A DNA stretch of 64,000 nt from Maribacter huludaoensis (GTDB lineage Bacteria > Bacteroidota > Bacteroidia > Flavobacteriales > Flavobacteriaceae), in the NCBI RefSeq assembly GCF_029350945.1, contig NZ_JARKMS010000007.1, positions 62,001-126,000 on the forward strand, in the 5' to 3' direction. The translations under genes and the position numbers were made by a program. Below are positions 1-64,000 of this stretch, piece after piece (position 1 is the stretch's first letter; each line of letters begins with the position of its first letter). Below the pieces are notes generated by a model. It was not told the DNA's origin, did no database searches, and was given only the letters and a program-made list of their open reading frames with translations.

Positions 1-34
1 AGCCACTTTTAATAATAAAAAGTGGCTTTTTTTA
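1..34 (+). terminator. Rho-independent terminator of a gene left of the window
   Basis: AGCCACTTTT (1-10) pairs perfectly with AAAAGTGGCT (18-27) around a 7-nt loop and is followed by a run of eight T. It ends a transcript coming from upstream of the window, so the pyrophosphatase gene that follows probably has its own promoter in 35-85. Confidence 0.8.
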
Positions 35-85
35 TTCTATTCTAATTTACTACATTAGTTGATCTAACAACTAACAATAGATTAA

Positions 86-2509
86 ATGGAGTCAATGATG
101 ATTTACATGCCAATTCTTATGGCAGTACTAGGCCTAGTTTACATGGGCGTAAAAAGATCTTGGGTAATGAAACAACATGCCGGAGATGGAAAAATGAAAG
201 AAATATCGGATTACATTTATGAAGGTGCCTTGGCCTTCTTAAGTGCAGAACACAAGCTTTTGGCTGTATTTGTTGTAATAGTCAGCGTTCTGCTTGCTAT
301 TGTTTCTTTTGTAGTACCCACAACACATATGTTAATTGTGGTCGCATTTATTTTCGGAGCTATTTTTTCGGCCTATGCCGGAAATATAGGAATGAAAATA
401 GCCACAAAAACAAACGTAAGAACAACGCAGGCGGCACGTACTAGTCTGCCTAATGCTTTAAAAATATCTTTTGGGGGCGGTACTGTCATGGGGCTTGGTG
501 TTGCAGGCTTGGCGGTATTGGGGCTTACCGTATTTTTTATAATATTCTTTCAGTTTTTTATGGGCGGTGTTTGGACATCGACCATGGATATGACCGTAGT
601 TCTTGAAACACTTGCGGGTTTCTCGCTTGGTGCGGAATCCATTGCACTTTTTGCGCGTGTAGGTGGTGGTATTTATACCAAAGCTGCCGATGTTGGTGCT
701 GATTTGGTAGGGAAGGTAGAGGCAGGTATTCCAGAGGATGATCCCCGTAACCCGGCCACTATTGCGGACAATGTAGGTGACAACGTAGGTGATGTTGCTG
801 GTATGGGCGCTGATTTGTTCGGTTCGTATGTAGCGACGGTTCTAGCGGCCATGGTTTTAGGTAATTATGTGATAAAGGATATGGGCGGTAGTATTACGGA
901 TGCTTTTGGAGGTATTGGTCCTATTTTATTGCCAATGGCAATTGCTGGTGTAGGTATTATCATATCTATTATAGGTACTATGTTGGTGAAAATAAAAAGT
1001 AACGATGCTAAAGAAGCTCAGGTAATGGGTGCTTTGAATATAGGAAACTGGACATCCATCATTTTGGTCGCTGTTTCTTGTTTTGGTCTGGTGACGTGGA
1101 TGTTACCGGAAACCATGAAAATGGAATTCTTTGGCGAAGGGTTGGTAGAAATATCATCAATGCGCGTTTTCTATGCCACTTTGGTAGGTTTGGTAGTAGG
1201 TGCCGTTATTTCTTCCGTTACGGAATATTATACAGGGTTGGGAAAGGCACCCATCTTAAAAATCGTTCAACAGTCAAGCACGGGTGCGGGAACGAATATT
1301 ATTGCAGGTTTGGCAACGGGTATGATTTCTACCTTCCCGTCGGTATTATTGTTTGCGGGTGCCATATGGGCATCATATGCCTTTGCAGGATTTTACGGTG
1401 TGGCTTTGGCCGCTTCTGCAATGATGTCTACTACGGCAATGCAATTGGCTATTGACGCATTTGGGCCAATATCTGACAATGCGGGTGGTATTGCGGAGAT
1501 GAGTGAGCAAGAACCTATTGTAAGGGAGCGTACAGATATTTTAGATTCAGTTGGTAATACTACTGCTGCTACGGGTAAAGGTTTTGCCATTGCATCTGCC
1601 GCTCTAACATCTTTGGCATTGTTTGCCGCCTATGTAACCTTTACTGGAATTGACGGAATCAACATTTTCAAGGCTCCTGTATTGGCAATGTTGTTCGTTG
1701 GTGGCATGGTGCCAGTAGTGTTCTCCGCTTTGGCAATGAATGCGGTTGGTAAAGCAGCTATGGAAATGGTGCAAGAGGTGAGGCGTCAGTTTAAAGATAT
1801 ACCAGGTATTATGGAAGGTACGGGAAAACCGGAATATGATAAATGTGTGGCAATATCCACACAGGCTTCATTGAAAGAGATGATGCTTCCAGGTTTGTTG
1901 ACTATAGGTTTTCCATTGGTCATAGCATTTGTTCCATTACTTTTTGGAATGAACAAATTGGCTATCGCAGAAATGTTAGGTGGTTATATGGCAGGTGTAA
2001 CGGTATCTGGCGTATTATGGGCAATCTTTCAGAACAATGCCGGTGGTGCTTGGGACAATGCCAAGAAATCATTTGAGGCAGGTGTTGAAATTAATGGGGA
2101 AATGACATATAAAGGTTCTGAAGCGCATAAGGCGGCCGTAACCGGAGATACCGTTGGTGATCCGTTTAAAGATACATCTGGACCTTCAATGAATATTTTG
2201 ATTAAACTTACATGTTTGATCGGATTGGTAATTGCGCCAATATTAGGAGGGCATATAGAAGAAGGTGTAGCAATGGTGAATAATCCACAGGAGGTAACCA
2301 TAGAAATGAATGTAGAACGTACAGATTTGGCGGAAGCTATTGTTACTTATGCTACTACAGTTAATGGTGAATCTGTTACAGAAAAAGTAGTTTATAAGGG
2401 TACTAAGGCAGAAGTAGAAGCTCAATTAAATGCTTTTGAAAGTGCTACTGTTGAGAAAAAGGGTACGGCTACAGAAATAACCATAGAAAAAGTAGAGATC
2501 AATAAATAG
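86..2509 (+). CDS. hppA: Membrane-bound ion-pumping pyrophosphatase, K+-dependent type
   Basis: Integral membrane pump of the M-PPase family that couples pyrophosphate hydrolysis to H+ or Na+ export. Multiple hydrophobic segments run through about residue 720. The substrate-binding block is visible at about 200-245 ([20 protein letters not shown], then [18 protein letters not shown]), and a second at about 695-705 ([15 protein letters not shown]). The signature [11 protein letters not shown] near residue 490 has Ala and Gly where K+-independent enzymes carry Lys and Thr, so K+ dependence is inferred from family knowledge. Whether H+ or Na+ is pumped cannot be settled by eye. At 807 residues it is longer than many relatives because of a soluble C-terminal tail of about 80 residues. 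ATG at 86 is used; 95 and 98 are alternatives. It is flanked by terminators on both sides and is probably monocistronic. Confidence 0.95.
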
Positions 2510-2532
2510 TGTTTCTGCGATTAGATTATGAG

Positions 2533-2562
2533 AAACCATCAGCTTAGCTGATGGTTTTTTGT
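2533..2562 (+). terminator. Rho-independent terminator after hppA
   Basis: AAACCATCAG and CTGATGGTTT form a long perfect stem with a tight loop, followed by a T-rich tract (TTTTTTGTTTTT). It lies 24 bases after the hppA stop and separates it from the convergent tonB-like gene. Confidence 0.85.
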
Positions 2563-2570
2563 TTTTACAG

Positions 2571-3275
2571 CTATTCTAGTTGAAAGGTAATTGGAATAGC
2601 GAAGGACACTTTTACTGCAGAACCCCTCTGTTTACCAGGAGTCATTTTTGGAAGTTTTGATAAGATTCTTACGGCTTCTTTTTCTAATACATCATGTGGA
2701 CCTCTTTTTTGAATAGCTCCAATAGTACCATCGTTGTTGATCATGAACGTTGTATTTACTCTACCTTCAATATTCATTTCTTGGGCTAGTTCTGGATAAC
2801 GAAAGTTTTTGCGAATATGTTTTTGCATCATATCATTAAAACAGGCCCTTTTATCTTTTTCATTCTCACAACCAGGGAATACAGGAACTTCTTCAATGGT
2901 AATCCAGTTTACTTTTACTTCCTCAGGCACTTCTTCAACTTCAAAGTCAGATATGTCTACATCTTCGGTGTCTGGTGTTATTTCAATGGCGATAACTTCA
3001 GTTTCTTCAATAGGATCATCATCTTCAATAATTTCTATCTCTGTTGGTAGAACTGGTGGTTTTGTCGGTGGTATAACTTCTAATTGAAATATAGGGGCAT
3101 CTTCTTCTATAGATGGGTCAACATCGTTCATGCTTATGTCAATCTCATGGATTGGGTCAAATGATTTCCATTCTAAGGCAGTATATACCATAGCTAATAC
3201 TAATAGTAGTCCGACAACAAAGAACAATCCGCTCTTTTTGTTCAGGTCTTTTTGTGGATTTTTTTTTGGTCTCAT
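2571..3275 (-). CDS. TonB-like energy transducer protein
   Basis: A 234-residue inner-membrane protein of the TonB family that would pass proton-motive force to outer-membrane TonB-dependent transporters. It has a short basic cytoplasmic start (RPKKNPQKDLNKKSG), one transmembrane helix at about 17-37, a long acidic and proline-containing linker (about 50-120) and a C-terminal TonB domain from about 130. The domain opens with the Bacteroidetes-typical VFPGCENEKDKRACF and ends in the usual beta-strand AIPITFQLE. No ExbB/ExbD genes are nearby. It is transcribed alone, convergent to hppA, with a 233-base gap upstream in which no clear promoter was identified. Confidence 0.88.
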   Translation of the reverse strand: MRPKKNPQKDLNKKSGLFFVVGLLLVLAMVYTALEWKSFDPIHEIDISMNDVDPSIEEDAPIFQLEVIPPTKPPVLPTEIEIIEDDDPIEETEVIAIEITPDTEDVDISDFEVEEVPEEVKVNWITIEEVPVFPGCENEKDKRACFNDMMQKHIRKNFRYPELAQEMNIEGRVNTTFMINNDGTIGAIQKRGPHDVLEKEAVRILSKLPKMTPGKQRGSAVKVSFAIPITFQLE

Positions 3276-3508
3276 AATGTTTAAATTTTAGACTTGCGTA
3301 CACAAGTGGGTTATTGTTCATTTTTGCTTCTCTAAAATTATGATAGTACTATAGGTTATAAAACGAGTAATGAGTTAACGCTGCTTTTGAGTGAGTGAAA
3401 CTGACTATCACTAAAATGCAGGCGGCGAATGGATGATAATGAACGATTAATTCGATAATTCTTAAAATAAAAATTTTAAACGTTGTTGAAAGACCGTAAT
3501 TTTAAGCC

Positions 3509-4510
3509 ATGGGTATTTTTAAGAAAGATAAACTTCAGATTATTAATTTTCAGTCCTACGGCAGCGCCAATCGTTTGTACGTAAGGGGTAGGGCTATTGA
3601 AGACGAAAATATCGATTTGGATCAAAAAGGTTTTTTTAATTTGATTAAAAATACATGGAAACGTTTTGAAACCGATGAAATAAAAAACGCACCTTTAAAA
3701 ATAACTTTTTCGAACGGTGAAACCGTTGAAGGTAGTACCGATGGTGATGGCTATTATTTAATTGATAAGAAAATTGAAGGGCTTCAAGATTTGGCAAATG
3801 ACGAAGGTTGGGTCAAATTTGAGTTGTCGTTTGGTAATACCAAACTGAAAAGGGAAATTCTTTTGCAGAATAGGTTTCCGGGTGAAATGTTGATTCCATG
3901 TGAGCAAGCAAAATTTGGAGTCATCAGTGATATTGATGACACTATTTTGCACACTGGCGTGGTGTCGTCCCTAAAGTGGAAAGTCATTTTAAACACCATG
4001 TTTAAAAGGGCGACAAAACGTTTGCAGTTAGAAGGCGCATCTGATTTTTACACAAAGCTCCATCAAGGTAAAACAGGTAACGAAGCAAATCCTATATTCT
4101 ATGTTAGTCATAGTCCATGGAATTTGTACAGATACCTTGAGCTCTTTTTAAAGACCAATAATTTTCCAAAAGGTCCGGTTTTGTTGCGTAGTATGGCGAG
4201 CTTTAAAATGAGAAATAAAAGTGACGAAAAGCCGCAAAAACAAAAGGAGATCAGTAATTTATTAAAGTTCTATCCAGATTTACCTTTTATTCTCATTGGG
4301 GACAGTGGTGAAAAAGATGGCGATATCTACCAAGAAATATCTACACTGTTTCCTGGTAGAATTAAAGCTATTTACCTGAGAAGTGTAAATCATTCCAAAC
4401 GTATGGCAAGAATAGAAAATCTGTTTGCGGATTTTAAGGATATTCCTTTTTTAATGGTCAATAAAACCGAAGAGGCAATAGAGCATGCCAAGAAAAACGG
4501 ATTTATATAA
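3509..4510 (+). CDS. App1-type phosphatase domain protein (DUF2183)
   Basis: 333 residues. The C-terminal half matches the HAD-like catalytic domain of yeast phosphatidate phosphatase App1: the nucleophile motif DIDDTIL at 141-147, then YVSHSPWNLY and a late acidic motif ILIGDSGEKDGDIY. The N-terminal 130 residues are a beta-rich domain typical of these bacterial homologues (NRLYVRGRAI near the start). Phosphatidate or a related phosphoester is the family substrate; the bacterial substrate is not established. There is no signal peptide. It converges with pabC, whose stop lies only 3 bases beyond this stop. Confidence 0.85.
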   Translation: MGIFKKDKLQIINFQSYGSANRLYVRGRAIEDENIDLDQKGFFNLIKNTWKRFETDEIKNAPLKITFSNGETVEGSTDGDGYYLIDKKIEGLQDLANDEGWVKFELSFGNTKLKREILLQNRFPGEMLIPCEQAKFGVISDIDDTILHTGVVSSLKWKVILNTMFKRATKRLQLEGASDFYTKLHQGKTGNEANPIFYVSHSPWNLYRYLELFLKTNNFPKGPVLLRSMASFKMRNKSDEKPQKQKEISNLLKFYPDLPFILIGDSGEKDGDIYQEISTLFPGRIKAIYLRSVNHSKRMARIENLFADFKDIPFLMVNKTEEAIEHAKKNGFI

Positions 4511-4513
4511 GTA

Positions 4514-5116
4514 TTATTCGCGTTTAATATTTGCAATCGGTACCCATCGGTTACTATCAAAATCATTTAGGGCATTTACTAGTTGAAAGCTATCAAAATC
4601 GGGCAAGTCAGATTCTAAAACTCTTGTTTCTGTAATTTTGTTTTCATCCAATAGCCTAGCTCTGCAAGTGCCTTCAAGTAAAGGTGTAGATGGGGTTATG
4701 ATAACCTTGCCATCTAAAAATAGAATGTTGGCATAAGAAGTATCCGTAACAAGGCCGTTTTTAATAATTAGCACATCATCAAATTCTCCTCTTGTATTAT
4801 AAAGATTGTTCAGTTTTTTACGGTTGTTTCTTTTTACGTTATACGAGATGGTGTCGTCACTTACTAATTTAAGCGACGTGGGTATACTATTTTTATATTC
4901 TGAAAATGAGAATCGGGTGCCATCTTGTTTATAGCCAATACGTAATTTATATTTTAGGTTGTTATCTAAATTGGTCAAGTGTATGCCGTCGAATAGACCA
5001 TATGTAGGATGTGTTTTATACCGTTGTATATAAGACCTTCTAAATCTAGCTTCGTGATAGTCCGCGTTTTTAATTTGGCTATTTTCTATACAGACAGATT
5101 CAAATAGTGGGTACAT
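4514..5116 (-). CDS. pabC: Aminotransferase class IV, probable 4-amino-4-deoxychorismate lyase
   Basis: 200 residues of the fold-type IV PLP family. The characteristic late block is present: TSYANILFLDGKVIITP followed by LLEGTCRARLL. It overlaps the end of pabB by 17 bases on the same strand, so the pair should make 4-aminobenzoate for folate: PabB forms aminodeoxychorismate and this enzyme removes pyruvate. It is short for the family (about 270 in E. coli), as is common in flavobacterial pabC-like proteins. A role in branched-chain or D-amino acid transamination is possible on sequence alone; the pabB linkage favours lyase. ATG at 5116. Confidence 0.85.
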   Translation of the reverse strand: MYPLFESVCIENSQIKNADYHEARFRRSYIQRYKTHPTYGLFDGIHLTNLDNNLKYKLRIGYKQDGTRFSFSEYKNSIPTSLKLVSDDTISYNVKRNNRKKLNNLYNTRGEFDDVLIIKNGLVTDTSYANILFLDGKVIITPSTPLLEGTCRARLLDENKITETRVLESDLPDFDSFQLVNALNDFDSNRWVPIANIKRE

Positions 5117-6092
5117 ATATTTTTTCTAAAAGTTCTTGGTATTCTTCTTCAAGCTCGCTTAGGTGGGTAATTCCACCGCCACTTTTGTAAATAAGACTAC
5201 CGTTTATTCTTTCAATAAATCTAATACTTACGGCACTATCTATATTTTGTCCATCAAATACACCGAATATTCCGGTATAAAATCCTCTTGGTGAAATTTC
5301 AGCCTTTGAAATGATTTCTAAAGTTTTCTTCTTGGGAGCTCCGCTTATTGATCCTGCGGGCAGTGTCTTTAGTAATAAGGAGGCGAATTCATTTTTCCAA
5401 TTTTTGGGTAATTCCCCTTGTATTTCTGTACTGGTCTGCAATAACTCTTGATTGCCTTTCTTAATTTTATCTACGAACCTAAATTTGTTGACCCTTACTT
5501 TTTTGGCAATCATAGAAAGATCGTTTCGTATAAGGTCTACAATGGTATTATGCTCATATAATTCTTTTTTATTGGAAAGTAGAAGTTCTTCAGCATTGGG
5601 CACATTACTATTAATGGTACCTTTCATAGGATACGAAAAAATGTTTCCATCTTTCACCTTTAAATAGCATTCGGGAGAAAAGACTACAAATTTGTCTTTA
5701 TATAAAAGTTTATAAGGTGCATAGGCTTTTTGGTAAATATCATCTAAATCTACAGTGGTATCAAGTGCGGTAGGAAAGGTGAGGTTGAGTAAAAAGCTAT
5801 TGCCTGTATTTAGTTCATGCTTAACGGTCTTAAATGCCTTCTCATAAATTTCTTTGGAAACCAATGTAGGGTTTAAATCAAAATTGGTTTCCTGGGCTGT
5901 GTTTTTGGTAAGGGTTTTATCGTTACCAATACCTTTAATATTGAAATAGATGTTTTGTTTTTCCGCTTCTTCAAACGTAAATGCCTGTTTCGTTGTTTTG
6001 TCGAAATCTATGATAAATAAAAAGGGAACTTCATCTTGAAGAAAGCGGGTAACTTTATGTTCAAAATCTTCCAATAGTATCGGGCTTTGCAA
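5100..6092 (-). CDS. pabB: Aminodeoxychorismate synthase component I
   Basis: Chorismate-binding enzyme that aminates chorismate in 4-aminobenzoate (folate) synthesis. Family signatures are visible: FSYPMKGTI, IVDLIRNDLSMIAKK, LPAGSISGAPKKKTLEII and GFYTGIFGVFDG. At 330 residues it is clearly shorter than proteobacterial PabB (about 450), lacking much of the N-terminal part; such short forms occur in Flavobacteriia. No pabA glutaminase gene is in this window. The only start that fits is TTG at 6092, nine bases after the dNK stop. Operon order is dNK, pabB, pabC. Confidence 0.92.
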   Translation of the reverse strand: MQSPILLEDFEHKVTRFLQDEVPFLFIIDFDKTTKQAFTFEEAEKQNIYFNIKGIGNDKTLTKNTAQETNFDLNPTLVSKEIYEKAFKTVKHELNTGNSFLLNLTFPTALDTTVDLDDIYQKAYAPYKLLYKDKFVVFSPECYLKVKDGNIFSYPMKGTINSNVPNAEELLLSNKKELYEHNTIVDLIRNDLSMIAKKVRVNKFRFVDKIKKGNQELLQTSTEIQGELPKNWKNEFASLLLKTLPAGSISGAPKKKTLEIISKAEISPRGFYTGIFGVFDGQNIDSAVSIRFIERINGSLIYKSGGGITHLSELEEEYQELLEKIYVPTI

Positions 6093-6100
6093 AAATGAAC

Positions 6101-6715
6101 TTAAAATAGACCGTTTATTTGGGCATCTATTTTATTGAGAATGCTTCCTAAATCTTCAGGGCTGTCCACAAAATCTAGATCATCGACATCGATAATCAAT
6201 AAATTGCCTTTATTATAACCATGTATCCAAGCCTCATAACGTTCGTTCAATCGGCTTAGATAGTCAATAGAAATCGTATTTTCATATTCCCTGCCTCTCT
6301 TATGAATTTGTTTTACCAAGTTAGGTATAGAGCTACGCAGGTAGATAAGAAGATCAGGTGGATCAACCAGGGTCTCCATCAATTCAAACAAACTAGCGTA
6401 GTTTTGAAAATCCCTATTGGTCATTAAACCCATAGCATGTAAGTTGGGAGCAAAAATATGGGCATCTTCATAGATGGTTCTATCTTGTATAATTTCTTTG
6501 CCGCTTTCTTTTATTTGTAGAATTTGTCTGTATCTACTGTTTAAGAAATAAATTTGTAGATTAAAACTCCAACGTTCCATTTGGTTGTAGAAATCGTCTA
6601 AATAGGGGTTTTCTACTACGTCTTCAAAATGAGGTTCCCATTTATAATGTTTTGCAAGTAATCTGGTTAGGGTCGTTTTCCCGGCACCGATATTTCCGGC
6701 AACTGCTATGTGCAT
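6101..6715 (-). CDS. Deoxynucleoside kinase
   Basis: Salvage kinase of the dNK/dGK/dAK family that phosphorylates deoxynucleosides with ATP. The P-loop GNIGAGKTTLTRLL sits right at the N terminus, followed by the substrate segment FEDVVENPYL, the QDRTIYEDAHIFA motif (the DRS/ERS-like catalytic region) and the Arg-rich lid KRGREYE. The start chosen is the ATG at 6715 (MHIAVAGNIGAGK), which places the P-loop where the family has it; the open frame continues upstream to 6772, but those 19 residues are not family-like. It is first gene of the leftward dNK-pabB-pabC operon. Purine or pyrimidine preference is not readable here. Confidence 0.9.
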   Translation of the reverse strand: MHIAVAGNIGAGKTTLTRLLAKHYKWEPHFEDVVENPYLDDFYNQMERWSFNLQIYFLNSRYRQILQIKESGKEIIQDRTIYEDAHIFAPNLHAMGLMTNRDFQNYASLFELMETLVDPPDLLIYLRSSIPNLVKQIHKRGREYENTISIDYLSRLNERYEAWIHGYNKGNLLIIDVDDLDFVDSPEDLGSILNKIDAQINGLF

Positions 6716-7158
6716 AGAATTAAATTGATTAATGGTTGTGTTCTTATTACCGAATAAGATTCGATGGTACAAGATACAAGATAACTACAGGAAGTAAAAA
6801 CATATTTGTTGTATGGTGTAAAAATAATTGTTCCGTTCGTTTATTCCTTAATAAAGGGTAAAGCTAAATTGATAGATCAGATGATTCTGATACTAAAATT
6901 TATATCTATTTTTTTTATGGAAAATAGTCGTTTAGGATTTTAAGGTAAACAGGTGAAGTTGTTTAATGATACTGTTTCAATTTTTGATAGTGCAGATGAA
7001 CCATATTCTTGATTGTAACGGTATTTTTCTAATTGGGCTTAAAAGTACTTTACACTTAAAAGATCGATAACAATTAAATATCTCAGCAGAAATGATCAAA
7101 TTTTTTAATTGGGTCAATAAATAACACCATATTAAGATACGGAACAGAACATTTTTTC
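6716..7158. other. Long intergenic region between dNK and the metK leader
   Basis: About 440 bases separate the divergently transcribed dNK and metK units. It is AT-rich, and no open frame, hairpin terminator or repeat was recognised. It must contain the dNK promoter on the minus strand, but no convincing motif was found. Confidence 0.5.
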
Positions 7159-7166
7159 TATTTTTG
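7159..7166 (+). promoter_or_regulatory. Candidate -7 promoter element of metK
   Basis: TATTTTTG matches the Bacteroidetes -7 consensus TAnnTTTG. It lies 18 bases upstream of the SAM-II-like aptamer, so transcription would begin just before the aptamer. No good TTG at the -33 position was seen. Confidence 0.5.
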
Positions 7167-7183
7167 CATCTGAATTAAAAAAA

Positions 7184-7257
7184 AAAGAGGAGGGATTTGA
7201 CTGATTGCAACCTCTGTTTTAACCTTAAGGTATAAAGCGAAAAAAATGCTAAAGCAG
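7184..7257 (+). promoter_or_regulatory. SAM-II-like riboswitch aptamer upstream of metK
   Basis: The layout matches the SAM-II (metA/SAM-alpha) H-type pseudoknot. P1 is AGAGG (7186-7190) with CCTCT (7211-7215). Its large loop carries GATTTGACTGATTGCAA, close to the SAM-II loop consensus. The 3' part AAAATGCTAAAGCAG carries the conserved GCTAAA. A pseudoknot is possible between CTG..GC (7201-7208) and GC..CAG (7248-7257); the known alphaproteobacterial version has CC/GG at that place, so the pairing would be covariant. The location in front of SAM synthetase fits feedback control by SAM. No computed model score is available. Confidence 0.8.
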
Positions 7258-7302
7258 TTGATGTAGATTCCTATCGCATCATACTTCTTTTCGGCATTCA
7301 TA

Positions 7303-7313
7303 CAAATCCCTCC
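7303..7313 (+). promoter_or_regulatory. Candidate anti-aptamer strand of the metK riboswitch
   Basis: CAAATCCCTCC is the exact reverse complement of GGAGGGATTTG at 7189-7199, which forms the 3' end of P1 strand one and the SAM-binding loop. Pairing of the two (11 bp) excludes aptamer folding and would close a loop ending 19 bases before the metK ATG. This looks like the expression platform, but the direction of the switch is inferred. Confidence 0.6.
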
Positions 7314-7332
7314 ATAGAATAAAAAGTTTGTT

Positions 7333-8589
7333 ATGCCATATTTATTTACATCAGAATCTGTTAGTGAAGGCCATCCGGATAAAGTTGCGGATCAGATCAG
7401 TGACGCCTTATTAGATCATTTTCTTGCTTTTGACCCAGAAAGTAAAGTTGCTTGTGAGACCTTGGTAACTACCGGTCAGGTAGTTTTGGCGGGAGAAGTT
7501 AAAAGTGATACTTATTTAGATGTACAGAACATTGCCCGTGAAGTCATCAATAAAATAGGTTATACCAAGGGTGAATATCAGTTTAGCGGAGATTCTTGTG
7601 GAGTTATTTCGTTGATCCATGAGCAGTCTCAAGACATTAACCAAGGTGTAGACCGTGGAGCAAAGGAAGAGCAAGGGGCTGGTGATCAAGGTATGATGTT
7701 TGGCTATGCAACCAGCGAGACCGAAAATTACATGCCTTTGGCGTTAGATATTTCACACAAGATTTTGCATACACTGGCAGAACTGCGTAGAGAGGGTAAA
7801 GAGATTTCTTATTTAAGGCCAGATGCTAAAGCGCAGGTTACTTTAGAATATTCTGATGCAAACGAACCTATACGTATTGATACGATCGTTGTATCTACAC
7901 AGCATGATGCTTTCGATGCCGATGATGAAAAGATGTTGGCAAAAATCAAATCTGATATTATCTCAATTCTAATACCACGGGTAAAGGCGCAATTGCCGGC
8001 AGAGACCCAAAAATTGTTCGATGATCAGATCAAATATCATATTAACCCAACAGGTAAATTCGTAATTGGTGGACCACATGGTGACACCGGTTTAACGGGC
8101 CGTAAGATTATTGTAGATACCTACGGAGGTAAAGGAGCTCACGGTGGTGGTGCTTTTAGTGGTAAAGATCCAAGTAAAGTGGACCGTAGTGCGGCATATG
8201 CGGCACGTCATGCGGCAAAAAATTTGGTTGCTGCAGGTGTTGCTACGGAAATTTTGGTACAGGTAAGTTATGCCATTGGTGTAGTAGAGCCAACCTCTAT
8301 CTTTGTTGATACCTATGGTACCTCAAAAGTGAATTTAAGTGATGGTGAAATTGCAAAAAAAGTGGCTGAGCTTTTTGATATGAGACCTTTTGCCATAGAA
8401 GAAAGATTGAAGTTGAGAAATCCTATTTATTTGGAAACGGCCGCTTACGGCCATATGGGCAAACAGCCCACTACGGTAACAAAGGTTTTTGAATCGCCTT
8501 ACAATGGTCGTATTGAAAAAGACGTAGAATTGTTTACTTGGGAAAAATTAGATAAAGTAGTTGCTATTAAATCAGCGTTTGGTTTGTAG
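7333..8589 (+). CDS. metK: S-adenosylmethionine synthetase
   Basis: Cytosolic enzyme making SAM from methionine and ATP. Full-length (418 residues) with the classical motifs: [19 protein letters not shown] at the N terminus, [12 protein letters not shown] (the adenosine-binding signature), the P-loop-like [20 protein letters not shown] and [16 protein letters not shown]. The ATG at 7333 has no Shine-Dalgarno sequence; the pyrimidine-rich CCCTCC upstream belongs to the leader. It is monocistronic, with a long riboswitch leader and a strong terminator. Through the leader it should be repressed when SAM is abundant. Confidence 0.98.
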
Positions 8590-8612
8590 ATAATACTTAA
8601 TTTTCGGTAATT

Positions 8613-8640
8613 AAAAAGCTCCTTTTAGGGAGCTTTTTTT
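8613..8640 (+). terminator. Rho-independent terminator of metK
   Basis: AAAAAGCTCC (8613-8622) pairs with GGAGCTTTTT (8629-8638) around TTTTAG, followed by T residues. It ends the metK transcript 24 bases after the stop. Confidence 0.92.
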
Positions 8641-8734
8641 ATTTGTCATTTTTTTACACAAGCCAATTAACACTGCTTGACAACAAAAAATATAAGTTTG
8701 ACCACAAAATCTATTTTGTAGGAAAAAGATTACA

Positions 8735-8742
8735 TATTTTTG
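8735..8742 (+). promoter_or_regulatory. Candidate -7 promoter element of a small-ORF cluster
   Basis: TATTTTTG matches TAnnTTTG; a TTTG at 8715-8718 lies 16 bases upstream, slightly closer than usual. It would start a transcript about 40 bases before the first of three small open frames. Confidence 0.45.
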
Positions 8743-8786
8743 AAATGTAATAATTAGAGAATCCCAAATCTCTCCACCTACAAAAG

Positions 8787-8912
8787 ATGAAATACATAAC
8801 TATAGTACAAACAAAATTTGGACAGCGTATAGTACAGGTTGAAGCCCCAAAAGTCAGCTTGTTTTTAATTCTGTTTAGAAGTGTTGAATCTTTAAAAGAC
8901 CTATTTAAATAA
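8787..8912 (+). CDS. Hypothetical 41-residue protein
   Basis: First of three small same-strand frames that lie between a TAnnTTTG element and a terminator-like hairpin. The protein begins MKYITIVQTKFGQRIVQVE and ends SLFLILFRSVESLKDLFK, the second half being an amphipathic or hydrophobic helix with basic residues. No family was recognised. Support comes from the tight arrangement (20 bases to the next frame) and from the promoter and terminator signals, not from homology. Confidence 0.4.
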   Translation: MKYITIVQTKFGQRIVQVEAPKVSLFLILFRSVESLKDLFK

Positions 8913-8932
8913 TAGCTTAACCTACTATTGCC

Positions 8933-9130
8933 ATGTCAAAAAATCACAAAATTGTTGTAGCCATTTTGGCTTGCCTAGCATTACAATCTTGCTCAAAAGA
9001 TACAGATCTTATCTCTGAATATGTTGTTCTTGATGCGTCAAAGAATGGGTACCGTACCCTAAAAATCAGTGTAGACATTGATTTGGAAAAATCTGAAAAA
9101 ACAGTTGCATTAATTTCTTTTTCTGATTAA
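8933..9130 (+). CDS. Small putative lipoprotein, 65 residues
   Basis: Begins with a lysine-containing start and hydrophobic segment ending in a lipobox (LALQSC), so the mature form would be a lipid-anchored peptide of about 45 residues. The segment after the cysteine (SKDTDLISEYVVLDA) resembles, from memory, the mature start of longer flavobacterial surface lipoproteins, so this may be a short relative or a remnant; that resemblance was not checked. It is the middle gene of the micro-ORF cluster at 8787-9255. Confidence 0.55.
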   Translation: MSKNHKIVVAILACLALQSCSKDTDLISEYVVLDASKNGYRTLKISVDIDLEKSEKTVALISFSD

Positions 9131-9156
9131 ATTCCATGCCACTAAACACTAACTAA

Positions 9157-9255
9157 ATGAAAAAAGAATTACTCCAAGAAACTACTGTTCAAGAATATAA
9201 AAGTGATTTCTTCTCGGGCATACTTATGCTTGTTAGAAAGTTGTTCATGATATGA
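9157..9255 (+). CDS. Hypothetical 32-residue peptide
   Basis: Third small frame of the cluster, 26 bases after the lipoprotein. It starts MKKELLQETTVQEYKSD and ends in a hydrophobic, basic segment GILMLVRKLFMI. No family was recognised. A hairpin with terminator character follows 21 bases downstream, which argues that the three frames form a transcribed unit. Confidence 0.35.
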   Translation: MKKELLQETTVQEYKSDFFSGILMLVRKLFMI

Positions 9256-9276
9256 TCTTGTGCCTTATTGCTTCAT

Positions 9277-9312
9277 AAATGCCATCTAAGGGTGGCATTT
9301 ATAAAGCCTTTT
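9277..9312 (+). terminator. Terminator-like hairpin after the small-ORF cluster
   Basis: AAATGCCA (9277-9284) pairs with TGGCATTT (9293-9300), loop of eight bases, followed after ATAAAGCC by a T run. The T run is displaced from the stem, so strength is uncertain. Confidence 0.55.
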
Positions 9313-9481
9313 TCATGTAACCTTCTTTTTTTTACTTTGATGTATTTCTTGAATTATCCCGCAACTTGGTAAGTGGCTACCAAGGTTTGGTTACACGTCA
9401 AAATTATATAGGTAAACAAATTTTTTAGTCTTCAAAAATCGGGTAAACTTTCTTAGCTTTAAGAATTCAAATTTTTAAGAC

Positions 9482-11425
9482 ATGCCTAAGTTTACCATCA
9501 AACAATTCTTTACGTTCATTTTACTAGCTACAGTTGTTGTTTCCTGTAGAAAAACTTCACAAAAAGTAGCCGATGCCGAGGTTTCTGATACCTACGTAGA
9601 GGATAACTACACTAAAAAGGAAGTGGATATTGCCATGCGTGACGGTGTTACGTTACATACCACTGTTTATTCGCCAAAAGACACTTCAAAAGAGTACCCA
9701 ATTATAATGCAAAGAACCCCGTATAGTTCTCAGCCTTACGGAGCGGGTAATTTTAAAACAAAGATCGCACCCAACATTCATATGATGCAAGACGGCTATA
9801 TAGTGGTCTATCAAGATGTGCGCGGCCGTTGGTTAAGTGAAGGGCATTATGAAAATATGCGCGCCTATAATCCCAACAAAAAAACAGAGCAGGATATTGA
9901 TGAAAGTTCAGATACCTATGATACTATTGAGTGGTTGGTCAATAACGTAGAAAACAATAACGGTAATGTAGGTATTTGGGGAATTTCTTATCCTGGCTTT
10001 TATTCTACCTATGCCGTGGTGGATGCGCATCCGGCATTAAAGGCAGCATCTCCACAGGCAAGTATTGCCGATTTCTTTTTTGATGATTTCCACCATAATG
10101 GCGCCTATTTATTGAGTTATTTTAGGGCTACATCATTGTTTGGTACACCAAGACCAGATGGAGATAAACCTATAGATACGGCTTGGTATACATTGCCTGA
10201 TTTACCAACTGAAGATCAATATCAATTCTTTTTAGATGAAGGACCGTTAAAGAACTTAGATCGATTTTTTGAATACGAAACAGCCGATACCCCACGTATG
10301 GCAAATGAGGGTGTTACCGATGATTATTTTTGGAACGAACTTAAAGAGCATCCAAATTATGATGAAATGTGGCAGAGCAAGGGCTTGATCCAGCATTTAA
10401 AAGATGTAAAGCCAACAGTGGCTACTATGGTAGTTGCGGGCGAATTTGATGCGGAAGATTTATACGGACCGTTAGAAACCTATAAGAATATAGAAAAGTA
10501 TAATTCCGATAATTACAATACCTTGGTTTTTGGACCATGGGATCACGGCGGATGGGCACGTAGAAAAGGTCAGAATACCGTGGGCAACTATTATTTTGGC
10601 GATGGAATTTCTGAATTTTTCCAAGAACATATAGAAACCAAATTCTTTGATCATTTCTTAAAAGGTAATGGCGATAAGAATAGCGGTTTGCCGGAAGCCT
10701 ACGTTTTTGATACAGGTAGAAAAGATTGGAAAACCTATGATGCCTGGCCGCCGGCAGGTGTCGTGAAAAAGGAGATGTATTTATCTCCAGATCAAGAACT
10801 GACTTTTGAGCCAAAAGAAGTGGAAGAAGTAAAGTTTATCAGTGATATTAAAAAGCCGGTTCCGTATTCAGAAGATATTAAAACGGTATTTACACCTAGA
10901 AAATATATGACCGATGATCAGCGTTTTGCAGCTCGCCGTGGTGATGTCTTGGTGTTTGAAACTGACGTAATGCAAGAAGACTTGACCTTGGCGGGTGATA
11001 TTTTGGCGAAGTTAAAAGTTGCTACTACGGGTACTGCTGCAGATTGGATTGTAAAAATCATTGACGTGCACCCAGCAGATGAACCTGCTTATGAAGGTAT
11101 GCAAGACCATTTGAAAATGAGCAATTATCATTTAATGGTACGTAGCGAAGTATTGCGTGGTCGTTTTAGAAATAGTTTTGCCAACCCAGAACCGTTTGTG
11201 CCAAATGAAAAAACAGATGTGACCATTAAGTTGCAAGATGTATTTCATACCATTAAAAAAGGGCACAAATTACAGGTACAAGTACAGAGTACTTGGTTTC
11301 CTTTAATAGATTTAAATCCGCAGACCTATGTAGATAATATTTTTGAAGCAGATGAGTCGGATTTTAAAACCCAAACACATACCGTGTTTACAGATTCAAG
11401 TATAGAGTTTTCTGTGTTGGAGTAA
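9482..11425 (+). CDS. CocE/NonD family hydrolase (X-Pro dipeptidyl-peptidase-like), lipoprotein
   Basis: 647-residue serine hydrolase of the S15/CocE family, which includes alpha-amino acid ester hydrolases and glutaryl acylases. It has a type II signal peptide (FILLATVVVSC). The catalytic serine lies in GNVGIWGISYPGFYS, the acid is probably in VVAGEFDAEDLYGP and the histidine in FGPWDHGGWARR. A C-terminal jelly-roll domain of the PepX type follows (about 490-640, ending DSSIEFSVLE). It is probably exported and membrane-anchored, acting on peptides or amino acid esters; the actual substrate is unknown. It stands alone, with no clear terminator before the rhomboid gene 59 bases on. Confidence 0.9.
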   Translation: MPKFTIKQFFTFILLATVVVSCRKTSQKVADAEVSDTYVEDNYTKKEVDIAMRDGVTLHTTVYSPKDTSKEYPIIMQRTPYSSQPYGAGNFKTKIAPNIHMMQDGYIVVYQDVRGRWLSEGHYENMRAYNPNKKTEQDIDESSDTYDTIEWLVNNVENNNGNVGIWGISYPGFYSTYAVVDAHPALKAASPQASIADFFFDDFHHNGAYLLSYFRATSLFGTPRPDGDKPIDTAWYTLPDLPTEDQYQFFLDEGPLKNLDRFFEYETADTPRMANEGVTDDYFWNELKEHPNYDEMWQSKGLIQHLKDVKPTVATMVVAGEFDAEDLYGPLETYKNIEKYNSDNYNTLVFGPWDHGGWARRKGQNTVGNYYFGDGISEFFQEHIETKFFDHFLKGNGDKNSGLPEAYVFDTGRKDWKTYDAWPPAGVVKKEMYLSPDQELTFEPKEVEEVKFISDIKKPVPYSEDIKTVFTPRKYMTDDQRFAARRGDVLVFETDVMQEDLTLAGDILAKLKVATTGTAADWIVKIIDVHPADEPAYEGMQDHLKMSNYHLMVRSEVLRGRFRNSFANPEPFVPNEKTDVTIKLQDVFHTIKKGHKLQVQVQSTWFPLIDLNPQTYVDNIFEADESDFKTQTHTVFTDSSIEFSVLE

Positions 11426-11484
11426 GTTGGGATTTATTAAAAATGACTAATTAACTCTTTTACTAGTTTCTATATGATTAGATA

Positions 11485-13029
11485 TTGAATTCTTCAAAAA
11501 CTAAACTACGAGAAATATATATTCCGTTTCTAATGCTATCATTAGGAACGGTTATTTCGTATTGTTTATTTCGGTGGCTTTTTGATATTAAATTAGGTGT
11601 TTTACCCTTAAAAAAAGATATTCTTGATTTGTGGATGCCTATTATTCTCCCATGGATATCCGTTTTAATATGGTTAAGAAAAAGGATTAGATTATTACGA
11701 ATTAGAGGAAAAGGCGGAGATGGTTATTTTGGTTATCAGTTTGCCATGGTTGCTGCAATAGCTGCACCTTTGGTAGTTAGTCAGGAATATGTTGATCAAA
11801 TATCTTATGATTTAATTGAAGTAAATTCTGTATCTGATATATCTAAAATTAAAGGAGGAAAGTATTTTAAAATAAATTCATTTGATGTTGAAGATAATGC
11901 CAGTCTTTCCCATGTAACTGTTAGGACCACAGGGAAGTATAATGGAAGTTTAAATTTTAATCTGTTTTATGCTACACCTTTAAGAGGTTCTACTTCAATT
12001 TGGCATTGTGTTGAATACAAAAGGACTATTAATAATAATTTAAGCAAGCAAAGAAAGAATTTAGAGTATTCAAAATTTTTGGATAGGTCTAGTAAGGAAT
12101 TTAAAATCTACAATTTCACTGCGGTTACTTATTTTGAAAAATTAGCTATTTCCAAAGAAAGAGATGGTTTTGTAAATGCTGTCGAAAAAGAATATCCTGG
12201 AGTTAATGCGAATAATCAAATATTCTTAGCTCCTAAGATTGTTGCGTTTGAAAATAAAAATAACAATTCACTTAGGAACACGGTAGTTGCTTTTCTAATA
12301 GGAGCGTTAATTATTTTGATTATGATTATTTTACCGAAAATAGACAAAAATGAGTTAAATAGATTTAGGCGAAATAAACCATTAAAGGATGATGATTTCA
12401 AAAATTTTCTTGAATTTTTGAATCCGATAGGTGAGTACAAAGGTGGTGCTGTCCTTATACTTTTAAATATTATTATATTCTTGGTTATGATATTTATAGG
12501 TCTTGATTTTGTTTCTCCAACTACTAAAGAGTTACTTGATATTGGTGGAAATCGAAGACAAGAAATTTTAAATGGTGAATACTGGCGTTTATTATCATCA
12601 AATTTTATTCATATTGGTGTTTTTCATTTATTCCAAAATTTACTCGGTTTAGTCTTTAGTATAGTTTTTTTAGAAAAATTAATTGGCTACATGAAGTTTA
12701 TTTTGGTTTATATTATTTGTGGAATTTTTGCCAGTTTAGTAAGTATATATAGGCACGAGGATGTTGTAAGTGTTGGTGCTTCGGGTGCTATATTTGGTTT
12801 GTTCGGTGTAATGCTGGCTTTCGCAGTATTTAAAATTTTTTCAGATTATATGAGAAAATTTGTATGGATATTTTTAAGTCTAGTTATTGGATCAAGCTTA
12901 TTGTTTGGTATGGTTAAATCGTTGGATAATGCAGCGCATATTGGTGGATTGATAAGTGGATTGATCATTGGGGTAATTTTTGTGTTAAAGGACAAAAAGA
13001 CTTTGAAGGAAAATGCGGTACATAATTAA
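11485..13029 (+). CDS. Rhomboid family intramembrane serine protease with large N-terminal region
   Basis: 514 residues. The last 200 form the rhomboid domain: entry segment GEYWRLLSSNFIHIGVFHLF, catalytic serine in SVGASGAIFGLFG and catalytic histidine in NAAHIGGLISG. The first 300 residues contain membrane segments near 12-32, 48-63 and 268-284 separated by a polar stretch of about 170 residues with no recognised family. Only TTG at 11485 gives the full frame; an internal ATG (codon 17) would remove part of the first hydrophobic segment. The gene is visibly more AT-rich than its neighbours. Rhomboids cleave transmembrane substrates in the bilayer; the substrate here is unknown. Confidence 0.85.
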   Translation: MNSSKTKLREIYIPFLMLSLGTVISYCLFRWLFDIKLGVLPLKKDILDLWMPIILPWISVLIWLRKRIRLLRIRGKGGDGYFGYQFAMVAAIAAPLVVSQEYVDQISYDLIEVNSVSDISKIKGGKYFKINSFDVEDNASLSHVTVRTTGKYNGSLNFNLFYATPLRGSTSIWHCVEYKRTINNNLSKQRKNLEYSKFLDRSSKEFKIYNFTAVTYFEKLAISKERDGFVNAVEKEYPGVNANNQIFLAPKIVAFENKNNNSLRNTVVAFLIGALIILIMIILPKIDKNELNRFRRNKPLKDDDFKNFLEFLNPIGEYKGGAVLILLNIIIFLVMIFIGLDFVSPTTKELLDIGGNRRQEILNGEYWRLLSSNFIHIGVFHLFQNLLGLVFSIVFLEKLIGYMKFILVYIICGIFASLVSIYRHEDVVSVGASGAIFGLFGVMLAFAVFKIFSDYMRKFVWIFLSLVIGSSLLFGMVKSLDNAAHIGGLISGLIIGVIFVLKDKKTLKENAVHN

Positions 13030-13114
13030 TTTACATTTTTTTCAGAAAACTAACAACAAGACCAAGAATTATATATTTTTCATAAAATACTAGGTTTTTA
13101 AATTTTTCTGCCTT

Positions 13115-13122
13115 TATATTTG
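13115..13122 (+). promoter_or_regulatory. Candidate -7 promoter element of the met cluster
   Basis: TATATTTG is a perfect TAnnTTTG and lies 30 bases before the SAM-I aptamer at 13152. A clear TTG at -33 is lacking. Confidence 0.55.
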
Positions 13123-13151
13123 TAGCTCAAAGTTCACACACGTATTGAATA

Positions 13152-13251
13152 GTTATCAAGAAAGGTGGAGGGATTAGACCCTTTGAAACCTTAGCAACCC
13201 TTTGTTCCATACAAAGAAGGTGCTACATTCTACCCTTAGGGGAAGGATAAC
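13152..13251 (+). promoter_or_regulatory. SAM-I (S-box) riboswitch
   Basis: P1 is GTTATC (13152-13157) with GATAAC (13246-13251). Inside are the S-box hallmarks in order: AAGAAAGGTGGAGGGA, GACCCTTTGAAACC, TTAGCAACCC, and AAGGTGCTACATTC before the closing segment. The aptamer stands in front of metY and the downstream homoserine/methionine genes, which it should turn down when SAM is high. Confidence 0.96.
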
Positions 13252-13282
13252 AGTAATCGATTTTCTCGATATTACTTTCTTA
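13252..13282 (+). terminator. Expression-platform hairpin of the first SAM-I riboswitch
   Basis: AGTAATCGA (13252-13260) pairs with TCGATATTACT (13266-13276, one bulge) directly after P1, followed by the T-rich TTCTTATAACTTTTT. It is likely the regulated terminator; the T tract is imperfect. Confidence 0.55.
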
Positions 13283-13369
13283 TAACTTTTTGATTTTACT
13301 TACTCACATTTTTATGTGTTTAAGTTGGGCTTTTTAATTATTAAAATAATTTTTAAAAACAACAAAATC

Positions 13370-14644
13370 ATGAGTAATCACAAATTAGCAACAAACGCAT
13401 TACACGCAGGTCACGACACCACTACAAATGGAGGTACAAGGGCAGTGCCTATTTATCAAACATCATCGTATGTATTTAATGATACCGATCATGCGGCAAA
13501 CTTATTTTCACTTAAAGAACTAGGGTTTATTTACACACGGTTAAACAATCCTACCAATCAAATTTTACAAGATAGATTAGCCGCTGTTGAAGGTGGTGTT
13601 GGTGCTGTGGTCTTTGCATCTGGTACTGCTGCTATTTCTACAGGTTTATTGACCTTGTTAAAAGCGGGAGATCATATTGTAGCATCCAGCAGTTTATACG
13701 GTGGTACCTTTAATTTATTGAATGTTACACTACCAAGATTCGGAATCACGACCACCTTTGTAGATGCATCTGATCCTGAAAATTTTGGAAAAGCGGTACA
13801 GGATAATACAAGGGCTTTCTTTGTGGAGTCTTTAGGGAATCCGAAATTGGATGTGTTGGATTTAAAAGGAATCTCAAAGGAGTCTAAAGCAGCGGGAGTA
13901 CCTTTTATAGTAGACAATACGGTAGCTACTCCTTCATTGTTAAACCCTATTGAGCACGGTGCCAATTTGGTCATTCATTCATTGACAAAATATATTGGCG
14001 GTCAAGGAACGTCCTTAGGTGGGGCAATTATAGATGCCGGTACATTTGATTGGACCAACGGAAAATTCCCTGAATTTACGGAACCATCTGCAGGTTACCA
14101 CGGTTTGGTATATAGCGAGGCATTAGGTGCGGCAGCATTTACCTTTAAATTGATACTGGAAGGTTTACGTGATTTTGGTGGGGCATTGAGTCCGTATAAC
14201 GCCTTCCAAATTATACAAGGTTTAGAGACTTTGCCGGTACGTATAAAGCAACACAGTGCAAATGCATTGGAATTGGCTACTTGGTTAGAAGGAAGGGAAG
14301 AAGTGGCTTGGGTAAATTACCCGGGATTAAAGAGCAATAAATACTATGACTTGGCGCAAGAATACTTGCCAAAAGGTCAAAGCGGATTGGTTACCTTTGG
14401 TATCAAGGGCGGTTTTGAAGCGGCTAAAAAGGTTACCGATGCCACTAAGATCTTTTCTTTGTTGGCCAACATTGGTGACACCAAATCATTGATCATTCAC
14501 CCGGCAAGTACTACCCACCAGCAATTAACCGCAGAGCAGCAAGAAGGTGCAGGTGTAGGGCAAGATTTAATTCGTTTGTCGGTAGGTCTTGAAGATATAG
14601 AAGATTTAAAAGCAGATTTAGAGCAGGCATTTGCCAGTCTTTAA
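13370..14644 (+). CDS. metY: O-acetylhomoserine aminocarboxypropyltransferase (sulfhydrylase)
   Basis: PLP enzyme of the Cys/Met metabolism family that makes homocysteine from O-acylhomoserine and sulfide. Typical motifs: TNALHAGHDTTTNGGTRAVP at the start, YTRLNNPTNQILQDRLAAVE, the PLP-lysine block HSLTKYIGGQGTSLGG, and SLGDTKS-like NIGDTKSLIIHPASTTH near the C terminus. At 424 residues it has the length of MetY rather than MetB. The ATG at 13370 is chosen over a GTG at 13316 because it gives the family N terminus. First gene behind the SAM-I riboswitch; metX-thrA and a metZ-like gene follow on the same strand. It receives sulfide from the cys operon at 21-28 kb. Confidence 0.93.
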   Translation: MSNHKLATNALHAGHDTTTNGGTRAVPIYQTSSYVFNDTDHAANLFSLKELGFIYTRLNNPTNQILQDRLAAVEGGVGAVVFASGTAAISTGLLTLLKAGDHIVASSSLYGGTFNLLNVTLPRFGITTTFVDASDPENFGKAVQDNTRAFFVESLGNPKLDVLDLKGISKESKAAGVPFIVDNTVATPSLLNPIEHGANLVIHSLTKYIGGQGTSLGGAIIDAGTFDWTNGKFPEFTEPSAGYHGLVYSEALGAAAFTFKLILEGLRDFGGALSPYNAFQIIQGLETLPVRIKQHSANALELATWLEGREEVAWVNYPGLKSNKYYDLAQEYLPKGQSGLVTFGIKGGFEAAKKVTDATKIFSLLANIGDTKSLIIHPASTTHQQLTAEQQEGAGVGQDLIRLSVGLEDIEDLKADLEQAFASL

Positions 14645-14667
14645 ATTAGATAAGGTAAAAGCTGAAG

Positions 14668-14810
14668 CCACCGGTCACTGAGCGTAGCCGAAGTGATCGG
14701 TGGTTTAAGAAAAAAAGAATATTGGTGGCGGCTGAGCCTAGCCGAAGTCATTGAAGGTTCAAGAATATTATTTTACATGTGGTGGCTGAGCGCAGTCGAA
14801 ATTCAGCCAC
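14668..14810 (+). repeat. Cluster of three REP-like palindromic repeats between metY and the metX-thrA fusion
   Basis: Three degenerate copies of a motif with core GGCTGAGCGTAGCCGAAG. Copy one (14668-14703) is a near-perfect 12-bp hairpin, CCACCGGTCACT with AGTGATCGGTGG around GAGCGTAGCCGA. Copy two (14724-14750) reads GGCGGCTGAGCCTAGCCGAAG. Copy three (14782-14810) pairs GTGGCTGA with TCAGCCAC. The same family recurs on both sides of the GIY-YIG gene at 18.2-18.8 kb. Confidence 0.85.
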
Positions 14811-14828
14811 AAATTGATTTTGAAATAG

Positions 14829-17800
14829 ATGTTACATCAACTACAGATTAAAAAATACAAGACCCTAAGCGGTAGTGTTCAAGATATTCAATTATCGTAT
14901 CAGGTATTTGGAAAAAAATTGCATACTGCACCCATTATATTGGTGAACCATGCATTAACGGGCAATTCTAATGTTACCGGTGAAAATGGTTGGTGGTCTG
15001 CCTTGATCGGGGAAGAGAAGTGTATAGATACCAACAAGTACACTATTTTGGCATTCAATATTCCGGGTAATGGTCATGATAAGTTTGTAATTGAGAACTA
15101 TAAGGATTTTGTAGCCGGTGATGTAGCTAGAATATTTTTATTGGGCCTACAACAGTTAAAGTTAGAGCGTTTGTTTGCATTGATCGGTGGATCTTTAGGT
15201 GGCGGTATCGCTTGGGAAATGGCTGCATTGCACCCAACGCTGACAGAACATTTGATTCCTGTGGCATCTGACTGGAAATCGACCGATTGGTTAATAGCCA
15301 ATTGCCAAATACAGGAACAGTTTTTAGTGAATTCTAAACAACCTGTGCATGATGCCCGTATGCATGCCATGCTATGTTATAGGACCCCGGCTTCCTTTAA
15401 AGAACGATTTAAACGAAGTACCAATGAGGAGCTTAAGGTTTTTAATGTAGAAAGTTGGTTAATGCACCATGGCGATAAGCTACAAGAGCGTTTTCAATTG
15501 TCTGCGTATAAGTTGATGAACCAATTGTTAAAGACCATTGATGTAACTAGGGATGGTGATGAGAATTTTATTAAGCTACAAAATAGCGATACCAATATTC
15601 ATATTATCGGGGTAGATTCGGATATGTTCTTTACTGCCCAAGAAAACAAAGATACCTTTAAGCAATTGGCGCAGGCAAAGAGTAATGTAACCTATGGCGA
15701 AGTACAATCGTTACATGGGCATGATGCCTTTTTGATCGAGTTTGATCAGATGGAAAAATTGCTGACCGGTATTTTTAATACCAACGGTAATATCAAGAAG
15801 ATCAAAATCCTAAAATTTGGTGGTAAATCGTTGAGCAATGGCGAGGGACTTGAGCGTGTTTTGGATATCGTTACACAAAAGGTCAAGAACAATGAGAATG
15901 TAGCCATGGTGGTTTCCGCTAGGGAAAAGGCTACGGATCAGCTAGAGGATATGCTAGAGAAAGCAGCCAAGGGAAAAGATTATAGGTCAGATTTTGAAGC
16001 ACTGGAGAAGTATCAAAAACATACCTATTCCAACGTAAATCTATCTTCCGAATTCAAGGGCTTGGCAAAGCTGTATGAAGGAGTTTCCCTGTTGGGAGAT
16101 TACAGTGCCAAAATAAAAGATGAGGTGTTGGCGTATGGCGAGTTGATCTCTGCCAAACTGGTAACCAAACTATTGATCGGTAAAGGGATCAATGCCAAAC
16201 TTGTAGATACACGTGAAGTCATTAAGACTGATGATACCTTTGGTGACGCCAAGGTGCTTGAAAATGAATCCAAAGAATTGGTGCTTTTAAAATTCGCTGA
16301 AATTCCGAGTGATACGGTAGCGGTAGTAACCGGTTTTATAGCCTCTACAGTGGAGAACGAGACAACGACTTTGGGTAGAAATGGCAGTAATTATTCCGCG
16401 GCATTATTGGCAAATTTTTTAGATGCCGAAGAATTACAGAATTACACCCATGTTGATGGTATTTATACGGCAAACCCTGATTATGTACCAGAGGCGAAAA
16501 GACTGGCGAACCTGTCTTATGAAGAAGCAAATGAGCTCGCCAATTTTGGAGCAACCATTCTACATGCCAAAACCATAATTCCCTTAATAGAGAAGAATAT
16601 TCCGTTACGTATTTTAAATACCTACAATGATGATAATGAGGGTACTTTAATAAGTGCCAAATCCAGTAAAGAAGGTATAAAGTCGCTCTCGGTAATAGAA
16701 GATGTTGCTATGATCAATATAGAAGGTCGTGGCTTGTTAGGGAAAGTAGGGGTAGATGCCCGTATTTTTAAAGCCTTGCAATCTAGCAATATTAGTGTGA
16801 GCATTATTTCTCAAGGATCATCTGAAAGGGGAATAGGTCTTGTGGTGAAAAAGGATAAGGCAAAAAGGGCAAAGCTCGCACTGGAAAATGAATTTAGCAA
16901 CGACTTTGAATCAAAAGATGTTAATATGATTACGGTGATGGATGATGTATCTATCATATCTATCGTAGGTCAAGATTTAAGCACTTTTCACAATCCGTTC
17001 AATGCATTGATTAAAAACCAGATCGTACCGTTGTTGTTCAATAATACGGTATCTGGCAAGAACGTAAGTTTGGTGGTAAAGAAATCAGATTTGCATAAGG
17101 CGGTAAATGTTATGCACGGTCAGGTGTTCGGCATCAGCAAGAAAATTAATATTTTGATTTTCGGTCACGGTAATGTAGGCGGTACGTTGATAGAACAAAT
17201 TTTAAAGTCGGCAAAGTCCATTAAAGAGCGCAAGAAATTAGACCTAAGGGTTTTTGGAATTGCAAATTCTAAAAAGATATTGTTGAATGAAAAGGGTATT
17301 GCCAAGAATTGGAAAACACAACTGGAGCAGAAAGGAAAACCGTATAAGGTTGATGATGTCTTTGAATTTGCAAAGCGTCACCATTTGGAGAACCTTATTG
17401 TAATAGATAATACGGCAAGTAAAGATTTTGTTGCCAACTATTTTGAATTTGTAGAGCATGGTTTTGATATTGTGTCATCTAACAAAATTGCCAATACCTT
17501 GCGTTATGATTTTTATCAGTTACTGAGGGAGGAATTGCAAAAAAATCAAAAACAATATCTGTATGAAACCAATGTAGGAGCAGGTTTGCCATTGATTGAT
17601 ACCATTAAGTTGTTACATTTATCCGGAGAGAATATTACAAGGATAAAAGGCGTGTTTTCAGGTTCTTTAAGTTATATTTTCAATACATTCTCAGAAGTGG
17701 ATGTACCTTTTTCATCGATTTTGAAAGATGCAATGCAAAAAGGATTTACGGAACCAGATCCACGTGAAGACCTTTCTGGAAATGATGTTGGGCGTAAATT

Positions 17801-18215
17801 ATTGATTTTAGCACGTGAGCTAGATTTGCATAATGAGTTTGCAGATATCAATATTGAAAACCTGATACCTAAAAAATTGCAAGATGGTCAGGTAGATTTC
17901 TTCTTACAGCATTTAGAAGTGTTGGATGCCAAGTTCAATGAAATTAAGAAGAACCAAAAACCAGATCATGTATTGCGTTATGTAGGTGATCTGCATGGCA
18001 ATCTTCAGAAAGAAAAAGGAGTGTTAGATGTAAAATTGGTCTCCGTACCAAAAGAAAGTGCCTTAGGGCAAGTAAAAGGGTCGGATTCCATTATAGAGAT
18101 CTATACGGAATCTTACGGGGAAAATCCGTTAGTAATACAAGGCGCAGGCGCGGGCGCAGCAGTAACCGCAAGAGGTGTCTTTGGTGATATATTACGAATT
18201 GCGGAGAAAGGATGA
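14829..18215 (+). CDS. Fused homoserine acyltransferase-like / aspartokinase / homoserine dehydrogenase
   Basis: 1128 residues in three parts. Residues 1 to about 315 are a MetX-type alpha/beta hydrolase: oxyanion segment ILVNHALTGNSNV, nucleophile Ser122 in ALIGGSLGGG, acid in IIGVDSDMFF and histidine in SLHGHDAFLIE. Residues about 322-765 are aspartokinase with two regulatory ACT-like repeats (KFGGKSLSNGEG, THVDGIYTANPDY, ANFGATILHAKTI). Residues about 770-1128 are homoserine dehydrogenase (ILIFGHGNVGGTL, ETNVGAGLPLIDTI, GFTEPDPREDLSGNDVGRK). One chain would thus phosphorylate aspartate, reduce the semialdehyde to homoserine and acylate it for methionine synthesis. Aspartate-semialdehyde dehydrogenase is separate and not in this window. 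Such fusions are known in Bacteroidota. The TGA stop is the first three bases of a palindromic repeat. Confidence 0.93.
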   Translation: MLHQLQIKKYKTLSGSVQDIQLSYQVFGKKLHTAPIILVNHALTGNSNVTGENGWWSALIGEEKCIDTNKYTILAFNIPGNGHDKFVIENYKDFVAGDVARIFLLGLQQLKLERLFALIGGSLGGGIAWEMAALHPTLTEHLIPVASDWKSTDWLIANCQIQEQFLVNSKQPVHDARMHAMLCYRTPASFKERFKRSTNEELKVFNVESWLMHHGDKLQERFQLSAYKLMNQLLKTIDVTRDGDENFIKLQNSDTNIHIIGVDSDMFFTAQENKDTFKQLAQAKSNVTYGEVQSLHGHDAFLIEFDQMEKLLTGIFNTNGNIKKIKILKFGGKSLSNGEGLERVLDIVTQKVKNNENVAMVVSAREKATDQLEDMLEKAAKGKDYRSDFEALEKYQKHTYSNVNLSSEFKGLAKLYEGVSLLGDYSAKIKDEVLAYGELISAKLVTKLLIGKGINAKLVDTREVIKTDDTFGDAKVLENESKELVLLKFAEIPSDTVAVVTGFIASTVENETTTLGRNGSNYSAALLANFLDAEELQNYTHVDGIYTANPDYVPEAKRLANLSYEEANELANFGATILHAKTIIPLIEKNIPLRILNTYNDDNEGTLISAKSSKEGIKSLSVIEDVAMINIEGRGLLGKVGVDARIFKALQSSNISVSIISQGSSERGIGLVVKKDKAKRAKLALENEFSNDFESKDVNMITVMDDVSIISIVGQDLSTFHNPFNALIKNQIVPLLFNNTVSGKNVSLVVKKSDLHKAVNVMHGQVFGISKKINILIFGHGNVGGTLIEQILKSAKSIKERKKLDLRVFGIANSKKILLNEKGIAKNWKTQLEQKGKPYKVDDVFEFAKRHHLENLIVIDNTASKDFVANYFEFVEHGFDIVSSNKIANTLRYDFYQLLREELQKNQKQYLYETNVGAGLPLIDTIKLLHLSGENITRIKGVFSGSLSYIFNTFSEVDVPFSSILKDAMQKGFTEPDPREDLSGNDVGRKLLILARELDLHNEFADINIENLIPKKLQDGQVDFFLQHLEVLDAKFNEIKKNQKPDHVLRYVGDLHGNLQKEKGVLDVKLVSVPKESALGQVKGSDSIIEIYTESYGENPLVIQGAGAGAAVTARGVFGDILRIAEKG

Positions 18216-18347
18216 CTTCGGCTCCGCTCAGTCACCGCGTACCAATATTTGGTAGGTAAAAGGCTGGCAGCTGAGATAGCTGAATCCAAGTTATAGTAAT
18301 AAAAATAAGAAAGTTTAATGTTGGTGGCTGAGTGTAGCCGAAGCCAA
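18213..18347 (+). repeat. REP-like palindromic repeats upstream of the GIY-YIG gene
   Basis: Copy one (18213-18235) is inverted, TGACTTCGGCTCCGCTCAGT, and includes the stop codon of the preceding fusion gene. A degenerate copy follows around 18259-18285 (GGCTGGCAGCTGAGATAGCT). A well-formed copy, TGGCTGAGTGTAGCCGAAGC, lies at 18321-18347, only 14 bases before the GIY-YIG start codon. Confidence 0.85.
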
Positions 18348-18361
18348 TAAATGATAATTGT

Positions 18362-18670
18362 ATGTCAGGATTCATGTATATTTTGGAATGTTCAGACGGA
18401 AGTTATTATACTGGTAGTACAAAAGACTTAGATAAAAGAATAGTAGAACACCAAGAAGGTAAAGGGGCTAATCATACAAGATTAAGATTACCTGTGAAGT
18501 TGGTTTATGTAGAAGAGTATGTAAGGATTGATTCTGCATTTTATAGAGAGAAACAAATACAAGGTTGGAGAAGAGAAAAGAAAGAAGCATTAATTAATGG
18601 GGAATTAGGTAAGTTGCCAGGTTTGGCAGAATGCCAAAATGATACACATTATAGATATTTTAAAGAATAA
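18362..18670 (+). CDS. GIY-YIG nuclease family protein
   Basis: 102 residues, essentially a stand-alone GIY-YIG (UvrC-like/URI) domain: MYILECSDGSYYTGSTKDL contains the two strand motifs, followed by the arginine segment DKRIVEHQEG, a conserved glutamate region AFYREKQIQGWRREKKEALI and a short tail. Such small proteins are predicted metal-dependent DNA nucleases; their biological role is mostly unknown. It sits inside a methionine cluster where it has no metabolic role, flanked on both sides by clustered copies of the same palindromic repeat, which suggests an accessory or mobile origin. Confidence 0.9.
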   Translation: MSGFMYILECSDGSYYTGSTKDLDKRIVEHQEGKGANHTRLRLPVKLVYVEEYVRIDSAFYREKQIQGWRREKKEALINGELGKLPGLAECQNDTHYRYFKE

Positions 18671-18683
18671 TAAAATATCAATT

Positions 18684-18836
18684 CGGCTGACGGTAGCCGA
18701 GATTAGGTGGCTGAGCGTAGCCGAGATTAGGTGGCTGAGCGTAGCCGAAGCCAAATAATGTGAATAAGAGTAAATTAGTTAGTTTAAGTGGCTGACGGTA
18801 GCCGAGATTAGGTGGCTGAGCGTAGCCGAAGCCAAA
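18684..18836 (+). repeat. Tandem palindromic repeats downstream of the GIY-YIG gene
   Basis: Five units with core GGCTGA(GCG or CGG)TAGCCGA. At 18701-18724 and 18725-18748 there are two identical 24-base units starting GATTAGGTGGCTGAGC. Variants containing CGGCTGACGGTAGCCGA-type cores lie at 18684-18700 and 18788-18804, and a final GGTGGCTGAGCGTAGCCGA copy at 18811-18829. Both subclusters end in AGCCAAA. The next gene starts 10 bases after the cluster. Confidence 0.9.
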
Positions 18837-18846
18837 AAGTAAAGAA

Positions 18847-20019
18847 ATGAAAAAAAACAACAATAAATTTGAAACGAACGCAATACGTACACAATTAAAA
18901 CGAAGCGTAAATTTGGAGCATTCCGTTCCATTGTATTTGACCTCTAGTTTTGTATTTGAAGATGCTGAAGATATGCGTGCTTCGTTCGCCGAGGAAAAAG
19001 ATCGTAATATATACTCAAGATACTCTAATCCAAATTCATCTGAATTTATAGAAAAGGTATGCCAAATGGAAGGTGCAGAGAGCGGATTTGCTTTTTCATC
19101 GGGTATGGCAGCTGTATTTTCTACATTGGCAGCATTGTTAGATAGCGGTGATCATGTGCTATCGGCAAGAAGTATTTTTGGTTCTACGCACTCGTTATTT
19201 ACCAACTTTTTTCCAAAGTGGAATATTGATCACACATACTTTAAAATAGATGCCTTAGAAGAAATTGAAAATCTAATTACTCCGAAAACAAAAATCATCT
19301 ATGCGGAAACACCTACCAATCCAGGTGTTGATGTATTAGATTTGGAGGAATTGGGTAAAATTGCCAAAAAGAATAATCTAATTTTAATCATAGATAATTG
19401 TTTTGCATCACCTTACTTACAACAGCCTATTAAATTTGGGGCGGATTTGGTCATACATTCCGGTACCAAACTAATGGATGGTCAAGGTAGGGTTTTGGCA
19501 GGGATTACCGTAGGTAGTGCAGAATTGATGGATAAAGTATATCGATTCTCACGAATTACCGGTCCGGCACTTTCACCTTTCAATGCGTGGGTACTTTCTA
19601 AAAGTTTAGAAACACTGGCAATAAGAGTTGATAGGCATTGTGATAATGCTTTAAAGTTAGCCGAATATTTAGAAGCGAGCGATAAGGTAAATTGGGTAAA
19701 ATATCCGTTTTTAAAATCGCACCCAAAATATGAAATTGCAAAAAAGCAAATGAAAGCGGGTGGTTGTGTAGTAGCCTTTGAAGTTAAAGGCGGATTAGAA
19801 GCGGGTAGGGAGTTTTTCGATTCCATTAAACTATTATCCCTTTCTGCCAATTTAGGAGATTCAAGAACCATAGTAACACATCCGGCATCAACAACACATA
19901 GTAAATTAAGTGTAGAGGAACGTGCTGCGGTGGGCATATCAGATGGTACGGTCAGAATTTCTGTAGGTCTGGAACATATAGACGATATCATAGCGGATAT
20001 TGCTCAAGCTTTAGGCTAA
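18847..20019 (+). CDS. metZ: Trans-sulfuration family PLP enzyme, O-succinylhomoserine sulfhydrylase-like
   Basis: 390-residue member of the Cys/Met PLP family. Seen: SRYSNPNSSEFIEKVCQMEG, the substrate segment YAETPTNPGVDVLDLEEL, the PLP-lysine block HSGTKLMDGQGRVLAG and the C-terminal LGDSRTIVTHPASTTHSKLS. The GQGRVLAG variant after the lysine is the pattern of MetZ proteins, which use O-succinyl- or O-acetylhomoserine plus sulfide; cystathionine gamma-synthase or lyase activity cannot be excluded. It is the last gene of the SAM-I-controlled cluster and lies directly after a repeat array. A strong terminator follows. Confidence 0.88.
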   Translation: MKKNNNKFETNAIRTQLKRSVNLEHSVPLYLTSSFVFEDAEDMRASFAEEKDRNIYSRYSNPNSSEFIEKVCQMEGAESGFAFSSGMAAVFSTLAALLDSGDHVLSARSIFGSTHSLFTNFFPKWNIDHTYFKIDALEEIENLITPKTKIIYAETPTNPGVDVLDLEELGKIAKKNNLILIIDNCFASPYLQQPIKFGADLVIHSGTKLMDGQGRVLAGITVGSAELMDKVYRFSRITGPALSPFNAWVLSKSLETLAIRVDRHCDNALKLAEYLEASDKVNWVKYPFLKSHPKYEIAKKQMKAGGCVVAFEVKGGLEAGREFFDSIKLLSLSANLGDSRTIVTHPASTTHSKLSVEERAAVGISDGTVRISVGLEHIDDIIADIAQALG

Positions 20020-20040
20020 AAGAGATAGTGATAAAAACAA

Positions 20041-20070
20041 AAAAAGCCCGGTACATACCGGGCTTTTTGT
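20041..20070. terminator. Bidirectional terminator between metZ and a convergent lipoprotein gene
   Basis: AAAAAGCCCGGTA (20041-20053) and TACCGGGCTTTTT (20056-20068) form a long perfect stem with A and T tracts on either side, so it can serve both strands. Confidence 0.92.
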
Positions 20071-20089
20071 TTGTTTTATATATGGAAGG

Positions 20090-20623
20090 TTATTTTGTTA
20101 ATGTCATATTATAAGTGGCACTAACACTTGTAGTACCGCCCAAAACTTCAACGGTATCGTCTAATTCATATCTAAGAGACATTTTAGAATCGGTTAACTC
20201 TGTAATGGTCAATCCAATTTCTTCTTCATCACTAGAAACAAAATATAAAGTGTTGCCATCTAGTCTCCATTTATCGGATTGAAAAAAATCTTCACCAACT
20301 ATTTCTTCAGATTGTGATTCTCCCATAAAGGTTGTAGTCAATATAGTAGTGTAAGAACCTTCGCTAATAACATTCTGTGGGTCTTCGGAAAAAGTGACGA
20401 CCGTGTCAAAATCTTTTCCAATAGACGTAAACGTAGTTTCTATAGAAGTTTGTTCAAAAGTTGTAACGGACTCACCATCTTTAGTTTCAAGAGCGGTCAA
20501 GTTCCATGTTCCAATTATTTCACTCTCGCTAGCGGCAGAAACAGAAGCGTCATCGTCACTAGAACATGATGTGAAAACTAAAGCGAACATTGTAATAATC
20601 GATAATAAGTGTACTTTTTTCAT
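20090..20623 (-). CDS. Lipocalin-like domain lipoprotein
   Basis: 177 residues with a type II signal peptide (MKKVHLLSIITMFALVFTSC) followed by an acidic linker (SSDDDASVSAASES). The mature part begins IIGTWNLTALETKDGE, the typical opening of Bacteroidetes lipocalin-like (DUF4923/lipocalin_4 type) domains, and continues as beta strands. Function unknown; such proteins are lipid-anchored at the cell envelope. It is a single gene, convergent with metZ and divergent from the Rrf2 gene. Confidence 0.8.
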   Translation of the reverse strand: MKKVHLLSIITMFALVFTSCSSDDDASVSAASESEIIGTWNLTALETKDGESVTTFEQTSIETTFTSIGKDFDTVVTFSEDPQNVISEGSYTTILTTTFMGESQSEEIVGEDFFQSDKWRLDGNTLYFVSSDEEEIGLTITELTDSKMSLRYELDDTVEVLGGTTSVSATYNMTLTK

Positions 20624-20709
20624 AATTAATTTAATGGTTGTGACTGTATAACGATGTTTTGTTGATTCAAGTATTTAGTACATATTTTTTATTTGGCTAT
20701 CTTAGCAAC

Positions 20710-21120
20710 ATGCTCTCAAAAAAGACAAAATATGGTTTAAAGGCGCTAGCTTTTTTGGCGTCTCAACCTGATAAAAAACCAGTTCAAATCTCAGAAATTG
20801 CCGAGAAAGAAAATATCTCTCAAAAATTTTTGGAGAGTATACTTCTAAGTTTGAGGAAAACGGGATTTTTGGGTTCTAAGAAAGGTAAAGGCGGGGGATA
20901 CTATTTGTTAAAAACTCCAGAGGAGATTTCAATGACCGATGTTATGAGGGTGCTTGAAGGCCCTATAGCCATGGTGCCATGTGTAAGCCTCAATTTCTAT
21001 GAGACCTGCGATGATTGTCCTGATGAAAACACATGCTCCGTACATAAATTAATGTTGCAGGTGCGTGATAGTGCCTTAGAGGTGTATAGAAGCAATACTT
21101 TAAAGGATATCATTTCTTAG
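20710..21120 (+). CDS. Rrf2 family transcriptional regulator
   Basis: 136 residues with the Rrf2 winged-helix fold: MLSKKTKYGLKALAFLA, then ISEIAEKENISQKFLESIL as recognition helices and the wing GSKKGKGGGYYLLK. A cysteine cluster in the second half (CVSLNFYETCDDCPDENTC) resembles the ligands of Fe-S-containing Rrf2 proteins. The ATG at 20710 gives the family start; the open frame extends upstream to 20659 without family character. It sits directly before the sulfate-assimilation operon, so it is probably that operon's regulator, like CymR/CysR-type Rrf2 proteins. Whether it senses Fe-S status, cysteine or O-acetylserine is unknown. Confidence 0.92.
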   Translation: MLSKKTKYGLKALAFLASQPDKKPVQISEIAEKENISQKFLESILLSLRKTGFLGSKKGKGGGYYLLKTPEEISMTDVMRVLEGPIAMVPCVSLNFYETCDDCPDENTCSVHKLMLQVRDSALEVYRSNTLKDIIS

Positions 21121-21202
21121 CGTTCAAAATTCATTCATTATTATTTTATTGGAATTCAATATGTTGCGAAATAGTAAATTTTTGTGTCCATTTGTTAATA
21201 AT

Positions 21203-21217
21203 CTACTAAATCTATAG
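21203..21217 (+). promoter_or_regulatory. Candidate Rrf2 operator, box 1
   Basis: CTACTAAATCTATAG has inverted arms CTA..TAG and is embedded in a 29-base stretch (21202-21230) that recurs at 21281-21309 with 24 of 29 bases identical, including TAGGGTAATA on the 3' side. It lies in the gap between the Rrf2 gene and the cys operon. Confidence 0.5.
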
Positions 21218-21267
21218 GGTAATAGAAATTTATCTGAATTTTTGGCGACTACTTTGAAAATATATAC

Positions 21268-21275
21268 TATTTTTG
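21268..21275 (+). promoter_or_regulatory. Candidate -7 promoter element of the cys operon
   Basis: TATTTTTG matches TAnnTTTG, with TTTG at 21241-21244 as a possible -33 element 23 bases upstream. It lies 44 bases before the DUF2061 start, just ahead of operator box 2. Confidence 0.5.
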
Positions 21276-21281
21276 AAAACT

Positions 21282-21296
21282 CTATTAAATTAGTAG
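21282..21296 (+). promoter_or_regulatory. Candidate Rrf2 operator, box 2
   Basis: CTATTAAATTAGTAG is a near palindrome of the same design as box 1, placed 79 bases downstream of it and over the expected transcription start. A protein bound there would block initiation, consistent with repression by the adjacent Rrf2 regulator. Confidence 0.55.
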
Positions 21297-21318
21297 GGTA
21301 ATAAAAATTAAGTAAAAG

Positions 21319-21582
21319 ATGATTGCAGATCAACTTGTTTTGAATAAAAAAGAGTCAAAGACTACCTATAAAGAAGATAAAACTTCAGAGAAACCGCTAC
21401 GTAGTATTGCAAAAGCGTTTAGTTGGAGGGTAATTGGTACGTTAGATACGTTGGTGATATCCTATATATTAACAGGTGAAATTTCTATTGCAGCCTCTAT
21501 TGCCTCTATAGATTTTGTAACAAAAATGATTCTGTATTTTTTTCACGAAAGAATCTGGAATTTAGTAAAGTGGGGTAAATAG
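21319..21582 (+). CDS. DUF2061 domain membrane protein
   Basis: 87 residues. After a polar start it carries the DUF2061 signature: SIAKAFSWRVIGTLDTLVIS with a membrane segment, then a second hydrophobic stretch and the end FHERIWNLVKWGK. Two transmembrane helices are likely. Function is unknown. Its position as first gene of the cys operon, 14 bases before cysH, and behind the candidate Rrf2 boxes suggests a role linked to sulfate or sulfite handling, but this is inferred from location only. Confidence 0.85.
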   Translation: MIADQLVLNKKESKTTYKEDKTSEKPLRSIAKAFSWRVIGTLDTLVISYILTGEISIAASIASIDFVTKMILYFFHERIWNLVKWGK

Positions 21583-21596
21583 AAAAGCAAAGGATT

Positions 21597-22220
21597 ATGG
21601 CATTGACAGAAACACAAGTTCAACAATTGAACGTTCAGTTTAAAGGAATACCACCTCAAGAAATTATTTCTTGGGCAGTAAAACATGCTCAGGTTCCTGT
21701 AGTAACTACAAATTTTAGACCATACGAAGTGGCTATTTTGCATGCCGTTTCAGAGGTGAGAAAAGATATTCCTGTAGTTTGGTGCGATACAGGGTATAAT
21801 ACTCCTAAAACCTATAAACATGCAGAAGAGTTGACTGAAAGGTTGAACTTGAACATAAAATTATATGTACCAAAACAAACTACCGCGCATAGAGATGCCG
21901 TAATGGGTATACCACAAATAGATGATCCTAGGCATGCAGAGTTTACCGAGCAGGTAAAATTGGAGCCTTTTAAAAGGGCAATGGCAGATTTTAAACCAGA
22001 TGTTTGGTTTACTAACCTTAGAAAAGGGCAGACCGCACATAGGGATAGTTTGGATATATTAAGCCTAAGTAAAGACGGTGTATTAAAAGTGAGTCCGTTT
22101 TATCATTGGAACGATACTCAGCTAGATGCCTATTTGAAAAAGTATGATTTACCTAACGAGCATAACTATTTTGATCCAACCAAAGTGTTGGCAAATAGGG
22201 AGTGCGGGTTGCATAGTTAA
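21597..22220 (+). CDS. cysH: Phosphoadenylylsulfate (or adenylylsulfate) reductase
   Basis: 207 residues of the PAPS/APS reductase family, reducing activated sulfate to sulfite. Motifs: nucleotide-binding VTTNFRPYEVAILHAV, VVWCDTGYNTPKTY, WFTNLRKGQTAHR and the C-terminal catalytic cysteine NRECGLHS. The two cysteine pairs that bind the 4Fe-4S cluster in bacterial APS reductases are absent; the only cysteines are in WCDTGY and ECGLH, the pattern of PAPS reductases. However, no APS kinase gene (cysC) is in this operon and cysN has no kinase domain, so the substrate is uncertain. AAAGGATT before the ATG may act as a ribosome site. Confidence 0.92.
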   Translation: MALTETQVQQLNVQFKGIPPQEIISWAVKHAQVPVVTTNFRPYEVAILHAVSEVRKDIPVVWCDTGYNTPKTYKHAEELTERLNLNIKLYVPKQTTAHRDAVMGIPQIDDPRHAEFTEQVKLEPFKRAMADFKPDVWFTNLRKGQTAHRDSLDILSLSKDGVLKVSPFYHWNDTQLDAYLKKYDLPNEHNYFDPTKVLANRECGLHS

Positions 22221-22266
22221 CCCTAGGTAGTAGAAAAAATAAAGATAATTGATCTAAAAAAGTATA

Positions 22267-23217
22267 ATGAGTAATACAAGCACGGAATTGGAGGCAACCC
22301 CTTCTTTAGACCTTTTAAAAGATACATCTCAAATAAATGCCCTTGAAAATGAGGCCATTTATATTATAAGGGAGGTAGCAGCTCAGTTTGAGAAGCCGGT
22401 ACTTTTGTTTTCGGGAGGAAAAGACTCGATCACATTGGTGCGTTTGGCACAGAAGGCATTTTGGCCATCAAAAATTCCTTTCCCTTTAATGCATATAGAT
22501 ACAGGTCATAACTTTCCTGAAACCATAGAATTTAGAGATAGATTGGTAGAGGAGTTGGGTCTGGAATTAATTGTACGTAATGTACAGGATTCTATTGATC
22601 AAGGTAAGGTAAAAGAAGAATCTGGTAGGTATTCAAGTAGAAATAGCTTGCAGACAACAACGTTGTTAGATGCCATTGAAGAATTTAAGTTCGACGCTTG
22701 TATTGGTGGAGCTCGTAGAGATGAGGAAAAGGCACGTGCAAAAGAACGTATATTTTCTGTTCGTGATGATTTTGGTCAGTGGGATGAGCGTAATCAGCGC
22801 CCAGAGTTGTTCGATATGTTGAACGGGCAAATAGAATTGGGTCAAAACGTAAGAGTGTTCCCTATTTCTAATTGGACGGAGTTAGATGTTTGGTCGTACA
22901 TCAAAGAGGAGCAAATTGAAATTCCTTCCATCTATTTTGCACATAAGCGTAAAACCTTCTTAAGGGACGGTATGATCTGGTCTGCAGAAGATGGTATCGT
23001 TTTTAGGGAAGAAGATGAGGTGGTAGAAGAACGTTTGGTGCGTTTTCGTACCGTAGGCGATATGTCTTGTACGGCAGCCGTTCTTTCAGATGCAGAAACG
23101 ATTGATAAGGTAGTAGAGGAAATTAGGGATTCATCCATTTCAGAGCGTGGCGCGCGTATAGACGATAAGCGTTCAGAAGCGGCAATGGAAAAAAGAAAAC
23201 AACAAGGATATTTTTAA
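22267..23217 (+). CDS. cysD: Sulfate adenylyltransferase subunit 2
   Basis: 316-residue catalytic subunit of ATP sulfurylase, forming adenylylsulfate from ATP and sulfate together with CysN. Family motifs are clear: PVLLFSGGKDSITLVRLA (the PP-loop), MHIDTGHNFPETIEFRD, CIGGARRDEEKARAKER, FPISNWTELDVWSYI and VRFRTVGDMSCTAAV. Length and both ends match the family. It is third in the cys operon, followed by a repeat-filled 82-base gap before cysN. Confidence 0.97.
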   Translation: MSNTSTELEATPSLDLLKDTSQINALENEAIYIIREVAAQFEKPVLLFSGGKDSITLVRLAQKAFWPSKIPFPLMHIDTGHNFPETIEFRDRLVEELGLELIVRNVQDSIDQGKVKEESGRYSSRNSLQTTTLLDAIEEFKFDACIGGARRDEEKARAKERIFSVRDDFGQWDERNQRPELFDMLNGQIELGQNVRVFPISNWTELDVWSYIKEEQIEIPSIYFAHKRKTFLRDGMIWSAEDGIVFREEDEVVEERLVRFRTVGDMSCTAAVLSDAETIDKVVEEIRDSSISERGARIDDKRSEAAMEKRKQQGYF

Positions 23218-23220
23218 TCT

Positions 23221-23296
23221 GGTTGATAGTTGTTAGTTGTTCGTTGATAGTAGATCACGAATAAAACTAACAACCAACAACCGACAACGAACAACG
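23221..23296 (+). repeat. Heptamer-type inverted repeat between cysD and cysN
   Basis: GTTGTTCGTTG at 23236-23246 is the exact reverse complement of CAACGAACAAC at 23285-23295. The outer parts (GGTTGATAGTTGTTAGT and ACTAACAACCAACAACC) are also related in inverted order. The sequence is of the same low-complexity family as the repeats flanking the S23 gene (30.0-30.5 kb) and the array at 58.4 kb. It fills the gap up to the cysN start codon. Confidence 0.8.
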
Positions 23297-23299
23297 AAA

Positions 23300-24547
23300 T
23301 TGGAAGTACTAAAAATAGCAACAGCAGGTAGTGTAGATGACGGTAAAAGTACCTTGATTGGGAGAATATTGTATGATACAAAGTCACTGACCAGCGATAA
23401 ATTAGAGGCAATAGAAAAGACCAGTAAGCAAAAGGGATATGATTATTTAGATTTCTCTTTGGCAACAGATGGTCTGGTAGCGGAACGTGAGCAAGGTATC
23501 ACAATCGATGTGGCCCATATCTATTTCTCAACGGCAAAGAAAAGTTACATTATAGCAGATACACCTGGGCACGTAGAATATACGCGTAACATGGTAACTG
23601 GAGCTTCAACTTCACAAGCTGCGATCATTTTGATCGATGCACGTAAAGGGGTAATAGAGCAGACTAATAGACACTTTTTTATCAATAACCTATTACGTAT
23701 AAAAGATGTAGTGGTAGCTATTAATAAGATGGATCTGGTAGATTATTCTGAAGAAACTTACAATGCAATTAAAGCTGATTTTGAGGCATTGATGGCAAAG
23801 AGAGATTATCAAGATCAGAAAATTACTTTTATTCCTGTAAGCGCGTTGAAAGGGGATAACGTAGTAAACTTGTCAGACAAGACCCCTTGGTATAAGGGAC
23901 AGTCTTTGTTAGAGCATTTTGAAGCATTGGATAGAAAGGATATTTTCAATGTGGGTACACCACGTTTCCCGGTGCAATATGTTATCCGTCCAAAGACGGA
24001 TGAGCACCATGATTTTAGGGGATTTGCCGGTAAAGTATATGGTGGCGAATTAAGCGTAGGTGATGAGGTAGTGGCGCTTCCGTCACAGACACGCTCTAAA
24101 ATAAAGGATATTTATTTTCATGATAAGAAATATAAAACGGCATCAAGGAGATCATCGGTAACCATAACATTGGAAGATGAAATTAATTTGAGTCGCGGAG
24201 ATATGTTAGTGAAAGCGGGTGATCTGCCAACGGTAGACAAGCAATTTACGGCAACGATCTCTTGGATGGATTCATTGCCTTTGGCAGCCGGTAATAAATA
24301 TATTGTTCAACATGGTGTCAACAAAGTATTGGCAAAGGTAGAGCAAGTGCACCATAAGATCGCTCCAGATTATTCTGGTATAGATGAAAAAACGGAGTCT
24401 TTGGGCATGAATGATATTGCTCAAGTGAGTTTCCGTTTAAATAAACCAATTTTCTATGATCAATTTAAAAATCACAGAACAAACGGTTCATTTATATTGA
24501 TCGATACAAAATCCAACAGTACCGTAGGTGCAGGATTCATAAGTTAA
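23300..24547 (+). CDS. cysN: Sulfate adenylyltransferase subunit 1 (GTPase)
   Basis: EF-Tu-like GTPase subunit that drives ATP sulfurylase. G-motifs: AGSVDDGKSTLIGRI, REQGITIDVAHIYF, ADTPGHVEYTRNM, AINKMDLVDY and PVSALKGDNV. Length 415 residues, without a C-terminal APS kinase domain. Start chosen: TTG at 23300, giving LEVLKIATAGSVDDGKS, which lines up with the usual MEVLKIATAGS. The open frame continues to another TTG at 23237, but those codons are translated repeat sequence (KLTTNNRQRTTK). No ATG exists near the expected start. Confidence 0.95.
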   Translation: MEVLKIATAGSVDDGKSTLIGRILYDTKSLTSDKLEAIEKTSKQKGYDYLDFSLATDGLVAEREQGITIDVAHIYFSTAKKSYIIADTPGHVEYTRNMVTGASTSQAAIILIDARKGVIEQTNRHFFINNLLRIKDVVVAINKMDLVDYSEETYNAIKADFEALMAKRDYQDQKITFIPVSALKGDNVVNLSDKTPWYKGQSLLEHFEALDRKDIFNVGTPRFPVQYVIRPKTDEHHDFRGFAGKVYGGELSVGDEVVALPSQTRSKIKDIYFHDKKYKTASRRSSVTITLEDEINLSRGDMLVKAGDLPTVDKQFTATISWMDSLPLAAGNKYIVQHGVNKVLAKVEQVHHKIAPDYSGIDEKTESLGMNDIAQVSFRLNKPIFYDQFKNHRTNGSFILIDTKSNSTVGAGFIS

Positions 24548-24550
24548 TAT

Positions 24551-24580
24551 AAACAGGTCAATTTTATATTGACTGTTTTT
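24551..24580 (+). terminator. Terminator-like hairpin between cysN and the sulfite reductase gene
   Basis: AACAGGTCAAT pairs with ATTGACTGTT with one bulged G, around TTTAT, followed by TTTTTATTAAG. It could cause partial termination so that the reductase gene is expressed separately or at a lower level. Confidence 0.5.
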
Positions 24581-24658
24581 ATTAAGTCTATAAAATCTAT
24601 AGGCAAAATATAGTAATAATTTACATCGGTATTTATACTGAACATTTAATACTAAGCA

Positions 24659-26749
24659 ATGCAAAGTTTTAGAACAGAATTAGAAAATCAGGTAGTTGAA
24701 AAGGATATTCTTGAATTGGAACGTAAAATTCATGAGTTTCATGGTGGCAAGCTAGATGAAGAAAAATTTAGAAGTCTTCGGTTGGCACGTGGTGTTTACG
24801 GACAGCGTCAAGAAGGGGTTCAAATGATTCGTATAAAGTTGCCTTATGGTAAGGTGACCTCTAAGCAGTTGCTTCGTATTTGTGATGTGTCGGACGAATA
24901 TTCTACAGGTAGATTGCATATTACCACACGCCAAGATATTCAGATCCACTATGTAGATTTGAATAGAACGCCGCAGTTGTGGGCAGAATTGGAGAAAGAT
25001 GAAATTACGTTAAGAGAAGCCTGTGGTAACACGGTACGTAACGTAACCGCAAGTGAAACCGCTGGTATTGATGTTGATGAACCTTTTGATGTTTCACCAT
25101 ATGCACACGCATTATTTCAGTATTTCCTTAGAAATCCTGTAAGTCAAGAAATGGGACGTAAGTTCAAAGTTTCTTTTTCCGCAAGTGATGCAGATACAGG
25201 TTTGTCCTATATGCATGATTTGGGCTTTATTGCCAAAATACAAAATGGTGAAATAGGTTTTAAAGTAATGCTTGGTGGCGGATTGGGTTCACAACCACGA
25301 CATGCCGATGAGTTGTATAGCTTTTTGCCTGCGGATCAGATAATTCCTTTAATGGAAACCGTAGTTCGTGTTTTTGACCGTTACGGTGAACGTAAAAGTA
25401 GAGCTAAAGCTAGAATGAAATTCTTGTTGAAAGATTTAGGTCTTGACGGATTTAAGGAGCTTTTGGCGGCAGAGAAAACGGCGGTACCTTTTGATACTTT
25501 TCCAATAGACCCAGAGGCATATCCTAAGTTAAAGGTGTCAGAATTAGAGGTTCCTGCAGTAGAAATTAGTGACGTAAAAGCTTTTGAACAGTGGAAATCT
25601 ACCAACGTAATACCACAAAAACAACCAGGTTATGTTGCTTTGGGTATTAAAGTGTTATTAGGTGATTTCTATACGGATAAAGCACGTTTATTGGCAAACT
25701 TGGTACAGAAATATGCAGCAGGTGAGTTAAGATTGTCCTTACGTCAAAATATTTTGATTCCTTTCGTAAAAGAAGAGAACGTAGCATTCTTTTATACTGA
25801 ATTGGAAAAGTTAGGTTTTGTTGAGGCTGGTTATAATAAGGCTCTTGATATCACTGCTTGTCCTGGTACGGATACCTGTAACCTAGGAATTGCAAGTAGT
25901 ACGGGAATTGCAGAGGAACTGGAAAGAGTGATAAAAACAGAATACCCAGATTATATAAATAACGATGATGTTGTCATAAAAATCAGTGGTTGTATGAATG
26001 CCTGTGGGCAGCACAATATGGCAAATATTGGTTTTCAGGGCATGTCCGTTCGTACAAAGGATAAATTGGTAGCTCCTGCGCTTCAAGTGTTGTTGGGCGG
26101 TAGCAATGATGGTAACGGTAACGGTCGTTTTGCGGACAAAGTGGTGAAAGTGCCAAGTAAAAGAGGTCCGGAAGCACTGCGTTTGATCTTAAATGATTTT
26201 GATGCCAATGGTGGAGATCTATCGTTCCCGGATTATTATGCCGAAAAAGGACAGATGTATTTCTATGATTTTCTTACGCCATTATCATCAATAGATGACT
26301 TAACGCCAGAAGACTTTATAGATTGGGGTAATACGGAGCGTTATGAAAAAGCTATAGGTGTAGGTGAATGTGCAGGTGTTGTTATCGACTTGATTGCAAC
26401 ATTACTTTTTGAAAGTGAAGAAAAAATTCAGAATGCACAAGAAATGTTCGATGCCGAAAAATGGTCTGCCAGTATTTATCACGCATATTCTTCTATGGTA
26501 AACTCGGCTAAGGCGATGTTGACCGCAGAAAATACTAAAGTGAATACCCACGTAAGTATCATTAAGGATTTTGATGAGAAATTTGTTGCCGATGGCAGAA
26601 TTGCCGTAGCTGGTGGATTTGAAAAATTGGTACTTCAATTAAATCAGAACGAACCAACAAAAGAATTTGCACAATCTTACATAAAGGATGCAAAAGAATT
26701 TTTGGAAACTGTTGAAAAGTTCAGACAGCAAGAATTGGCAGAAGCATAG
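24659..26749 (+). CDS. Siroheme-dependent sulfite (nitrite/sulfite-type) reductase with C-terminal HEPN-like domain
   Basis: 696 residues. The first 540 or so form a nitrite/sulfite reductase hemoprotein with two ferredoxin-like half domains: RLHITTRQDIQIHYV and LRLSLRQNILIPF, and the 4Fe-4S/siroheme cysteines C401 and C407 (TACPGTDTC) and C445 and C449 (SGCMNACGQH). Residues from about 558 are an extra all-helical domain resembling HEPN (AEKWSASIYHAYSSMVNSAK). It lacks the Rx4-6H nuclease motif. In the cys operon, sulfite is the likely substrate, with reducing power from the ferredoxin-type reductase encoded downstream and siroheme from cobA next door. Confidence 0.92.
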   Translation: MQSFRTELENQVVEKDILELERKIHEFHGGKLDEEKFRSLRLARGVYGQRQEGVQMIRIKLPYGKVTSKQLLRICDVSDEYSTGRLHITTRQDIQIHYVDLNRTPQLWAELEKDEITLREACGNTVRNVTASETAGIDVDEPFDVSPYAHALFQYFLRNPVSQEMGRKFKVSFSASDADTGLSYMHDLGFIAKIQNGEIGFKVMLGGGLGSQPRHADELYSFLPADQIIPLMETVVRVFDRYGERKSRAKARMKFLLKDLGLDGFKELLAAEKTAVPFDTFPIDPEAYPKLKVSELEVPAVEISDVKAFEQWKSTNVIPQKQPGYVALGIKVLLGDFYTDKARLLANLVQKYAAGELRLSLRQNILIPFVKEENVAFFYTELEKLGFVEAGYNKALDITACPGTDTCNLGIASSTGIAEELERVIKTEYPDYINNDDVVIKISGCMNACGQHNMANIGFQGMSVRTKDKLVAPALQVLLGGSNDGNGNGRFADKVVKVPSKRGPEALRLILNDFDANGGDLSFPDYYAEKGQMYFYDFLTPLSSIDDLTPEDFIDWGNTERYEKAIGVGECAGVVIDLIATLLFESEEKIQNAQEMFDAEKWSASIYHAYSSMVNSAKAMLTAENTKVNTHVSIIKDFDEKFVADGRIAVAGGFEKLVLQLNQNEPTKEFAQSYIKDAKEFLETVEKFRQQELAEA

Positions 26750-26752
26750 ATA

Positions 26753-27556
26753 ATGACAAATCATTTACAACATATAAAGAAACCTAAATTGACCGTAGTT
26801 GGTGCAGGACCAGGTGATGTGGAGCTGATCACGTTAAAAGCGATCAGAACGCTGGAAAATGCCGATGTGGTTTTGTACGATGCTTTGGTAAACGAGGAGT
26901 TGCTGGATTATGCCAAGAATGCAGAATTGATTTTTGTAGGTAAACGCAAAGGATGCTATGCATATCAACAAGAGCAAATTAATGAGCTTATTGTAAGTAG
27001 GGCAAAATCTAACGGACATGTGGTGCGGTTAAAAGGAGGAGATCCTTTTGTATTCGGTCGCGGTTCGGAAGAAATGGAATATGCCGCTTCTCATGGGTTG
27101 CAAGTAGCCATGGTACCAGGTATATCGTCAAGTTTAAGTGTGCCTGCATATCAAAACATTCCGGTAACAAAAAGAGGTTCTTCAGAAAGTTTTTGGGTAA
27201 TTACAGGAACTACAAAAGAGCATAAATTGTCAACAGATGTTGCCTTAGCTGCAAAAAGTAGTGCTACGGTAGTCATATTGATGGGGATGTCAAAACTCCC
27301 TCAGATAGTAGAATTATTCAAGTCTGAAGGTAAATCGGAATTACCTATAGCTATAATTCAGAACGGAACGCGAAAGAATGAAAAAATAGGAGTTGCGACT
27401 ATAGATACCATAGTTGATGTGGTGGAGAAAGAAAATCTTTCTAATCCTGCTATCATTATCATAGGAGAAGTAGTTAGACATCGTGAAGCGTTAGCAGAGG
27501 CAACTCATAAGTTTGCTGAAGAGCATGTCAGTTTTGTTGAAGTAAATAAAGCATAG
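26753..27556 (+). CDS. cobA: Uroporphyrinogen-III C-methyltransferase
   Basis: 267-residue SAM-dependent methylase making precorrin-2 for siroheme, the sulfite reductase cofactor. Motifs: VVGAGPGDVELITLKA, VLYDALVNEELL, the SAM-binding VRLKGGDPFVFGRGSEE and VPGISSSLSVPAYQNIPVTKR. Length equals stand-alone SUMT; there is no precorrin-2 dehydrogenase/ferrochelatase (CysG-N or Met8) domain here or elsewhere in the window, so the last siroheme steps must be encoded elsewhere. It starts 3 bases after the reductase stop and is clearly cotranscribed. Confidence 0.95.
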   Translation: MTNHLQHIKKPKLTVVGAGPGDVELITLKAIRTLENADVVLYDALVNEELLDYAKNAELIFVGKRKGCYAYQQEQINELIVSRAKSNGHVVRLKGGDPFVFGRGSEEMEYAASHGLQVAMVPGISSSLSVPAYQNIPVTKRGSSESFWVITGTTKEHKLSTDVALAAKSSATVVILMGMSKLPQIVELFKSEGKSELPIAIIQNGTRKNEKIGVATIDTIVDVVEKENLSNPAIIIIGEVVRHREALAEATHKFAEEHVSFVEVNKA

Positions 27557-27668
27557 CATATTTAGTAAAGGATAAGTATATAGAATAAGTGAAATTAAAA
27601 GAAGCTAAAAAGTAGTTGTATAGAATGATGTCAACTTTGTAGAATTACTTTTTACTAAAAAGAGAATT

Positions 27669-28730
27669 ATGATTAAAACAGATATGCTCATTATAGGAGC
27701 GGGACCTACCGGATTGTTCACGGTATTTGAAGCAGGATTATTAAAGTTAAAAACGCATTTAATTGACGCCTTACCGCAACCAGGTGGTCAGTGTTCAGAG
27801 ATATATCCTAAAAAGCCTATCTATGATATTCCTGCATTTCCAGAAATTTTGGCAGGTACTTTGGTAGATAACCTTATGGAACAGATAAAGCCTTTTGAAC
27901 CAGGATTTACCTTGGGAGAAAGAGCGGAAACGCTAGATAAGTTAGAAGATGGTTCTTTTGTGGTTACTACCAATAAAGGAACAAAGCATAATGCACCTGT
28001 GGTTGTAATTGCAGGTGGTCTGGGTTCTTTTGAGCCAAGAAAACCACCTATTGCTAACATCGTAAACTTTGAAGATACAGGTGTTTCCTATATGATCAAA
28101 GATCCAGAAGTATATCGCAATAAAAAAGTGGTCATTGCCGGTGGTGGAGATTCTGCCTTGGACTGGGCTATATTTTTGACCGATGTAGCGGCAGAAGTAA
28201 CCTTGGTACACAGAAGGGATGAATTTAGAGGGGCATTGGATTCCGTTGAAAAAGCATCTGAACTGGCGAAATTGGGTAAAATCAAATTGATTACCAAAGC
28301 TGAGGTAAAAGAGCTGCACGGTGAAAATGAACTTAAGGCAGTAGTTATTAAGCATACGGATAAGGAGAAAGAAGATACTTATTTAGAAGTAGATAATTTT
28401 ATTCCTTTATTCGGTCTATCTCCAAAATTAGGTCCTATAGGTGATTGGGGCTTGGAAATTCAGAAAAATGCCATTAAGGTAAATAACGCAAAAGATTACC
28501 AGACCAACATACCGGGAGTATATGCCATTGGTGATGTTAATACTTATGAAGGTAAGTTAAAATTGATACTTTCAGGTTTCCATGAAGCAGCGGTTATGTG
28601 TCAATATGCATACCAGCAGATCAACCCAGGTAAGCGCTTTGTAATGAAATATACAACCGTTGGTGGTGTTGAAGGTTTTGATGGTTCTAAGAAAGAAGCA
28701 AAGAAAGAAGTAGTACAAAGTATCGCATAA
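27669..28730 (+). CDS. Ferredoxin/flavodoxin-NADP reductase, thioredoxin-reductase-like
   Basis: 353-residue FAD/NAD(P)H protein. FAD-binding IIGAGPTGLFTVFEAGL at the N terminus, the NADPH-binding VVIAGGGDSALDWAIFL and a second FAD contact YAIGDVNTYEGKLKLILSGF. There is no CxxC redox pair, which separates it from true thioredoxin reductase and fits the TrxR-like ferredoxin-NADP reductases of Firmicutes and Bacteroidota. As last gene of the cys operon it is probably the electron source for sulfite reductase via ferredoxin. Confidence 0.92.
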   Translation: MIKTDMLIIGAGPTGLFTVFEAGLLKLKTHLIDALPQPGGQCSEIYPKKPIYDIPAFPEILAGTLVDNLMEQIKPFEPGFTLGERAETLDKLEDGSFVVTTNKGTKHNAPVVVIAGGLGSFEPRKPPIANIVNFEDTGVSYMIKDPEVYRNKKVVIAGGGDSALDWAIFLTDVAAEVTLVHRRDEFRGALDSVEKASELAKLGKIKLITKAEVKELHGENELKAVVIKHTDKEKEDTYLEVDNFIPLFGLSPKLGPIGDWGLEIQKNAIKVNNAKDYQTNIPGVYAIGDVNTYEGKLKLILSGFHEAAVMCQYAYQQINPGKRFVMKYTTVGGVEGFDGSKKEAKKEVVQSIA

Positions 28731-28752
28731 ATTATATTATTTGAGTAGTACG

Positions 28753-28788
28753 GCCTCCGGATGCTTTAGACGTGCGGGGGCTTTTTTT
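28753..28788 (+). terminator. Terminator of the cys operon
   Basis: GCCTCCG (28753-28759) pairs with CGGGGGC (28775-28781, one G-U pair) followed by TTTTTTT. It ends the operon 22 bases after the last gene. Confidence 0.85.
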
Positions 28789-28834
28789 GTGACATTTTTT
28801 AAGAATTTCGTTGGCTAAAAAAATCATTGAAGTC

Positions 28835-28865
28835 TTGGTAAAGAGCGAGTAGTGCCGTTACTTTG
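28835..28865 (+). promoter_or_regulatory. Candidate promoter of the metH-metF operon
   Basis: TTG at 28835-28837 and TTACTTTG at 28858-28865 are 20 bases apart, close to the Bacteroidetes TTG / TAnnTTTG promoter. It lies 27 bases before the SAM-I aptamer. Confidence 0.6.
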
Positions 28866-28891
28866 CAATTCGTTCCTAATTAAATTGTATT

Positions 28892-28997
28892 GTTATCAAG
28901 AAAGGCGGAGGGACTAGACCCTGTGAAACCTTGGCAACCCTTTCCGTAATGGAAAAGAAGGTGCTACATTCTATCCTAATTCAAAAGGACAGATAAC
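28892..28997 (+). promoter_or_regulatory. SAM-I (S-box) riboswitch upstream of metH
   Basis: P1 is GTTATC (28892-28897) with GATAAC (28992-28997). Conserved interior blocks: AAGAAAGGCGGAGGGAC, GACCCTGTGAAACC, TTGGCAACCC and AAGGTGCTACATTC. It is nearly identical in layout to the riboswitch at 13152, with a different variable arm (TTTCCGTAATGGAAA). No strong terminator follows, so the switch may act otherwise or terminate at a weak hairpin in 28998-29060. Confidence 0.96.
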
Positions 28998-29078
28998 TAA
29001 AGAAAGAACATAATTACCTTCCTTTCCTTACTTGATATCATATATTTTAAAGCGAACAAATAATTTGTTAAGCGTAAA

Positions 29079-30080
29079 ATGAAGGATATAAAAGAAATTT
29101 TAAAAGAGCGTATTTTAATATTGGATGGTGCCATGGGTACTATGCTTCAACGTTATAAGTTTACCGAAGAAGATTTTAGGGGAGAACGCTTTAAGGATTG
29201 GGAACATCCGTTGCAAGGTAACAATGATTTGTTGTCGTTAACGCAACCCGATGCTATAGCAGATGTTCACCGTCAGTATTTTGATGCTGGGGCAGATATT
29301 GTAGAGACCAATACCTTTTCCGGGACTACGATTGCTATGGCAGATTATTTTATGGAAGATTTGGTGTATGAGCTCAACTATGAATCTGCGCGTATTGCCA
29401 AAATGGTAGCAGATGAGTTCACTGCAAAAGAACCAAATAAACCTCGTTTTGTAGCCGGTAGTATTGGACCCACCAATAAAACGGCAAGTATGTCACCAGA
29501 TGTAAATGATCCAGGTTATAGGGCTATTTCTTTTGATGAGCTACGTATTGCATATAAACAACAGGTAGAAGCTTTATTAGATGGTGGGTCTGATATTTTA
29601 TTGGTAGAAACCATTTTTGATACGCTCAATGCCAAGGCAGCATTATTTGCCATAGAAGAAGTTAAAGAAGAACGAAATATAGATGTTCCCATAATGGTTA
29701 GTGGTACTATTACCGATGCATCCGGTAGAACGTTATCGGGTCAAACGGCCGAGGCATTTTTAATATCCATATCTCACATTCCTATTTTATCGGTTGGGTT
29801 TAATTGTGCTTTAGGTGCAAACCAGTTGGTACCTCATTTAGAGGTGTTGTCCACCAAAAGTGAACATGCGGTCTCAGCGCACCCCAATGCCGGTTTGCCA
29901 AATGCATTTGGAGAGTATGACGAAACTCCTGAGCAAATGGCGGAACAGATTAAAGAATACGCGGAAAAAGGATTGGTAAATATAGTTGGCGGTTGTTGCG
30001 GAACCACTCCGGAACATATTACTGCGATTGCTGAGGTTGTGTCTAAGTATGAACCTAGAAAGTTGACAGCTGTCGGTTGA
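29079..30080 (+). CDS. metH: Methionine synthase, homocysteine-binding (BHMT) domain protein
   Basis: 333 residues equal to the first domain of cobalamin-dependent methionine synthase. It binds and activates homocysteine through zinc: ligands C243 (VGFNCALG), C306 and C307 (VGGCCGTTP) are present. Also seen: [12 protein letters not shown] and [15 protein letters not shown]. The other MetH domains are in the gene at 30461, as usual in Bacteroidota, so the two proteins must act together. The last five residues (LTAVG) and the TGA are encoded by the left copy of an inverted repeat, showing that a repeat element landed at the 3' end of this gene. Confidence 0.95.
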
Positions 30081-30091
30081 TGGTTGTCAGT
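30071..30091 (+). repeat. Left inverted repeat flanking the S23 gene
   Basis: Reads T then GTCGGTTGATGGTTGTCAGT; 19 of 21 bases match the reverse complement of 30491-30511. It overlaps the end of the first metH gene and contains its stop codon. Confidence 0.8.
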
Positions 30092-30104
30092 AAATAGTAA
30101 CTGA

Positions 30105-30461
30105 ATGGAATATACAGAATTAGAAGTGTGGAAAGAATCTAGGGTTTTGGCGAATTTGATATATAAAGTTTCTCAGCAGTTTCCTAAAGTTGAAATGTAT
30201 GGGTTAACAAATCAGATACGTCGTTGTGCTGTTTCAGTTCCGTCAAATATAGCTGAAGGATGTGGAAGAAGAACAGCAGCAGATACTATCCAGTTTTTAC
30301 ATATTTCTAGAGGTTCTCTATATGAATTAGAAACTCAGTTATTCATTGCTTTGGATCAAGAATATTTGATTAAAGAAGATTTTGAATCGATTGCGAAGCA
30401 AATTTTAAAATGTAAAAAACTCATTAATGGGTTTATCAATTACTATAAAAAGACCAAATAA
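30105..30461 (+). CDS. Four-helix-bundle protein of the 23S rRNA intervening-sequence (S23) family
   Basis: 118 residues, all helical. It carries the family signature [16 protein letters not shown] and [11 protein letters not shown]. Relatives are encoded inside 23S rRNA intervening sequences of Leptospira or dispersed in Bacteroidota genomes; their function is unknown, and an Avd-like member takes part in diversity-generating retroelements. No reverse transcriptase is present here. It separates the two metH genes, its TAA overlapping the ATG of the next gene (TAATG), and imperfect 21-base inverted repeats flank it. It is probably cotranscribed with metH under SAM control simply because of where it landed. 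Confidence 0.9.
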
Positions 30462-33229
30462 TGTCTGGAAGTATTTCAAATAAACCATCAACTGACAACG
30501 GTCAACCGACAACTAAATACCTGAAATTGTCAGGTTTGGAACCCCTAATAGTCACTCCCGAAACCAACTTCATAAACGTTGGTGAGCGAACAAACGTTGC
30601 GGGTTCAAAAAAGTTTCTTCGTTTAGTAAAAGAGGAAAAGTTTGAAGAGGCGTTGGCAGTGGCTAGGGAGCAGGTTGAAAATGGTGCCCAGGTTATTGAT
30701 ATTAACATGGATGACGGATTGATCGATGGTAAACAGGCCATGGTGAAATTTTTAAACCTTGTTATATCAGAGCCGGATATTTCTCGTGTGCCTATTATGA
30801 TCGACAGTTCTAAATGGGAAATCATTGAAGCTGGTCTGCAAGTTGTTCAAGGTAAATGTGTGGTAAACTCCATTAGCTTAAAAGAGGGCGAAGAGCAATT
30901 TATACACCATGCCAAACTCATAAAAAGATATGGTGCCGCGGTAATTGTTATGGCTTTTGATGAGGTAGGTCAGGCAGATAATTATGACCGTAGAATTGAA
31001 ATAGCAAAACGTTCGTATGATGTTTTGGTGAACAAGGTAAATTTTGCACCAGAGGATATCATTTTCGACTTAAATATTTTTCCGGTAGCAACGGGAATGG
31101 ATGAGCATAAATTAAATGCTGTTGATTTTATTGAAGCTACAAGATGGGTCCGTGAAAACTTGCCACATGCCAGTGTAAGTGGTGGCGTTAGTAATGTTTC
31201 GTTTTCATTTAGGGGCAATAACCCGGTGCGTGAGGCTATGCACTCGGTCTTCTTGTACCACGCTATAAAAGCAGGTATGAACATGGGTATTGTAAATCCT
31301 AGTATGCTAGAGGTGTATGATGATATTCCTAAAGATTTATTGGAGCATGTAGAAGACGTTATCTTAAATAGAAGAGATGATGCAACAGAGCGCTTATTAG
31401 ATTTTGCAGAATCTGTAGTCGGTAAAACCAAGGAAAGTAAAATAGATCTTTCTTGGAGAGAAGAACCTTTACAGGATAGAATTACACGTGCCTTGGTAAA
31501 AGGTATTGATCAATATATTGTTGAAGATGTAGAAGAGGCTAGAGTAGCTGCCGATAAGCCAATAGAGGTTATTGAGGGCAACTTAATGACGGGTATGAAC
31601 GTGGTGGGCGATTTATTCGGTAGCGGAAAAATGTTCTTGCCGCAGGTGGTAAAATCTGCCCGAGTGATGAAAAAGGCGGTAGCTTATTTATTACCCTATA
31701 TTGAAGAAGAAAAGTTATTGAATCCGCAAGTTGGAGATTCTGATAATGCCGGCAAGATATTAATGGCAACCGTAAAGGGCGATGTTCATGATATAGGTAA
31801 AAATATTGTGGGTGTAGTATTGGCCTGTAACAATTATGAGATCGTTGATCTAGGCGTAATGGTGCCACCGGAAAAAATTATTGCAGCAGCTATTGAGCAT
31901 AATGTAGATATTATAGGGCTTAGCGGATTAATTACCCCATCATTGGATGAGATGGTGCATTTGGCAAAGGAAATGCAACGTAAAGATTTCAAGATTCCGT
32001 TGTTGATCGGTGGGGCAACCACCAGTAAGGCACATACCGCGGTAAAGATCGATCCACAATATAAAGAGGCAGTAGTTCATGTAAACGATGCTTCTAGAGC
32101 GGTAACCGTGGTGGGCGATTTGTTGCAGAAAGAAACAGCTACGAGCTACAAGAAAAGTATAAAAGATGATTATGATGTGTTTAGGGAAAAGTTCTTGAAC
32201 CGTTCATCCAGTAAAACATATAAGCCAATTTCTGCCGCACGTAGAAATAAGTTTAAAATAGATTGGAAAACTTCTGAAATTGTAAAACCGAACAATTTGG
32301 GTATTCAGGTGATCGAAGATTTAGATCTGAATCTTTTGGTTCCCTATATAGATTGGACTCCCTTCTTTAGAAGTTGGGAACTGCATGGTAAATATCCTGC
32401 AATATTGACCGATGATGTTGTAGGGGAACAAGCAACCGATTTATTTGCAGACGCTCAAGTGATGCTGAACAAGATAATTTCCGAAAAGAAATTAAAGGCT
32501 AAAGGTGTATTTGGACTGTTTCCTGCGAATTCCATTAATGACGATGATATTTTAGTCGATACTAGTTCAAGTTTAGAAGGGAATACAGGGTCGCTTAGCG
32601 GAGCCGAAACAGATGGAAACTATACTTTCCGTACCCTTCGCCAACAATTAGAGCGTAGGGAAGGAGTCGCAGATTATGCCTTGGCGGATTTTATTGCTCC
32701 AAAAGAATCTGGGAAACAAGATTACATGGGTTGTTTCTGTGTATCCACAGGGTTTGGTACTGCAGAAATGGCGGCGCAATATGAGAAAGACCTAGATGAC
32801 TATAACTCCATCATGGTAAAGGCATTGGCGGATCGTTTAGCCGAAGCATTTGCTGAATACTTGCATAAAGAGGTGAGAACAGCGCATTGGGGTTATGCCG
32901 CCAATGAAGATCTGAGCAATGAAGATTTAATCAAGGAATCTTATAAAGGTATTCGTCCTGCGCCTGGTTATCCTGCTTGTCCCGATCACTTGGAAAAATT
33001 GACCATTTGGGATATTCTGAAAGTAAAGGAAACCATAGGTGTGGAGCTAACAGATAGTCTTGCCATGTGGCCGGCCGCATCTGTAAGTGGGTATTATTTT
33101 GGTAACCCGGAAGCCCGTTACTTTGGTCTTGGTAAAATAAAACTGGATCAAGTAAAGGATTTTGCGGAACGAAAGGGGATTTCGTTTGAAGAAGCCGAGA
33201 AATGGCTTGCACCAAATATAGTGGACTAA
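30461..33229 (+). CDS. metH: Methionine synthase, pterin-, cobalamin- and reactivation-domain protein
   Basis: 922 residues completing methionine synthase: methyl-THF-binding domain ([15 protein letters not shown], then [14 protein letters not shown]), cap plus B12-binding domain with axial His443 in [13 protein letters not shown], and the C-terminal SAM-dependent reactivation domain ([12 protein letters not shown]). It transfers the methyl group of methyl-THF through cobalamin to homocysteine bound by the companion protein at 29079. The ATG at 30461 overlaps the stop of the S23 gene. About 15 N-terminal residues ([12 protein letters not shown]) are encoded by the right copy of the repeat before the family sequence [11 protein letters not shown] begins. 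Confidence 0.96.
30491..30511 (+). repeat. Right inverted repeat flanking the S23 gene
   Basis: Contains ACTGACAACGGTCAACCGAC, which in reverse complement matches the left copy at 30071-30091 (19 of 21). It is translated as part of the N terminus of the second metH gene. Confidence 0.8.
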
Positions 33230-33230
33230 T

Positions 33231-33340
33231 GCGTTAGGGATTGCAGCGGCATCTTTTTCTATTTCTGAACTGTGCCAATGTTAAGTAAAAAGAGTTGTTG
33301 AAATAGAAAAAATATAGCGAAAAGCCCGCCCGAACGCCCA
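33231..33340 (+). ncRNA. Candidate structured intergenic element between metH and metF
   Basis: GCGTT (33231) can pair with AACGC (33333-33337). Inside, TTTTTCTATTTC (33254-33265) and GAAATAGAAAAA (33300-33311) form a perfect 12-bp stem. Single-stranded blocks GGGATTGCAGCGGCATC and ATATAGCGAAAAGCCCG border that stem. The same blocks are familiar to me from many flavobacterial intergenic regions, where stem sequences vary but the blocks do not; this was not searched here. It could be a dispersed repeat, a structured RNA or both. Strand assigned by neighbouring genes. Confidence 0.55.
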
Positions 33341-33405
33341 AAGAAGAATTAAAGTAAATAAGCCTCTTGAAGGTTTGCTCATAACCAAGAGTAAAAGAAT
33401 ATAAA

Positions 33406-34359
33406 ATGAAAGTTACAGACCATATCACCAATGCAAAGGGAAAAACACTTTTTTCTTTTGAGATTGTACCGCCGGTAAAGGGGAAAAATATTCAGGAATT
33501 GTACAATAATATTGATCCTTTAATGGAGTTTAACCCTCCGTTCATTGATGTGACTACATCGCGTGAAGAAACTATCTATATTAAGAAAGAAGGGCTTTTG
33601 GATAAGAAAACAACACGTATGAGACCTGGTACTGTAGGTATTTGTGCGTCTATTCAACATAAATATAATGTTGATACGGTGCCTCATGTGCTTTGTGGTG
33701 GTTTTACAAGGGAAGAGACGGAGTACATGTTGGTAGATTGTCATTATTTGGGCATACAGAATGTAATGGCTTTACGTGGTGATGCCCGTAGTGAGCAAAA
33801 GTATTTTGAACCTACAGAAGGCGGTCATCCATTTGCTATAGATTTGGTTAAGCAAGTGCAGGCATTAAACTGTGGTAAATATTTGCATGAAACTATAGAA
33901 AGCGAACACTGCAGTGATTTCTGTATTGGTGTGGCCGGTTATCCGGAAAAACATTTAGAATCTCCATCATTACAATCGGACCTAAAGCGATTAAAGGAAA
34001 AGGTAGATGCCGGTGCGGATTATGTGGTTACGCAAATGTTCTTTGATAATAAAAAGTATTTTGAATTTGTAGAAGCAGCAAAGGAAATTGGAATTACCGT
34101 ACCTATTATACCGGGCATTAAGCCTATTGCCGTAAAGAGGCACATGCAATTATTGCCGCAGGTATTTAGAATAGATATGCCACAAGATTTAATAGAAGCT
34201 GTTGATGCTTGCGCCACCAATAAAGATGTACGTAAAGTGGGTATAGAATGGGCAATACAACAGTCTAAAGAATTGAAGGCGGCAGGTGTTCCTGTATTGC
34301 ATTACTATTCTATGGGGAAATCCGATAATATTAAGGCGATAGCGGAAGCACTATTTTAA
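33406..34359 (+). CDS. metF: Methylenetetrahydrofolate reductase
   Basis: 317-residue FAD enzyme reducing methylene-THF to methyl-THF, the methyl donor for the metH products upstream. Motifs: FSFEIVPPVKG, FIDVTTSREE, LRGDAR, FCIGVAGYPEKHLESPS and DYVVTQMFFDNKKYFEF. Full length. It follows metH after a 176-base gap that contains the structured element at 33231-33340, and is probably part of the same SAM-controlled unit. Confidence 0.97.
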   Translation: MKVTDHITNAKGKTLFSFEIVPPVKGKNIQELYNNIDPLMEFNPPFIDVTTSREETIYIKKEGLLDKKTTRMRPGTVGICASIQHKYNVDTVPHVLCGGFTREETEYMLVDCHYLGIQNVMALRGDARSEQKYFEPTEGGHPFAIDLVKQVQALNCGKYLHETIESEHCSDFCIGVAGYPEKHLESPSLQSDLKRLKEKVDAGADYVVTQMFFDNKKYFEFVEAAKEIGITVPIIPGIKPIAVKRHMQLLPQVFRIDMPQDLIEAVDACATNKDVRKVGIEWAIQQSKELKAAGVPVLHYYSMGKSDNIKAIAEALF

Positions 34360-34362
34360 AGG

Positions 34363-34452
34363 TTTAGAAAGTATTTAGTAGAGCGTATTAAATACAAAAT
34401 ATCCGATAATGATAATACTTTGTACTTAATACTTCGTACTTGATACTTATAA
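34363..34452 (+). repeat. Degenerate decamer-type repeats after metF
   Basis: Repeated variants of AAGTAT/AAGTAC: AAGTATTTAGTA near 34369 and, in opposite orientation, TACTTTGTACTTAATACTTC with TACTTGATACTT at 34416-34449. The same units occur at 58227-58262. It fills the gap before the next gene. Confidence 0.6.
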
Positions 34453-34467
34453 CTATTTTTGCCTACA

Positions 34468-35565
34468 ATGAATTTTAAGTTTCTAACCATTGTAATGCTA
34501 TCGGTAAGTTTTTGCTTTGCGCAAGAAGTTACCGAAAAAAAGAAGTACACGTTTGATGCCAACCAATTCTATGGTTCCATCATACTGCACAATCCAGATA
34601 TTTCGCATTTGATCACATCGCACCCGGCAGGGGTTATTTTAAGTTATAACCGCAGAACGTATGGGGAAGAAGAATGGGAAGAGTTGTATAATTATCCGGA
34701 TCTGGGTTACTCCTTTATTTATCAGAATACGAACAACAGCACGTTGGGCGATAATTATGGTTTGTATGCGCACTACAATTTTTACTTTTTTAGGCGGAAC
34801 ATGCAATTACGCGTAGGGCAAGGTATTGCATACGCTACTAATCCGTACGATAAAGAGACTAATTTTAGAAATAATGCCTACGGCTCGGATTTTTTAAGTT
34901 CAACCTACTTAATGCTGAACTATCATAAAGAGAATATTATAAAAGGATTGGGATTTAAGGCTGGTGTGTCCGTAATTCACTATTCCAACGCCAATTTTAG
35001 GGCACCGAATACGTCTACTAATACCTTGGCATTTAATGCCGGTTTTGTATATGATCTAGATGGTGGCGCTGAAATTGATTATGTACACAGGGAAAAGGAA
35101 AAATTGACTGAGCCATTACGTTACAATTTTGCGTTGAGAGCTGGTTTAAACGAGAGTGATGTTATTGATTCCGGTCAATATGGCTTTGTAGTGCTTTCTG
35201 CCTATGCCGATAAAAGGGTTGGAAGAAAAAGTGCTCTTCAAGTGGGAACAGATATATACTTTTCTAATTTTTTGAAAGAGTTGATCAGGTATCAAAGTAT
35301 TGCTTTCCCAGAGAATAATGTGGATGCGGATGATGATTATAAAAGGGTAGGTGTATTTGCGGGTCATGAACTGTTCATTAATGAAATGTCCGTCATTTCA
35401 CAATTTGGCTACTACGTGTATTATCCGTTCGATTTTGAAGGTCGCACCTATTTGCGTGTGGGATTAAAGCGCTATTTTGGAGATAGAGTTTTTGGGGCGG
35501 TAACCTTAAAGTCTCACGGCGCAAAAGCGGAAGCGGTAGAATTTGGGATAGGAATACGATTGTAG
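34468..35565 (+). CDS. PagL-like acyloxyacyl hydrolase / outer-membrane beta-barrel protein
   Basis: 365 residues with an N-terminal signal peptide (FLTIVMLSVSFCFAQ) and predominantly beta-strand sequence ending in LKSHGAKAEAVEFGIGIRL, as in outer-membrane barrels. The segment VIHYSNANFRAPNTSTNT matches the His-Ser catalytic region of the lipid A 3-O-deacylase PagL. The protein is much longer than Pseudomonas PagL (about 170), as in other Bacteroidetes members. Lipid A or another acylated envelope lipid is the likely substrate. ATG at 34468 is preferred to an upstream TTG because it starts the signal peptide; TATTTTTG at 34454-34461 is unusually close to the start. Confidence 0.75.
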   Translation: MNFKFLTIVMLSVSFCFAQEVTEKKKYTFDANQFYGSIILHNPDISHLITSHPAGVILSYNRRTYGEEEWEELYNYPDLGYSFIYQNTNNSTLGDNYGLYAHYNFYFFRRNMQLRVGQGIAYATNPYDKETNFRNNAYGSDFLSSTYLMLNYHKENIIKGLGFKAGVSVIHYSNANFRAPNTSTNTLAFNAGFVYDLDGGAEIDYVHREKEKLTEPLRYNFALRAGLNESDVIDSGQYGFVVLSAYADKRVGRKSALQVGTDIYFSNFLKELIRYQSIAFPENNVDADDDYKRVGVFAGHELFINEMSVISQFGYYVYYPFDFEGRTYLRVGLKRYFGDRVFGAVTLKSHGAKAEAVEFGIGIRL

Positions 35566-35569
35566 AAAT

Positions 35570-36385
35570 ATGATGTTAGAAAATAGAAAACATAAAATAG
35601 ACATTTGGACAAAAGGGATGTGCCAAACATTTTTGACCTTCACTACTATGTTTGTTTTACTGGTCATAGCTAATTCTTGCGATTCAGAAAACGCTTCGGA
35701 TTGTTTTCAGAGTACAGGTGATATGATACGAGAGGAAGTTACAGTAGCTGAATTTACGAGTATTACCGTATTTGAAAATGTGACTTTGGTTATAAAACAA
35801 GGCGACACTCAAAAAGTAGAAATAGAAACCGGTGAAAATCTTAGAAATGAGGTTTCTGCTGTTGTGGAAGATGGTCAATTATTACTGACCGATACGAACG
35901 ATTGTAATTATGTAAGAGATTATGCTACCACTACGATCTACGTAACTACCCCTAATTTGACCAGTATACGTAGCAGTACAGGTTTTCCTATTAAGAGTGA
36001 CGGGGTTTTGGCTTTTGATAGCTTAAGATTGTTGTCTGAAAGTTTTACGAATCCGGAAGCAGAAACAACAGATGGGGAATTTGATTTAGATTTAGAAGTG
36101 GCTTCGTTAAGTTTAACGGTTAACGGCATTGCCTATTTTAAGTTGAAAGGAACAGCGGAAAGTATGAGTATTACCATAGCTGCAGGTGATTCTAGAATTG
36201 AGGCTGAAGCATTGATCGCTGATCGGGTTACTATAAACCATAGAGGTTCAAATGATATTTTAGTGAATCCGCAAGAAAGTCTTACCGGAGTATTAAGGGG
36301 TACTGGCGATGTACAAAGCTATAACCGCCCGGAAACCGTTGAAGTGGAAGAATTGTATAACGGAAGATTGATTTTTGTGGAATGA
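35570..36385 (+). CDS. GIN-domain (DUF2807) lipoprotein
   Basis: 271 residues with a basic start, a hydrophobic segment and a lipobox (VIANSC). The mature part is a right-handed beta-helix type DUF2807 (head GIN) domain: FTSITVFENVTLVIKQGDT, VTTPNLTSIRSSTG and SNDILVNPQESLTGVLRGTG. Function of the family is unknown; members are envelope-attached. It begins 4 bases after the PagL-like gene and overlaps the next gene by ATGA, so the three form an operon. Start is ATG 35570 or 35573. Confidence 0.85.
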   Translation: MMLENRKHKIDIWTKGMCQTFLTFTTMFVLLVIANSCDSENASDCFQSTGDMIREEVTVAEFTSITVFENVTLVIKQGDTQKVEIETGENLRNEVSAVVEDGQLLLTDTNDCNYVRDYATTTIYVTTPNLTSIRSSTGFPIKSDGVLAFDSLRLLSESFTNPEAETTDGEFDLDLEVASLSLTVNGIAYFKLKGTAESMSITIAAGDSRIEAEALIADRVTINHRGSNDILVNPQESLTGVLRGTGDVQSYNRPETVEVEELYNGRLIFVE

Positions 36386-37509
36386 ATCCCATTTTAAAAT
36401 ATCTGAAAAATGTATTCGCTACTAAACGAGTGTTGGGAGATGACCCGACTTTGACCGGATTGGTAAAAGCAGATGCTGTTTTACAAGATATGTATGCCGA
36501 TGATAAATTTCCAGGATTGGCAATTACGGTTTTAAAAGAAGGAAAAACCATTTTCCAAAAAGGGTATGGGTATGCGGATTTAGATACCAAAAAATATGTA
36601 GACCCAAAATCCTCAATTTTTAGAATTGCAAGTGTATCCAAGCCTATAGCGGCTACCGCATTGGCACATATGGTGCAAGAAGGATTGATCTCATTAGACA
36701 AATCTTTCTATGCCTATCTGCCAGATTACCCCAAGAAAAAGTGGGATTTCACTATTCGTCAATTGGCTAGCCACACTGCAGGTATACGTGTGTATAAAGG
36801 CAAGGAATTCGCCTTGAACGAACCTTTTGGCATAAAGGATAGTTTATCAATCTTTAAAAACGATCCGTTGGTATTTGAACCAGGTACCGAATATTTGTAT
36901 AATAGTTTTGATTGGGTAATGATTTCGGCGGCCATGCAAGAAGCAAGTGGTATTCCGTTTGAAGCATATGTGCAGGAGAAAGTATTGGGTCTCTTGGGAA
37001 TGAAAAACACATACATACCAAGAAGGCATCCTGATGATAACCTTAAGCAATCTGATATAGATGTGAATGCTATTGAAACATCCGAAGCACAGAACAATGT
37101 AACTTCATTTTATACCAAAAGTATGTCCGGGTTTAGAAAAGCGACTTCCGTAGACATCTTTTACAAGCTTGCTGGTGGAGGTTATTTATCAACTTCAGAA
37201 GATATTGCAAAATTCGGTCAGGCATTTTTAGATCAAAAAGTAGGAATAAAAGAAGCCGTTTTGAATCAATTTTTAACTGCTCAGCTAGTAAACGGTAATT
37301 CTACATACTACGGTTTAGGTTGGCAAGTAAGTGAAGATGCCAAAGGGCGTAAGTTTTTTGGACATGTGGGTAGTGGGGTAGGAGGGTATTCCAATTTTTT
37401 CGTGTATCCAAAAGAGCAATTGGTATTTTCAATTCTGATCAATAGTACAGACCCTAAAGTACAAGAAGATCTTGATGTTGTGATAGATAGTATATTGAAC
37501 GTAACGTAA
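36382..37509 (+). CDS. Serine hydrolase of the beta-lactamase / class C (AmpC-like) family
   Basis: 375 residues. Active-site elements of the family: SxxK in FRIASVSKPIAATAL, the Tyr motif in YLYNSFDWVMIS and the third element HVGSGVGG near the C terminus. No signal peptide is obvious at the start (MNPILKYLKNVF), so it may be cytoplasmic, or have a start different from that shown. Members act as D-aminopeptidases, esterases or PBP-like enzymes; a true beta-lactamase role is not implied. Overlaps the GIN-domain gene by 4 bases (ATGA). Confidence 0.87.
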   Translation: MNPILKYLKNVFATKRVLGDDPTLTGLVKADAVLQDMYADDKFPGLAITVLKEGKTIFQKGYGYADLDTKKYVDPKSSIFRIASVSKPIAATALAHMVQEGLISLDKSFYAYLPDYPKKKWDFTIRQLASHTAGIRVYKGKEFALNEPFGIKDSLSIFKNDPLVFEPGTEYLYNSFDWVMISAAMQEASGIPFEAYVQEKVLGLLGMKNTYIPRRHPDDNLKQSDIDVNAIETSEAQNNVTSFYTKSMSGFRKATSVDIFYKLAGGGYLSTSEDIAKFGQAFLDQKVGIKEAVLNQFLTAQLVNGNSTYYGLGWQVSEDAKGRKFFGHVGSGVGGYSNFFVYPKEQLVFSILINSTDPKVQEDLDVVIDSILNVT

Positions 37510-37557
37510 GTTTTAATAAAAAGTTACCAATGTTATTTAATAGTATACTCTTACAAT

Positions 37558-37592
37558 TTTGACAACTTTTTTCAGTTAGTACTTAATATTTG
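37558..37592 (+). promoter_or_regulatory. Candidate promoter of the lipoprotein gene at 37627
   Basis: TTTG at 37558-37561 and AATATTTG at 37585-37592 (7 of 8 to TAnnTTTG), 23 bases apart, with a short leader to the ATG at 37627. Confidence 0.45.
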
Positions 37593-37626
37593 TATCGTAA
37601 ATATTAACAAACAACCAATCGTAATT

Positions 37627-38736
37627 ATGAAAAAACCTAATTTATTTATCTTGTTCTTTTTAAGTATCATCATTTTTTCTTGTTCAAAAGATGATAGTAA
37701 TGGCAGTTTCTCCGATGATATAGATCCAGATGGAGTTAATGTAAAAGAAGAAGTTTTATTAGATATAAATGCAACCTCTTCTGGAATTGCAATAGAAGGG
37801 GCTACATTGAATGATGGCGGAGTAACGCCAACAGGAGGTGTAGATTTTAGTTTGGATTATACTTCTCAAACTGCATTTCAAGACTATGGATTTGAAATAA
37901 TTTTTGATGCACCAACAGATTTTGCCGGAGCCTATATTCAGTTGTTCGATGAAAATGGAATGGCAGATAGTTATATAGATGTACCTTCAAGTGCTACAGA
38001 AGCATATTATGGAGGCAAATTCTTATCAAAAGAAAGAAAAGATATTTTCACTAAAAAAGGAGCGTCTACCCAAAAAGATGAAGATACTGTAATAGATGTA
38101 AATTTTTCTAATACTGTTCCTGCCGGAACATTCTGTTATGCAATTTGTGTGTATGATAGCCAAGGTAACATTAGTCAACCAGTAGAAGTATGTGTAACAG
38201 TTGAGTCTTGGGGAGGTAATGTAAATCTTGTGGGCGACTGGGATTTTACAAAACAAATAGATAATGGAGAAACTATTGCAGTTGGTGAAGAAACATGTGA
38301 AAGTTATGACTCTACGCTAAATTGCGATAATGGAACTCAACGAGAGGTAGAACTGGATGAATGTTATACACTTAATAATCTACTGATTACATTTAATGAA
38401 AACGGGACCTATTTCTTTAGTCAAGAATCCAATTATAAAAGCTATGATTACGCTGCATCTAATGAGTCTTGCGAGGTTATATATGAAGAAGATGGTGGTG
38501 AGGCCTATACATCTTCAGGCAACTGGGCTTTTAACGAAGAGGAGAATATTTTGACCTTGGTAGAATTTGAATATACTGAAACTGGAGACGGTGAAACTTA
38601 TACGGACGTAGAACCAGATGGTTACTTATTGTTAGAAGGAGAAATAAGACTTTCAGCTAATGAATTAATAATTTCAGAATCGGATACTTTTAATGGAGAA
38701 ACAGAACTTTACGAATATTTTTTCAGTAAAAAGTAA
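37627..38736 (+). CDS. Secreted lipoprotein with C-terminal lipocalin-like region
   Basis: 369 residues. Type II signal peptide ending FSCSKDDSNGS. Residues about 40-195 are a beta-sandwich-like part (FDAPTDFAGAYIQLFDENG); from about 200, LVGDWDFTKQIDNGETIAVG opens a lipocalin-like domain with cysteines (EETCESYDSTLNCDNGT). Acidic, no enzyme motifs. The function is unknown. Single gene with its own promoter and terminator. Confidence 0.75.
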   Translation: MKKPNLFILFFLSIIIFSCSKDDSNGSFSDDIDPDGVNVKEEVLLDINATSSGIAIEGATLNDGGVTPTGGVDFSLDYTSQTAFQDYGFEIIFDAPTDFAGAYIQLFDENGMADSYIDVPSSATEAYYGGKFLSKERKDIFTKKGASTQKDEDTVIDVNFSNTVPAGTFCYAICVYDSQGNISQPVEVCVTVESWGGNVNLVGDWDFTKQIDNGETIAVGEETCESYDSTLNCDNGTQREVELDECYTLNNLLITFNENGTYFFSQESNYKSYDYAASNESCEVIYEEDGGEAYTSSGNWAFNEEENILTLVEFEYTETGDGETYTDVEPDGYLLLEGEIRLSANELIISESDTFNGETELYEYFFSKK

Positions 38737-38756
38737 GGACAAATAATTAGTTTGTT

Positions 38757-38786
38757 TAAAAGACCTCTTTCTAGAGGTCTTTTTTA
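38757..38786 (+). terminator. Terminator of the lipoprotein gene
   Basis: AGACCTCT (38761-38768) pairs with AGAGGTCT (38773-38780) around TTCT, followed by TTTTTATTT. Confidence 0.9.
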
Positions 38787-38930
38787 TTTCTATTGGTAAT
38801 TCATGTTTAATTTAATTTTTAACACAAAACCTTCGTATTTTGAGATAGAAATTGAATTTTTTAAAATAATAAAACGGAAAACGACCATTTTTAAATATAA
38901 TTACTACATTAGCCACAGATTACAAAAGTG

Positions 38931-39002
38931 ATGACAAAACAATATTTCTGGAACGGTTTTTATTTTTACTTCTTTTTTAAGAGAGGTACGGGACTGTTGT
39001 AG
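38931..39002 (+). CDS. Aromatic-rich leader peptide of a transcription attenuator
   Basis: 23 codons from ATG to TAG. Ten of 23 residues are aromatic: Tyr-Phe-Trp at 5-7 and an unbroken run Phe-Tyr-Phe-Tyr-Phe-Phe-Phe at 10-16, then KRGTGLL. It ends 26 bases before a perfect terminator hairpin and 75 bases before pheA, the first gene of an aromatic amino acid operon. This is the classical design of ribosome-mediated attenuation (compare pheL/pheST leaders of enterobacteria): shortage of charged Phe/Tyr (Trp) tRNA stalls the ribosome in the run and favours readthrough. It is too short for ordinary gene finders. Confidence 0.88.
   Translation: MTKQYFWNGFYFYFFFKRGTGLL
38985..38994 (+). promoter_or_regulatory. 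Candidate antiterminator strand of the attenuator
   Basis: GGTACGGGAC, in the last codons of the leader peptide, can pair with the 5' half of the terminator: GGGAC with GTTCC (39031-39035) and GTAC with GTAC (39039-39042). This would compete with the terminator hairpin. The exact switch geometry relative to the stalled ribosome is inferred. Confidence 0.45.
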
Positions 39003-39028
39003 TATATTTTAAATATAAAATAGAATCT

Positions 39029-39060
39029 AAGTTCCGATGTACATCGGAACTTTTTTTTTG
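39029..39060 (+). terminator. Attenuator terminator before pheA
   Basis: AAGTTCCGATGT followed at once by its exact reverse complement ACATCGGAACTT (a perfect 24-base palindrome, 39029-39052), running into nine T. It stands between the leader peptide and the pheA start, in a place where a constitutive terminator would silence the operon. Confidence 0.92.
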
Positions 39061-39077
39061 AATAAAACGGAGCAAAA

Positions 39078-39905
39078 GTGAGTCTAAAAATAGCCATACA
39101 GGGAATAAAGGGCAGTAACCACCATCAAGTGGCAAAAGATTGTTATGGAGATGATATTGAGTTGGTAGAATGCCTTTCTTTTGATGCTCTGGTAGATAAG
39201 TTGTTGACCAAAGAAGCGGATCAGGGTGTTATGGCCATTGAAAATTCCATTGCAGGATCGATCATTCCTAATTATGCTTTGGTAAACCATAATGACCTAC
39301 ACATCATTGGGGAGTATTATTTAAACATCCATCACAATTTAATGGTATTAAAAGGCCAGAAGATTGAGGATATAACAGAAGTAAGTTCACACCCAATGGC
39401 ACTATTGCAGTGTAAGGAATATTTTAGACAATATCCGCATATAAAATTGGTGGAAGACGTAGATACTGCAGAGACCGCAAAACGAATTCAAAAAGAAAAA
39501 CTTAAGCATGTAGCGGCTATTGCTCCTAACGTTGCGGCAGAATTATATGGGTTGGACATCGTAGCGAACGACATACAAACCATTCAAAATAATGCTACGC
39601 GTTTTATCATTGTAAAAACAAAAAATGATGCACTGCCAGAGGCAGAGATCAGTAAGGCATCTTTACGGTTTTTAACAGACCATAAAAGAGGTAGTTTGGC
39701 GGCAGTGCTTAATGTTATGAGCGATTGTAGATTGAATTTAACCAAAATACAGTCGTTACCGGTGATAGAAACACCTTGGAAATATGCTTTTTTTGTTGAT
39801 GTAACTTTTAATGATTATGCAGATTTTACGAAGGCTAAAAGTCTATTGAACATCATGGCGGAAGACTTTAAGATTTTGGGTGAATATAAAAATGTAAGAC
39901 AATGA
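39078..39905 (+). CDS. pheA: Prephenate dehydratase
   Basis: 275 residues, catalysing prephenate to phenylpyruvate. The catalytic domain shows IAIQGIKGSNHHQVA, VMAIENSIAGSIIPNY, SHPMALLQC and the NNATRFIIV motif (Thr-Arg-Phe, substrate binding). A C-terminal ACT domain (RGSLAAVLNVMSDCRLNLTK) probably senses phenylalanine. There is no chorismate mutase domain; that activity is fused to the DAHP synthase three genes on. Start is GTG at 39078, preceded by a GGAG at suitable distance, a rare Shine-Dalgarno-like site for this genome. First gene after the attenuator. Confidence 0.95.
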   Translation: MSLKIAIQGIKGSNHHQVAKDCYGDDIELVECLSFDALVDKLLTKEADQGVMAIENSIAGSIIPNYALVNHNDLHIIGEYYLNIHHNLMVLKGQKIEDITEVSSHPMALLQCKEYFRQYPHIKLVEDVDTAETAKRIQKEKLKHVAAIAPNVAAELYGLDIVANDIQTIQNNATRFIIVKTKNDALPEAEISKASLRFLTDHKRGSLAAVLNVMSDCRLNLTKIQSLPVIETPWKYAFFVDVTFNDYADFTKAKSLLNIMAEDFKILGEYKNVRQ

Positions 39906-41050
39906 TACGTACTGCCAAAAGGTTAGATACCATACAGGAATACTACTTCTCAAAAAAATTGAGAGAAGTTCGTGGTTTAATGGCACAAGGTAAACCTATC
40001 ATTAATATGGGTATTGGTAGTCCTGATCTGGCTCCGTCCCAAGAGGTTTTAAAAGCCATACAAGCAGCAGTGTTAGAGACCGGTGCGCACCAATACCAAA
40101 GTTACCAAGGCTTGCCTCAGTTAAGAGATGCCATAGCCAATTTTTATAAGAATAAATTTAGTGTTGCCGCAGACGCAAATACCGAAATTTTGCCATTAAT
40201 GGGATCTAAGGAAGGTATTATGCATATAAGCCTTGCTTTTTTGAACGAGGGTGATGAGGTATTAATACCAAATCCTGGGTACCCAACATACACCTCTGTA
40301 ACCAATTTGATAGGGGCCGTGCCAAAATACTATGATTTAACCGCTGATAATGGTTGGTTTCCAGATTTGGAGGCATTGGCAAAGCAAGATTTATCAAGGG
40401 TAAAGGTGATGTGGTTAAGCTATCCTCATATGCCAACAGGTGCTACGGCAACCAAAGAGCAGTTTATAAAGATGGTGGCATTTGCCCAAGATCATGATAT
40501 TTTATTGGTGAACGATAATCCATATAGTTTTGTCCTGAATGACGAACCTGCCAGTATTTTAAGCTTGCCCAATGCAAAAAAGGTGTGTTTAGAATTGAAT
40601 TCTTTGAGTAAAACGTTCAACATGGCCGGCTGGCGTGTAGGTTTTGTTTTGGGTAGCGATGAGCATATCAATGCTATTTTAAAGGTGAAGAGCAATATGG
40701 ACTCCGGTATGTTCTACGGAATACAAAAAGGGGCAATTGCCGCTTTGAATAGCAGTGATGACTGGTTTAAGGAACTAAATGAAATTTATGGTAAGCGAAG
40801 AGAATTGATCTATAAGTTGGTAGACAAGCTTGGATGTTCATATGATCGTAACGCAGTAGGCATGTTCGTTTGGGCCAAATTGCCGGAAGGCAGTGTATCA
40901 TCAGAAGAGTTCATAGATGATATTTTATATAATAAAGATCTGTTTATTACGCCAGGAACCATTTTTGGGAGTAATGGTGAAGGCTATATTCGTTTTTCAC
41001 TATGTATAACGGAGCATAAAATAGAAGAGGCAATAAAAAGATTTGAATAA
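39902..41050 (+). CDS. Class I/II aminotransferase, probable aromatic or prephenate aminotransferase
   Basis: 382-residue fold-type I PLP enzyme. It shows NMGIGSPDLAPSQEVLKAI, PLMGSKEGIMHISLAFL, LIPNPGYPTYTSV and the lysine block LNSLSKTFNMAGWRVGF. It overlaps pheA by ATGA and precedes tyrA, so it most likely transaminates phenylpyruvate and hydroxyphenylpyruvate (or prephenate) in this pathway. Similarity to LL-diaminopimelate aminotransferases is an alternative from sequence alone. Confidence 0.88.
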   Translation: MIRTAKRLDTIQEYYFSKKLREVRGLMAQGKPIINMGIGSPDLAPSQEVLKAIQAAVLETGAHQYQSYQGLPQLRDAIANFYKNKFSVAADANTEILPLMGSKEGIMHISLAFLNEGDEVLIPNPGYPTYTSVTNLIGAVPKYYDLTADNGWFPDLEALAKQDLSRVKVMWLSYPHMPTGATATKEQFIKMVAFAQDHDILLVNDNPYSFVLNDEPASILSLPNAKKVCLELNSLSKTFNMAGWRVGFVLGSDEHINAILKVKSNMDSGMFYGIQKGAIAALNSSDDWFKELNEIYGKRRELIYKLVDKLGCSYDRNAVGMFVWAKLPEGSVSSEEFIDDILYNKDLFITPGTIFGSNGEGYIRFSLCITEHKIEEAIKRFE

Positions 41051-41080
41051 TAGGTCTTAAGACTAAAGCGTAGCTTTAAA

Positions 41081-41947
41081 ATGAATGTATTTGTAATAGG
41101 TATCGGTTTAATAGGAGGTTCTTTGGCGAAAGACATAAAGTCGGCATTCGACAATGTTACCGTTTATGGCATAGAATCTAATGAGGCAAACTTGGCTGAA
41201 GCATTGTCTTTGGGTATTATAGATAAAAAAGCTACCTATCAAGATTTACAATTGGCAGATATGGTCATTGTAAGTATACCGGTAGATGTTATGGTTACCG
41301 AGCTTCCTGTTATTTTGAATGCCGTTCATGAAGATTGTGTTGTTTTTGATGTTGGGTCTACCAAATCCATGATTTGCAAGGTGTTGGAAAATCATCCTAA
41401 GAGAAGAAACTTTTTGGCATGTCATCCTATTGCAGGAACGGAGTTTTCGGGTCCGTCCGCAGCGATCAACAATTTATTCAAAGACAAAACAAATATTATT
41501 TGTGAGGTAGAGTTAACGGCATTTAAGCTCCAAGAAAGAGCGTTAAAAGTTTTTCAAGCTATTGGCATGAGAATACGTTATATGAACCCCGTTGCTCATG
41601 ATAAGCATATTGCATACGTATCCCATTTATCGCACATAAGTTCGTTCATGTTGGGTAAAACAGTGATCGAGAAAGAGAAGAACGAGCGTGATATTTTTGA
41701 CATGGCCGGTAGTGGGTTTGAAAGCACGGTGCGTTTGGCAAAGAGTTCTCCTGCCATGTGGACACCTATTTTTAAACAGAATAAGGAGAATGTGGTAGAA
41801 ACTTTGGAGGAGTACATTCAAAATCTAACCGCATTTAAGGAACTGTTGTTGAAAGATGATTATGAGGGCATTTATAATGAAATGAATAATACGAATAAGA
41901 TTAAAGGAATATTAAAAAGAAATACCGTTAAACAAGAAATAGAATAA
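41081..41947 (+). CDS. tyrA: Prephenate dehydrogenase
   Basis: 288 residues. NAD(P)-binding FVIGIGLIGGSLAKDI with an acidic residue after the second strand (YGIESNE) suggesting NAD. Active-site segments: ACHPIAGTEFSGPSAAI, and the histidine region AYVSHLSHISSFML. It oxidatively decarboxylates prephenate to 4-hydroxyphenylpyruvate for tyrosine. No ACT or chorismate mutase domain. The short gap before it holds two small palindromes (GTCTTAAGAC; TAAAGC-GTA-GCTTTA). Confidence 0.93.
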   Translation: MNVFVIGIGLIGGSLAKDIKSAFDNVTVYGIESNEANLAEALSLGIIDKKATYQDLQLADMVIVSIPVDVMVTELPVILNAVHEDCVVFDVGSTKSMICKVLENHPKRRNFLACHPIAGTEFSGPSAAINNLFKDKTNIICEVELTAFKLQERALKVFQAIGMRIRYMNPVAHDKHIAYVSHLSHISSFMLGKTVIEKEKNERDIFDMAGSGFESTVRLAKSSPAMWTPIFKQNKENVVETLEEYIQNLTAFKELLLKDDYEGIYNEMNNTNKIKGILKRNTVKQEIE

Positions 41948-41953
41948 GTAAAA

Positions 41954-43036
41954 ATGGAAAATTCAAAACAAATGAGAACATGGTTGGATGATTTAAACCT
42001 TGACCATCCACTAGTAATAGCAGGGCCATGTAGTGCGGAAACCGAGGAGCAGGTGTTAGGTATAGCACACTCCCTAAAAGATACCGATGTAAACTATTAC
42101 AGAGCAGGTATATGGAAGCCACGTACTCGCCCAGGAAATTTTGAAGGTGTAGGAGCTTTGGGGCTTAAGTGGCTTCAAAAGGTAAAAGCTGAAACAGGTA
42201 TGAAAACGGCTACCGAGGTGGCCAACCGTGCTCATGTAGAATTAGCTTTAGAGCATGATATAGACTTATTATGGATAGGGGCAAGATCAACCGTTAGTCC
42301 GTTCATTATGCAAGAATTGGCAGATGCACTTAAGGGTACCGACAAGGTTGTATTGGTAAAGAACCCGGTAAATCCAGATTTAGCTTTATGGTTAGGCGGT
42401 ATTGAAAGGTTACATACGGCAGGTATTAAAAAGTTGGGTGCAATTCATAGAGGATTCTCTACATATGAGAAAACCAAGTATAGAAATATACCGGAATGGC
42501 AAATGGCGATCGAATTTCAGAACAGATTTCCAGATTTACCTTTGATCAACGATCCATCTCATATCACAGGTAAAAGAGATATGATCTTTGATGTTTCTCA
42601 GACTGCTTTAGATTTAAATTTCGACGGATTAATGATCGAAACGCACCATGATCCAGATAATGCATGGAGTGATGCCGCACAACAGGTAACTCCAGAGAAA
42701 TTGGTTCAGATTATGAGAGACCTAAAAATTAGAAAAGAGAGTGATCCAGAGGCGGAATACAATGCCCAGTTGAGTAACTTAAGAGCTCAGATAGATGTTA
42801 TTGACAGTCAATTGATAGAAACATTGGGTAAGAGAATGAAAGTTTCGGACGGTATTGGTGAGCTTAAAAAGCAAAAAAACGTTGCTGTATTACAATCTAA
42901 TAGATGGAACCAAATTTTAGGTGCAATGATACTTGAAGGGGAAAGTAAAGGACTTAGTGAGGAATTTGTTCTTCGTATGTTCAAGGCTATTCATCAAGAG
43001 TCTATAAACCACCAGGAAAAGATAGTGAACGGTTAA
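41954..43036 (+). CDS. Bifunctional DAHP synthase / chorismate mutase
   Basis: 360 residues. About 1-255 are a type I-beta (KDPG/KDO8P-synthase-like) 3-deoxy-7-phosphoheptulonate synthase: VIAGPCSAETEEQVLG, RAGIWKPRTRPGNFEG, GAIHRGFSTYEKTKYRN, NDPSHITGKRDMIF and METHHDP-like IETHHDPDNAWSDA. About 265-360 are an AroQ-type chorismate mutase (RAQIDVIDSQLIETLGKRM). It thus feeds both the entry step of the shikimate pathway and the branch toward Phe and Tyr; the mutase often confers prephenate inhibition in such fusions. Last gene of the attenuated operon, 6 bases after tyrA. Confidence 0.95.
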   Translation: MENSKQMRTWLDDLNLDHPLVIAGPCSAETEEQVLGIAHSLKDTDVNYYRAGIWKPRTRPGNFEGVGALGLKWLQKVKAETGMKTATEVANRAHVELALEHDIDLLWIGARSTVSPFIMQELADALKGTDKVVLVKNPVNPDLALWLGGIERLHTAGIKKLGAIHRGFSTYEKTKYRNIPEWQMAIEFQNRFPDLPLINDPSHITGKRDMIFDVSQTALDLNFDGLMIETHHDPDNAWSDAAQQVTPEKLVQIMRDLKIRKESDPEAEYNAQLSNLRAQIDVIDSQLIETLGKRMKVSDGIGELKKQKNVAVLQSNRWNQILGAMILEGESKGLSEEFVLRMFKAIHQESINHQEKIVNG

Positions 43037-43060
43037 GGATAGCTTAACATTATAAAAACA

Positions 43061-43088
43061 AAACATCCGTAATATGCGGATGTTTTTT
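43061..43088 (+). terminator. Terminator of the aromatic operon
   Basis: AAACATCCG (43061-43069) pairs with CGGATGTTT (43077-43085), followed by T residues. A smaller hairpin GTTAAG/CTTAAC lies just upstream at 43033-43049. Confidence 0.9.
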
Positions 43089-43190
43089 TATGCCTTAATT
43101 TTATTAAGTAAGAAAAATAATACATTTTAACAATATCCCTAATTTACAGTCGTTAGGGGTCTAAAGAACCATTTTAACCAATTAAAAAGT

Positions 43191-45281
43191 ATGAAGAAAG
43201 TAGTATTGTTTACGTTCATGTTAATGGCATCATTTGCTGTTAAGGCCCAATCTTATATAGGCTTTTTAACAGATAATTACAGCGGTGTAAATAGCGTAAT
43301 CTCTAACCCTGCAAATATTGCAGATTCACGTTTTAAAACAGATATCAATTTAATAGGAGCCAGTGGTTTTTTGGCTAATGACTATATAGGTGTAGGGTAT
43401 TCTGATTTTGTTTCCAGTGATTTTGATTATGATACAGATGCCTTATTGACCCTTTCGGATAACAATAATTTTTCTGGTAATGTAGATGTGTTAGGTCCTT
43501 CGTTTATGTTTAATGTTGGTAGAAAATCTTCTATTGCCATATTTACAAGAGCAAGAAGTTTTGTAACTGGAAATGAATTTAATGGAGAAAGTATTGATGA
43601 CCTTGATGATAGTATTGATGAAAGTCAAGACTTTTTGGTAAACGAAGGTGATTTCTTTGCCGCCGGTCATGGTTGGGCAGAAGTGGGGATCACGTATGCA
43701 CAAGAATTAATGAATAAAGAAGAGCATTTCTTAAAAGGTGGTCTGTCATTTAAATATTTGAAAGGATTTGGTAATGCCTATGTGGCCGGTATAAATGTAA
43801 CTATTGATTATGATGCGGATGGCGCTACATTACCGGATAATTCTACTATTGGAACTTTAGCATCTACAGGAGATTTAATTTATGGGCGTGCCGATCAGTA
43901 TGATGTAGAAGACTACGATTATGAAGTGCCAGATGCAAACGGATTCGGGTTTGACCTGGGACTCGTTTATGAATGGAGACCGGATTATGAAGATTATGTG
44001 GTTACGGGTGCTGATGGAGAAAAAACCGTCATGAAAGATAAAAATAAGTATAAACTAAAATTTGGTTTATCACTTACTGATATTGGTGCTGTAAACTATA
44101 AAGGTAGTTTGGTAGATACCTATAATATCAATAATACCATTACACAAGACGATTATGATAATATAGAGGATTCAGATGATCTTCAAAATTTATATACGTT
44201 CACTCAAGCTACGGAAGATTTAAAGGCAGGGTTGCCAACGGCATTACATTTTAATGCAGATTGGAATATTAAAAATCATTTTTATTTGAATTTCAACACT
44301 GATATTTCTATGCGTTCTGCAGGTGAGAATAATTTGCGAACTGCAAATGTATTCTCATTGACCCCACGTTTTGAGAGTAAGTGGTTTAGTTTCTATTTGC
44401 CTGTAAGTAGCTATCAGTATAGTGGTTTACAAGTAGGTGCAGGCTTACGTGCCGGTCCTCTTTATCTTGGGTCTGGATCATTGATCTCTACATTTACAAA
44501 AAATGAAATACAAGGAGCAGATGTATATGCAGGGTTGAAAATTCCGGTATACTATGGTCAGCCAAAAGATTCAGATGGAGATGGTATTCCAAATAAAGAA
44601 GACGGTTGCCCAAAAAAGGCAGGCCCAATAGAAAATAACGGTTGTCCTTGGGGAGATACCGATGGCGATTCGGTATTGGATAATGAGGATCAATGTCCAG
44701 ATGAAGTAGGACCTGCAGAAAACAATGGATGCCCATGGGTTGATAGTGATGGCGATACTATATTGGATAACGAGGATCAATGTCCAGATGAAGCAGGACC
44801 TGTAGAGAATAATGGGTGTCCTTGGCCAGATAGTGACGGAGATTCAGTTCTTGATAAAGATGATAATTGTCCTGATGAAATGGGTACTGTAGCAAATAAC
44901 GGTTGTCCAGAACCGGTTGTTACGGCTGAGGTTCAAAAGTCGTTGAACGAGTATGCAAAAACTATTTTGTTCAACACAGGAAAATCAACATTAAAGGATG
45001 AGTCAACACCGGTATTGGTTGATATCATCGGTATTTTAAACGAATATCCCAATGCAAATTTCACTATTGAAGGGCATACGGATAGTATAGGTTCAGAAAC
45101 TACCAATCAAAAATTATCGGAGAAAAGAGCTCAAGCTGTTCTACAATTTTTAATAGATGGCGGTATTTCACCAGCAAGATTGACCGCTATTGGTTATGGG
45201 GAAAGTAAGCCAATTGCTACCAATATGTATAAAGACGGTAGACAGAAAAACAGACGTGTTGAGATTAACTTGGCACAGTAG
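43191..45281 (+). CDS. OmpA-family outer-membrane protein with DUF5723 domain and TSP3 repeats
   Basis: 696 residues. Signal peptide ([11 protein letters not shown]), then a DUF5723-type beta-barrel or barrel-like domain (about 20-450; starts [20 protein letters not shown]), four calcium-binding thrombospondin type 3 repeats (about 460-575) and a C-terminal OmpA peptidoglycan-binding domain ([34 protein letters not shown]). It should link the outer membrane to peptidoglycan. Single gene with terminator. Confidence 0.92.
44568..44915 (+). repeat. Four in-frame 87-bp repeats encoding TSP3 units
   Basis: Units of 29 residues begin at 44568, 44655, 44742 and 44829, each with DxDGDxxxDxxDxCPDE followed by NNGCP. 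They encode calcium-binding loops and a disulfide pair, a spacer between barrel and OmpA domain; the near-identical units could expand or contract by recombination. Confidence 0.88.
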
Positions 45282-45303
45282 CTATACAAAGATTAGGTAC
45301 TAT

Positions 45304-45331
45304 AAAAGCCCGGTAAAACCGGGCTTTTTTT
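45304..45331 (+). terminator. Terminator of the OmpA-family gene
   Basis: AAAAGCCCGGT (45304-45314) pairs with ACCGGGCTTTT (45318-45328) and a T run follows. It may also serve the convergent gene that ends at 45345. Confidence 0.9.
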
Positions 45332-45344
45332 ATGTGTATTAGTG

Positions 45345-45785
45345 CTATCTTTTAAAGATATATCGGGTAATGAAAATGCCTTGCCCATCTGTGTTACCGG
45401 CATCAGCTTCTACACCACTGGTTACAAAAACAAGTTCCCATCCATTTTGTGCCATATCACTTAGTTTAGATGAAATAAGTGCATCGTTTGCCGCAATGTT
45501 CTGAAAGCGAATACCGGCCACATTATAGAAATTAAGCAGTTTGGTCTCTTCAAAATCCTTTACGCGAATATCACTGCGTTTAGATTTATTTCGGGTGTTA
45601 TCTTCCTCGGTCTGTTCAGAGGTGAACTCCTTAAAATCTCGATCTGCATTGGCATCTATAATTCGTGATCGTCCTAATCCACTAGGTACTATAGATTCTA
45701 CACTGGTAACAACTTTGTATTCCTGTGCCGTAGATGTGGTAATTGCAGTTAGGGCAAATAGGACAAGTAAGATGATTTTTTTCAT
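45345..45785 (-). CDS. Small secreted protein of unknown function
   Basis: 146 residues with a clear signal peptide (MKKIILLVLFALTAITTSTAQ). The mature part is charged in the middle (TEEDNTRNKSKRSDIRVKD) and ends with LSDMAQNGWELVFVTSG and FITRYIFKR, a pattern recalling DUF4177-like small domains. No catalytic motif is seen. Probably periplasmic. Convergent with the OmpA-family gene. Confidence 0.7.
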   Translation of the reverse strand: MKKIILLVLFALTAITTSTAQEYKVVTSVESIVPSGLGRSRIIDANADRDFKEFTSEQTEEDNTRNKSKRSDIRVKDFEETKLLNFYNVAGIRFQNIAANDALISSKLSDMAQNGWELVFVTSGVEADAGNTDGQGIFITRYIFKR

Positions 45786-45901
45786 GATGATGGTTTTTAC
45801 GTTTATTTAAAGATTGTACGGTGAAAGTATAAGGTATAATGAAGAATGCAAAGAATACAACTTTATATCATTGTAAATTGATGCTTTACCATTACAGTAG
45901 C

Positions 45902-45940
45902 TTAAAAAAAAAGACCCGATACTATAAGCATCGGGTCTTA
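45902..45940 (-). terminator. Terminator of the secreted-protein gene at 45960-46772
   Basis: On the minus strand AAGACCCGAT (45939-45930) pairs with ATCGGGTCTT (45920-45911), followed by a run of T (the A run at 45904-45912 on the plus strand). Confidence 0.88.
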
Positions 45941-45959
45941 TGATAAATAAAGTTTTGTT

Positions 45960-46772
45960 CTATTGAATAGAGAAATCAAATACCGATTGGTTCTCTCTAC
46001 CTTGTGGAACCTGACCTTGGTAAATAAAGCAATATTCCCCTGGTTCTAACGTATCTGGAGTAACTTTGAACTTGTTACCTTCAATTTCCTCTATAGCAAA
46101 ATTTAGTGCGTATTTTGGATCAATACCGCTGCTACTGGTAATCCAGCTACTTTTTCCGGTAATAACCTCTCTAAGGTTCTTTTTCTCTTTAACGGTAAGT
46201 TTTACCAAAACAAACTCGTTAGGGTTACTTGCCATTCTAAACCACCAGTTGAAGATTCCTGTATCGCCACCTTGGTTGTTTTGCATATTATCTACTTGGG
46301 TAACACTTGGGTCAAAAATGAAAGTAAATTCAGGCTGACTTTGGCGTATAACGTTGTTCGATTTTGTTTTTGGTAATTGTGCTTTTTTCTTGGCGTTGAT
46401 TAAACCGGAAACTAATTTTTGTGCCACTTGGTTAGAGTTTGCCCCAGAAAATACGCTTGGTTGAACCAATTTGTCTTCACCATTGACATCGGTATAGTAA
46501 ATACCGGTCTTGGACATTGTGTTTTGTTTTGATTTGTCCATAATCAAAGAAAGAACCTCAGAAGATACACCTGCGTTTTTCATTTGCCCTAGAGCGGTTA
46601 TAGATGCGTCAAATTTTACATCGGAAGTATTTATTTTATCGATAATCATGTAATCGTCAAAACCAAGTTCCACCATTTGAATGACAGATTCGTTTGTAAT
46701 AGTTTCTTGGGCAGCCCCAAAAGTGAATACTGATAACGTGAACATCAGTAATGATTTTTTAATAAATTTCAT
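45960..46772 (-). CDS. Secreted protein of unknown function
   Basis: 270 residues with a signal peptide (FIKKSLLMFTLSVFTFGAAQ). The N-terminal part TNESVIQMVELGFDDYMIID followed by ALGQMKNAGVSSEVLSLIMD resembles the helical segment found at the start of several Bacteroidetes exported proteins that recognise small-subunit-like repeats; the rest is beta-rich (GIFNWWFRMASNPNEFVLVK, DTLEPGEYCFIYQG). No enzyme motif. Periplasmic or surface location is inferred. It is divergent from rsgA. Confidence 0.7.
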   Translation of the reverse strand: MKFIKKSLLMFTLSVFTFGAAQETITNESVIQMVELGFDDYMIIDKINTSDVKFDASITALGQMKNAGVSSEVLSLIMDKSKQNTMSKTGIYYTDVNGEDKLVQPSVFSGANSNQVAQKLVSGLINAKKKAQLPKTKSNNVIRQSQPEFTFIFDPSVTQVDNMQNNQGGDTGIFNWWFRMASNPNEFVLVKLTVKEKKNLREVITGKSSWITSSSGIDPKYALNFAIEEIEGNKFKVTPDTLEPGEYCFIYQGQVPQGRENQSVFDFSIQ

Positions 46773-46846
46773 TTTCTTGTATTTGGTTATTATTCAGCGA
46801 TCTAGTTCTATTTTCAAATTTATGTTAATTTTTATATTTAAAGCAG

Positions 46847-46854
46847 TTACTTTG
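46847..46854 (+). promoter_or_regulatory. Candidate -7 promoter element of rsgA
   Basis: TTACTTTG, 7 of 8 to TAnnTTTG, 25 bases before the rsgA start, leaving a short leader. No clear -33 element. Confidence 0.4.
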
Positions 46855-46879
46855 TATAAAAGGACGGATTTTAGGATAA

Positions 46880-47833
46880 ATGGTAGGAATTGTTTATAAA
46901 TCTACGGGAAGTTGGTACACTGTTAAGGCAGTAAATGGTGATTTCTATGAATGTAGAATAAAAGGAAAGTTTAGAATAAAAGGTATTAAAAGCACCAACC
47001 CTGTGGCAGTTGGTGATAGCGTGCGCTTTGAGGTTGAGACCATTGGTGACGATACCATAGGTATTATCAATGAAATAGAGGATCGTAAAAATTACATAAT
47101 TCGTAAATCTGTAAACCTTTCAAAGCAGACCCATATCATAGCTGCCAATTTAGATCAGGTCTTTTTATTGGTAACCTTGAACAATCCGCCCACATACCCT
47201 GTTTTTATAGATCGATTTCTGATCACTGCAGAAGCATATGAAATTCCGGTTGTTTTACTTTTTAACAAGATAGATACATACGTACCGGAAGAGTTGGACG
47301 AGATTAAATTTTTAGCGGCTCTTTACAGAAATATAGGGTACACTTGTATAGGTATTTCTGCGGCAACGGGCAAGAACGTGGATAAGGTCAAAGAAATAAT
47401 GAAAGGAAAAACATCTATGTTTTCCGGTCATTCTGGAGTTGGTAAATCTACCTTGGTAAACGCCATAGAGCCAGATTTGGATATTAAGACCAAACAAATT
47501 TCTCAACAACACGCACAAGGGCAACATACCACTACTTTTGCGGAAATGTTCGATTTAAGTTTTGATGCTAGAATTATAGATACGCCCGGTATTAAGGGTT
47601 TTGGTATTGTGGATATGGAAAAAGAGGAAATAGGAAACTATTTTCCAGAGTTCTTTGAACTAAAACAAGACTGTAAATTTAATAATTGTATTCACGTAGA
47701 TGAGCCTAAGTGTGCGGTTAAAGATGCCTTGGAAACTGGTGATATAGCATGGAGCAGATATAACAGTTATTTACAGATGATAAAAGGAGAAGACGAGAAT
47801 TATAGGGTAGACATTCACGATGATAAAAAATGA
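46880..47833 (+). CDS. rsgA: Ribosome small-subunit-dependent GTPase A
   Basis: 317-residue circularly permuted GTPase that helps mature the 30S subunit. N-terminal OB fold (GIVYKSTGSWYTVKA), then G4 LLFNKIDTY, G1 GHSGVGKSTLVNAI, G3 IDTPGIKGFG, in the permuted order G4-G1-G3, and a C-terminal zinc knuckle with CKFNNCIHVDEPKC. Overlaps dtd by ATGA and is probably cotranscribed. Confidence 0.97.
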   Translation: MVGIVYKSTGSWYTVKAVNGDFYECRIKGKFRIKGIKSTNPVAVGDSVRFEVETIGDDTIGIINEIEDRKNYIIRKSVNLSKQTHIIAANLDQVFLLVTLNNPPTYPVFIDRFLITAEAYEIPVVLLFNKIDTYVPEELDEIKFLAALYRNIGYTCIGISAATGKNVDKVKEIMKGKTSMFSGHSGVGKSTLVNAIEPDLDIKTKQISQQHAQGQHTTTFAEMFDLSFDARIIDTPGIKGFGIVDMEKEEIGNYFPEFFELKQDCKFNNCIHVDEPKCAVKDALETGDIAWSRYNSYLQMIKGEDENYRVDIHDDKK

Positions 47834-48282
47834 GAGTAGTACTACAAAGAGTTTCTAAGGCAAGTGTAACGGTTGAGGAAAAAAGAATTAGTTCCATAAA
47901 TGAGGGAGTGCTCATTTTTGTAGGAATTGAGAATGAGGACACCCAAGTTGATATAGACTGGTTAACGAATAAAATAGCGAACCTTCGCATTTTTAACGAT
48001 GAGAACGGAGTGATGAACACCTCGCTTTTAGATACTGGTGGAGATGCAATAGTAGTCAGTCAGTTCACATTACATGCTAGTACCAAAAAAGGCAATCGTC
48101 CATCTTACATAAAAGCGGCAAGCCCAGCGGTAGCAGTGCCTTTGTACGAAGCCTTTATTACAACATTAGAATCTAAACTTACTAAAAAAGTAGGTACAGG
48201 TGTCTTTGGTGCAGATATGAAAGTAGAATTGTTGAATGATGGCCCTGTTACCATAATGATTGATACGAAGGATAAAACTTAG
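47830..48282 (+). CDS. dtd: D-aminoacyl-tRNA deacylase
   Basis: 150 residues, full length. MRVVLQRVSKASVTVEEKRI at the start, active-site VSQFTLHAST and the Gly-cis-Pro region KKGNRPSYIKAASP, ending NDGPVTIMIDTK. It removes D-amino acids (and glycine from tRNA-Ala) from tRNA as a proofreading enzyme. Start codon overlaps the rsgA stop. Confidence 0.97.
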   Translation: MRVVLQRVSKASVTVEEKRISSINEGVLIFVGIENEDTQVDIDWLTNKIANLRIFNDENGVMNTSLLDTGGDAIVVSQFTLHASTKKGNRPSYIKAASPAVAVPLYEAFITTLESKLTKKVGTGVFGADMKVELLNDGPVTIMIDTKDKT

Positions 48283-48359
48283 AGTTTAATAATTATTCAT
48301 CATATTTTGTAAGAAAAATTATATTTTATCGTTAGTATTGCTCAGCCAAACTAAAAATA

Positions 48360-50282
48360 ATGCGAATTTTACTATTGAGCTTGATCTTTACCACGGTCGT
48401 AAATGCTCAGACCAATTACTCCGTTTCCTCTATAGACGGACCATTAAAAGAAAATGCGAATGCAGTTGTACGCTTAGATGAAACCATTGTAGAAATTACC
48501 GCAAAAAATAAGATGCAGGTAACCAACCATAGGGTAATTACTATACTTAAAAAAGCTGGTGAGAATTCAATAAAGCCATATGCATTTTATAGTCCCAATA
48601 CTAAAATAACAAATATTTTAGCCCTAGTTTACAATGACCAAGGTGAGGAAATAGAAAAAATCAAAAAAAAGGATTTTTATGATATTAGCGCTGTTGATGG
48701 AGGAACTTTATATGGCGATTCAAGGGTTAAGGTGTTTAGGTATACGCCAACTTCTTATCCGTATACAGTAGATTTTACTTATACCTATACTACACCTAAT
48801 ACAGCATTTCTTCCAAGATGGATGCCCATTGATGATTATATGGTTAGTGTTGAGAAAAGCTCTTTCAACATGAAAATAATCGAGTCGTTACAATGGAGAA
48901 AGAAAGAGAAAAACTTTAAGGATTATGATATCATAAATAACTCATCTAAATCTGTTATTAGCTATGAGATGAATCAAATTCCTGCACAAAAAAAAGAAGC
49001 TTTAAGTCCTTCTTTTTATTACTATGAGCCCCAACTTATGATTGCCTTGAACGAGTTTCATTTAGAGGGGGTAGATGGTTATGCCAAAGATTGGGAATCT
49101 ATGGGGAATTGGCAATTTAAAAGCTTGCTTGCCGATCGCGATCAATTGCCGGAGCATACCGTAAGGCTAATAACAGAAAAACTTTCAGGTATTACCGATC
49201 GTGAGGAAAAAATAAAGAAAATATATGAATATGTACAAAATAATACCCGTTACATATCTGTACAACTTGGTATAGGGGGGTGGCAACCAATAGCTGCAGA
49301 AGAGGTAGATAGGGTTAAATATGGAGACTGTAAAGGCTTGACCAATTATACAAAGGCGCTATTAAAATCTCAAGGTATAGAGTCTTACTACAGTGTAGTT
49401 CATGCTGGTAAATCAAAACTTGGGATGGAAAAAGATTTTGCGATCATGCAAGGCAACCATGTTATTTTAAACGTACCTAACCAAGAAAATGATATTTGGC
49501 TAGAATGTACAAGTCAAAAAATCCCGTTTGGCTTTTTAGGTGATTTTACAGATGATAGGGATGTGCTCGTAATTAAACCATCTGGAGGTGAAATTAAGCA
49601 TACCCACAAATATTTGAACGATAATAATTTACAAAAAACCGTAGGTGAAATGGTAGTTACGGATACAGGTGGTATAACCGCCAATCTGGAAATTGAGACC
49701 TATGGTATTCAGTATGATAAACACGCTGAAGTTCTATCAATGTCTGAAAAAGATAAAAACGATTATTACACGGAATATTGGAATAATATCAATGGATTAA
49801 GCATAGGCGAGACAATTTTTGATCATGATAAGAACAATATTAAATTAACTGAAAAAATAACGTTGTCAGCACAATCATATGTTACTAAAATGGGCAATGA
49901 CTTATTGTTTAAACCCAATGCTTTTAATGCCAATAAATATGTTCCGAATCGGTATAGTGATAGAAAATTATCTTTTGAAATAGATAGAGGTTATACAGAC
50001 AATGATGAAATAGATATAAAACTGCCAATAAATTATAAGTTGGGGAAATTACCTTCTCCGGTAATCATTACTTCAGAGTTTGGCAACTATGAAATGTCAT
50101 TAGAGAAAATTAGTGAAAATCAATTGCGTTATAAGCGAAAAATTCAGTTGAAGAGTGGGCTCTACGATAAAAGTAAATATGATGGTTATCGTGACTTTCG
50201 AAAGAAAATTAAAAAATATGATAACACTAAAATTGTATTAAGTAAAATACCTCAGGGCCAGCCCACGAAGCATTTAAAGTAA
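48360..50282 (+). CDS. DUF3857 and transglutaminase-like domain protein, catalytic residues intact
   Basis: 640 residues with a signal peptide (LLLSLIFTTVVNAQ). N-terminal DUF3857 beta domain, then a transglutaminase-like core: KIYEYVQNNTRYISVQLGIG, the catalytic cysteine C324 in KYGDCKGLTNYTKALL, a histidine in QGNHVILNV and an acidic partner in WLECTSQKIPFG. A DUF3858-like tail follows. Probably exported; the family's substrate is not known. First of three tandem paralogues, the only one that keeps the Cys/His pair. Confidence 0.88.
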   Translation: MRILLLSLIFTTVVNAQTNYSVSSIDGPLKENANAVVRLDETIVEITAKNKMQVTNHRVITILKKAGENSIKPYAFYSPNTKITNILALVYNDQGEEIEKIKKKDFYDISAVDGGTLYGDSRVKVFRYTPTSYPYTVDFTYTYTTPNTAFLPRWMPIDDYMVSVEKSSFNMKIIESLQWRKKEKNFKDYDIINNSSKSVISYEMNQIPAQKKEALSPSFYYYEPQLMIALNEFHLEGVDGYAKDWESMGNWQFKSLLADRDQLPEHTVRLITEKLSGITDREEKIKKIYEYVQNNTRYISVQLGIGGWQPIAAEEVDRVKYGDCKGLTNYTKALLKSQGIESYYSVVHAGKSKLGMEKDFAIMQGNHVILNVPNQENDIWLECTSQKIPFGFLGDFTDDRDVLVIKPSGGEIKHTHKYLNDNNLQKTVGEMVVTDTGGITANLEIETYGIQYDKHAEVLSMSEKDKNDYYTEYWNNINGLSIGETIFDHDKNNIKLTEKITLSAQSYVTKMGNDLLFKPNAFNANKYVPNRYSDRKLSFEIDRGYTDNDEIDIKLPINYKLGKLPSPVIITSEFGNYEMSLEKISENQLRYKRKIQLKSGLYDKSKYDGYRDFRKKIKKYDNTKIVLSKIPQGQPTKHLK

Positions 50283-50354
50283 ATAAATTTTTAAGTTCTA
50301 GGTAAGTCTTGGGGTATAATACCCTTTGGCGGTGCCAATAAATAATTAATAAAT

Positions 50355-52301
50355 ATGTCTCAAATTAAAATAGTTATATTAACAACACTCTTCTTTTCAT
50401 TATTATGTAATGCTCAAAATTACGATTTTGGAAAGGTGTCGAAAGAAGAATTAATTGAGCAATCGTATCCTTTAGATTCTTCTGCTGTGGCGGCTTACCT
50501 TTATAAATATAGAAAGAGTTATTATGTCTACAGTCAAAACAGCGGATTGTCACTTGTCACAGAAATACATGAACGTATAAAGGTTTATGATAAAGCCGGG
50601 TTTGATCACGCGACCAAGATTATAAATTTAAGTAAAGGTATTGGTAGTGCAGAAGTAGTCTCAAAGATAAAAGGTTATACATATTCTCTGGTAAATGGGG
50701 AAATAGTTGAAACTAAGTTAGAAAAAGACGGCATATTTAAGTCTGAGTTTTCAAAAGGTATGAACCAGGTAAAACTTACCATGCCTAAGGTTAAGGAAGG
50801 TAGCGTTTTGGAGTATAGGTATAAAATTATATCTCCATACTATAGCAGTATCGATGAGTTTCGTTTTCAAGAAGCAATACCTATAAAACGACTTAAAGCT
50901 AGTATGGCTATTTTTGATTATTTCAGATTCAATCAACGTCAAAAAGGTTTTTTGCCACTTAATCCTAAAACAGATCGGGTAATGAACAATCAAGTTGGTA
51001 CCTATGATATTGTAACTTCATACAATCTTGTAAATGTTCCAGCTTTAATAGATGAGAGCTTTGTCAGTAATATAGATAATTATAGAAGTGGTGTAGATTT
51101 TGAAATTGTTTCCGTTCAATTTCCAGGTGAAATGTCCGAGAATTTTGCTAAAAGTTGGGAAGATGTTGTTGCCACTATTTACAAGAATACATCATTTGGT
51201 AATGAATTGGAAAAGAAAAATTTTTTTGAAGATGACCTTGATAATAAACTTAAAGGTATCGCCGATAAAAAACAACGTTTAAAGGAAGTTCTCACTTTTG
51301 TGAAAGATAAGATAAAATGGAATAAAAATCTTGGTGTTACCGCAGAGGAAGGAGTTAAAAAGGCTTATAAGAGTGGTGCAGGAAATTCTGGGGATATCAA
51401 TTTGTTTTTGGTATCCTGTTTAAAACATGCGGGCTTTGACGCTTATCCAATTATTTTAAGCACAAGAGATCACGGAGTTCAGTTGTTTCCAACTTTAAAA
51501 GGTTTCAATTATGTAATAGCAGGTGTAAAAGATGGTGAAAGTTATTCTTTTTTAGATGCTACGGAAAAGTATAGTATGGTAAATGTTTTACCAATGAGAG
51601 ATTTAAATTGGTTTGGCAGGGCTATCAATAAAGATGGTACGGCAGTAATGGTGGATTTGCTACCTGCAAAAATGTCAAAGGAAATTACCATGTTAAATTT
51701 AGTTCTTGATGATGATCTAAGTTTTGAAGGTTCTGTAAAACAACGCTATTCGGATTATTATGCTATGTTGTTACGGGATAAATATAATGCGGAAACTGAA
51801 GTTGAATACATTCAAGAGTTAGAAGACAAGTATAGCGGTATTGAGATTTCAAATTTTGAAATAAAAGAAGTAACACAACCAAATAAAATTATAAATCAAG
51901 CGTACGAGATTTATTTAGATGAAAGTATTGATGATGCCGGTGATAAATTATACTTTTCCCCGTTATTGCATCTTTCCCAAGATGAGTCACCGTTTAAATC
52001 TGAAATAAGGGAATTTCCTGTTGATTTCGGTTACCCTTGGGAGGATAGTTTTATTGTAAATATTACACTACCTGAAAATTATACAATAGCAACATTGCCA
52101 GAGAATAAAATGATTTCTTTGCCCAATAAATTAGGCTTCTTTAATTTTCAAATATCAACTCTGGATAACACCCTACAAATTTCTTCAAAAATCAGCTTTA
52201 AAAAAGCTTTGATTTCCAATGATCATTACGCACAATTAAAAGAATTTTATCGTCAGATAGTTGAAAAACATTCGGAGAAAGTTGTTTTACAAAGAATTTA
52301 A
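50355..52301 (+). CDS. DUF3857 / transglutaminase-like protein, catalytic cysteine replaced
   Basis: 648 residues; signal peptide (TLFFSLLCNAQ), DUF3857 part (VKEGSVLEYRYKIISPYY) and a transglutaminase-like fold (VLTFVKDKIKWNKNLGVTAE). The catalytic site reads GAGNSGDINLFL, with Ser345 where Cys is expected, and the His site reads GFNYVIAGV (Asn-Tyr). Only the acidic site (FLDATEKY) remains. It is thus probably not an active cysteine transglutaminase or protease. It lies 72 bases after the first paralogue. Confidence 0.85.
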   Translation: MSQIKIVILTTLFFSLLCNAQNYDFGKVSKEELIEQSYPLDSSAVAAYLYKYRKSYYVYSQNSGLSLVTEIHERIKVYDKAGFDHATKIINLSKGIGSAEVVSKIKGYTYSLVNGEIVETKLEKDGIFKSEFSKGMNQVKLTMPKVKEGSVLEYRYKIISPYYSSIDEFRFQEAIPIKRLKASMAIFDYFRFNQRQKGFLPLNPKTDRVMNNQVGTYDIVTSYNLVNVPALIDESFVSNIDNYRSGVDFEIVSVQFPGEMSENFAKSWEDVVATIYKNTSFGNELEKKNFFEDDLDNKLKGIADKKQRLKEVLTFVKDKIKWNKNLGVTAEEGVKKAYKSGAGNSGDINLFLVSCLKHAGFDAYPIILSTRDHGVQLFPTLKGFNYVIAGVKDGESYSFLDATEKYSMVNVLPMRDLNWFGRAINKDGTAVMVDLLPAKMSKEITMLNLVLDDDLSFEGSVKQRYSDYYAMLLRDKYNAETEVEYIQELEDKYSGIEISNFEIKEVTQPNKIINQAYEIYLDESIDDAGDKLYFSPLLHLSQDESPFKSEIREFPVDFGYPWEDSFIVNITLPENYTIATLPENKMISLPNKLGFFNFQISTLDNTLQISSKISFKKALISNDHYAQLKEFYRQIVEKHSEKVVLQRI

Positions 52302-52372
52302 GATCATCATAAAATATATCTTAAAAAGAACACTGTATAACTGTAAATTAAATTCAACCTACCACTTTTAGT

Positions 52373-54349
52373 ATGTACTATTTTAGATTGTTTACCCTTT
52401 TTTTCATTTTGTTCGTGCATTTTAAAAATTGTTTTGCTCAAGAAATACCAGAGTTTGGTACTTTGTCAAAGCTAGAGAGTGAGTTTGTGTCTTATGAACA
52501 AGATCCGGAAGCTGAGGCAGTTTATTTATATGAATATGGTAATAATTATTTTGAAATTAGAGATGACTACATCTACCTGATAACAAAATATCATGCTAAA
52601 ATTAAAATACTTGAAAAAGAAGGCTTTGATTATGCAAATATTGAAATACCACTATATCGTTCCAAGAAGAGAAAAGAAAAAATAGTCAATATTAAGGCTC
52701 AAACACATAACGGAGAGTTTAAGCATTCTGTAAAAGCCAGTGAATTCTTTGAAGAAGAGGTCAATGAAAAGTGGACTCAGACAAAATTTACTTTTCCTAA
52801 TGTTAAAGAAGGGTCTATTGTTGAATATGAATACGAAATGCAATCTCCTTTCTTTTTTAATTTTACGGGATGGGAATTTCAATCGGATATTCCTAAGTTG
52901 TATTCTGAGTTCAATGCAAAAATACCTGGTAATTGGCTGTATAATAGAAGCCTTAAAGGTAAATTGAATTTAGATGTTAATGAGGCAGATATAGTAAAAG
53001 GTTGTTTTAAATTTCCAGGCACAAAAGATGATAGCGACTGCGAGTCCTTGAAATATGTAATGGAAAACGTACCGGCATTTAAGGATTCTGAAGCATATAT
53101 GCTATCATCTAATAATTACAGGTCTAAGTTAGAGTTTGAACTTTCTGAATATAAGAGTTTCTATGGCGGTACTGATAAATACACAAAATCATGGGATGAT
53201 GTAGATCAGGAATTTAAGACCGATAAGGATATTGGTAGTCAGCTTCGTAAAAAGAATTTTTTTGAAAAGAATGTTGATGAAAGTTTATTGACCGAAGGAG
53301 ATGAAATTACACGTGCCAAAAATATATATGAATTTGTAAAAAAACATTTTGTATGGAATGAGGAATATGGTATCTGGCAAGGTAATAAGGTGAAAAAAGC
53401 TTTTGACGAGAAGAAGGGTAATGTAGCAGAAATTAATATTGCTCTAATAAATCTTTTAAATGCGGCGGGCTTAAAAGCTAACATGATGGTAATGGCCACC
53501 CGTAAAAGAGGATTGCCAAAGAAGACCCATCCTGTCATGAGTGATTTTAATTATATCGTCGCAAAACTGGATATTGAAGGAAAGTCCTATTTATTGGACG
53601 CAACTAATAAATATATGCCTTTTGGCATGCTGCCATATCGTTGTTTGAATTATTACGGTAGAGTAATGGATTTTGATAAGGATAGTTATTGGTATGATAT
53701 TGTGCCGGAAAATTTGAATGCTGTAATGTTGCGGGCTCAGATGACTATCAATACTACCGAACAAAAGTTGGAAGGTATTTTTGATTTAACGAATACGGGA
53801 TATAATAAGGTGTCACAAGATAAATTGCTTGCAACTACAAATGAAGATAGTTATATTGAAAAATTGGAAGAAGAGATTTCAGATGATTTTTATATTATTT
53901 CTCATGAAAAGAGATCTAAATATTCTAATGAGAAAAAGCTTACTGAGCGTTTCAATTTTGAAATTGAAAACTTGTTCCAGGGCGATGATATTTATTTAAA
54001 TCCTTTTGTACTAAAATTTTTCGATAAAAATCCTTTTACGGCTTCGGAAAGAAATTACCCAGTTGATTTTGGTTACCCAATGAAATATCAGTATGTTTTA
54101 AATGTTAAAATTCCGGATGGGTATAGCGTAAAGTCCTTACCTGAAAATAAAAATTTTGTTATTCCTGAAAATGGTGGTGTATTAAAATTAAATGTATCTG
54201 ATAACAACAGCGGTACCCTTAATTTATTTTTTACTTTTGATTTGAATTTTGCGCATTATGGTAACGCATTTTATAAAGGGTTGAAAGAACTTTTTGATGA
54301 AGCTGTAAAAAGTCAAGGTCAATCTTTGATTGTTTTTGAAAAAATTTAA
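52373..54349 (+). CDS. DUF3857 / transglutaminase-like protein, catalytic cysteine replaced
   Basis: 658 residues; signal peptide (LFFILFVHFKNCFAQ), DUF3857 domain (FPNVKEGSIVEYEYEMQSPF) and a transglutaminase-like fold (IYEFVKKHFVWNEEYGIWQG). The catalytic position is Val351 (KKGNVAEINIAL), and the His position is Asn-Tyr (DFNYIVAKL); the acidic site LLDATNKY remains. Closely similar in layout to the second paralogue, from which it probably arose by duplication. The stop is 8 bases before the MazG-like gene. Confidence 0.85.
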   Translation: MYYFRLFTLFFILFVHFKNCFAQEIPEFGTLSKLESEFVSYEQDPEAEAVYLYEYGNNYFEIRDDYIYLITKYHAKIKILEKEGFDYANIEIPLYRSKKRKEKIVNIKAQTHNGEFKHSVKASEFFEEEVNEKWTQTKFTFPNVKEGSIVEYEYEMQSPFFFNFTGWEFQSDIPKLYSEFNAKIPGNWLYNRSLKGKLNLDVNEADIVKGCFKFPGTKDDSDCESLKYVMENVPAFKDSEAYMLSSNNYRSKLEFELSEYKSFYGGTDKYTKSWDDVDQEFKTDKDIGSQLRKKNFFEKNVDESLLTEGDEITRAKNIYEFVKKHFVWNEEYGIWQGNKVKKAFDEKKGNVAEINIALINLLNAAGLKANMMVMATRKRGLPKKTHPVMSDFNYIVAKLDIEGKSYLLDATNKYMPFGMLPYRCLNYYGRVMDFDKDSYWYDIVPENLNAVMLRAQMTINTTEQKLEGIFDLTNTGYNKVSQDKLLATTNEDSYIEKLEEEISDDFYIISHEKRSKYSNEKKLTERFNFEIENLFQGDDIYLNPFVLKFFDKNPFTASERNYPVDFGYPMKYQYVLNVKIPDGYSVKSLPENKNFVIPENGGVLKLNVSDNNSGTLNLFFTFDLNFAHYGNAFYKGLKELFDEAVKSQGQSLIVFEKI

Positions 54350-54357
54350 GATACACT

Positions 54358-54684
54358 ATGAACATTAAAAACGCACAATTAGAAGTAGATAATTGGATCA
54401 AGGAGCACGGAGTTCGCTACTTTAACGAATTAACTAATATGGCACAGCTTACCGAAGAAGTAGGCGAGGTTGCAAGAATAATCGCTAGACGCTATGGAGA
54501 GCAAAGCGAAAAAGAGTCTGACAAGAACAAGGATCTGGGCGAAGAATTGGCAGATGTTATGTTCGTAGTATTGTGTTTGGCCAACCAAACCGGTGTTGAT
54601 TTACAACAAGCTTTCGATAAAAAGTTAGATTTAAAAACAAAGCGTGATCATGACCGTCATCACAATAATAAAAAGTTGAAATAG
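54358..54684 (+). CDS. MazG-like nucleotide pyrophosphohydrolase
   Basis: 108-residue all-helical protein of the MazG/dUTPase-like superfamily. Metal-binding pattern visible: TEEVGEVARIIARRYGEQ (ExxE) and LGEELADVMFVVLCLAN (ExxD). It should hydrolyse a nucleoside triphosphate to the monophosphate and pyrophosphate; the nucleotide preference is unknown. It lies between the DUF3857 genes and aroA, with short gaps on both sides. Confidence 0.9.
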   Translation: MNIKNAQLEVDNWIKEHGVRYFNELTNMAQLTEEVGEVARIIARRYGEQSEKESDKNKDLGEELADVMFVVLCLANQTGVDLQQAFDKKLDLKTKRDHDRHHNNKKLK

Positions 54685-54721
54685 GCGTATATTTGGCGTT
54701 CTATTTTTAAAATGATACGCA

Positions 54722-55951
54722 TTGAAACTTCAATTGACAGGTCCGTCCAATACTAAGCTAAACGATACAATTACTATAACAGGTTCAAAAAGTGAATCTA
54801 ACCGTAGTTTATTATTGTCGGCTTTATATCCAAATATTAAAATAGAGAATATTTCCAATTCAGACGATGCCCAAGTTATGGCAAAAGGTTTGGAAATTAC
54901 GGAAGGTACCGTAGATATTCATCATGCAGGTACCGCTATGCGTTTTTTAACCGGATATTTTGCATCACAAGCTGGTAAAGAAGTAGTGCTTACCGGTTCT
55001 AAGAGAATGACGGAGCGGCCTATAAAAATCTTGGTAGATGCCTTAAAAACCCTGGGAGCGGAAATATCTTATATTCAAGATGAGGGATATCCCCCTATAA
55101 AAATTAAAGGACAGCAAATTGTAAAAGATAAAGTGAGTTTACCGGCTAATGTAAGTAGCCAATATATTTCTTCATTATTGTTGATTGCTCCAAGTTTGGA
55201 AAACGGACTAGAATTGGAACTGATTGGTAAAATCACTTCTGTGCCGTACATAAAAATGACCTTGGCGTTGTTAGAGGAAATTGGAGTGGAAACTTCTTTT
55301 GAGGGTAACCTCATCAAAGTCTCTGCAAAGGAAAAAGTAGCGCCAAAAACATTGGTAGTAGAATCAGATTGGAGTTCTGCCTCTTATTATTATAGTATTT
55401 GCGCACTGGCAACTCCGGGAACACAAATAACGTTATCTGCCTACAAAAAAGAAAGTCTTCAAGGAGACAGCGTACTTGCCAATATTTATACTTCGTTTGG
55501 TGTAGAGACCACTTATGGCAATAATAACATTACTTTAAAAAAGACCGATAAAAAGATAGAATCTAAGAATGAGTTTGATTTGGCAAATGCTCCGGATATA
55601 GCCCAAACAATTGCGGTTACCTGTTTTGGTTTAGGGGTAGGTTGTTATTTGACCGGCCTGCACACCTTAAAAATTAAAGAGACCGATCGTTTAGAAGCTT
55701 TGCATACAGAACTATCTAAATTAGGGGCGAATATAACCGTTACGGATAAAACATTGACCATAATACCATCTGTAGGTATTCTTGAAGATATTGCCATAGA
55801 TACATATAATGATCATAGAATGGCAATGGCTTTTGCTCCTCTGGCCATGAAAACAACACTTTTTGTTAATGATGCAGAGGTGGTATCTAAGTCATATCCT
55901 GATTTTTGGAACGACCTAAAACAATTGGATTTCGGTATAAAAGAATTATAA
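54722..55951 (+). CDS. aroA: 3-phosphoshikimate 1-carboxyvinyltransferase (EPSP synthase)
   Basis: 409 residues, sixth step of the shikimate pathway. Motifs: TGSKSESNRSLLLSALYP (phosphate binding), HHAGTAMRFLTGYFA, SKRMTERPIKILVDAL and the late KETDRLEALHTELSKLGA and TYNDHRMAMAFAPLA. The start is TTG at 54722 (KLQLTGPSNTKL follows), as the only nearby ATG (54711) is out of frame. It is not linked to the attenuated operon at 39 kb. Confidence 0.95.
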   Translation: MKLQLTGPSNTKLNDTITITGSKSESNRSLLLSALYPNIKIENISNSDDAQVMAKGLEITEGTVDIHHAGTAMRFLTGYFASQAGKEVVLTGSKRMTERPIKILVDALKTLGAEISYIQDEGYPPIKIKGQQIVKDKVSLPANVSSQYISSLLLIAPSLENGLELELIGKITSVPYIKMTLALLEEIGVETSFEGNLIKVSAKEKVAPKTLVVESDWSSASYYYSICALATPGTQITLSAYKKESLQGDSVLANIYTSFGVETTYGNNNITLKKTDKKIESKNEFDLANAPDIAQTIAVTCFGLGVGCYLTGLHTLKIKETDRLEALHTELSKLGANITVTDKTLTIIPSVGILEDIAIDTYNDHRMAMAFAPLAMKTTLFVNDAEVVSKSYPDFWNDLKQLDFGIKEL

Positions 55952-55963
55952 TTAACGATTTAC

Positions 55964-55995
55964 TTGACAAGGCCTATCTGCAGATTGTATATTTG
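55964..55995 (+). promoter_or_regulatory. Promoter of queA
   Basis: TTG (55964-55966) and a perfect TAnnTTTG, TATATTTG (55988-55995), 21 bases apart; the ATG is 35 bases further on. One of the best promoter matches in the window. Confidence 0.7.
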
Positions 55996-56030
55996 CAGCC
56001 GCAATTTGCTACATTAAATATAACAGCTAC

Positions 56031-57080
56031 ATGAAATTATCAAATTTTAATTTTGAGCTTCCAGACGAATTATTGGCGGAGCATCCATCTGAAAATAGAG
56101 ATGAGTCTAAATTAATGGTCATCCACAGAGATACCGGAAAGATTGAGCATAGAATGTTCAAGGACATGATCGACTATTTTGATGAAGGTGATGTTATGGT
56201 TCTTAACAATACAAAAGTATTTCCAGCACGTTTGTACGGTAACAAGGAGAAAACCGGAGCTCGTATTGAGGTTTTTCTTTTACGTGAGTTGAACGAAGAG
56301 CAACGTCTATGGGATGTTCTTGTTGATCCTGCACGTAAAATACGTATTGGTAACAAACTATATTTTGGTGATGATGAAACCTTGGTGGCAGAAGTTATTG
56401 ATAATACTACTTCTAGAGGTAGAACCTTACGTTTTCTTTATGATGGTGCTTACCTTGATTTCAGAAGAAAATTAAGGGAATTAGGTGAAACTCCGTTACC
56501 AAAATATATAAAGAGAGATGTTGAACCTGAAGATGAAGATCGTTACCAAACGATCTATGCCAAGCATGAAGGTGCTGTGGCGGCTCCAACCGCTGGTTTG
56601 CACTTTTCTAAACATTTGTTGAAGCGTTTAGAAATTAAGGGTGTAGATTTTGCCGAGTTGACTTTGCACGTAGGTTTAGGTACATTCAACCCAGTTGAGG
56701 TAGAAGATCTTTCAAAGCATAAAATGGATAGTGAAGAAATGTTCATTGATGAAAAAGCGGCAGAGATCGTAAACAATGCTAAAGCCAAAAAACGTCGTAT
56801 TTGTGCCGTAGGTACAACGGCAATGCGTGGCTTGGAAAGTGCGGTGTCCTCTAAGCAGACATTGAATACCTATGAGGGTTGGACAAATAAGTTCATATTC
56901 CCTCCTTATGATTTCAGTATTGCAAATGCCATGATTACAAACTTCCATTTGCCAAAATCAACATTGTTGATGATGGTATCTGCATTTATGGGTCATGATC
57001 TAATGAACAAAGCATATAAAGAAGCAATATTGGAAAGCTATAAGTTTTATTCTTATGGTGATGCAATGTTGATCATATAA
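56031..57080 (+). CDS. queA: tRNA preQ1(34) S-adenosylmethionine ribosyltransferase-isomerase
   Basis: 349 residues, full length. It uses SAM to make epoxyqueuosine in tRNA. Motifs: [20 protein letters not shown] at the start, [63 protein letters not shown] and [20 protein letters not shown]. Single gene between its promoter and a terminator. Confidence 0.97.
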
Positions 57081-57115
57081 GTTGATATAATCCTTTTTGA
57101 AAAGGAAATTTTTTT

Positions 57116-57155
57116 AATCCCGCTTTATCTACATATTGACAAAGCGGGATTTTTA
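57116..57155 (+). terminator. Terminator of queA
   Basis: AATCCCGCTTT (57116-57126) pairs perfectly with AAAGCGGGATT (57141-57151) and runs into TTTTTA. A small hairpin TCCTTTTTGAAAAGGA lies just before it. Confidence 0.88.
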
Positions 57156-57181
57156 TCACCAGTAATACCTACCTTTAATAG

Positions 57182-58225
57182 ATGGAAGAAATAAAGAAAA
57201 AAGATATCCGGGCACTAACGAGAGAGCAGCTTAGGGAGTTCTTTGTTTCTAATGGTGACAAAGCTTTTCGTGGCAACCAGGTCTACGAGTGGTTATGGCA
57301 AAAAGCTGCGTATTCTTTTGATGTAATGACCAATTTGTCAAAAGAAACCAGGGATATGTTAGAAGCCAATTTTGTCATTAACCATATTAAGGTAGATCAA
57401 ATGCAGCGCAGTAGTGACGGTACTATAAAAAATGCCGTACGCTTGCATGATGATTTAATTGTGGAGTCCGTTTTAATACCTACAAAATCAAGAACAACTG
57501 CTTGTGTTTCCAGTCAAGTAGGGTGTAGTTTAGATTGTAGGTTCTGTGCAACGGCACGTTTAAAACGAATGCGAAATTTAAATCCCGATGAAATATATGA
57601 TCAGGTTGTCGCTATTGATAATGAAAGCAGATTGTATTTTGACAGACCTTTAAGCAACATTGTTTTTATGGGCATGGGAGAGCCTTTAATGAACTACAAC
57701 AACGTATTAAAGGCAATTGATAAAATCACATCTTCAGACGGGCTGGGCATGTCTCCAAAGAGAATTACGGTCTCTACCTCTGGTGTGCCTAAATTGATCC
57801 GAAAAATGGCCGATGACGAGGTTAAATTTAAATTGGCGGTTTCTTTACATTCAGCTGTTGATGAAATTCGTACGTCAATAATGCCCTTTAACGCTAAGTT
57901 TACCTTGAGTGATTTAAGGGAGTCTCTACAGTACTGGTATCAAAAGACAAAAAGTAGAATTACGTATGAGTATGTGGTTTGGGAAGGCATAAACGATACT
58001 CAAAAAGATGTAGATGCGCTAGTGGAGTTTTGCCGTTTTGCACCTTCTAAAGTAAATCTTATAGAATACAACCCTATTGATGACGGTGAATTTAAGCAAG
58101 CGTCCAATGCAGCTATAGATCGCTATGTAAATTCCTTGGAGCGTAATAATATCACCGTAACCGTTCGTCGTTCTAGAGGAAAGGATATTGATGCCGCATG
58201 TGGCCAGTTGGCGAATAAAAGTTAG
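57182..58225 (+). CDS. rlmN: Dual-specificity rRNA/tRNA adenine-C2 methyltransferase RlmN
   Basis: 347-residue radical-SAM enzyme methylating C2 of A2503 in 23S rRNA and A37 in some tRNAs. N-terminal FFVSNGDKAFRGNQVYEWLW, the radical-SAM cluster motif SLDCRFCATARLKRMRNL with the preceding VGC (CxxxCxxC), FMGMGEPLMNYNNV, and the C-terminal catalytic cysteine in DIDAACGQLANK. A long repeat-rich gap follows. Confidence 0.97.
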   Translation: MEEIKKKDIRALTREQLREFFVSNGDKAFRGNQVYEWLWQKAAYSFDVMTNLSKETRDMLEANFVINHIKVDQMQRSSDGTIKNAVRLHDDLIVESVLIPTKSRTTACVSSQVGCSLDCRFCATARLKRMRNLNPDEIYDQVVAIDNESRLYFDRPLSNIVFMGMGEPLMNYNNVLKAIDKITSSDGLGMSPKRITVSTSGVPKLIRKMADDEVKFKLAVSLHSAVDEIRTSIMPFNAKFTLSDLRESLQYWYQKTKSRITYEYVVWEGINDTQKDVDALVEFCRFAPSKVNLIEYNPIDDGEFKQASNAAIDRYVNSLERNNITVTVRRSRGKDIDAACGQLANKS

Positions 58226-58226
58226 A

Positions 58227-58262
58227 AGTACAAAGTGAAAAGTACTAAGTATTAAGTTAGAA
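58227..58262 (+). repeat. Decamer-type degenerate repeats after rlmN
   Basis: Consecutive units AGAAGTACAAAGTG, AAAAGTACTAAGTATTAAG of the same kind as those at 34363-34452. The remainder up to 58393 is AT-rich with the small palindromic stretch AGCAAAGCTAAGCTTTAG near 58311; no gene is seen. Confidence 0.55.
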
Positions 58263-58393
58263 GAGAGAAAATAGAGTATAGAAAATAGACTTGTTAGAAG
58301 ATAAATTTTTTAGCAAAGCTAAGCTTTAGAGATAGAAGGTATTAAGTAATACGAATTACTGGAGCAATTGCTAATATAATATCTTAATTCTAC

Positions 58394-58410
58394 ATAACGC
58401 GAAGCGTTAT
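58394..58410. repeat. Small palindrome before the heptamer array
   Basis: ATAACGC-GAA-GCGTTAT, a perfect 7-bp stem with a 3-base loop, immediately before the tandem repeat array. Not followed by a T tract, so not a typical terminator. Confidence 0.6.
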
Positions 58411-58415
58411 ATAAA

Positions 58416-58492
58416 ACCAACAACCAACAACCAACAACCAACAACCAACAACCAACAACCAACAACCAACAACCAACAACCAACAACCAACA
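58416..58492 (+). repeat. Perfect tandem array of 11 heptamers (ACCAACA)
   Basis: Eleven uninterrupted copies of ACCAACA (77 bases), related in composition to the degenerate CAACCAACAACCGACAAC repeats at 23221 and 30071-30511. The gap from 58226 to 58565 holds no gene. Perfect repetition suggests recent slippage. Confidence 0.95.
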
Positions 58493-58565
58493 ACTTTAAA
58501 ACTATCCTTCCAGCTACTGTTATTTCCTTGCTTTTGCCTAATTTTGATGTTCTAATGAAGAGCGC

Positions 58566-59543
58566 CTGAAAATTGTAGCACAAATAAAGGAACCTGTCTA
58601 TCAGGAAATGGAGTTGTTTGAGTCTAAGTTTAGAGATTCAATGACCTCTAAGGTTGCATTACTCAATAGAATTACCCATTACATCGTAAATAGAAAAGGG
58701 AAGCAAATGCGCCCTATGTTCGTATTTTTAACGGCAAAACTGTTAAATAATGGCGAAGTAAATGAGCGTACCTATCGTGGTGCATCGGTAATCGAGTTGA
58801 TTCATACGGCTACATTGGTGCATGATGATGTAGTAGATGAGAGTAATAAGCGCAGGGGCTTTTTCTCTATAAACGCCCTTTGGAAAAATAAGATCGCCGT
58901 TTTAGTGGGAGACTATCTGCTTTCAAAAGGCTTGTTGCTTTCTATTGATAATGGAGATTTTGATTTGCTGAAAATAATCTCTGTTGCCGTTCGTGAAATG
59001 AGCGAAGGCGAATTATTGCAGATAGAGAAAGCAAGGCGCTTAGATATTACCGAAGATGTATATTATGACATTATAAGACAAAAAACGGCAACCTTAATAG
59101 CGGCTTGTTGTTCTTTGGGAGCTTGTTCTGTAAAACCGGATAGTCCAGATGTAGAAACCTTTAGAAAGTTTGGAGAACTTTGTGGTATGGCATTTCAAAT
59201 TAAAGATGATTTGTTTGACTATGGTGGTGAAAAAATAGGGAAGCCTACAGGAATAGATATTAAAGAGCAGAAAATGACACTGCCTTTAATTTATGCGTTA
59301 AATAATTGCAGCAAGAAAGAGAAGAGTTGGGTCATCAATTCCATAAAAAATCACAATAAGGATAAAAAGCGCGTCAAAGAAGTCATTGCTTTTGTGAAAG
59401 ATAAAGGCGGGCTAGATTACTCGGTGACCAAAATGTTACAGTATAGAGATGAAGCTTTAAAACTTCTAAGTACATATCCTGAATCTGATTATAAAAGCGC
59501 CTTAGAATTAATGGTGAATTACGTAGTTGAACGTAAAAAGTAA
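58566..59543 (+). CDS. Polyprenyl diphosphate synthase family protein
   Basis: Trans-prenyltransferase making the octaprenyl- or heptaprenyl-type side chain of menaquinone. Aspartate-rich motifs: TATLVHDDVVDESNKRRG (first DDxxD, written DDVVD) and MAFQIKDDLFDYGGEKIGKP (second). The first ATG is at 58608, but the upstream codons in the same frame, KIVAQIKEPVYQE, look like the family N terminus, and the only near-cognate codon after the preceding in-frame stop (58545) is CTG at 58566. That start gives 325 residues; ATG gives 311. End at 59543 is certain. Confidence 0.88.
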   Translation: MKIVAQIKEPVYQEMELFESKFRDSMTSKVALLNRITHYIVNRKGKQMRPMFVFLTAKLLNNGEVNERTYRGASVIELIHTATLVHDDVVDESNKRRGFFSINALWKNKIAVLVGDYLLSKGLLLSIDNGDFDLLKIISVAVREMSEGELLQIEKARRLDITEDVYYDIIRQKTATLIAACCSLGACSVKPDSPDVETFRKFGELCGMAFQIKDDLFDYGGEKIGKPTGIDIKEQKMTLPLIYALNNCSKKEKSWVINSIKNHNKDKKRVKEVIAFVKDKGGLDYSVTKMLQYRDEALKLLSTYPESDYKSALELMVNYVVERKK

Positions 59544-59653
59544 ATATTACTCTTTTTTTTTACATTTGTTTAAGTGATTGAAATATAGTGTTTTAAAAAT
59601 TAATTTTAATTTTTATTGACCCTCAGGCAACCATACCTTCTTCTTCTGCGTCT

Positions 59654-60244
59654 ATGCTAATAGAAGACCAAACCAATATTTTGAAAATTATACCTTTTTA
59701 TAAAAACGAGAGCCAACTCATAAAAAAAGCGTCATCGGGTAACCGCGATGCGCAAGAGCGTTTGTATAAAAAGCATGCGCCAAAAATGTTGAGCGTTTGT
59801 CGTCAGTATATAAAAGATGTTCATTTTGCGGAAGATGTCATGGTGCAGGGTTTTTTAAAAATGTTCACCAAGCTAGATACGTTTAAGTTTGAAGGTAGTT
59901 TTGAAGGGTGGTTACGTAGGATTATGATCAGGGAAAGCATATCCTATTTAAGAAAACAACAATTTGTCGTGTATGATGATGAGGTGTACGAGAAAAATCA
60001 GTCGGAAGAGATTTCGCAGAGTACTGATTTAGATACAGAGCATATACAACAATTGATAGACAAGCTGCCCCAAGGATATAAAATGGTCTTTGTATTGTAT
60101 ACCGTAGAAGGGTATAAGCATAAAGAAATTGCAGAAATGCTGTCGATTACCGAGAGCACTTCAAAAACACAATTATTAAAAGCTCGAAAATTGCTTCAAG
60201 ATCAATTAAGGCAACAAAATATTATAGGGTATGGAAACCGATAA
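59654..60244 (+). CDS. ECF-type RNA polymerase sigma factor
   Basis: 196 residues. Region 2 shows AQERLYKKHAPKMLSVCRQY and HFAEDVMVQGFLKMFTKLDT followed by EGSFEGWLRRIMIRESISYL; region 4 is a helix-turn-helix in QLIDKLPQGYKMVFVLYTVE and HKEIAEMLSITESTSKTQLL. It overlaps the next gene (60231), which looks like its membrane partner, the standard sigma/anti-sigma arrangement. The target genes are unknown; the outer-membrane protein two genes on is a candidate. Confidence 0.94.
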   Translation: MLIEDQTNILKIIPFYKNESQLIKKASSGNRDAQERLYKKHAPKMLSVCRQYIKDVHFAEDVMVQGFLKMFTKLDTFKFEGSFEGWLRRIMIRESISYLRKQQFVVYDDEVYEKNQSEEISQSTDLDTEHIQQLIDKLPQGYKMVFVLYTVEGYKHKEIAEMLSITESTSKTQLLKARKLLQDQLRQQNIIGYGNR

Positions 60245-60980
60245 ATTTGAAAAACATATTAAGACCAAGTTACAAGAGCGCGAAATTCAGCCATCGGCGA
60301 ATGCTTGGTCCAAAATTATATCAGAATTAAATGATGATGATGCTAAAAAGAAACCCGTATATCTATGGATGGGTATTGCGGCGAGTGTAGTTGTGTTGGT
60401 AGGTATAGCAATGTTCTATTTTGGTGGAAATACTGAGGCTACCAAAATACCAGCAGAAATCGTAGACATTGAAAAAGAGCATACGTTAAAAGAAGTTCCT
60501 GTAAAAGATGTTTTGCCTATAGGTAAAGAGGAAGTAGAGGTGGTTGCACATTCAGAAAATGAAACCAGCATTGAGAACGTAGTTGAGGAAGAAAATATAC
60601 AAATTAAAGAACAAGAGCCTTTAGTATTGAAAGATGCAATTGAGGTTGCGGTAAACCAAGTACCTCCTAGTACATCTGTTGAAAAATTAGTGGTGACCGA
60701 TGATATTATTAATTCTAAAGTGGCCGATGTTATTGCACAAGTAACTGTTCTGGAGCAAAACAGTGCAGTGACCGATGCCGAGGTAGATTCATTACTGAAA
60801 CGTGCCCAAGATGAAATTTTAAGAGATAAAATATTTAATAAAGATAAATCTGTTGATGCTATGGCTTTGTTGACAGAGGTTGAGGATGAACTTGATCAAT
60901 CCTTCCGAGACCAAATTTTTGATTCCCTAAAAGCCGGTTTCATAAAAGTGCGTACTGCTGTGGCAGACCACAATAATTAA
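60231..60980 (+). CDS. Probable membrane anti-sigma factor or sigma-linked membrane protein
   Basis: 249 residues. The N-terminal 45 residues (FEKHIKTKLQEREIQPSANA) match the start of Bacteroidetes proteins encoded next to ECF sigma factors. One transmembrane helix at about 45-65 (YLWMGIAASVVVLVGIAMFY) is followed by a long acidic periplasmic part without known domain. It overlaps the sigma gene by 14 bases. Role as anti-sigma is inferred from position and topology; there is no zinc-binding anti-sigma motif. Confidence 0.75.
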   Translation: METDKFEKHIKTKLQEREIQPSANAWSKIISELNDDDAKKKPVYLWMGIAASVVVLVGIAMFYFGGNTEATKIPAEIVDIEKEHTLKEVPVKDVLPIGKEEVEVVAHSENETSIENVVEEENIQIKEQEPLVLKDAIEVAVNQVPPSTSVEKLVVTDDIINSKVADVIAQVTVLEQNSAVTDAEVDSLLKRAQDEILRDKIFNKDKSVDAMALLTEVEDELDQSFRDQIFDSLKAGFIKVRTAVADHNN

Positions 60981-61067
60981 TCAATCACAAATCGTTTTTC
61001 CTTATCTCTATAAAATACTATGGGGACAGGGAGCGGAGTTTATTCATCAAAAAAAATCAAAATAGAA

Positions 61068-62141
61068 ATGAGAACAATTACCATGTATTTAGTAGCCATT
61101 TTGACACTTTTATTAATGCAAAGTGTAGTGGCTCAAGATAATTATATAGAAAAAGTAGAAATTTTAAAAGAGCAAAAGCTTAGTATAACTAGACAGGAAA
61201 AGGAAGCCTTAAAATTTGAAATAGCTGAAATAGTTAAACAATTGGAAAATGGTGAAATTACTGAAGAAGAGGCCAATGCATTAAAGATGAAGGCTGCAGA
61301 AAAAAGAGCACTTAATATAGAGGAGAGAATTGCTATTATCGATAATAAAATATCCCTTTTGGAAAGAAATAACGGCGAGGTCATAGAATTGGATACCTTA
61401 AATTATAAGTTCGCTTTTGAATTGGGATTAGGGGATGATGATGACAAACTGTTTGGAATACGTATCAATGAAAATAAAAATAGAAAAGAACAGGTCTATG
61501 ACAGAAGAACTTATTCTGATATTGTTTTGGCCGTTGGTTTAAATAATGCAATTATAGAAGGGCAGTCCTTAAATGATTCTCCTTATAAAATTGGCGGAAG
61601 TAGATTTTTTGAAATGGGATGGCAATGGCGCACCAGGGTGTTTAAGAATACAAATTTCCTAAGGTTCAACTATGGGTTTTCATTTCAATTTAACGGCTTA
61701 AAGCCAAAGGATAATCAGTACTTGGTGTCATTCGATAACGGTCAGTCCGAGCTTCAGGAATTTGAATATGAATTGAATAAATCAAAATTTAGAATGGATA
61801 ACTTGGTATTTCCAATGCATTTTGAATTTGGTCCTTCAAAGCTATCTACTACAGAAAAGACCATGAGATACTCGTTGCATAACAAATTTAGAGTTGGTGT
61901 AGGTGGTTATGCAGGGTTCAATTTAGGAACACGACAAAAATTAAAATATACCATTGATGGCGAAAAGGTAAAAGACAAATTAAAGCGTAGTTATAATACC
62001 AATGATCTGGTGTATGGTTTAAGTGCATACGCTGGTGTAGATGGGGTGTTGTTGTATGTAAAATATGATCTTAATCCTATATTCAAAGATGCAGCTTTAG
62101 AGCAAAGAAACATTTCGTTAGGTCTTCGCTTCGACCTTTAA
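61068..62141 (+). CDS. Outer-membrane beta-barrel-like protein
   Basis: 357 residues from the ATG at 61068, which starts a good signal peptide (YLVAILTLLLMQSVVAQ); an upstream ATG at 61020 would add an unlikely 16-residue leader. After the peptide comes a coiled-coil-like charged region (about 25-105, KQLENGEITEEEANALKMKA) and then beta-rich sequence ending NISLGLRFDL, typical of an outer-membrane barrel. Third gene of the sigma/anti-sigma cluster. Function unknown. Confidence 0.75.
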   Translation: MRTITMYLVAILTLLLMQSVVAQDNYIEKVEILKEQKLSITRQEKEALKFEIAEIVKQLENGEITEEEANALKMKAAEKRALNIEERIAIIDNKISLLERNNGEVIELDTLNYKFAFELGLGDDDDKLFGIRINENKNRKEQVYDRRTYSDIVLAVGLNNAIIEGQSLNDSPYKIGGSRFFEMGWQWRTRVFKNTNFLRFNYGFSFQFNGLKPKDNQYLVSFDNGQSELQEFEYELNKSKFRMDNLVFPMHFEFGPSKLSTTEKTMRYSLHNKFRVGVGGYAGFNLGTRQKLKYTIDGEKVKDKLKRSYNTNDLVYGLSAYAGVDGVLLYVKYDLNPIFKDAALEQRNISLGLRFDL

Positions 62142-62160
62142 ATAAGAAATTCATCAATCA

Positions 62161-62205
62161 AATTAGCTGTGGTGCCGTTCGTAAAAACGGTTACTACAGC
62201 TAATT
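62161..62205. terminator. Hairpin between convergent genes
   Basis: AATTAGCTG (62161-62169) pairs with CAGCTAATT (62197-62205), with an inner stem CCGTT/AACGG. AT-rich flanks allow weak termination on both strands. It overlaps the end of the extended reading frame at 62200. Confidence 0.5.
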
Positions 62206-62451
62206 ATTTAGTTTAGACAGTTCTCTGTTCATCTCTTCGGTAAACTCATTTTTCTAATACCCACGTTTACAATGGCTGCATTCTACGGTAGTGGTACTGG
62301 AAATTTTAAAAAGCTTGATCCAAAATATATGGAAGTAATTCTTTTGGGTTACAGCTGTCAACGTTCCCTGTTGCTGACAATAAGGGCATATACAATTAAA
62401 AAGCTTTTTAGTTTCGGGCTTTCCGGGTCTAGTGCCAAAGAATAGAATCAT
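62200..62451 (-). pseudogene. Zinc-ribbon protein gene interrupted by an in-frame amber codon
   Basis: The frame begins with MILFFGTRPGKPETKKLF and has two zinc-binding pairs, CPYC and CSHC (rubredoxin-like knuckles). It stops at TAG (62254-62256) after CKRGY, giving 65 residues. Directly after the TAG the same frame continues KNEFTEEMNRELSKLNN to a second TAG at 62200-62202. From memory, related flavobacterial zinc-ribbon proteins continue after this motif with a Tyr and a helix like the one seen, so the first TAG looks like a mutated Tyr codon. Loss of the last 17 residues may be tolerated since both zinc pairs remain. Divergent from dnaG. Confidence 0.7.
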
Positions 62452-62520
62452 TATTGCTATTTTTGATGTTCTAATTTACACAAATTTATTAGCCTTTTTC
62501 AAAGGGGCTGGGGTAGCAAT

Positions 62521-64000
62521 ATGATTTCAAAAATTACCATAGATAAAGTTTATGAAACCGCTCGTTTAGAAGAGGTAATTGGTGATTTTGTACAACTGAA
62601 AAAATCAGGCTCTAACTTCAAAGGTCTTAGTCCGTTTACAGATGAGCGTTCACCAAGTTTTATGGTATCTCCCGTAAAACAGATTTGGAAAGACTTTAGT
62701 AGCGGCAAAGGCGGTAATGTGGTTGCTTTTTTAATGGAGCACGAGCATTTTACCTATCCTGAGGCTATTAAGTACCTAGCAAAGAAATATAATATTGAAG
62801 TAGAGGAGACAGAACAGTCTAACGAACAAAAAGAGCAGGCCAGTGAGCGCGAAAGTATGTATCTGGTATCTGAATTCGCCCAATCGCATTTTAAAGAAAT
62901 GCTGTGGGAGTCTGAGTTGGGTAAAGCGATTGGCTTAAGCTACTTTAAAGAACGCGGTTTTACAGATGAAACCATCAAAAAATTTGAATTGGGGTATTGC
63001 CTTGATCAATGGGACGGATTTACCAACGCGGCATTGGATAAAGGATATAAATTGGAATATCTGGCTAAAACCGGATTGACCATTGTTAAGGAAGATCCTA
63101 ACAATCCAAATGGATCTAGAAAATTCGACCGTTTTAAAGGTAGGGTTATGTTTCCTATTCATTCTTTAAGTGGCCGTGTACTAGGTTTTGGTGGCCGTAT
63201 TTTAACGAATGATAAAAAGGCGGCCAAATACCTGAATTCGCCTGAAAGTGACATCTATCATAAGAGTAAGGTGTTATATGGTATTTACCATGCCAAACAA
63301 GCTATTGCCAAAGAGGATAATTGTTACTTGGTTGAGGGGTATACAGATGTAATTCAATTTGCACAACGTGGTATCGACAATGTAGTGTCCTCTAGCGGAA
63401 CGGCACTTACGCCAGAACAGATTAGGTTGATCAACAGATTGACCAAAAATATTACGGTATTATTTGATGGCGATGCTGCCGGTCTAAGGGCATCGCTAAG
63501 GGGTATTGATCTAATTTTGGAGCAGGGTATGAACGTGCGTGTATGTACGTTTCCGGAAGGCGAAGACCCAGATAGTTTTGCCAAGAACAATGAGCTAGAT
63601 GATGTCATGGCCTATTTAAACGGCAATTCTAAAGATTTTATACAGTTCAAAGCATCTTTATTGGTAAAAGAGGCGGATAATGACCCAATAAAAAGGGCTG
63701 ATACCGTTAGAGATATCGTAAATAGCATTTCTAAAATTCCTGATCGCATTCAAAAGGAAATTTATATTCAAGAGTGTGCGCAGATCATGAATATATCTGA
63801 GTCAGTTCTGTTCAATACACTTGCACAAATAGGTAAGAAAGAAGAAAAGAATGTACAGGCGCAACAAAAAGAGGAGCAAAAAGCTTTTGATGTTGTTCGG
63901 AATACCAATGAGGAAAAACAAGAAAAGGTAGACGTGCAATATTTGCTAGAGCGAAAAATCATAGAATCGCTTATGTTGTACGGTAATCATAAAGAACAGT
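62521..64000 (+). CDS. dnaG: DNA primase, N-terminal part (runs off the window)
   Basis: 493 codons are visible; the 3' end lies beyond the window. It makes RNA primers for replication. The primase core and Toprim domain are normal: VYETARLEEVIGDFVQLKKS, ECF-like start KFELGYCLDQWDGF, GRVLGFGGRIL, YLVEGYTDVIQFA, LFDGDAAGLRAS and FPEGEDPDSFAKNN. The N-terminal CHC2 zinc domain has lost all ligands: CPFH is SPFT (Ser37, Thr40) and CFGC is DFSS (Asp58, Ser61), while the rest of the fold (DERSPSFMVSPVKQIWKDF, GGNVVAFLM) is kept. ATG at 62521. Confidence 0.95.
   Translation, partial: MISKITIDKVYETARLEEVIGDFVQLKKSGSNFKGLSPFTDERSPSFMVSPVKQIWKDFSSGKGGNVVAFLMEHEHFTYPEAIKYLAKKYNIEVEETEQSNEQKEQASERESMYLVSEFAQSHFKEMLWESELGKAIGLSYFKERGFTDETIKKFELGYCLDQWDGFTNAALDKGYKLEYLAKTGLTIVKEDPNNPNGSRKFDRFKGRVMFPIHSLSGRVLGFGGRILTNDKKAAKYLNSPESDIYHKSKVLYGIYHAKQAIAKEDNCYLVEGYTDVIQFAQRGIDNVVSSSGTALTPEQIRLINRLTKNITVLFDGDAAGLRASLRGIDLILEQGMNVRVCTFPEGEDPDSFAKNNELDDVMAYLNGNSKDFIQFKASLLVKEADNDPIKRADTVRDIVNSISKIPDRIQKEIYIQECAQIMNISESVLFNTLAQIGKKEEKNVQAQQKEEQKAFDVVRNTNEEKQEKVDVQYLLERKIIESLMLYGNHKEQ

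Follow-up and report, generated by a model that had tools for sequence, protein, structure and literature searches.

The pheA operon and its leader region

The window analysed here, a stretch of 64,000 nucleotides from Maribacter huludaoensis, carries on its forward strand a four-gene operon for aromatic amino acid synthesis. It begins with pheA, encoding prephenate dehydratase (39078–39905, PF00800), followed by a class I/II aminotransferase (39902–41050, PF00155), probably the aromatic one as judged from its place in the operon, by tyrA, encoding prephenate dehydrogenase (41081–41947, NF006307 over its cut-off and Pfam), and by a DAHP synthase fused to chorismate mutase (41954–43036, PF00793 and PF01817). 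These Pfam assignments uphold the operon proposed in the first-pass annotation, an earlier reading of the same DNA; TyrA alone among the four proteins passes a curated NCBIfam cut-off. The same gene order was found by tblastn in 138 of the 140 loci L031–L170; the two exceptions have pheA and the aminotransferase, with tyrA or lacking it. Among the 40 more distant loci L171–L210, 17 have the full order and the remaining 23 part of it. The nearest named PheA loci are those of Maribacter, with L031 being 99% identical.

Upstream of pheA lies a short frame of 23 codons, from an ATG at 38931 to a TAG that ends at 39002, whose product, MTKQYFWNGFYFYFFFKRGTGLL, contains ten aromatic residues. They are arranged in two groups: Tyr5, Phe6 and Trp7 (codons 5–7, 38943–38951), which are aromatic in relatives too, and an unbroken and conserved series of seven, Phe-Tyr-Phe-Tyr-Phe-Phe-Phe (codons 10–16, 38958–38978), which is the presumed stalling site. 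Frame, residue count and the row of seven are as the first-pass annotation had described them. The frame is followed by a terminator hairpin of ten pairs with a 4-nt loop (39029–39052), identified by terminator prediction and by the stem pairs kept in relatives, and by the T tail of this terminator (39053–39059). The hairpin sequence, AAGTTCCGATGTACATCGGAACTT, is its own reverse complement over all 24 bases. Both the palindrome and the nine T of the earlier description are present, but the first two T of the run (39051–39059) lie inside the palindrome; the run ends 18 nt 5′ of the GTG start of pheA at 39078.

The 5′ arm of the terminator has two alternative partners, its own 3′ arm and a strand within the final leader codons. 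The sequence GGTACGGGAC of the first-pass annotation is present at 38985; the strand CGGGACT (38989–38995, inside codons 20–22) pairs with 39030–39036 of the terminator 5′ arm with one G-U pair. This antiterminator strand is defined by pairing, covariation and folding simulation. The leader and hairpin region as a whole folds at z = −3.5, none of 200 shuffles being equally stable.

Conservation, apparent translation and probable promoter of the leader

PheA was found in 46 of 60 near-relative genomes, in 277 of 299 genomes of the family, in 39 of 139 of the class, with none seen in the other 100, and in 119 of 138 of the phylum. The ranks of these groups are those of the search tool, and we take the class to be Bacteroidia. 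The family sample consists of the best 80 of 550 named loci, counted as family at a PheA identity of at least 75%, together with 65 loci chosen by hand for different genera; the wider sample holds 7 of 10 matches from other families of the order, 25 of 34 from other orders of the class and 21 of 89 from other classes.

A strict script, which requires at least five aromatic residues in ten codons, a T-tailed hairpin and the duplex, detects the element at 166 of the 180 loci, namely at 138 + 5 family loci, 5 from the order, 15 from the class and 3 from outside it; the 14 misses were inspected singly. The leader is present at −656 in L160; L181, L195, L198 and L203 have it too, with a terminator that had escaped the first script, mostly through a long loop, the L195 antiterminator being read by eye. 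In L183 and L184, the leader lies 3.6–3.7 kb 5′ of pheA and heads a gene run that begins with DAHP synthase/chorismate mutase; this gene, aroB and aroA were named by eye. L101, cut off by a contig end, is the sole family miss. No leader was found at L180, the one miss of the order, or at L185, L190, L194, L201 and L205, the five misses of the class, despite about 5 kb more of upstream DNA, in which none of the six has an ATG frame with at least six aromatic residues in ten codons; L201 has a fitting terminator with the leader absent.

Leader and terminator thus precede pheA, or the operon to which it belongs, at 144 of 145 family loci. Outside the family, they do so at 6 of 7 loci elsewhere in the order, at 20 of 25 in the other orders of the class and at 3 of 21 in other classes. 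Frame and hairpin are therefore conserved in relatives by a wide margin, the condition on which the first-pass annotation had made its reading depend. The three loci from other classes (L207–L209) had been selected for a PheA nearest to that of the class; at the other 18, nothing was found within 800 nt upstream of the PheA match. In L207, L208 and L209, a class-like PheA with 42–45% identity to that of the window is accompanied by the aromatic leader, possibly reflecting a horizontal transfer of the operon with its attenuator.

In two genomes of another order (L300 and L301), DAHP synthase/chorismate mutase is the gene that follows the aromatic leader, and pheA is found 3.6–3.7 kb downstream, behind aroB- and aroA-like genes (read by eye in L300). 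In this layout, the attenuator goes with the operon start and not with pheA.

As a chance control, both strands of the 180 loci (2.83 Mb) were scanned for an ATG-started frame with at least seven aromatic residues in ten codons and a T-tailed hairpin at most 130 nt from its stop; 162 such pairs are located upstream of pheA versus 2 elsewhere.

The leader frame looks translated, as judged from its variation. Among 76 named loci with a 23-codon leader, variation outside the aromatic codons is 0.141, 0.129 and 0.253 at the three codon positions, respectively, the third being the highest; in codons 5–16 the values are 0.024, 0.067 and 0.129, a pattern partly forced by the picking of frames for their aromatic residues. 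The other two frames are stop-free across the leader span in just 24 and 22 of 166 loci. These non-aromatic codons and other frames replace an argument from the lack of Leu or Cys among codons 10–16, which was dropped because the leaders had been preselected for aromatic codons. The first-pass annotation had stressed that the leader carries all three aromatic residues: Phe and Tyr are indeed present in 166 of 166 leaders, but Trp in only 114, with mean contents of 5.9 Phe, 3.3 Tyr and 0.69 Trp per leader. The amino acids sensed would be mainly Phe and Tyr.

Upstream of the leader ATG, a box, TACATTAG (38905–38912), is the probable promoter −7 element, with one mismatch to the consensus TAnnTTTG (PMC9723704). 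Of 143 family loci, 132 have the relaxed form TAnnTT[TA]G no further than 60 nt from the leader ATG, most commonly 26 nt 5′ of it as in the window, versus 14 of 353 control stretches; the strict form is found in just 11 of the 143. The position of the box implies a very short 5′ UTR, of about 10–13 nt here if the start site is placed from it. A sigma-70 promoter scan was uninformative at this locus (23 matches versus 26.6 expected), and the Bacteroidota box was used in its place.

Alternative pairings and the position of the ribosome

When 24 Maribacter-type loci picked by hand are aligned, the stem pairs of the terminator are kept in 192 of 192 cells with seven double changes, a number reached by none of 500 shuffles. 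The antiterminator is 98.2% paired in the same alignment, with one double change, which is not above shuffles (117/500), and its covariation comes from the wider set. Compensatory changes, which the first-pass annotation had proposed to look for in both pairings, are thus seen in the terminator of close relatives and, for the antiterminator, over the wider set but not within the Maribacter-type alignment alone.

The commonest cores of the antiterminator duplex are GGGACT facing AGTCCC (54 of 166 loci) or AGTTCC (19 of 166), and next come GAGAC or GAGGC facing GTCTC (16 and 14 of 166). Other pairs are CAGGATTGT/ACAATCCTG in L130, CGAGGCTTT/AAAGCCTCG in L173, AGGCGGGA/TCCCGCCT in L187 and GAGCGGTC/GACCGCTC in L181, while in the two genomes with the leader 3.6–3.7 kb 5′ of pheA quite different arms, GAATCGG/CCGATTC (L300), are complementary again. 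The leader/arm pairs belonging to the same locus reach a mean score of 18.10 versus 14.27 upon permutation (sd 0.27, maximum 15.08; 2000 permutations, 154 distinct loci). For the 23 script-found loci outside the family, the scores are 18.17 and 12.49, respectively, none of 5000 permutations being as high; just 8 of these 23 leaders have no better partner than their own arm, because many arms are alike, and L196, L206, L207 and L209 have duplexes of five pairs only. In a fixed register, which was taken from the best duplex and favours the counts, the seven pairs are formed in 147, 164, 165, 165, 164, 157 and 122 of 166 loci. The third of them is G-C in 123 loci and A-T in 39, and is paired in 165 of 166; on a FastTree phylogeny of PheA, one side of it changes 10 times, the other 8 times and the pair as a whole 10 times. 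When independent-pair counts are summed across five positions, a pooling of our own, some 10.3 run in the same direction, 0.2 run against it and 20.5 leave the partner unchanged, and no single position is significant in sign tests on the PheA tree. On these grounds, the apparent conservation of the peptide C-terminus looks like RNA conservation.

The antiterminator strand begins a median of 10 nt (quartiles 9–11) 3′ of the last aromatic codon, a near-constant spacing that places the switch at this codon: a modelled ribosome frees the strand at the aromatic codons and covers it one to two codons further on. Folding was performed on the transcript up to the terminator loop with the ribosome footprint masked. 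Over 16 A-site positions of the window, P(antiterminator) stays at 0.99 through codon 15, falls to 0.83 at the last aromatic codon (codon 16) and is 0.00 from codon 17. In 143 family loci, it is 0.95–0.97 within the aromatic run, 0.73 at the last aromatic codon, 0.05 at the next codon and 0.02 at the stop; the fall is less sharp in the 23 outside loci (0.60, 0.29, then 0.08, and 0.16 at the stop). With footprint edges assumed anywhere from +9 to +17, the switch moves by roughly one or two codons.

For the full-length RNA at equilibrium, the terminator prevails in every case, with P of 0.82–0.97, so that the choice of read-through must be kinetic. In the truncated RNA without a ribosome, P(antiterminator) is 0.98 in the window and averages 0.68 in the 143 family loci and 0.71 in the 23 outside loci, the antiterminator being favoured in 74% and 70% of them, respectively. 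In attenuators of the trp type, a protector hairpin gives termination without translation. Here, a protector hairpin is not dependably predicted; the antiterminator being favoured without a ribosome, the basal state would differ from that of the E. coli trp model and a trp-style protector would not be a dependable part.

The element before pheA is in all likelihood a ribosome-mediated transcription attenuator, a function read from its sequence and folding models. It has a short frame, apparently translated, with codons for the products of the operon, an intrinsic terminator predicted between the leader and the first gene, a mutually exclusive antiterminator kept by compensatory change across the wider set, and, in masked-footprint folding, a ribosome position at the regulatory codons that picks the hairpin. 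Given that most of the related genomes examined share this layout, a shortage of Phe or Tyr is very probably what the element senses. The ribosome would begin the leader frame once the latter emerges. With charged Phe- and Tyr-tRNA plentiful, it would pass the aromatic codons and cover 38989–38995; the terminator (39029–39052) would form, and RNA polymerase would stop before pheA. With these charged tRNAs scarce, the ribosome would stall within codons 10–16 and leave 38989–38995 free to capture the terminator 5′ arm before the 3′ arm is made, and transcription would enter pheA, the aminotransferase, tyrA and DAHP synthase/chorismate mutase. Termination, stalling and the starvation response in the cell are what this arrangement of parts leads us to expect.

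By comparison with TnaC-like systems, the leader could also be an arrest peptide, stalled by its nascent hydrophobic chain together with free phenylalanine or tyrosine instead of by uncharged tRNA. The leader peptide is indeed short, hydrophobic and conserved within genera; however, Tyr, Phe and Trp interchange at codons 5, 7, 11, 13 and 16, leader lengths and residue order vary among types, and the conserved C-terminal residues track the RNA pairing (RGTGL with AGTCCCG, RNETLYV with AGTCTCG), all of which makes such a peptide improbable. A shade less probable again is a T-box, a TRAP-like or another RNA-binding antiterminator leader that senses tRNA or protein, with the frame being incidental. 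Such systems commonly share a terminator with alternative pairing, but they do not need the near-fixed distance between the last aromatic codon and the antiterminator, nor a frame that looks translated; moreover, no Rfam family reaches its gathering score at the element, and no T-box is present among the four gathering matches of the window or the 31 loose matches at 38900–39080. That the hairpin terminates upstream transcription and the small frame is a chance T-rich run, as AT-rich sequence and T-rich aromatic codons might suggest, is hardly credible, given that the upstream gene (37627–38736) has its own terminator-like hairpin (38758–38783), that the leader-terminator pair is specific to pheA upstreams, and that the other frames are mostly closed and third codon positions vary most, outside the aromatic codons too.

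Related leaders and comparison with known systems

Leaders of other kinds were counted with non-ATG starts allowed and without a chance control: His-run leaders with a T-tailed terminator lie upstream of hisG at 12 of 12 loci (L211–L222; nine of the genus, including this genome, and three of other families). For trpE, 11 of 18 matches were checked (L223–L233), and 9 of these loci, all but L231 and L232, have a WWW leader and a terminator upstream of the gene. Of 16 ilvD-family genes, 9 are preceded by an Ile/Leu/Val-rich frame and a terminator. The ilvD case is the weakest because Ile, Leu and Val codons are common. In this genome, the hisG leader (L214) is MKNRTTHHHFHIHAQAR, where CTCAGGCG can pair with the terminator-arm sequence CGTTTGAG; L223 is its trpE locus; and its ilvD gene (L256) is preceded by the Ile/Val-rich leader MLINLNIEIVIVVPVMG and a terminator, where TGATATAG can pair with CTGTATCA, both pairings being read by eye. 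On the evidence of these sequences, leaders for His and Trp are present in this genome as well, and an Ile/Val leader probably is too. No convincing Thr/Ile leader was found at 11 homoserine-dehydrogenase loci (L271–L281).

The aromatic leader occurs in tandem at some loci. Upstream of pheA, L199 (453–730) has two complete leaders in series with a terminator after each, and L203 (485–775) has two aromatic leaders, likewise each with a terminator, the first of these being long-looped with a 5′ side that matches the leader by eye. An apparent second leader in L093 overlaps the first terminator and was rejected.

We lean slightly towards a general reading in which leader-peptide attenuation is an old and widespread control of amino acid synthesis in Bacteroidia (Phe/Tyr, His, Trp and probably Ile/Val), operating with very short 5′ UTRs and without Shine-Dalgarno initiation or a dependable protector, and present in tandem in some lineages. 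If true, these properties would require a close coupling of transcription and translation. According to a 2024 review, Bacteroidota do not use Shine-Dalgarno pairing, and it is still to be learned whether transcription and translation are coupled beyond E. coli and Bacillus (PMC10931766). The attenuator could be a natural, testable reporter for both coupling and Shine-Dalgarno-free initiation, and a handle on aromatic amino acid control in a major phylum.

The first-pass annotation considered attenuators of this type to be little described in Bacteroidota. However, a 2021 transcriptome of Flavobacterium psychrophilum already names a structured 5′ element upstream of pheA, said to be present in other genera, and describes strong clues that leader-peptide attenuation operates ahead of amino-acid operons (PMC9723704). 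Gene and family are shared with the element described here; those passages give neither a leader sequence nor a pairing, and no occurrence outside the family, part of which the supplements of the paper may hold. Leader-like small frames are mentioned in Bacteroides (PMC7366714), and neither ‘bacteroid’ nor ‘flavobacter’ occurs in the main text of PMC2965389. Among titles, abstract beginnings and passages of the open literature, we found no paper on the anatomy of the pheA attenuator or on its class-wide spread. This spread, the paired antiterminator changes and the tandem copies are apparently new to print.

The four Rfam gathering matches of the window are one SAM-II riboswitch, two SAM (S box) riboswitches and one Flavo-1 RNA; the sites are 7181–7262, 13150–13253, 28890–28999 and 33228–33335. 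At the pheA leader, the Rfam Phe_leader model RF01859 aligns over its full length at 38930–39058, with 25.6 bits (E 0.016) against a gathering score of 55 bits; this match and one to PyrR, both below the gathering score, were not taken as membership.

The working principle of the attenuator is textbook. The hisL, trpL and ilv leaders of Proteobacteria are attenuators that share this principle and differ in regulatory codons and genes. In E. coli pheL, a Phe-rich leader peptide and a terminator precede the prephenate dehydratase gene, and a stalled ribosome releases the antiterminator. The pheL-type architecture claimed by the first-pass annotation holds overall: the Phe-rich leader, the terminator before the prephenate dehydratase gene and the antiterminator are common to both. 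Here, in contrast, the leader also contains Tyr codons and often Trp codons, the antiterminator strand is located inside the frame, in the last leader codons, a protector hairpin is not a dependable prediction, and the operon also carries tyrA and DAHP synthase.
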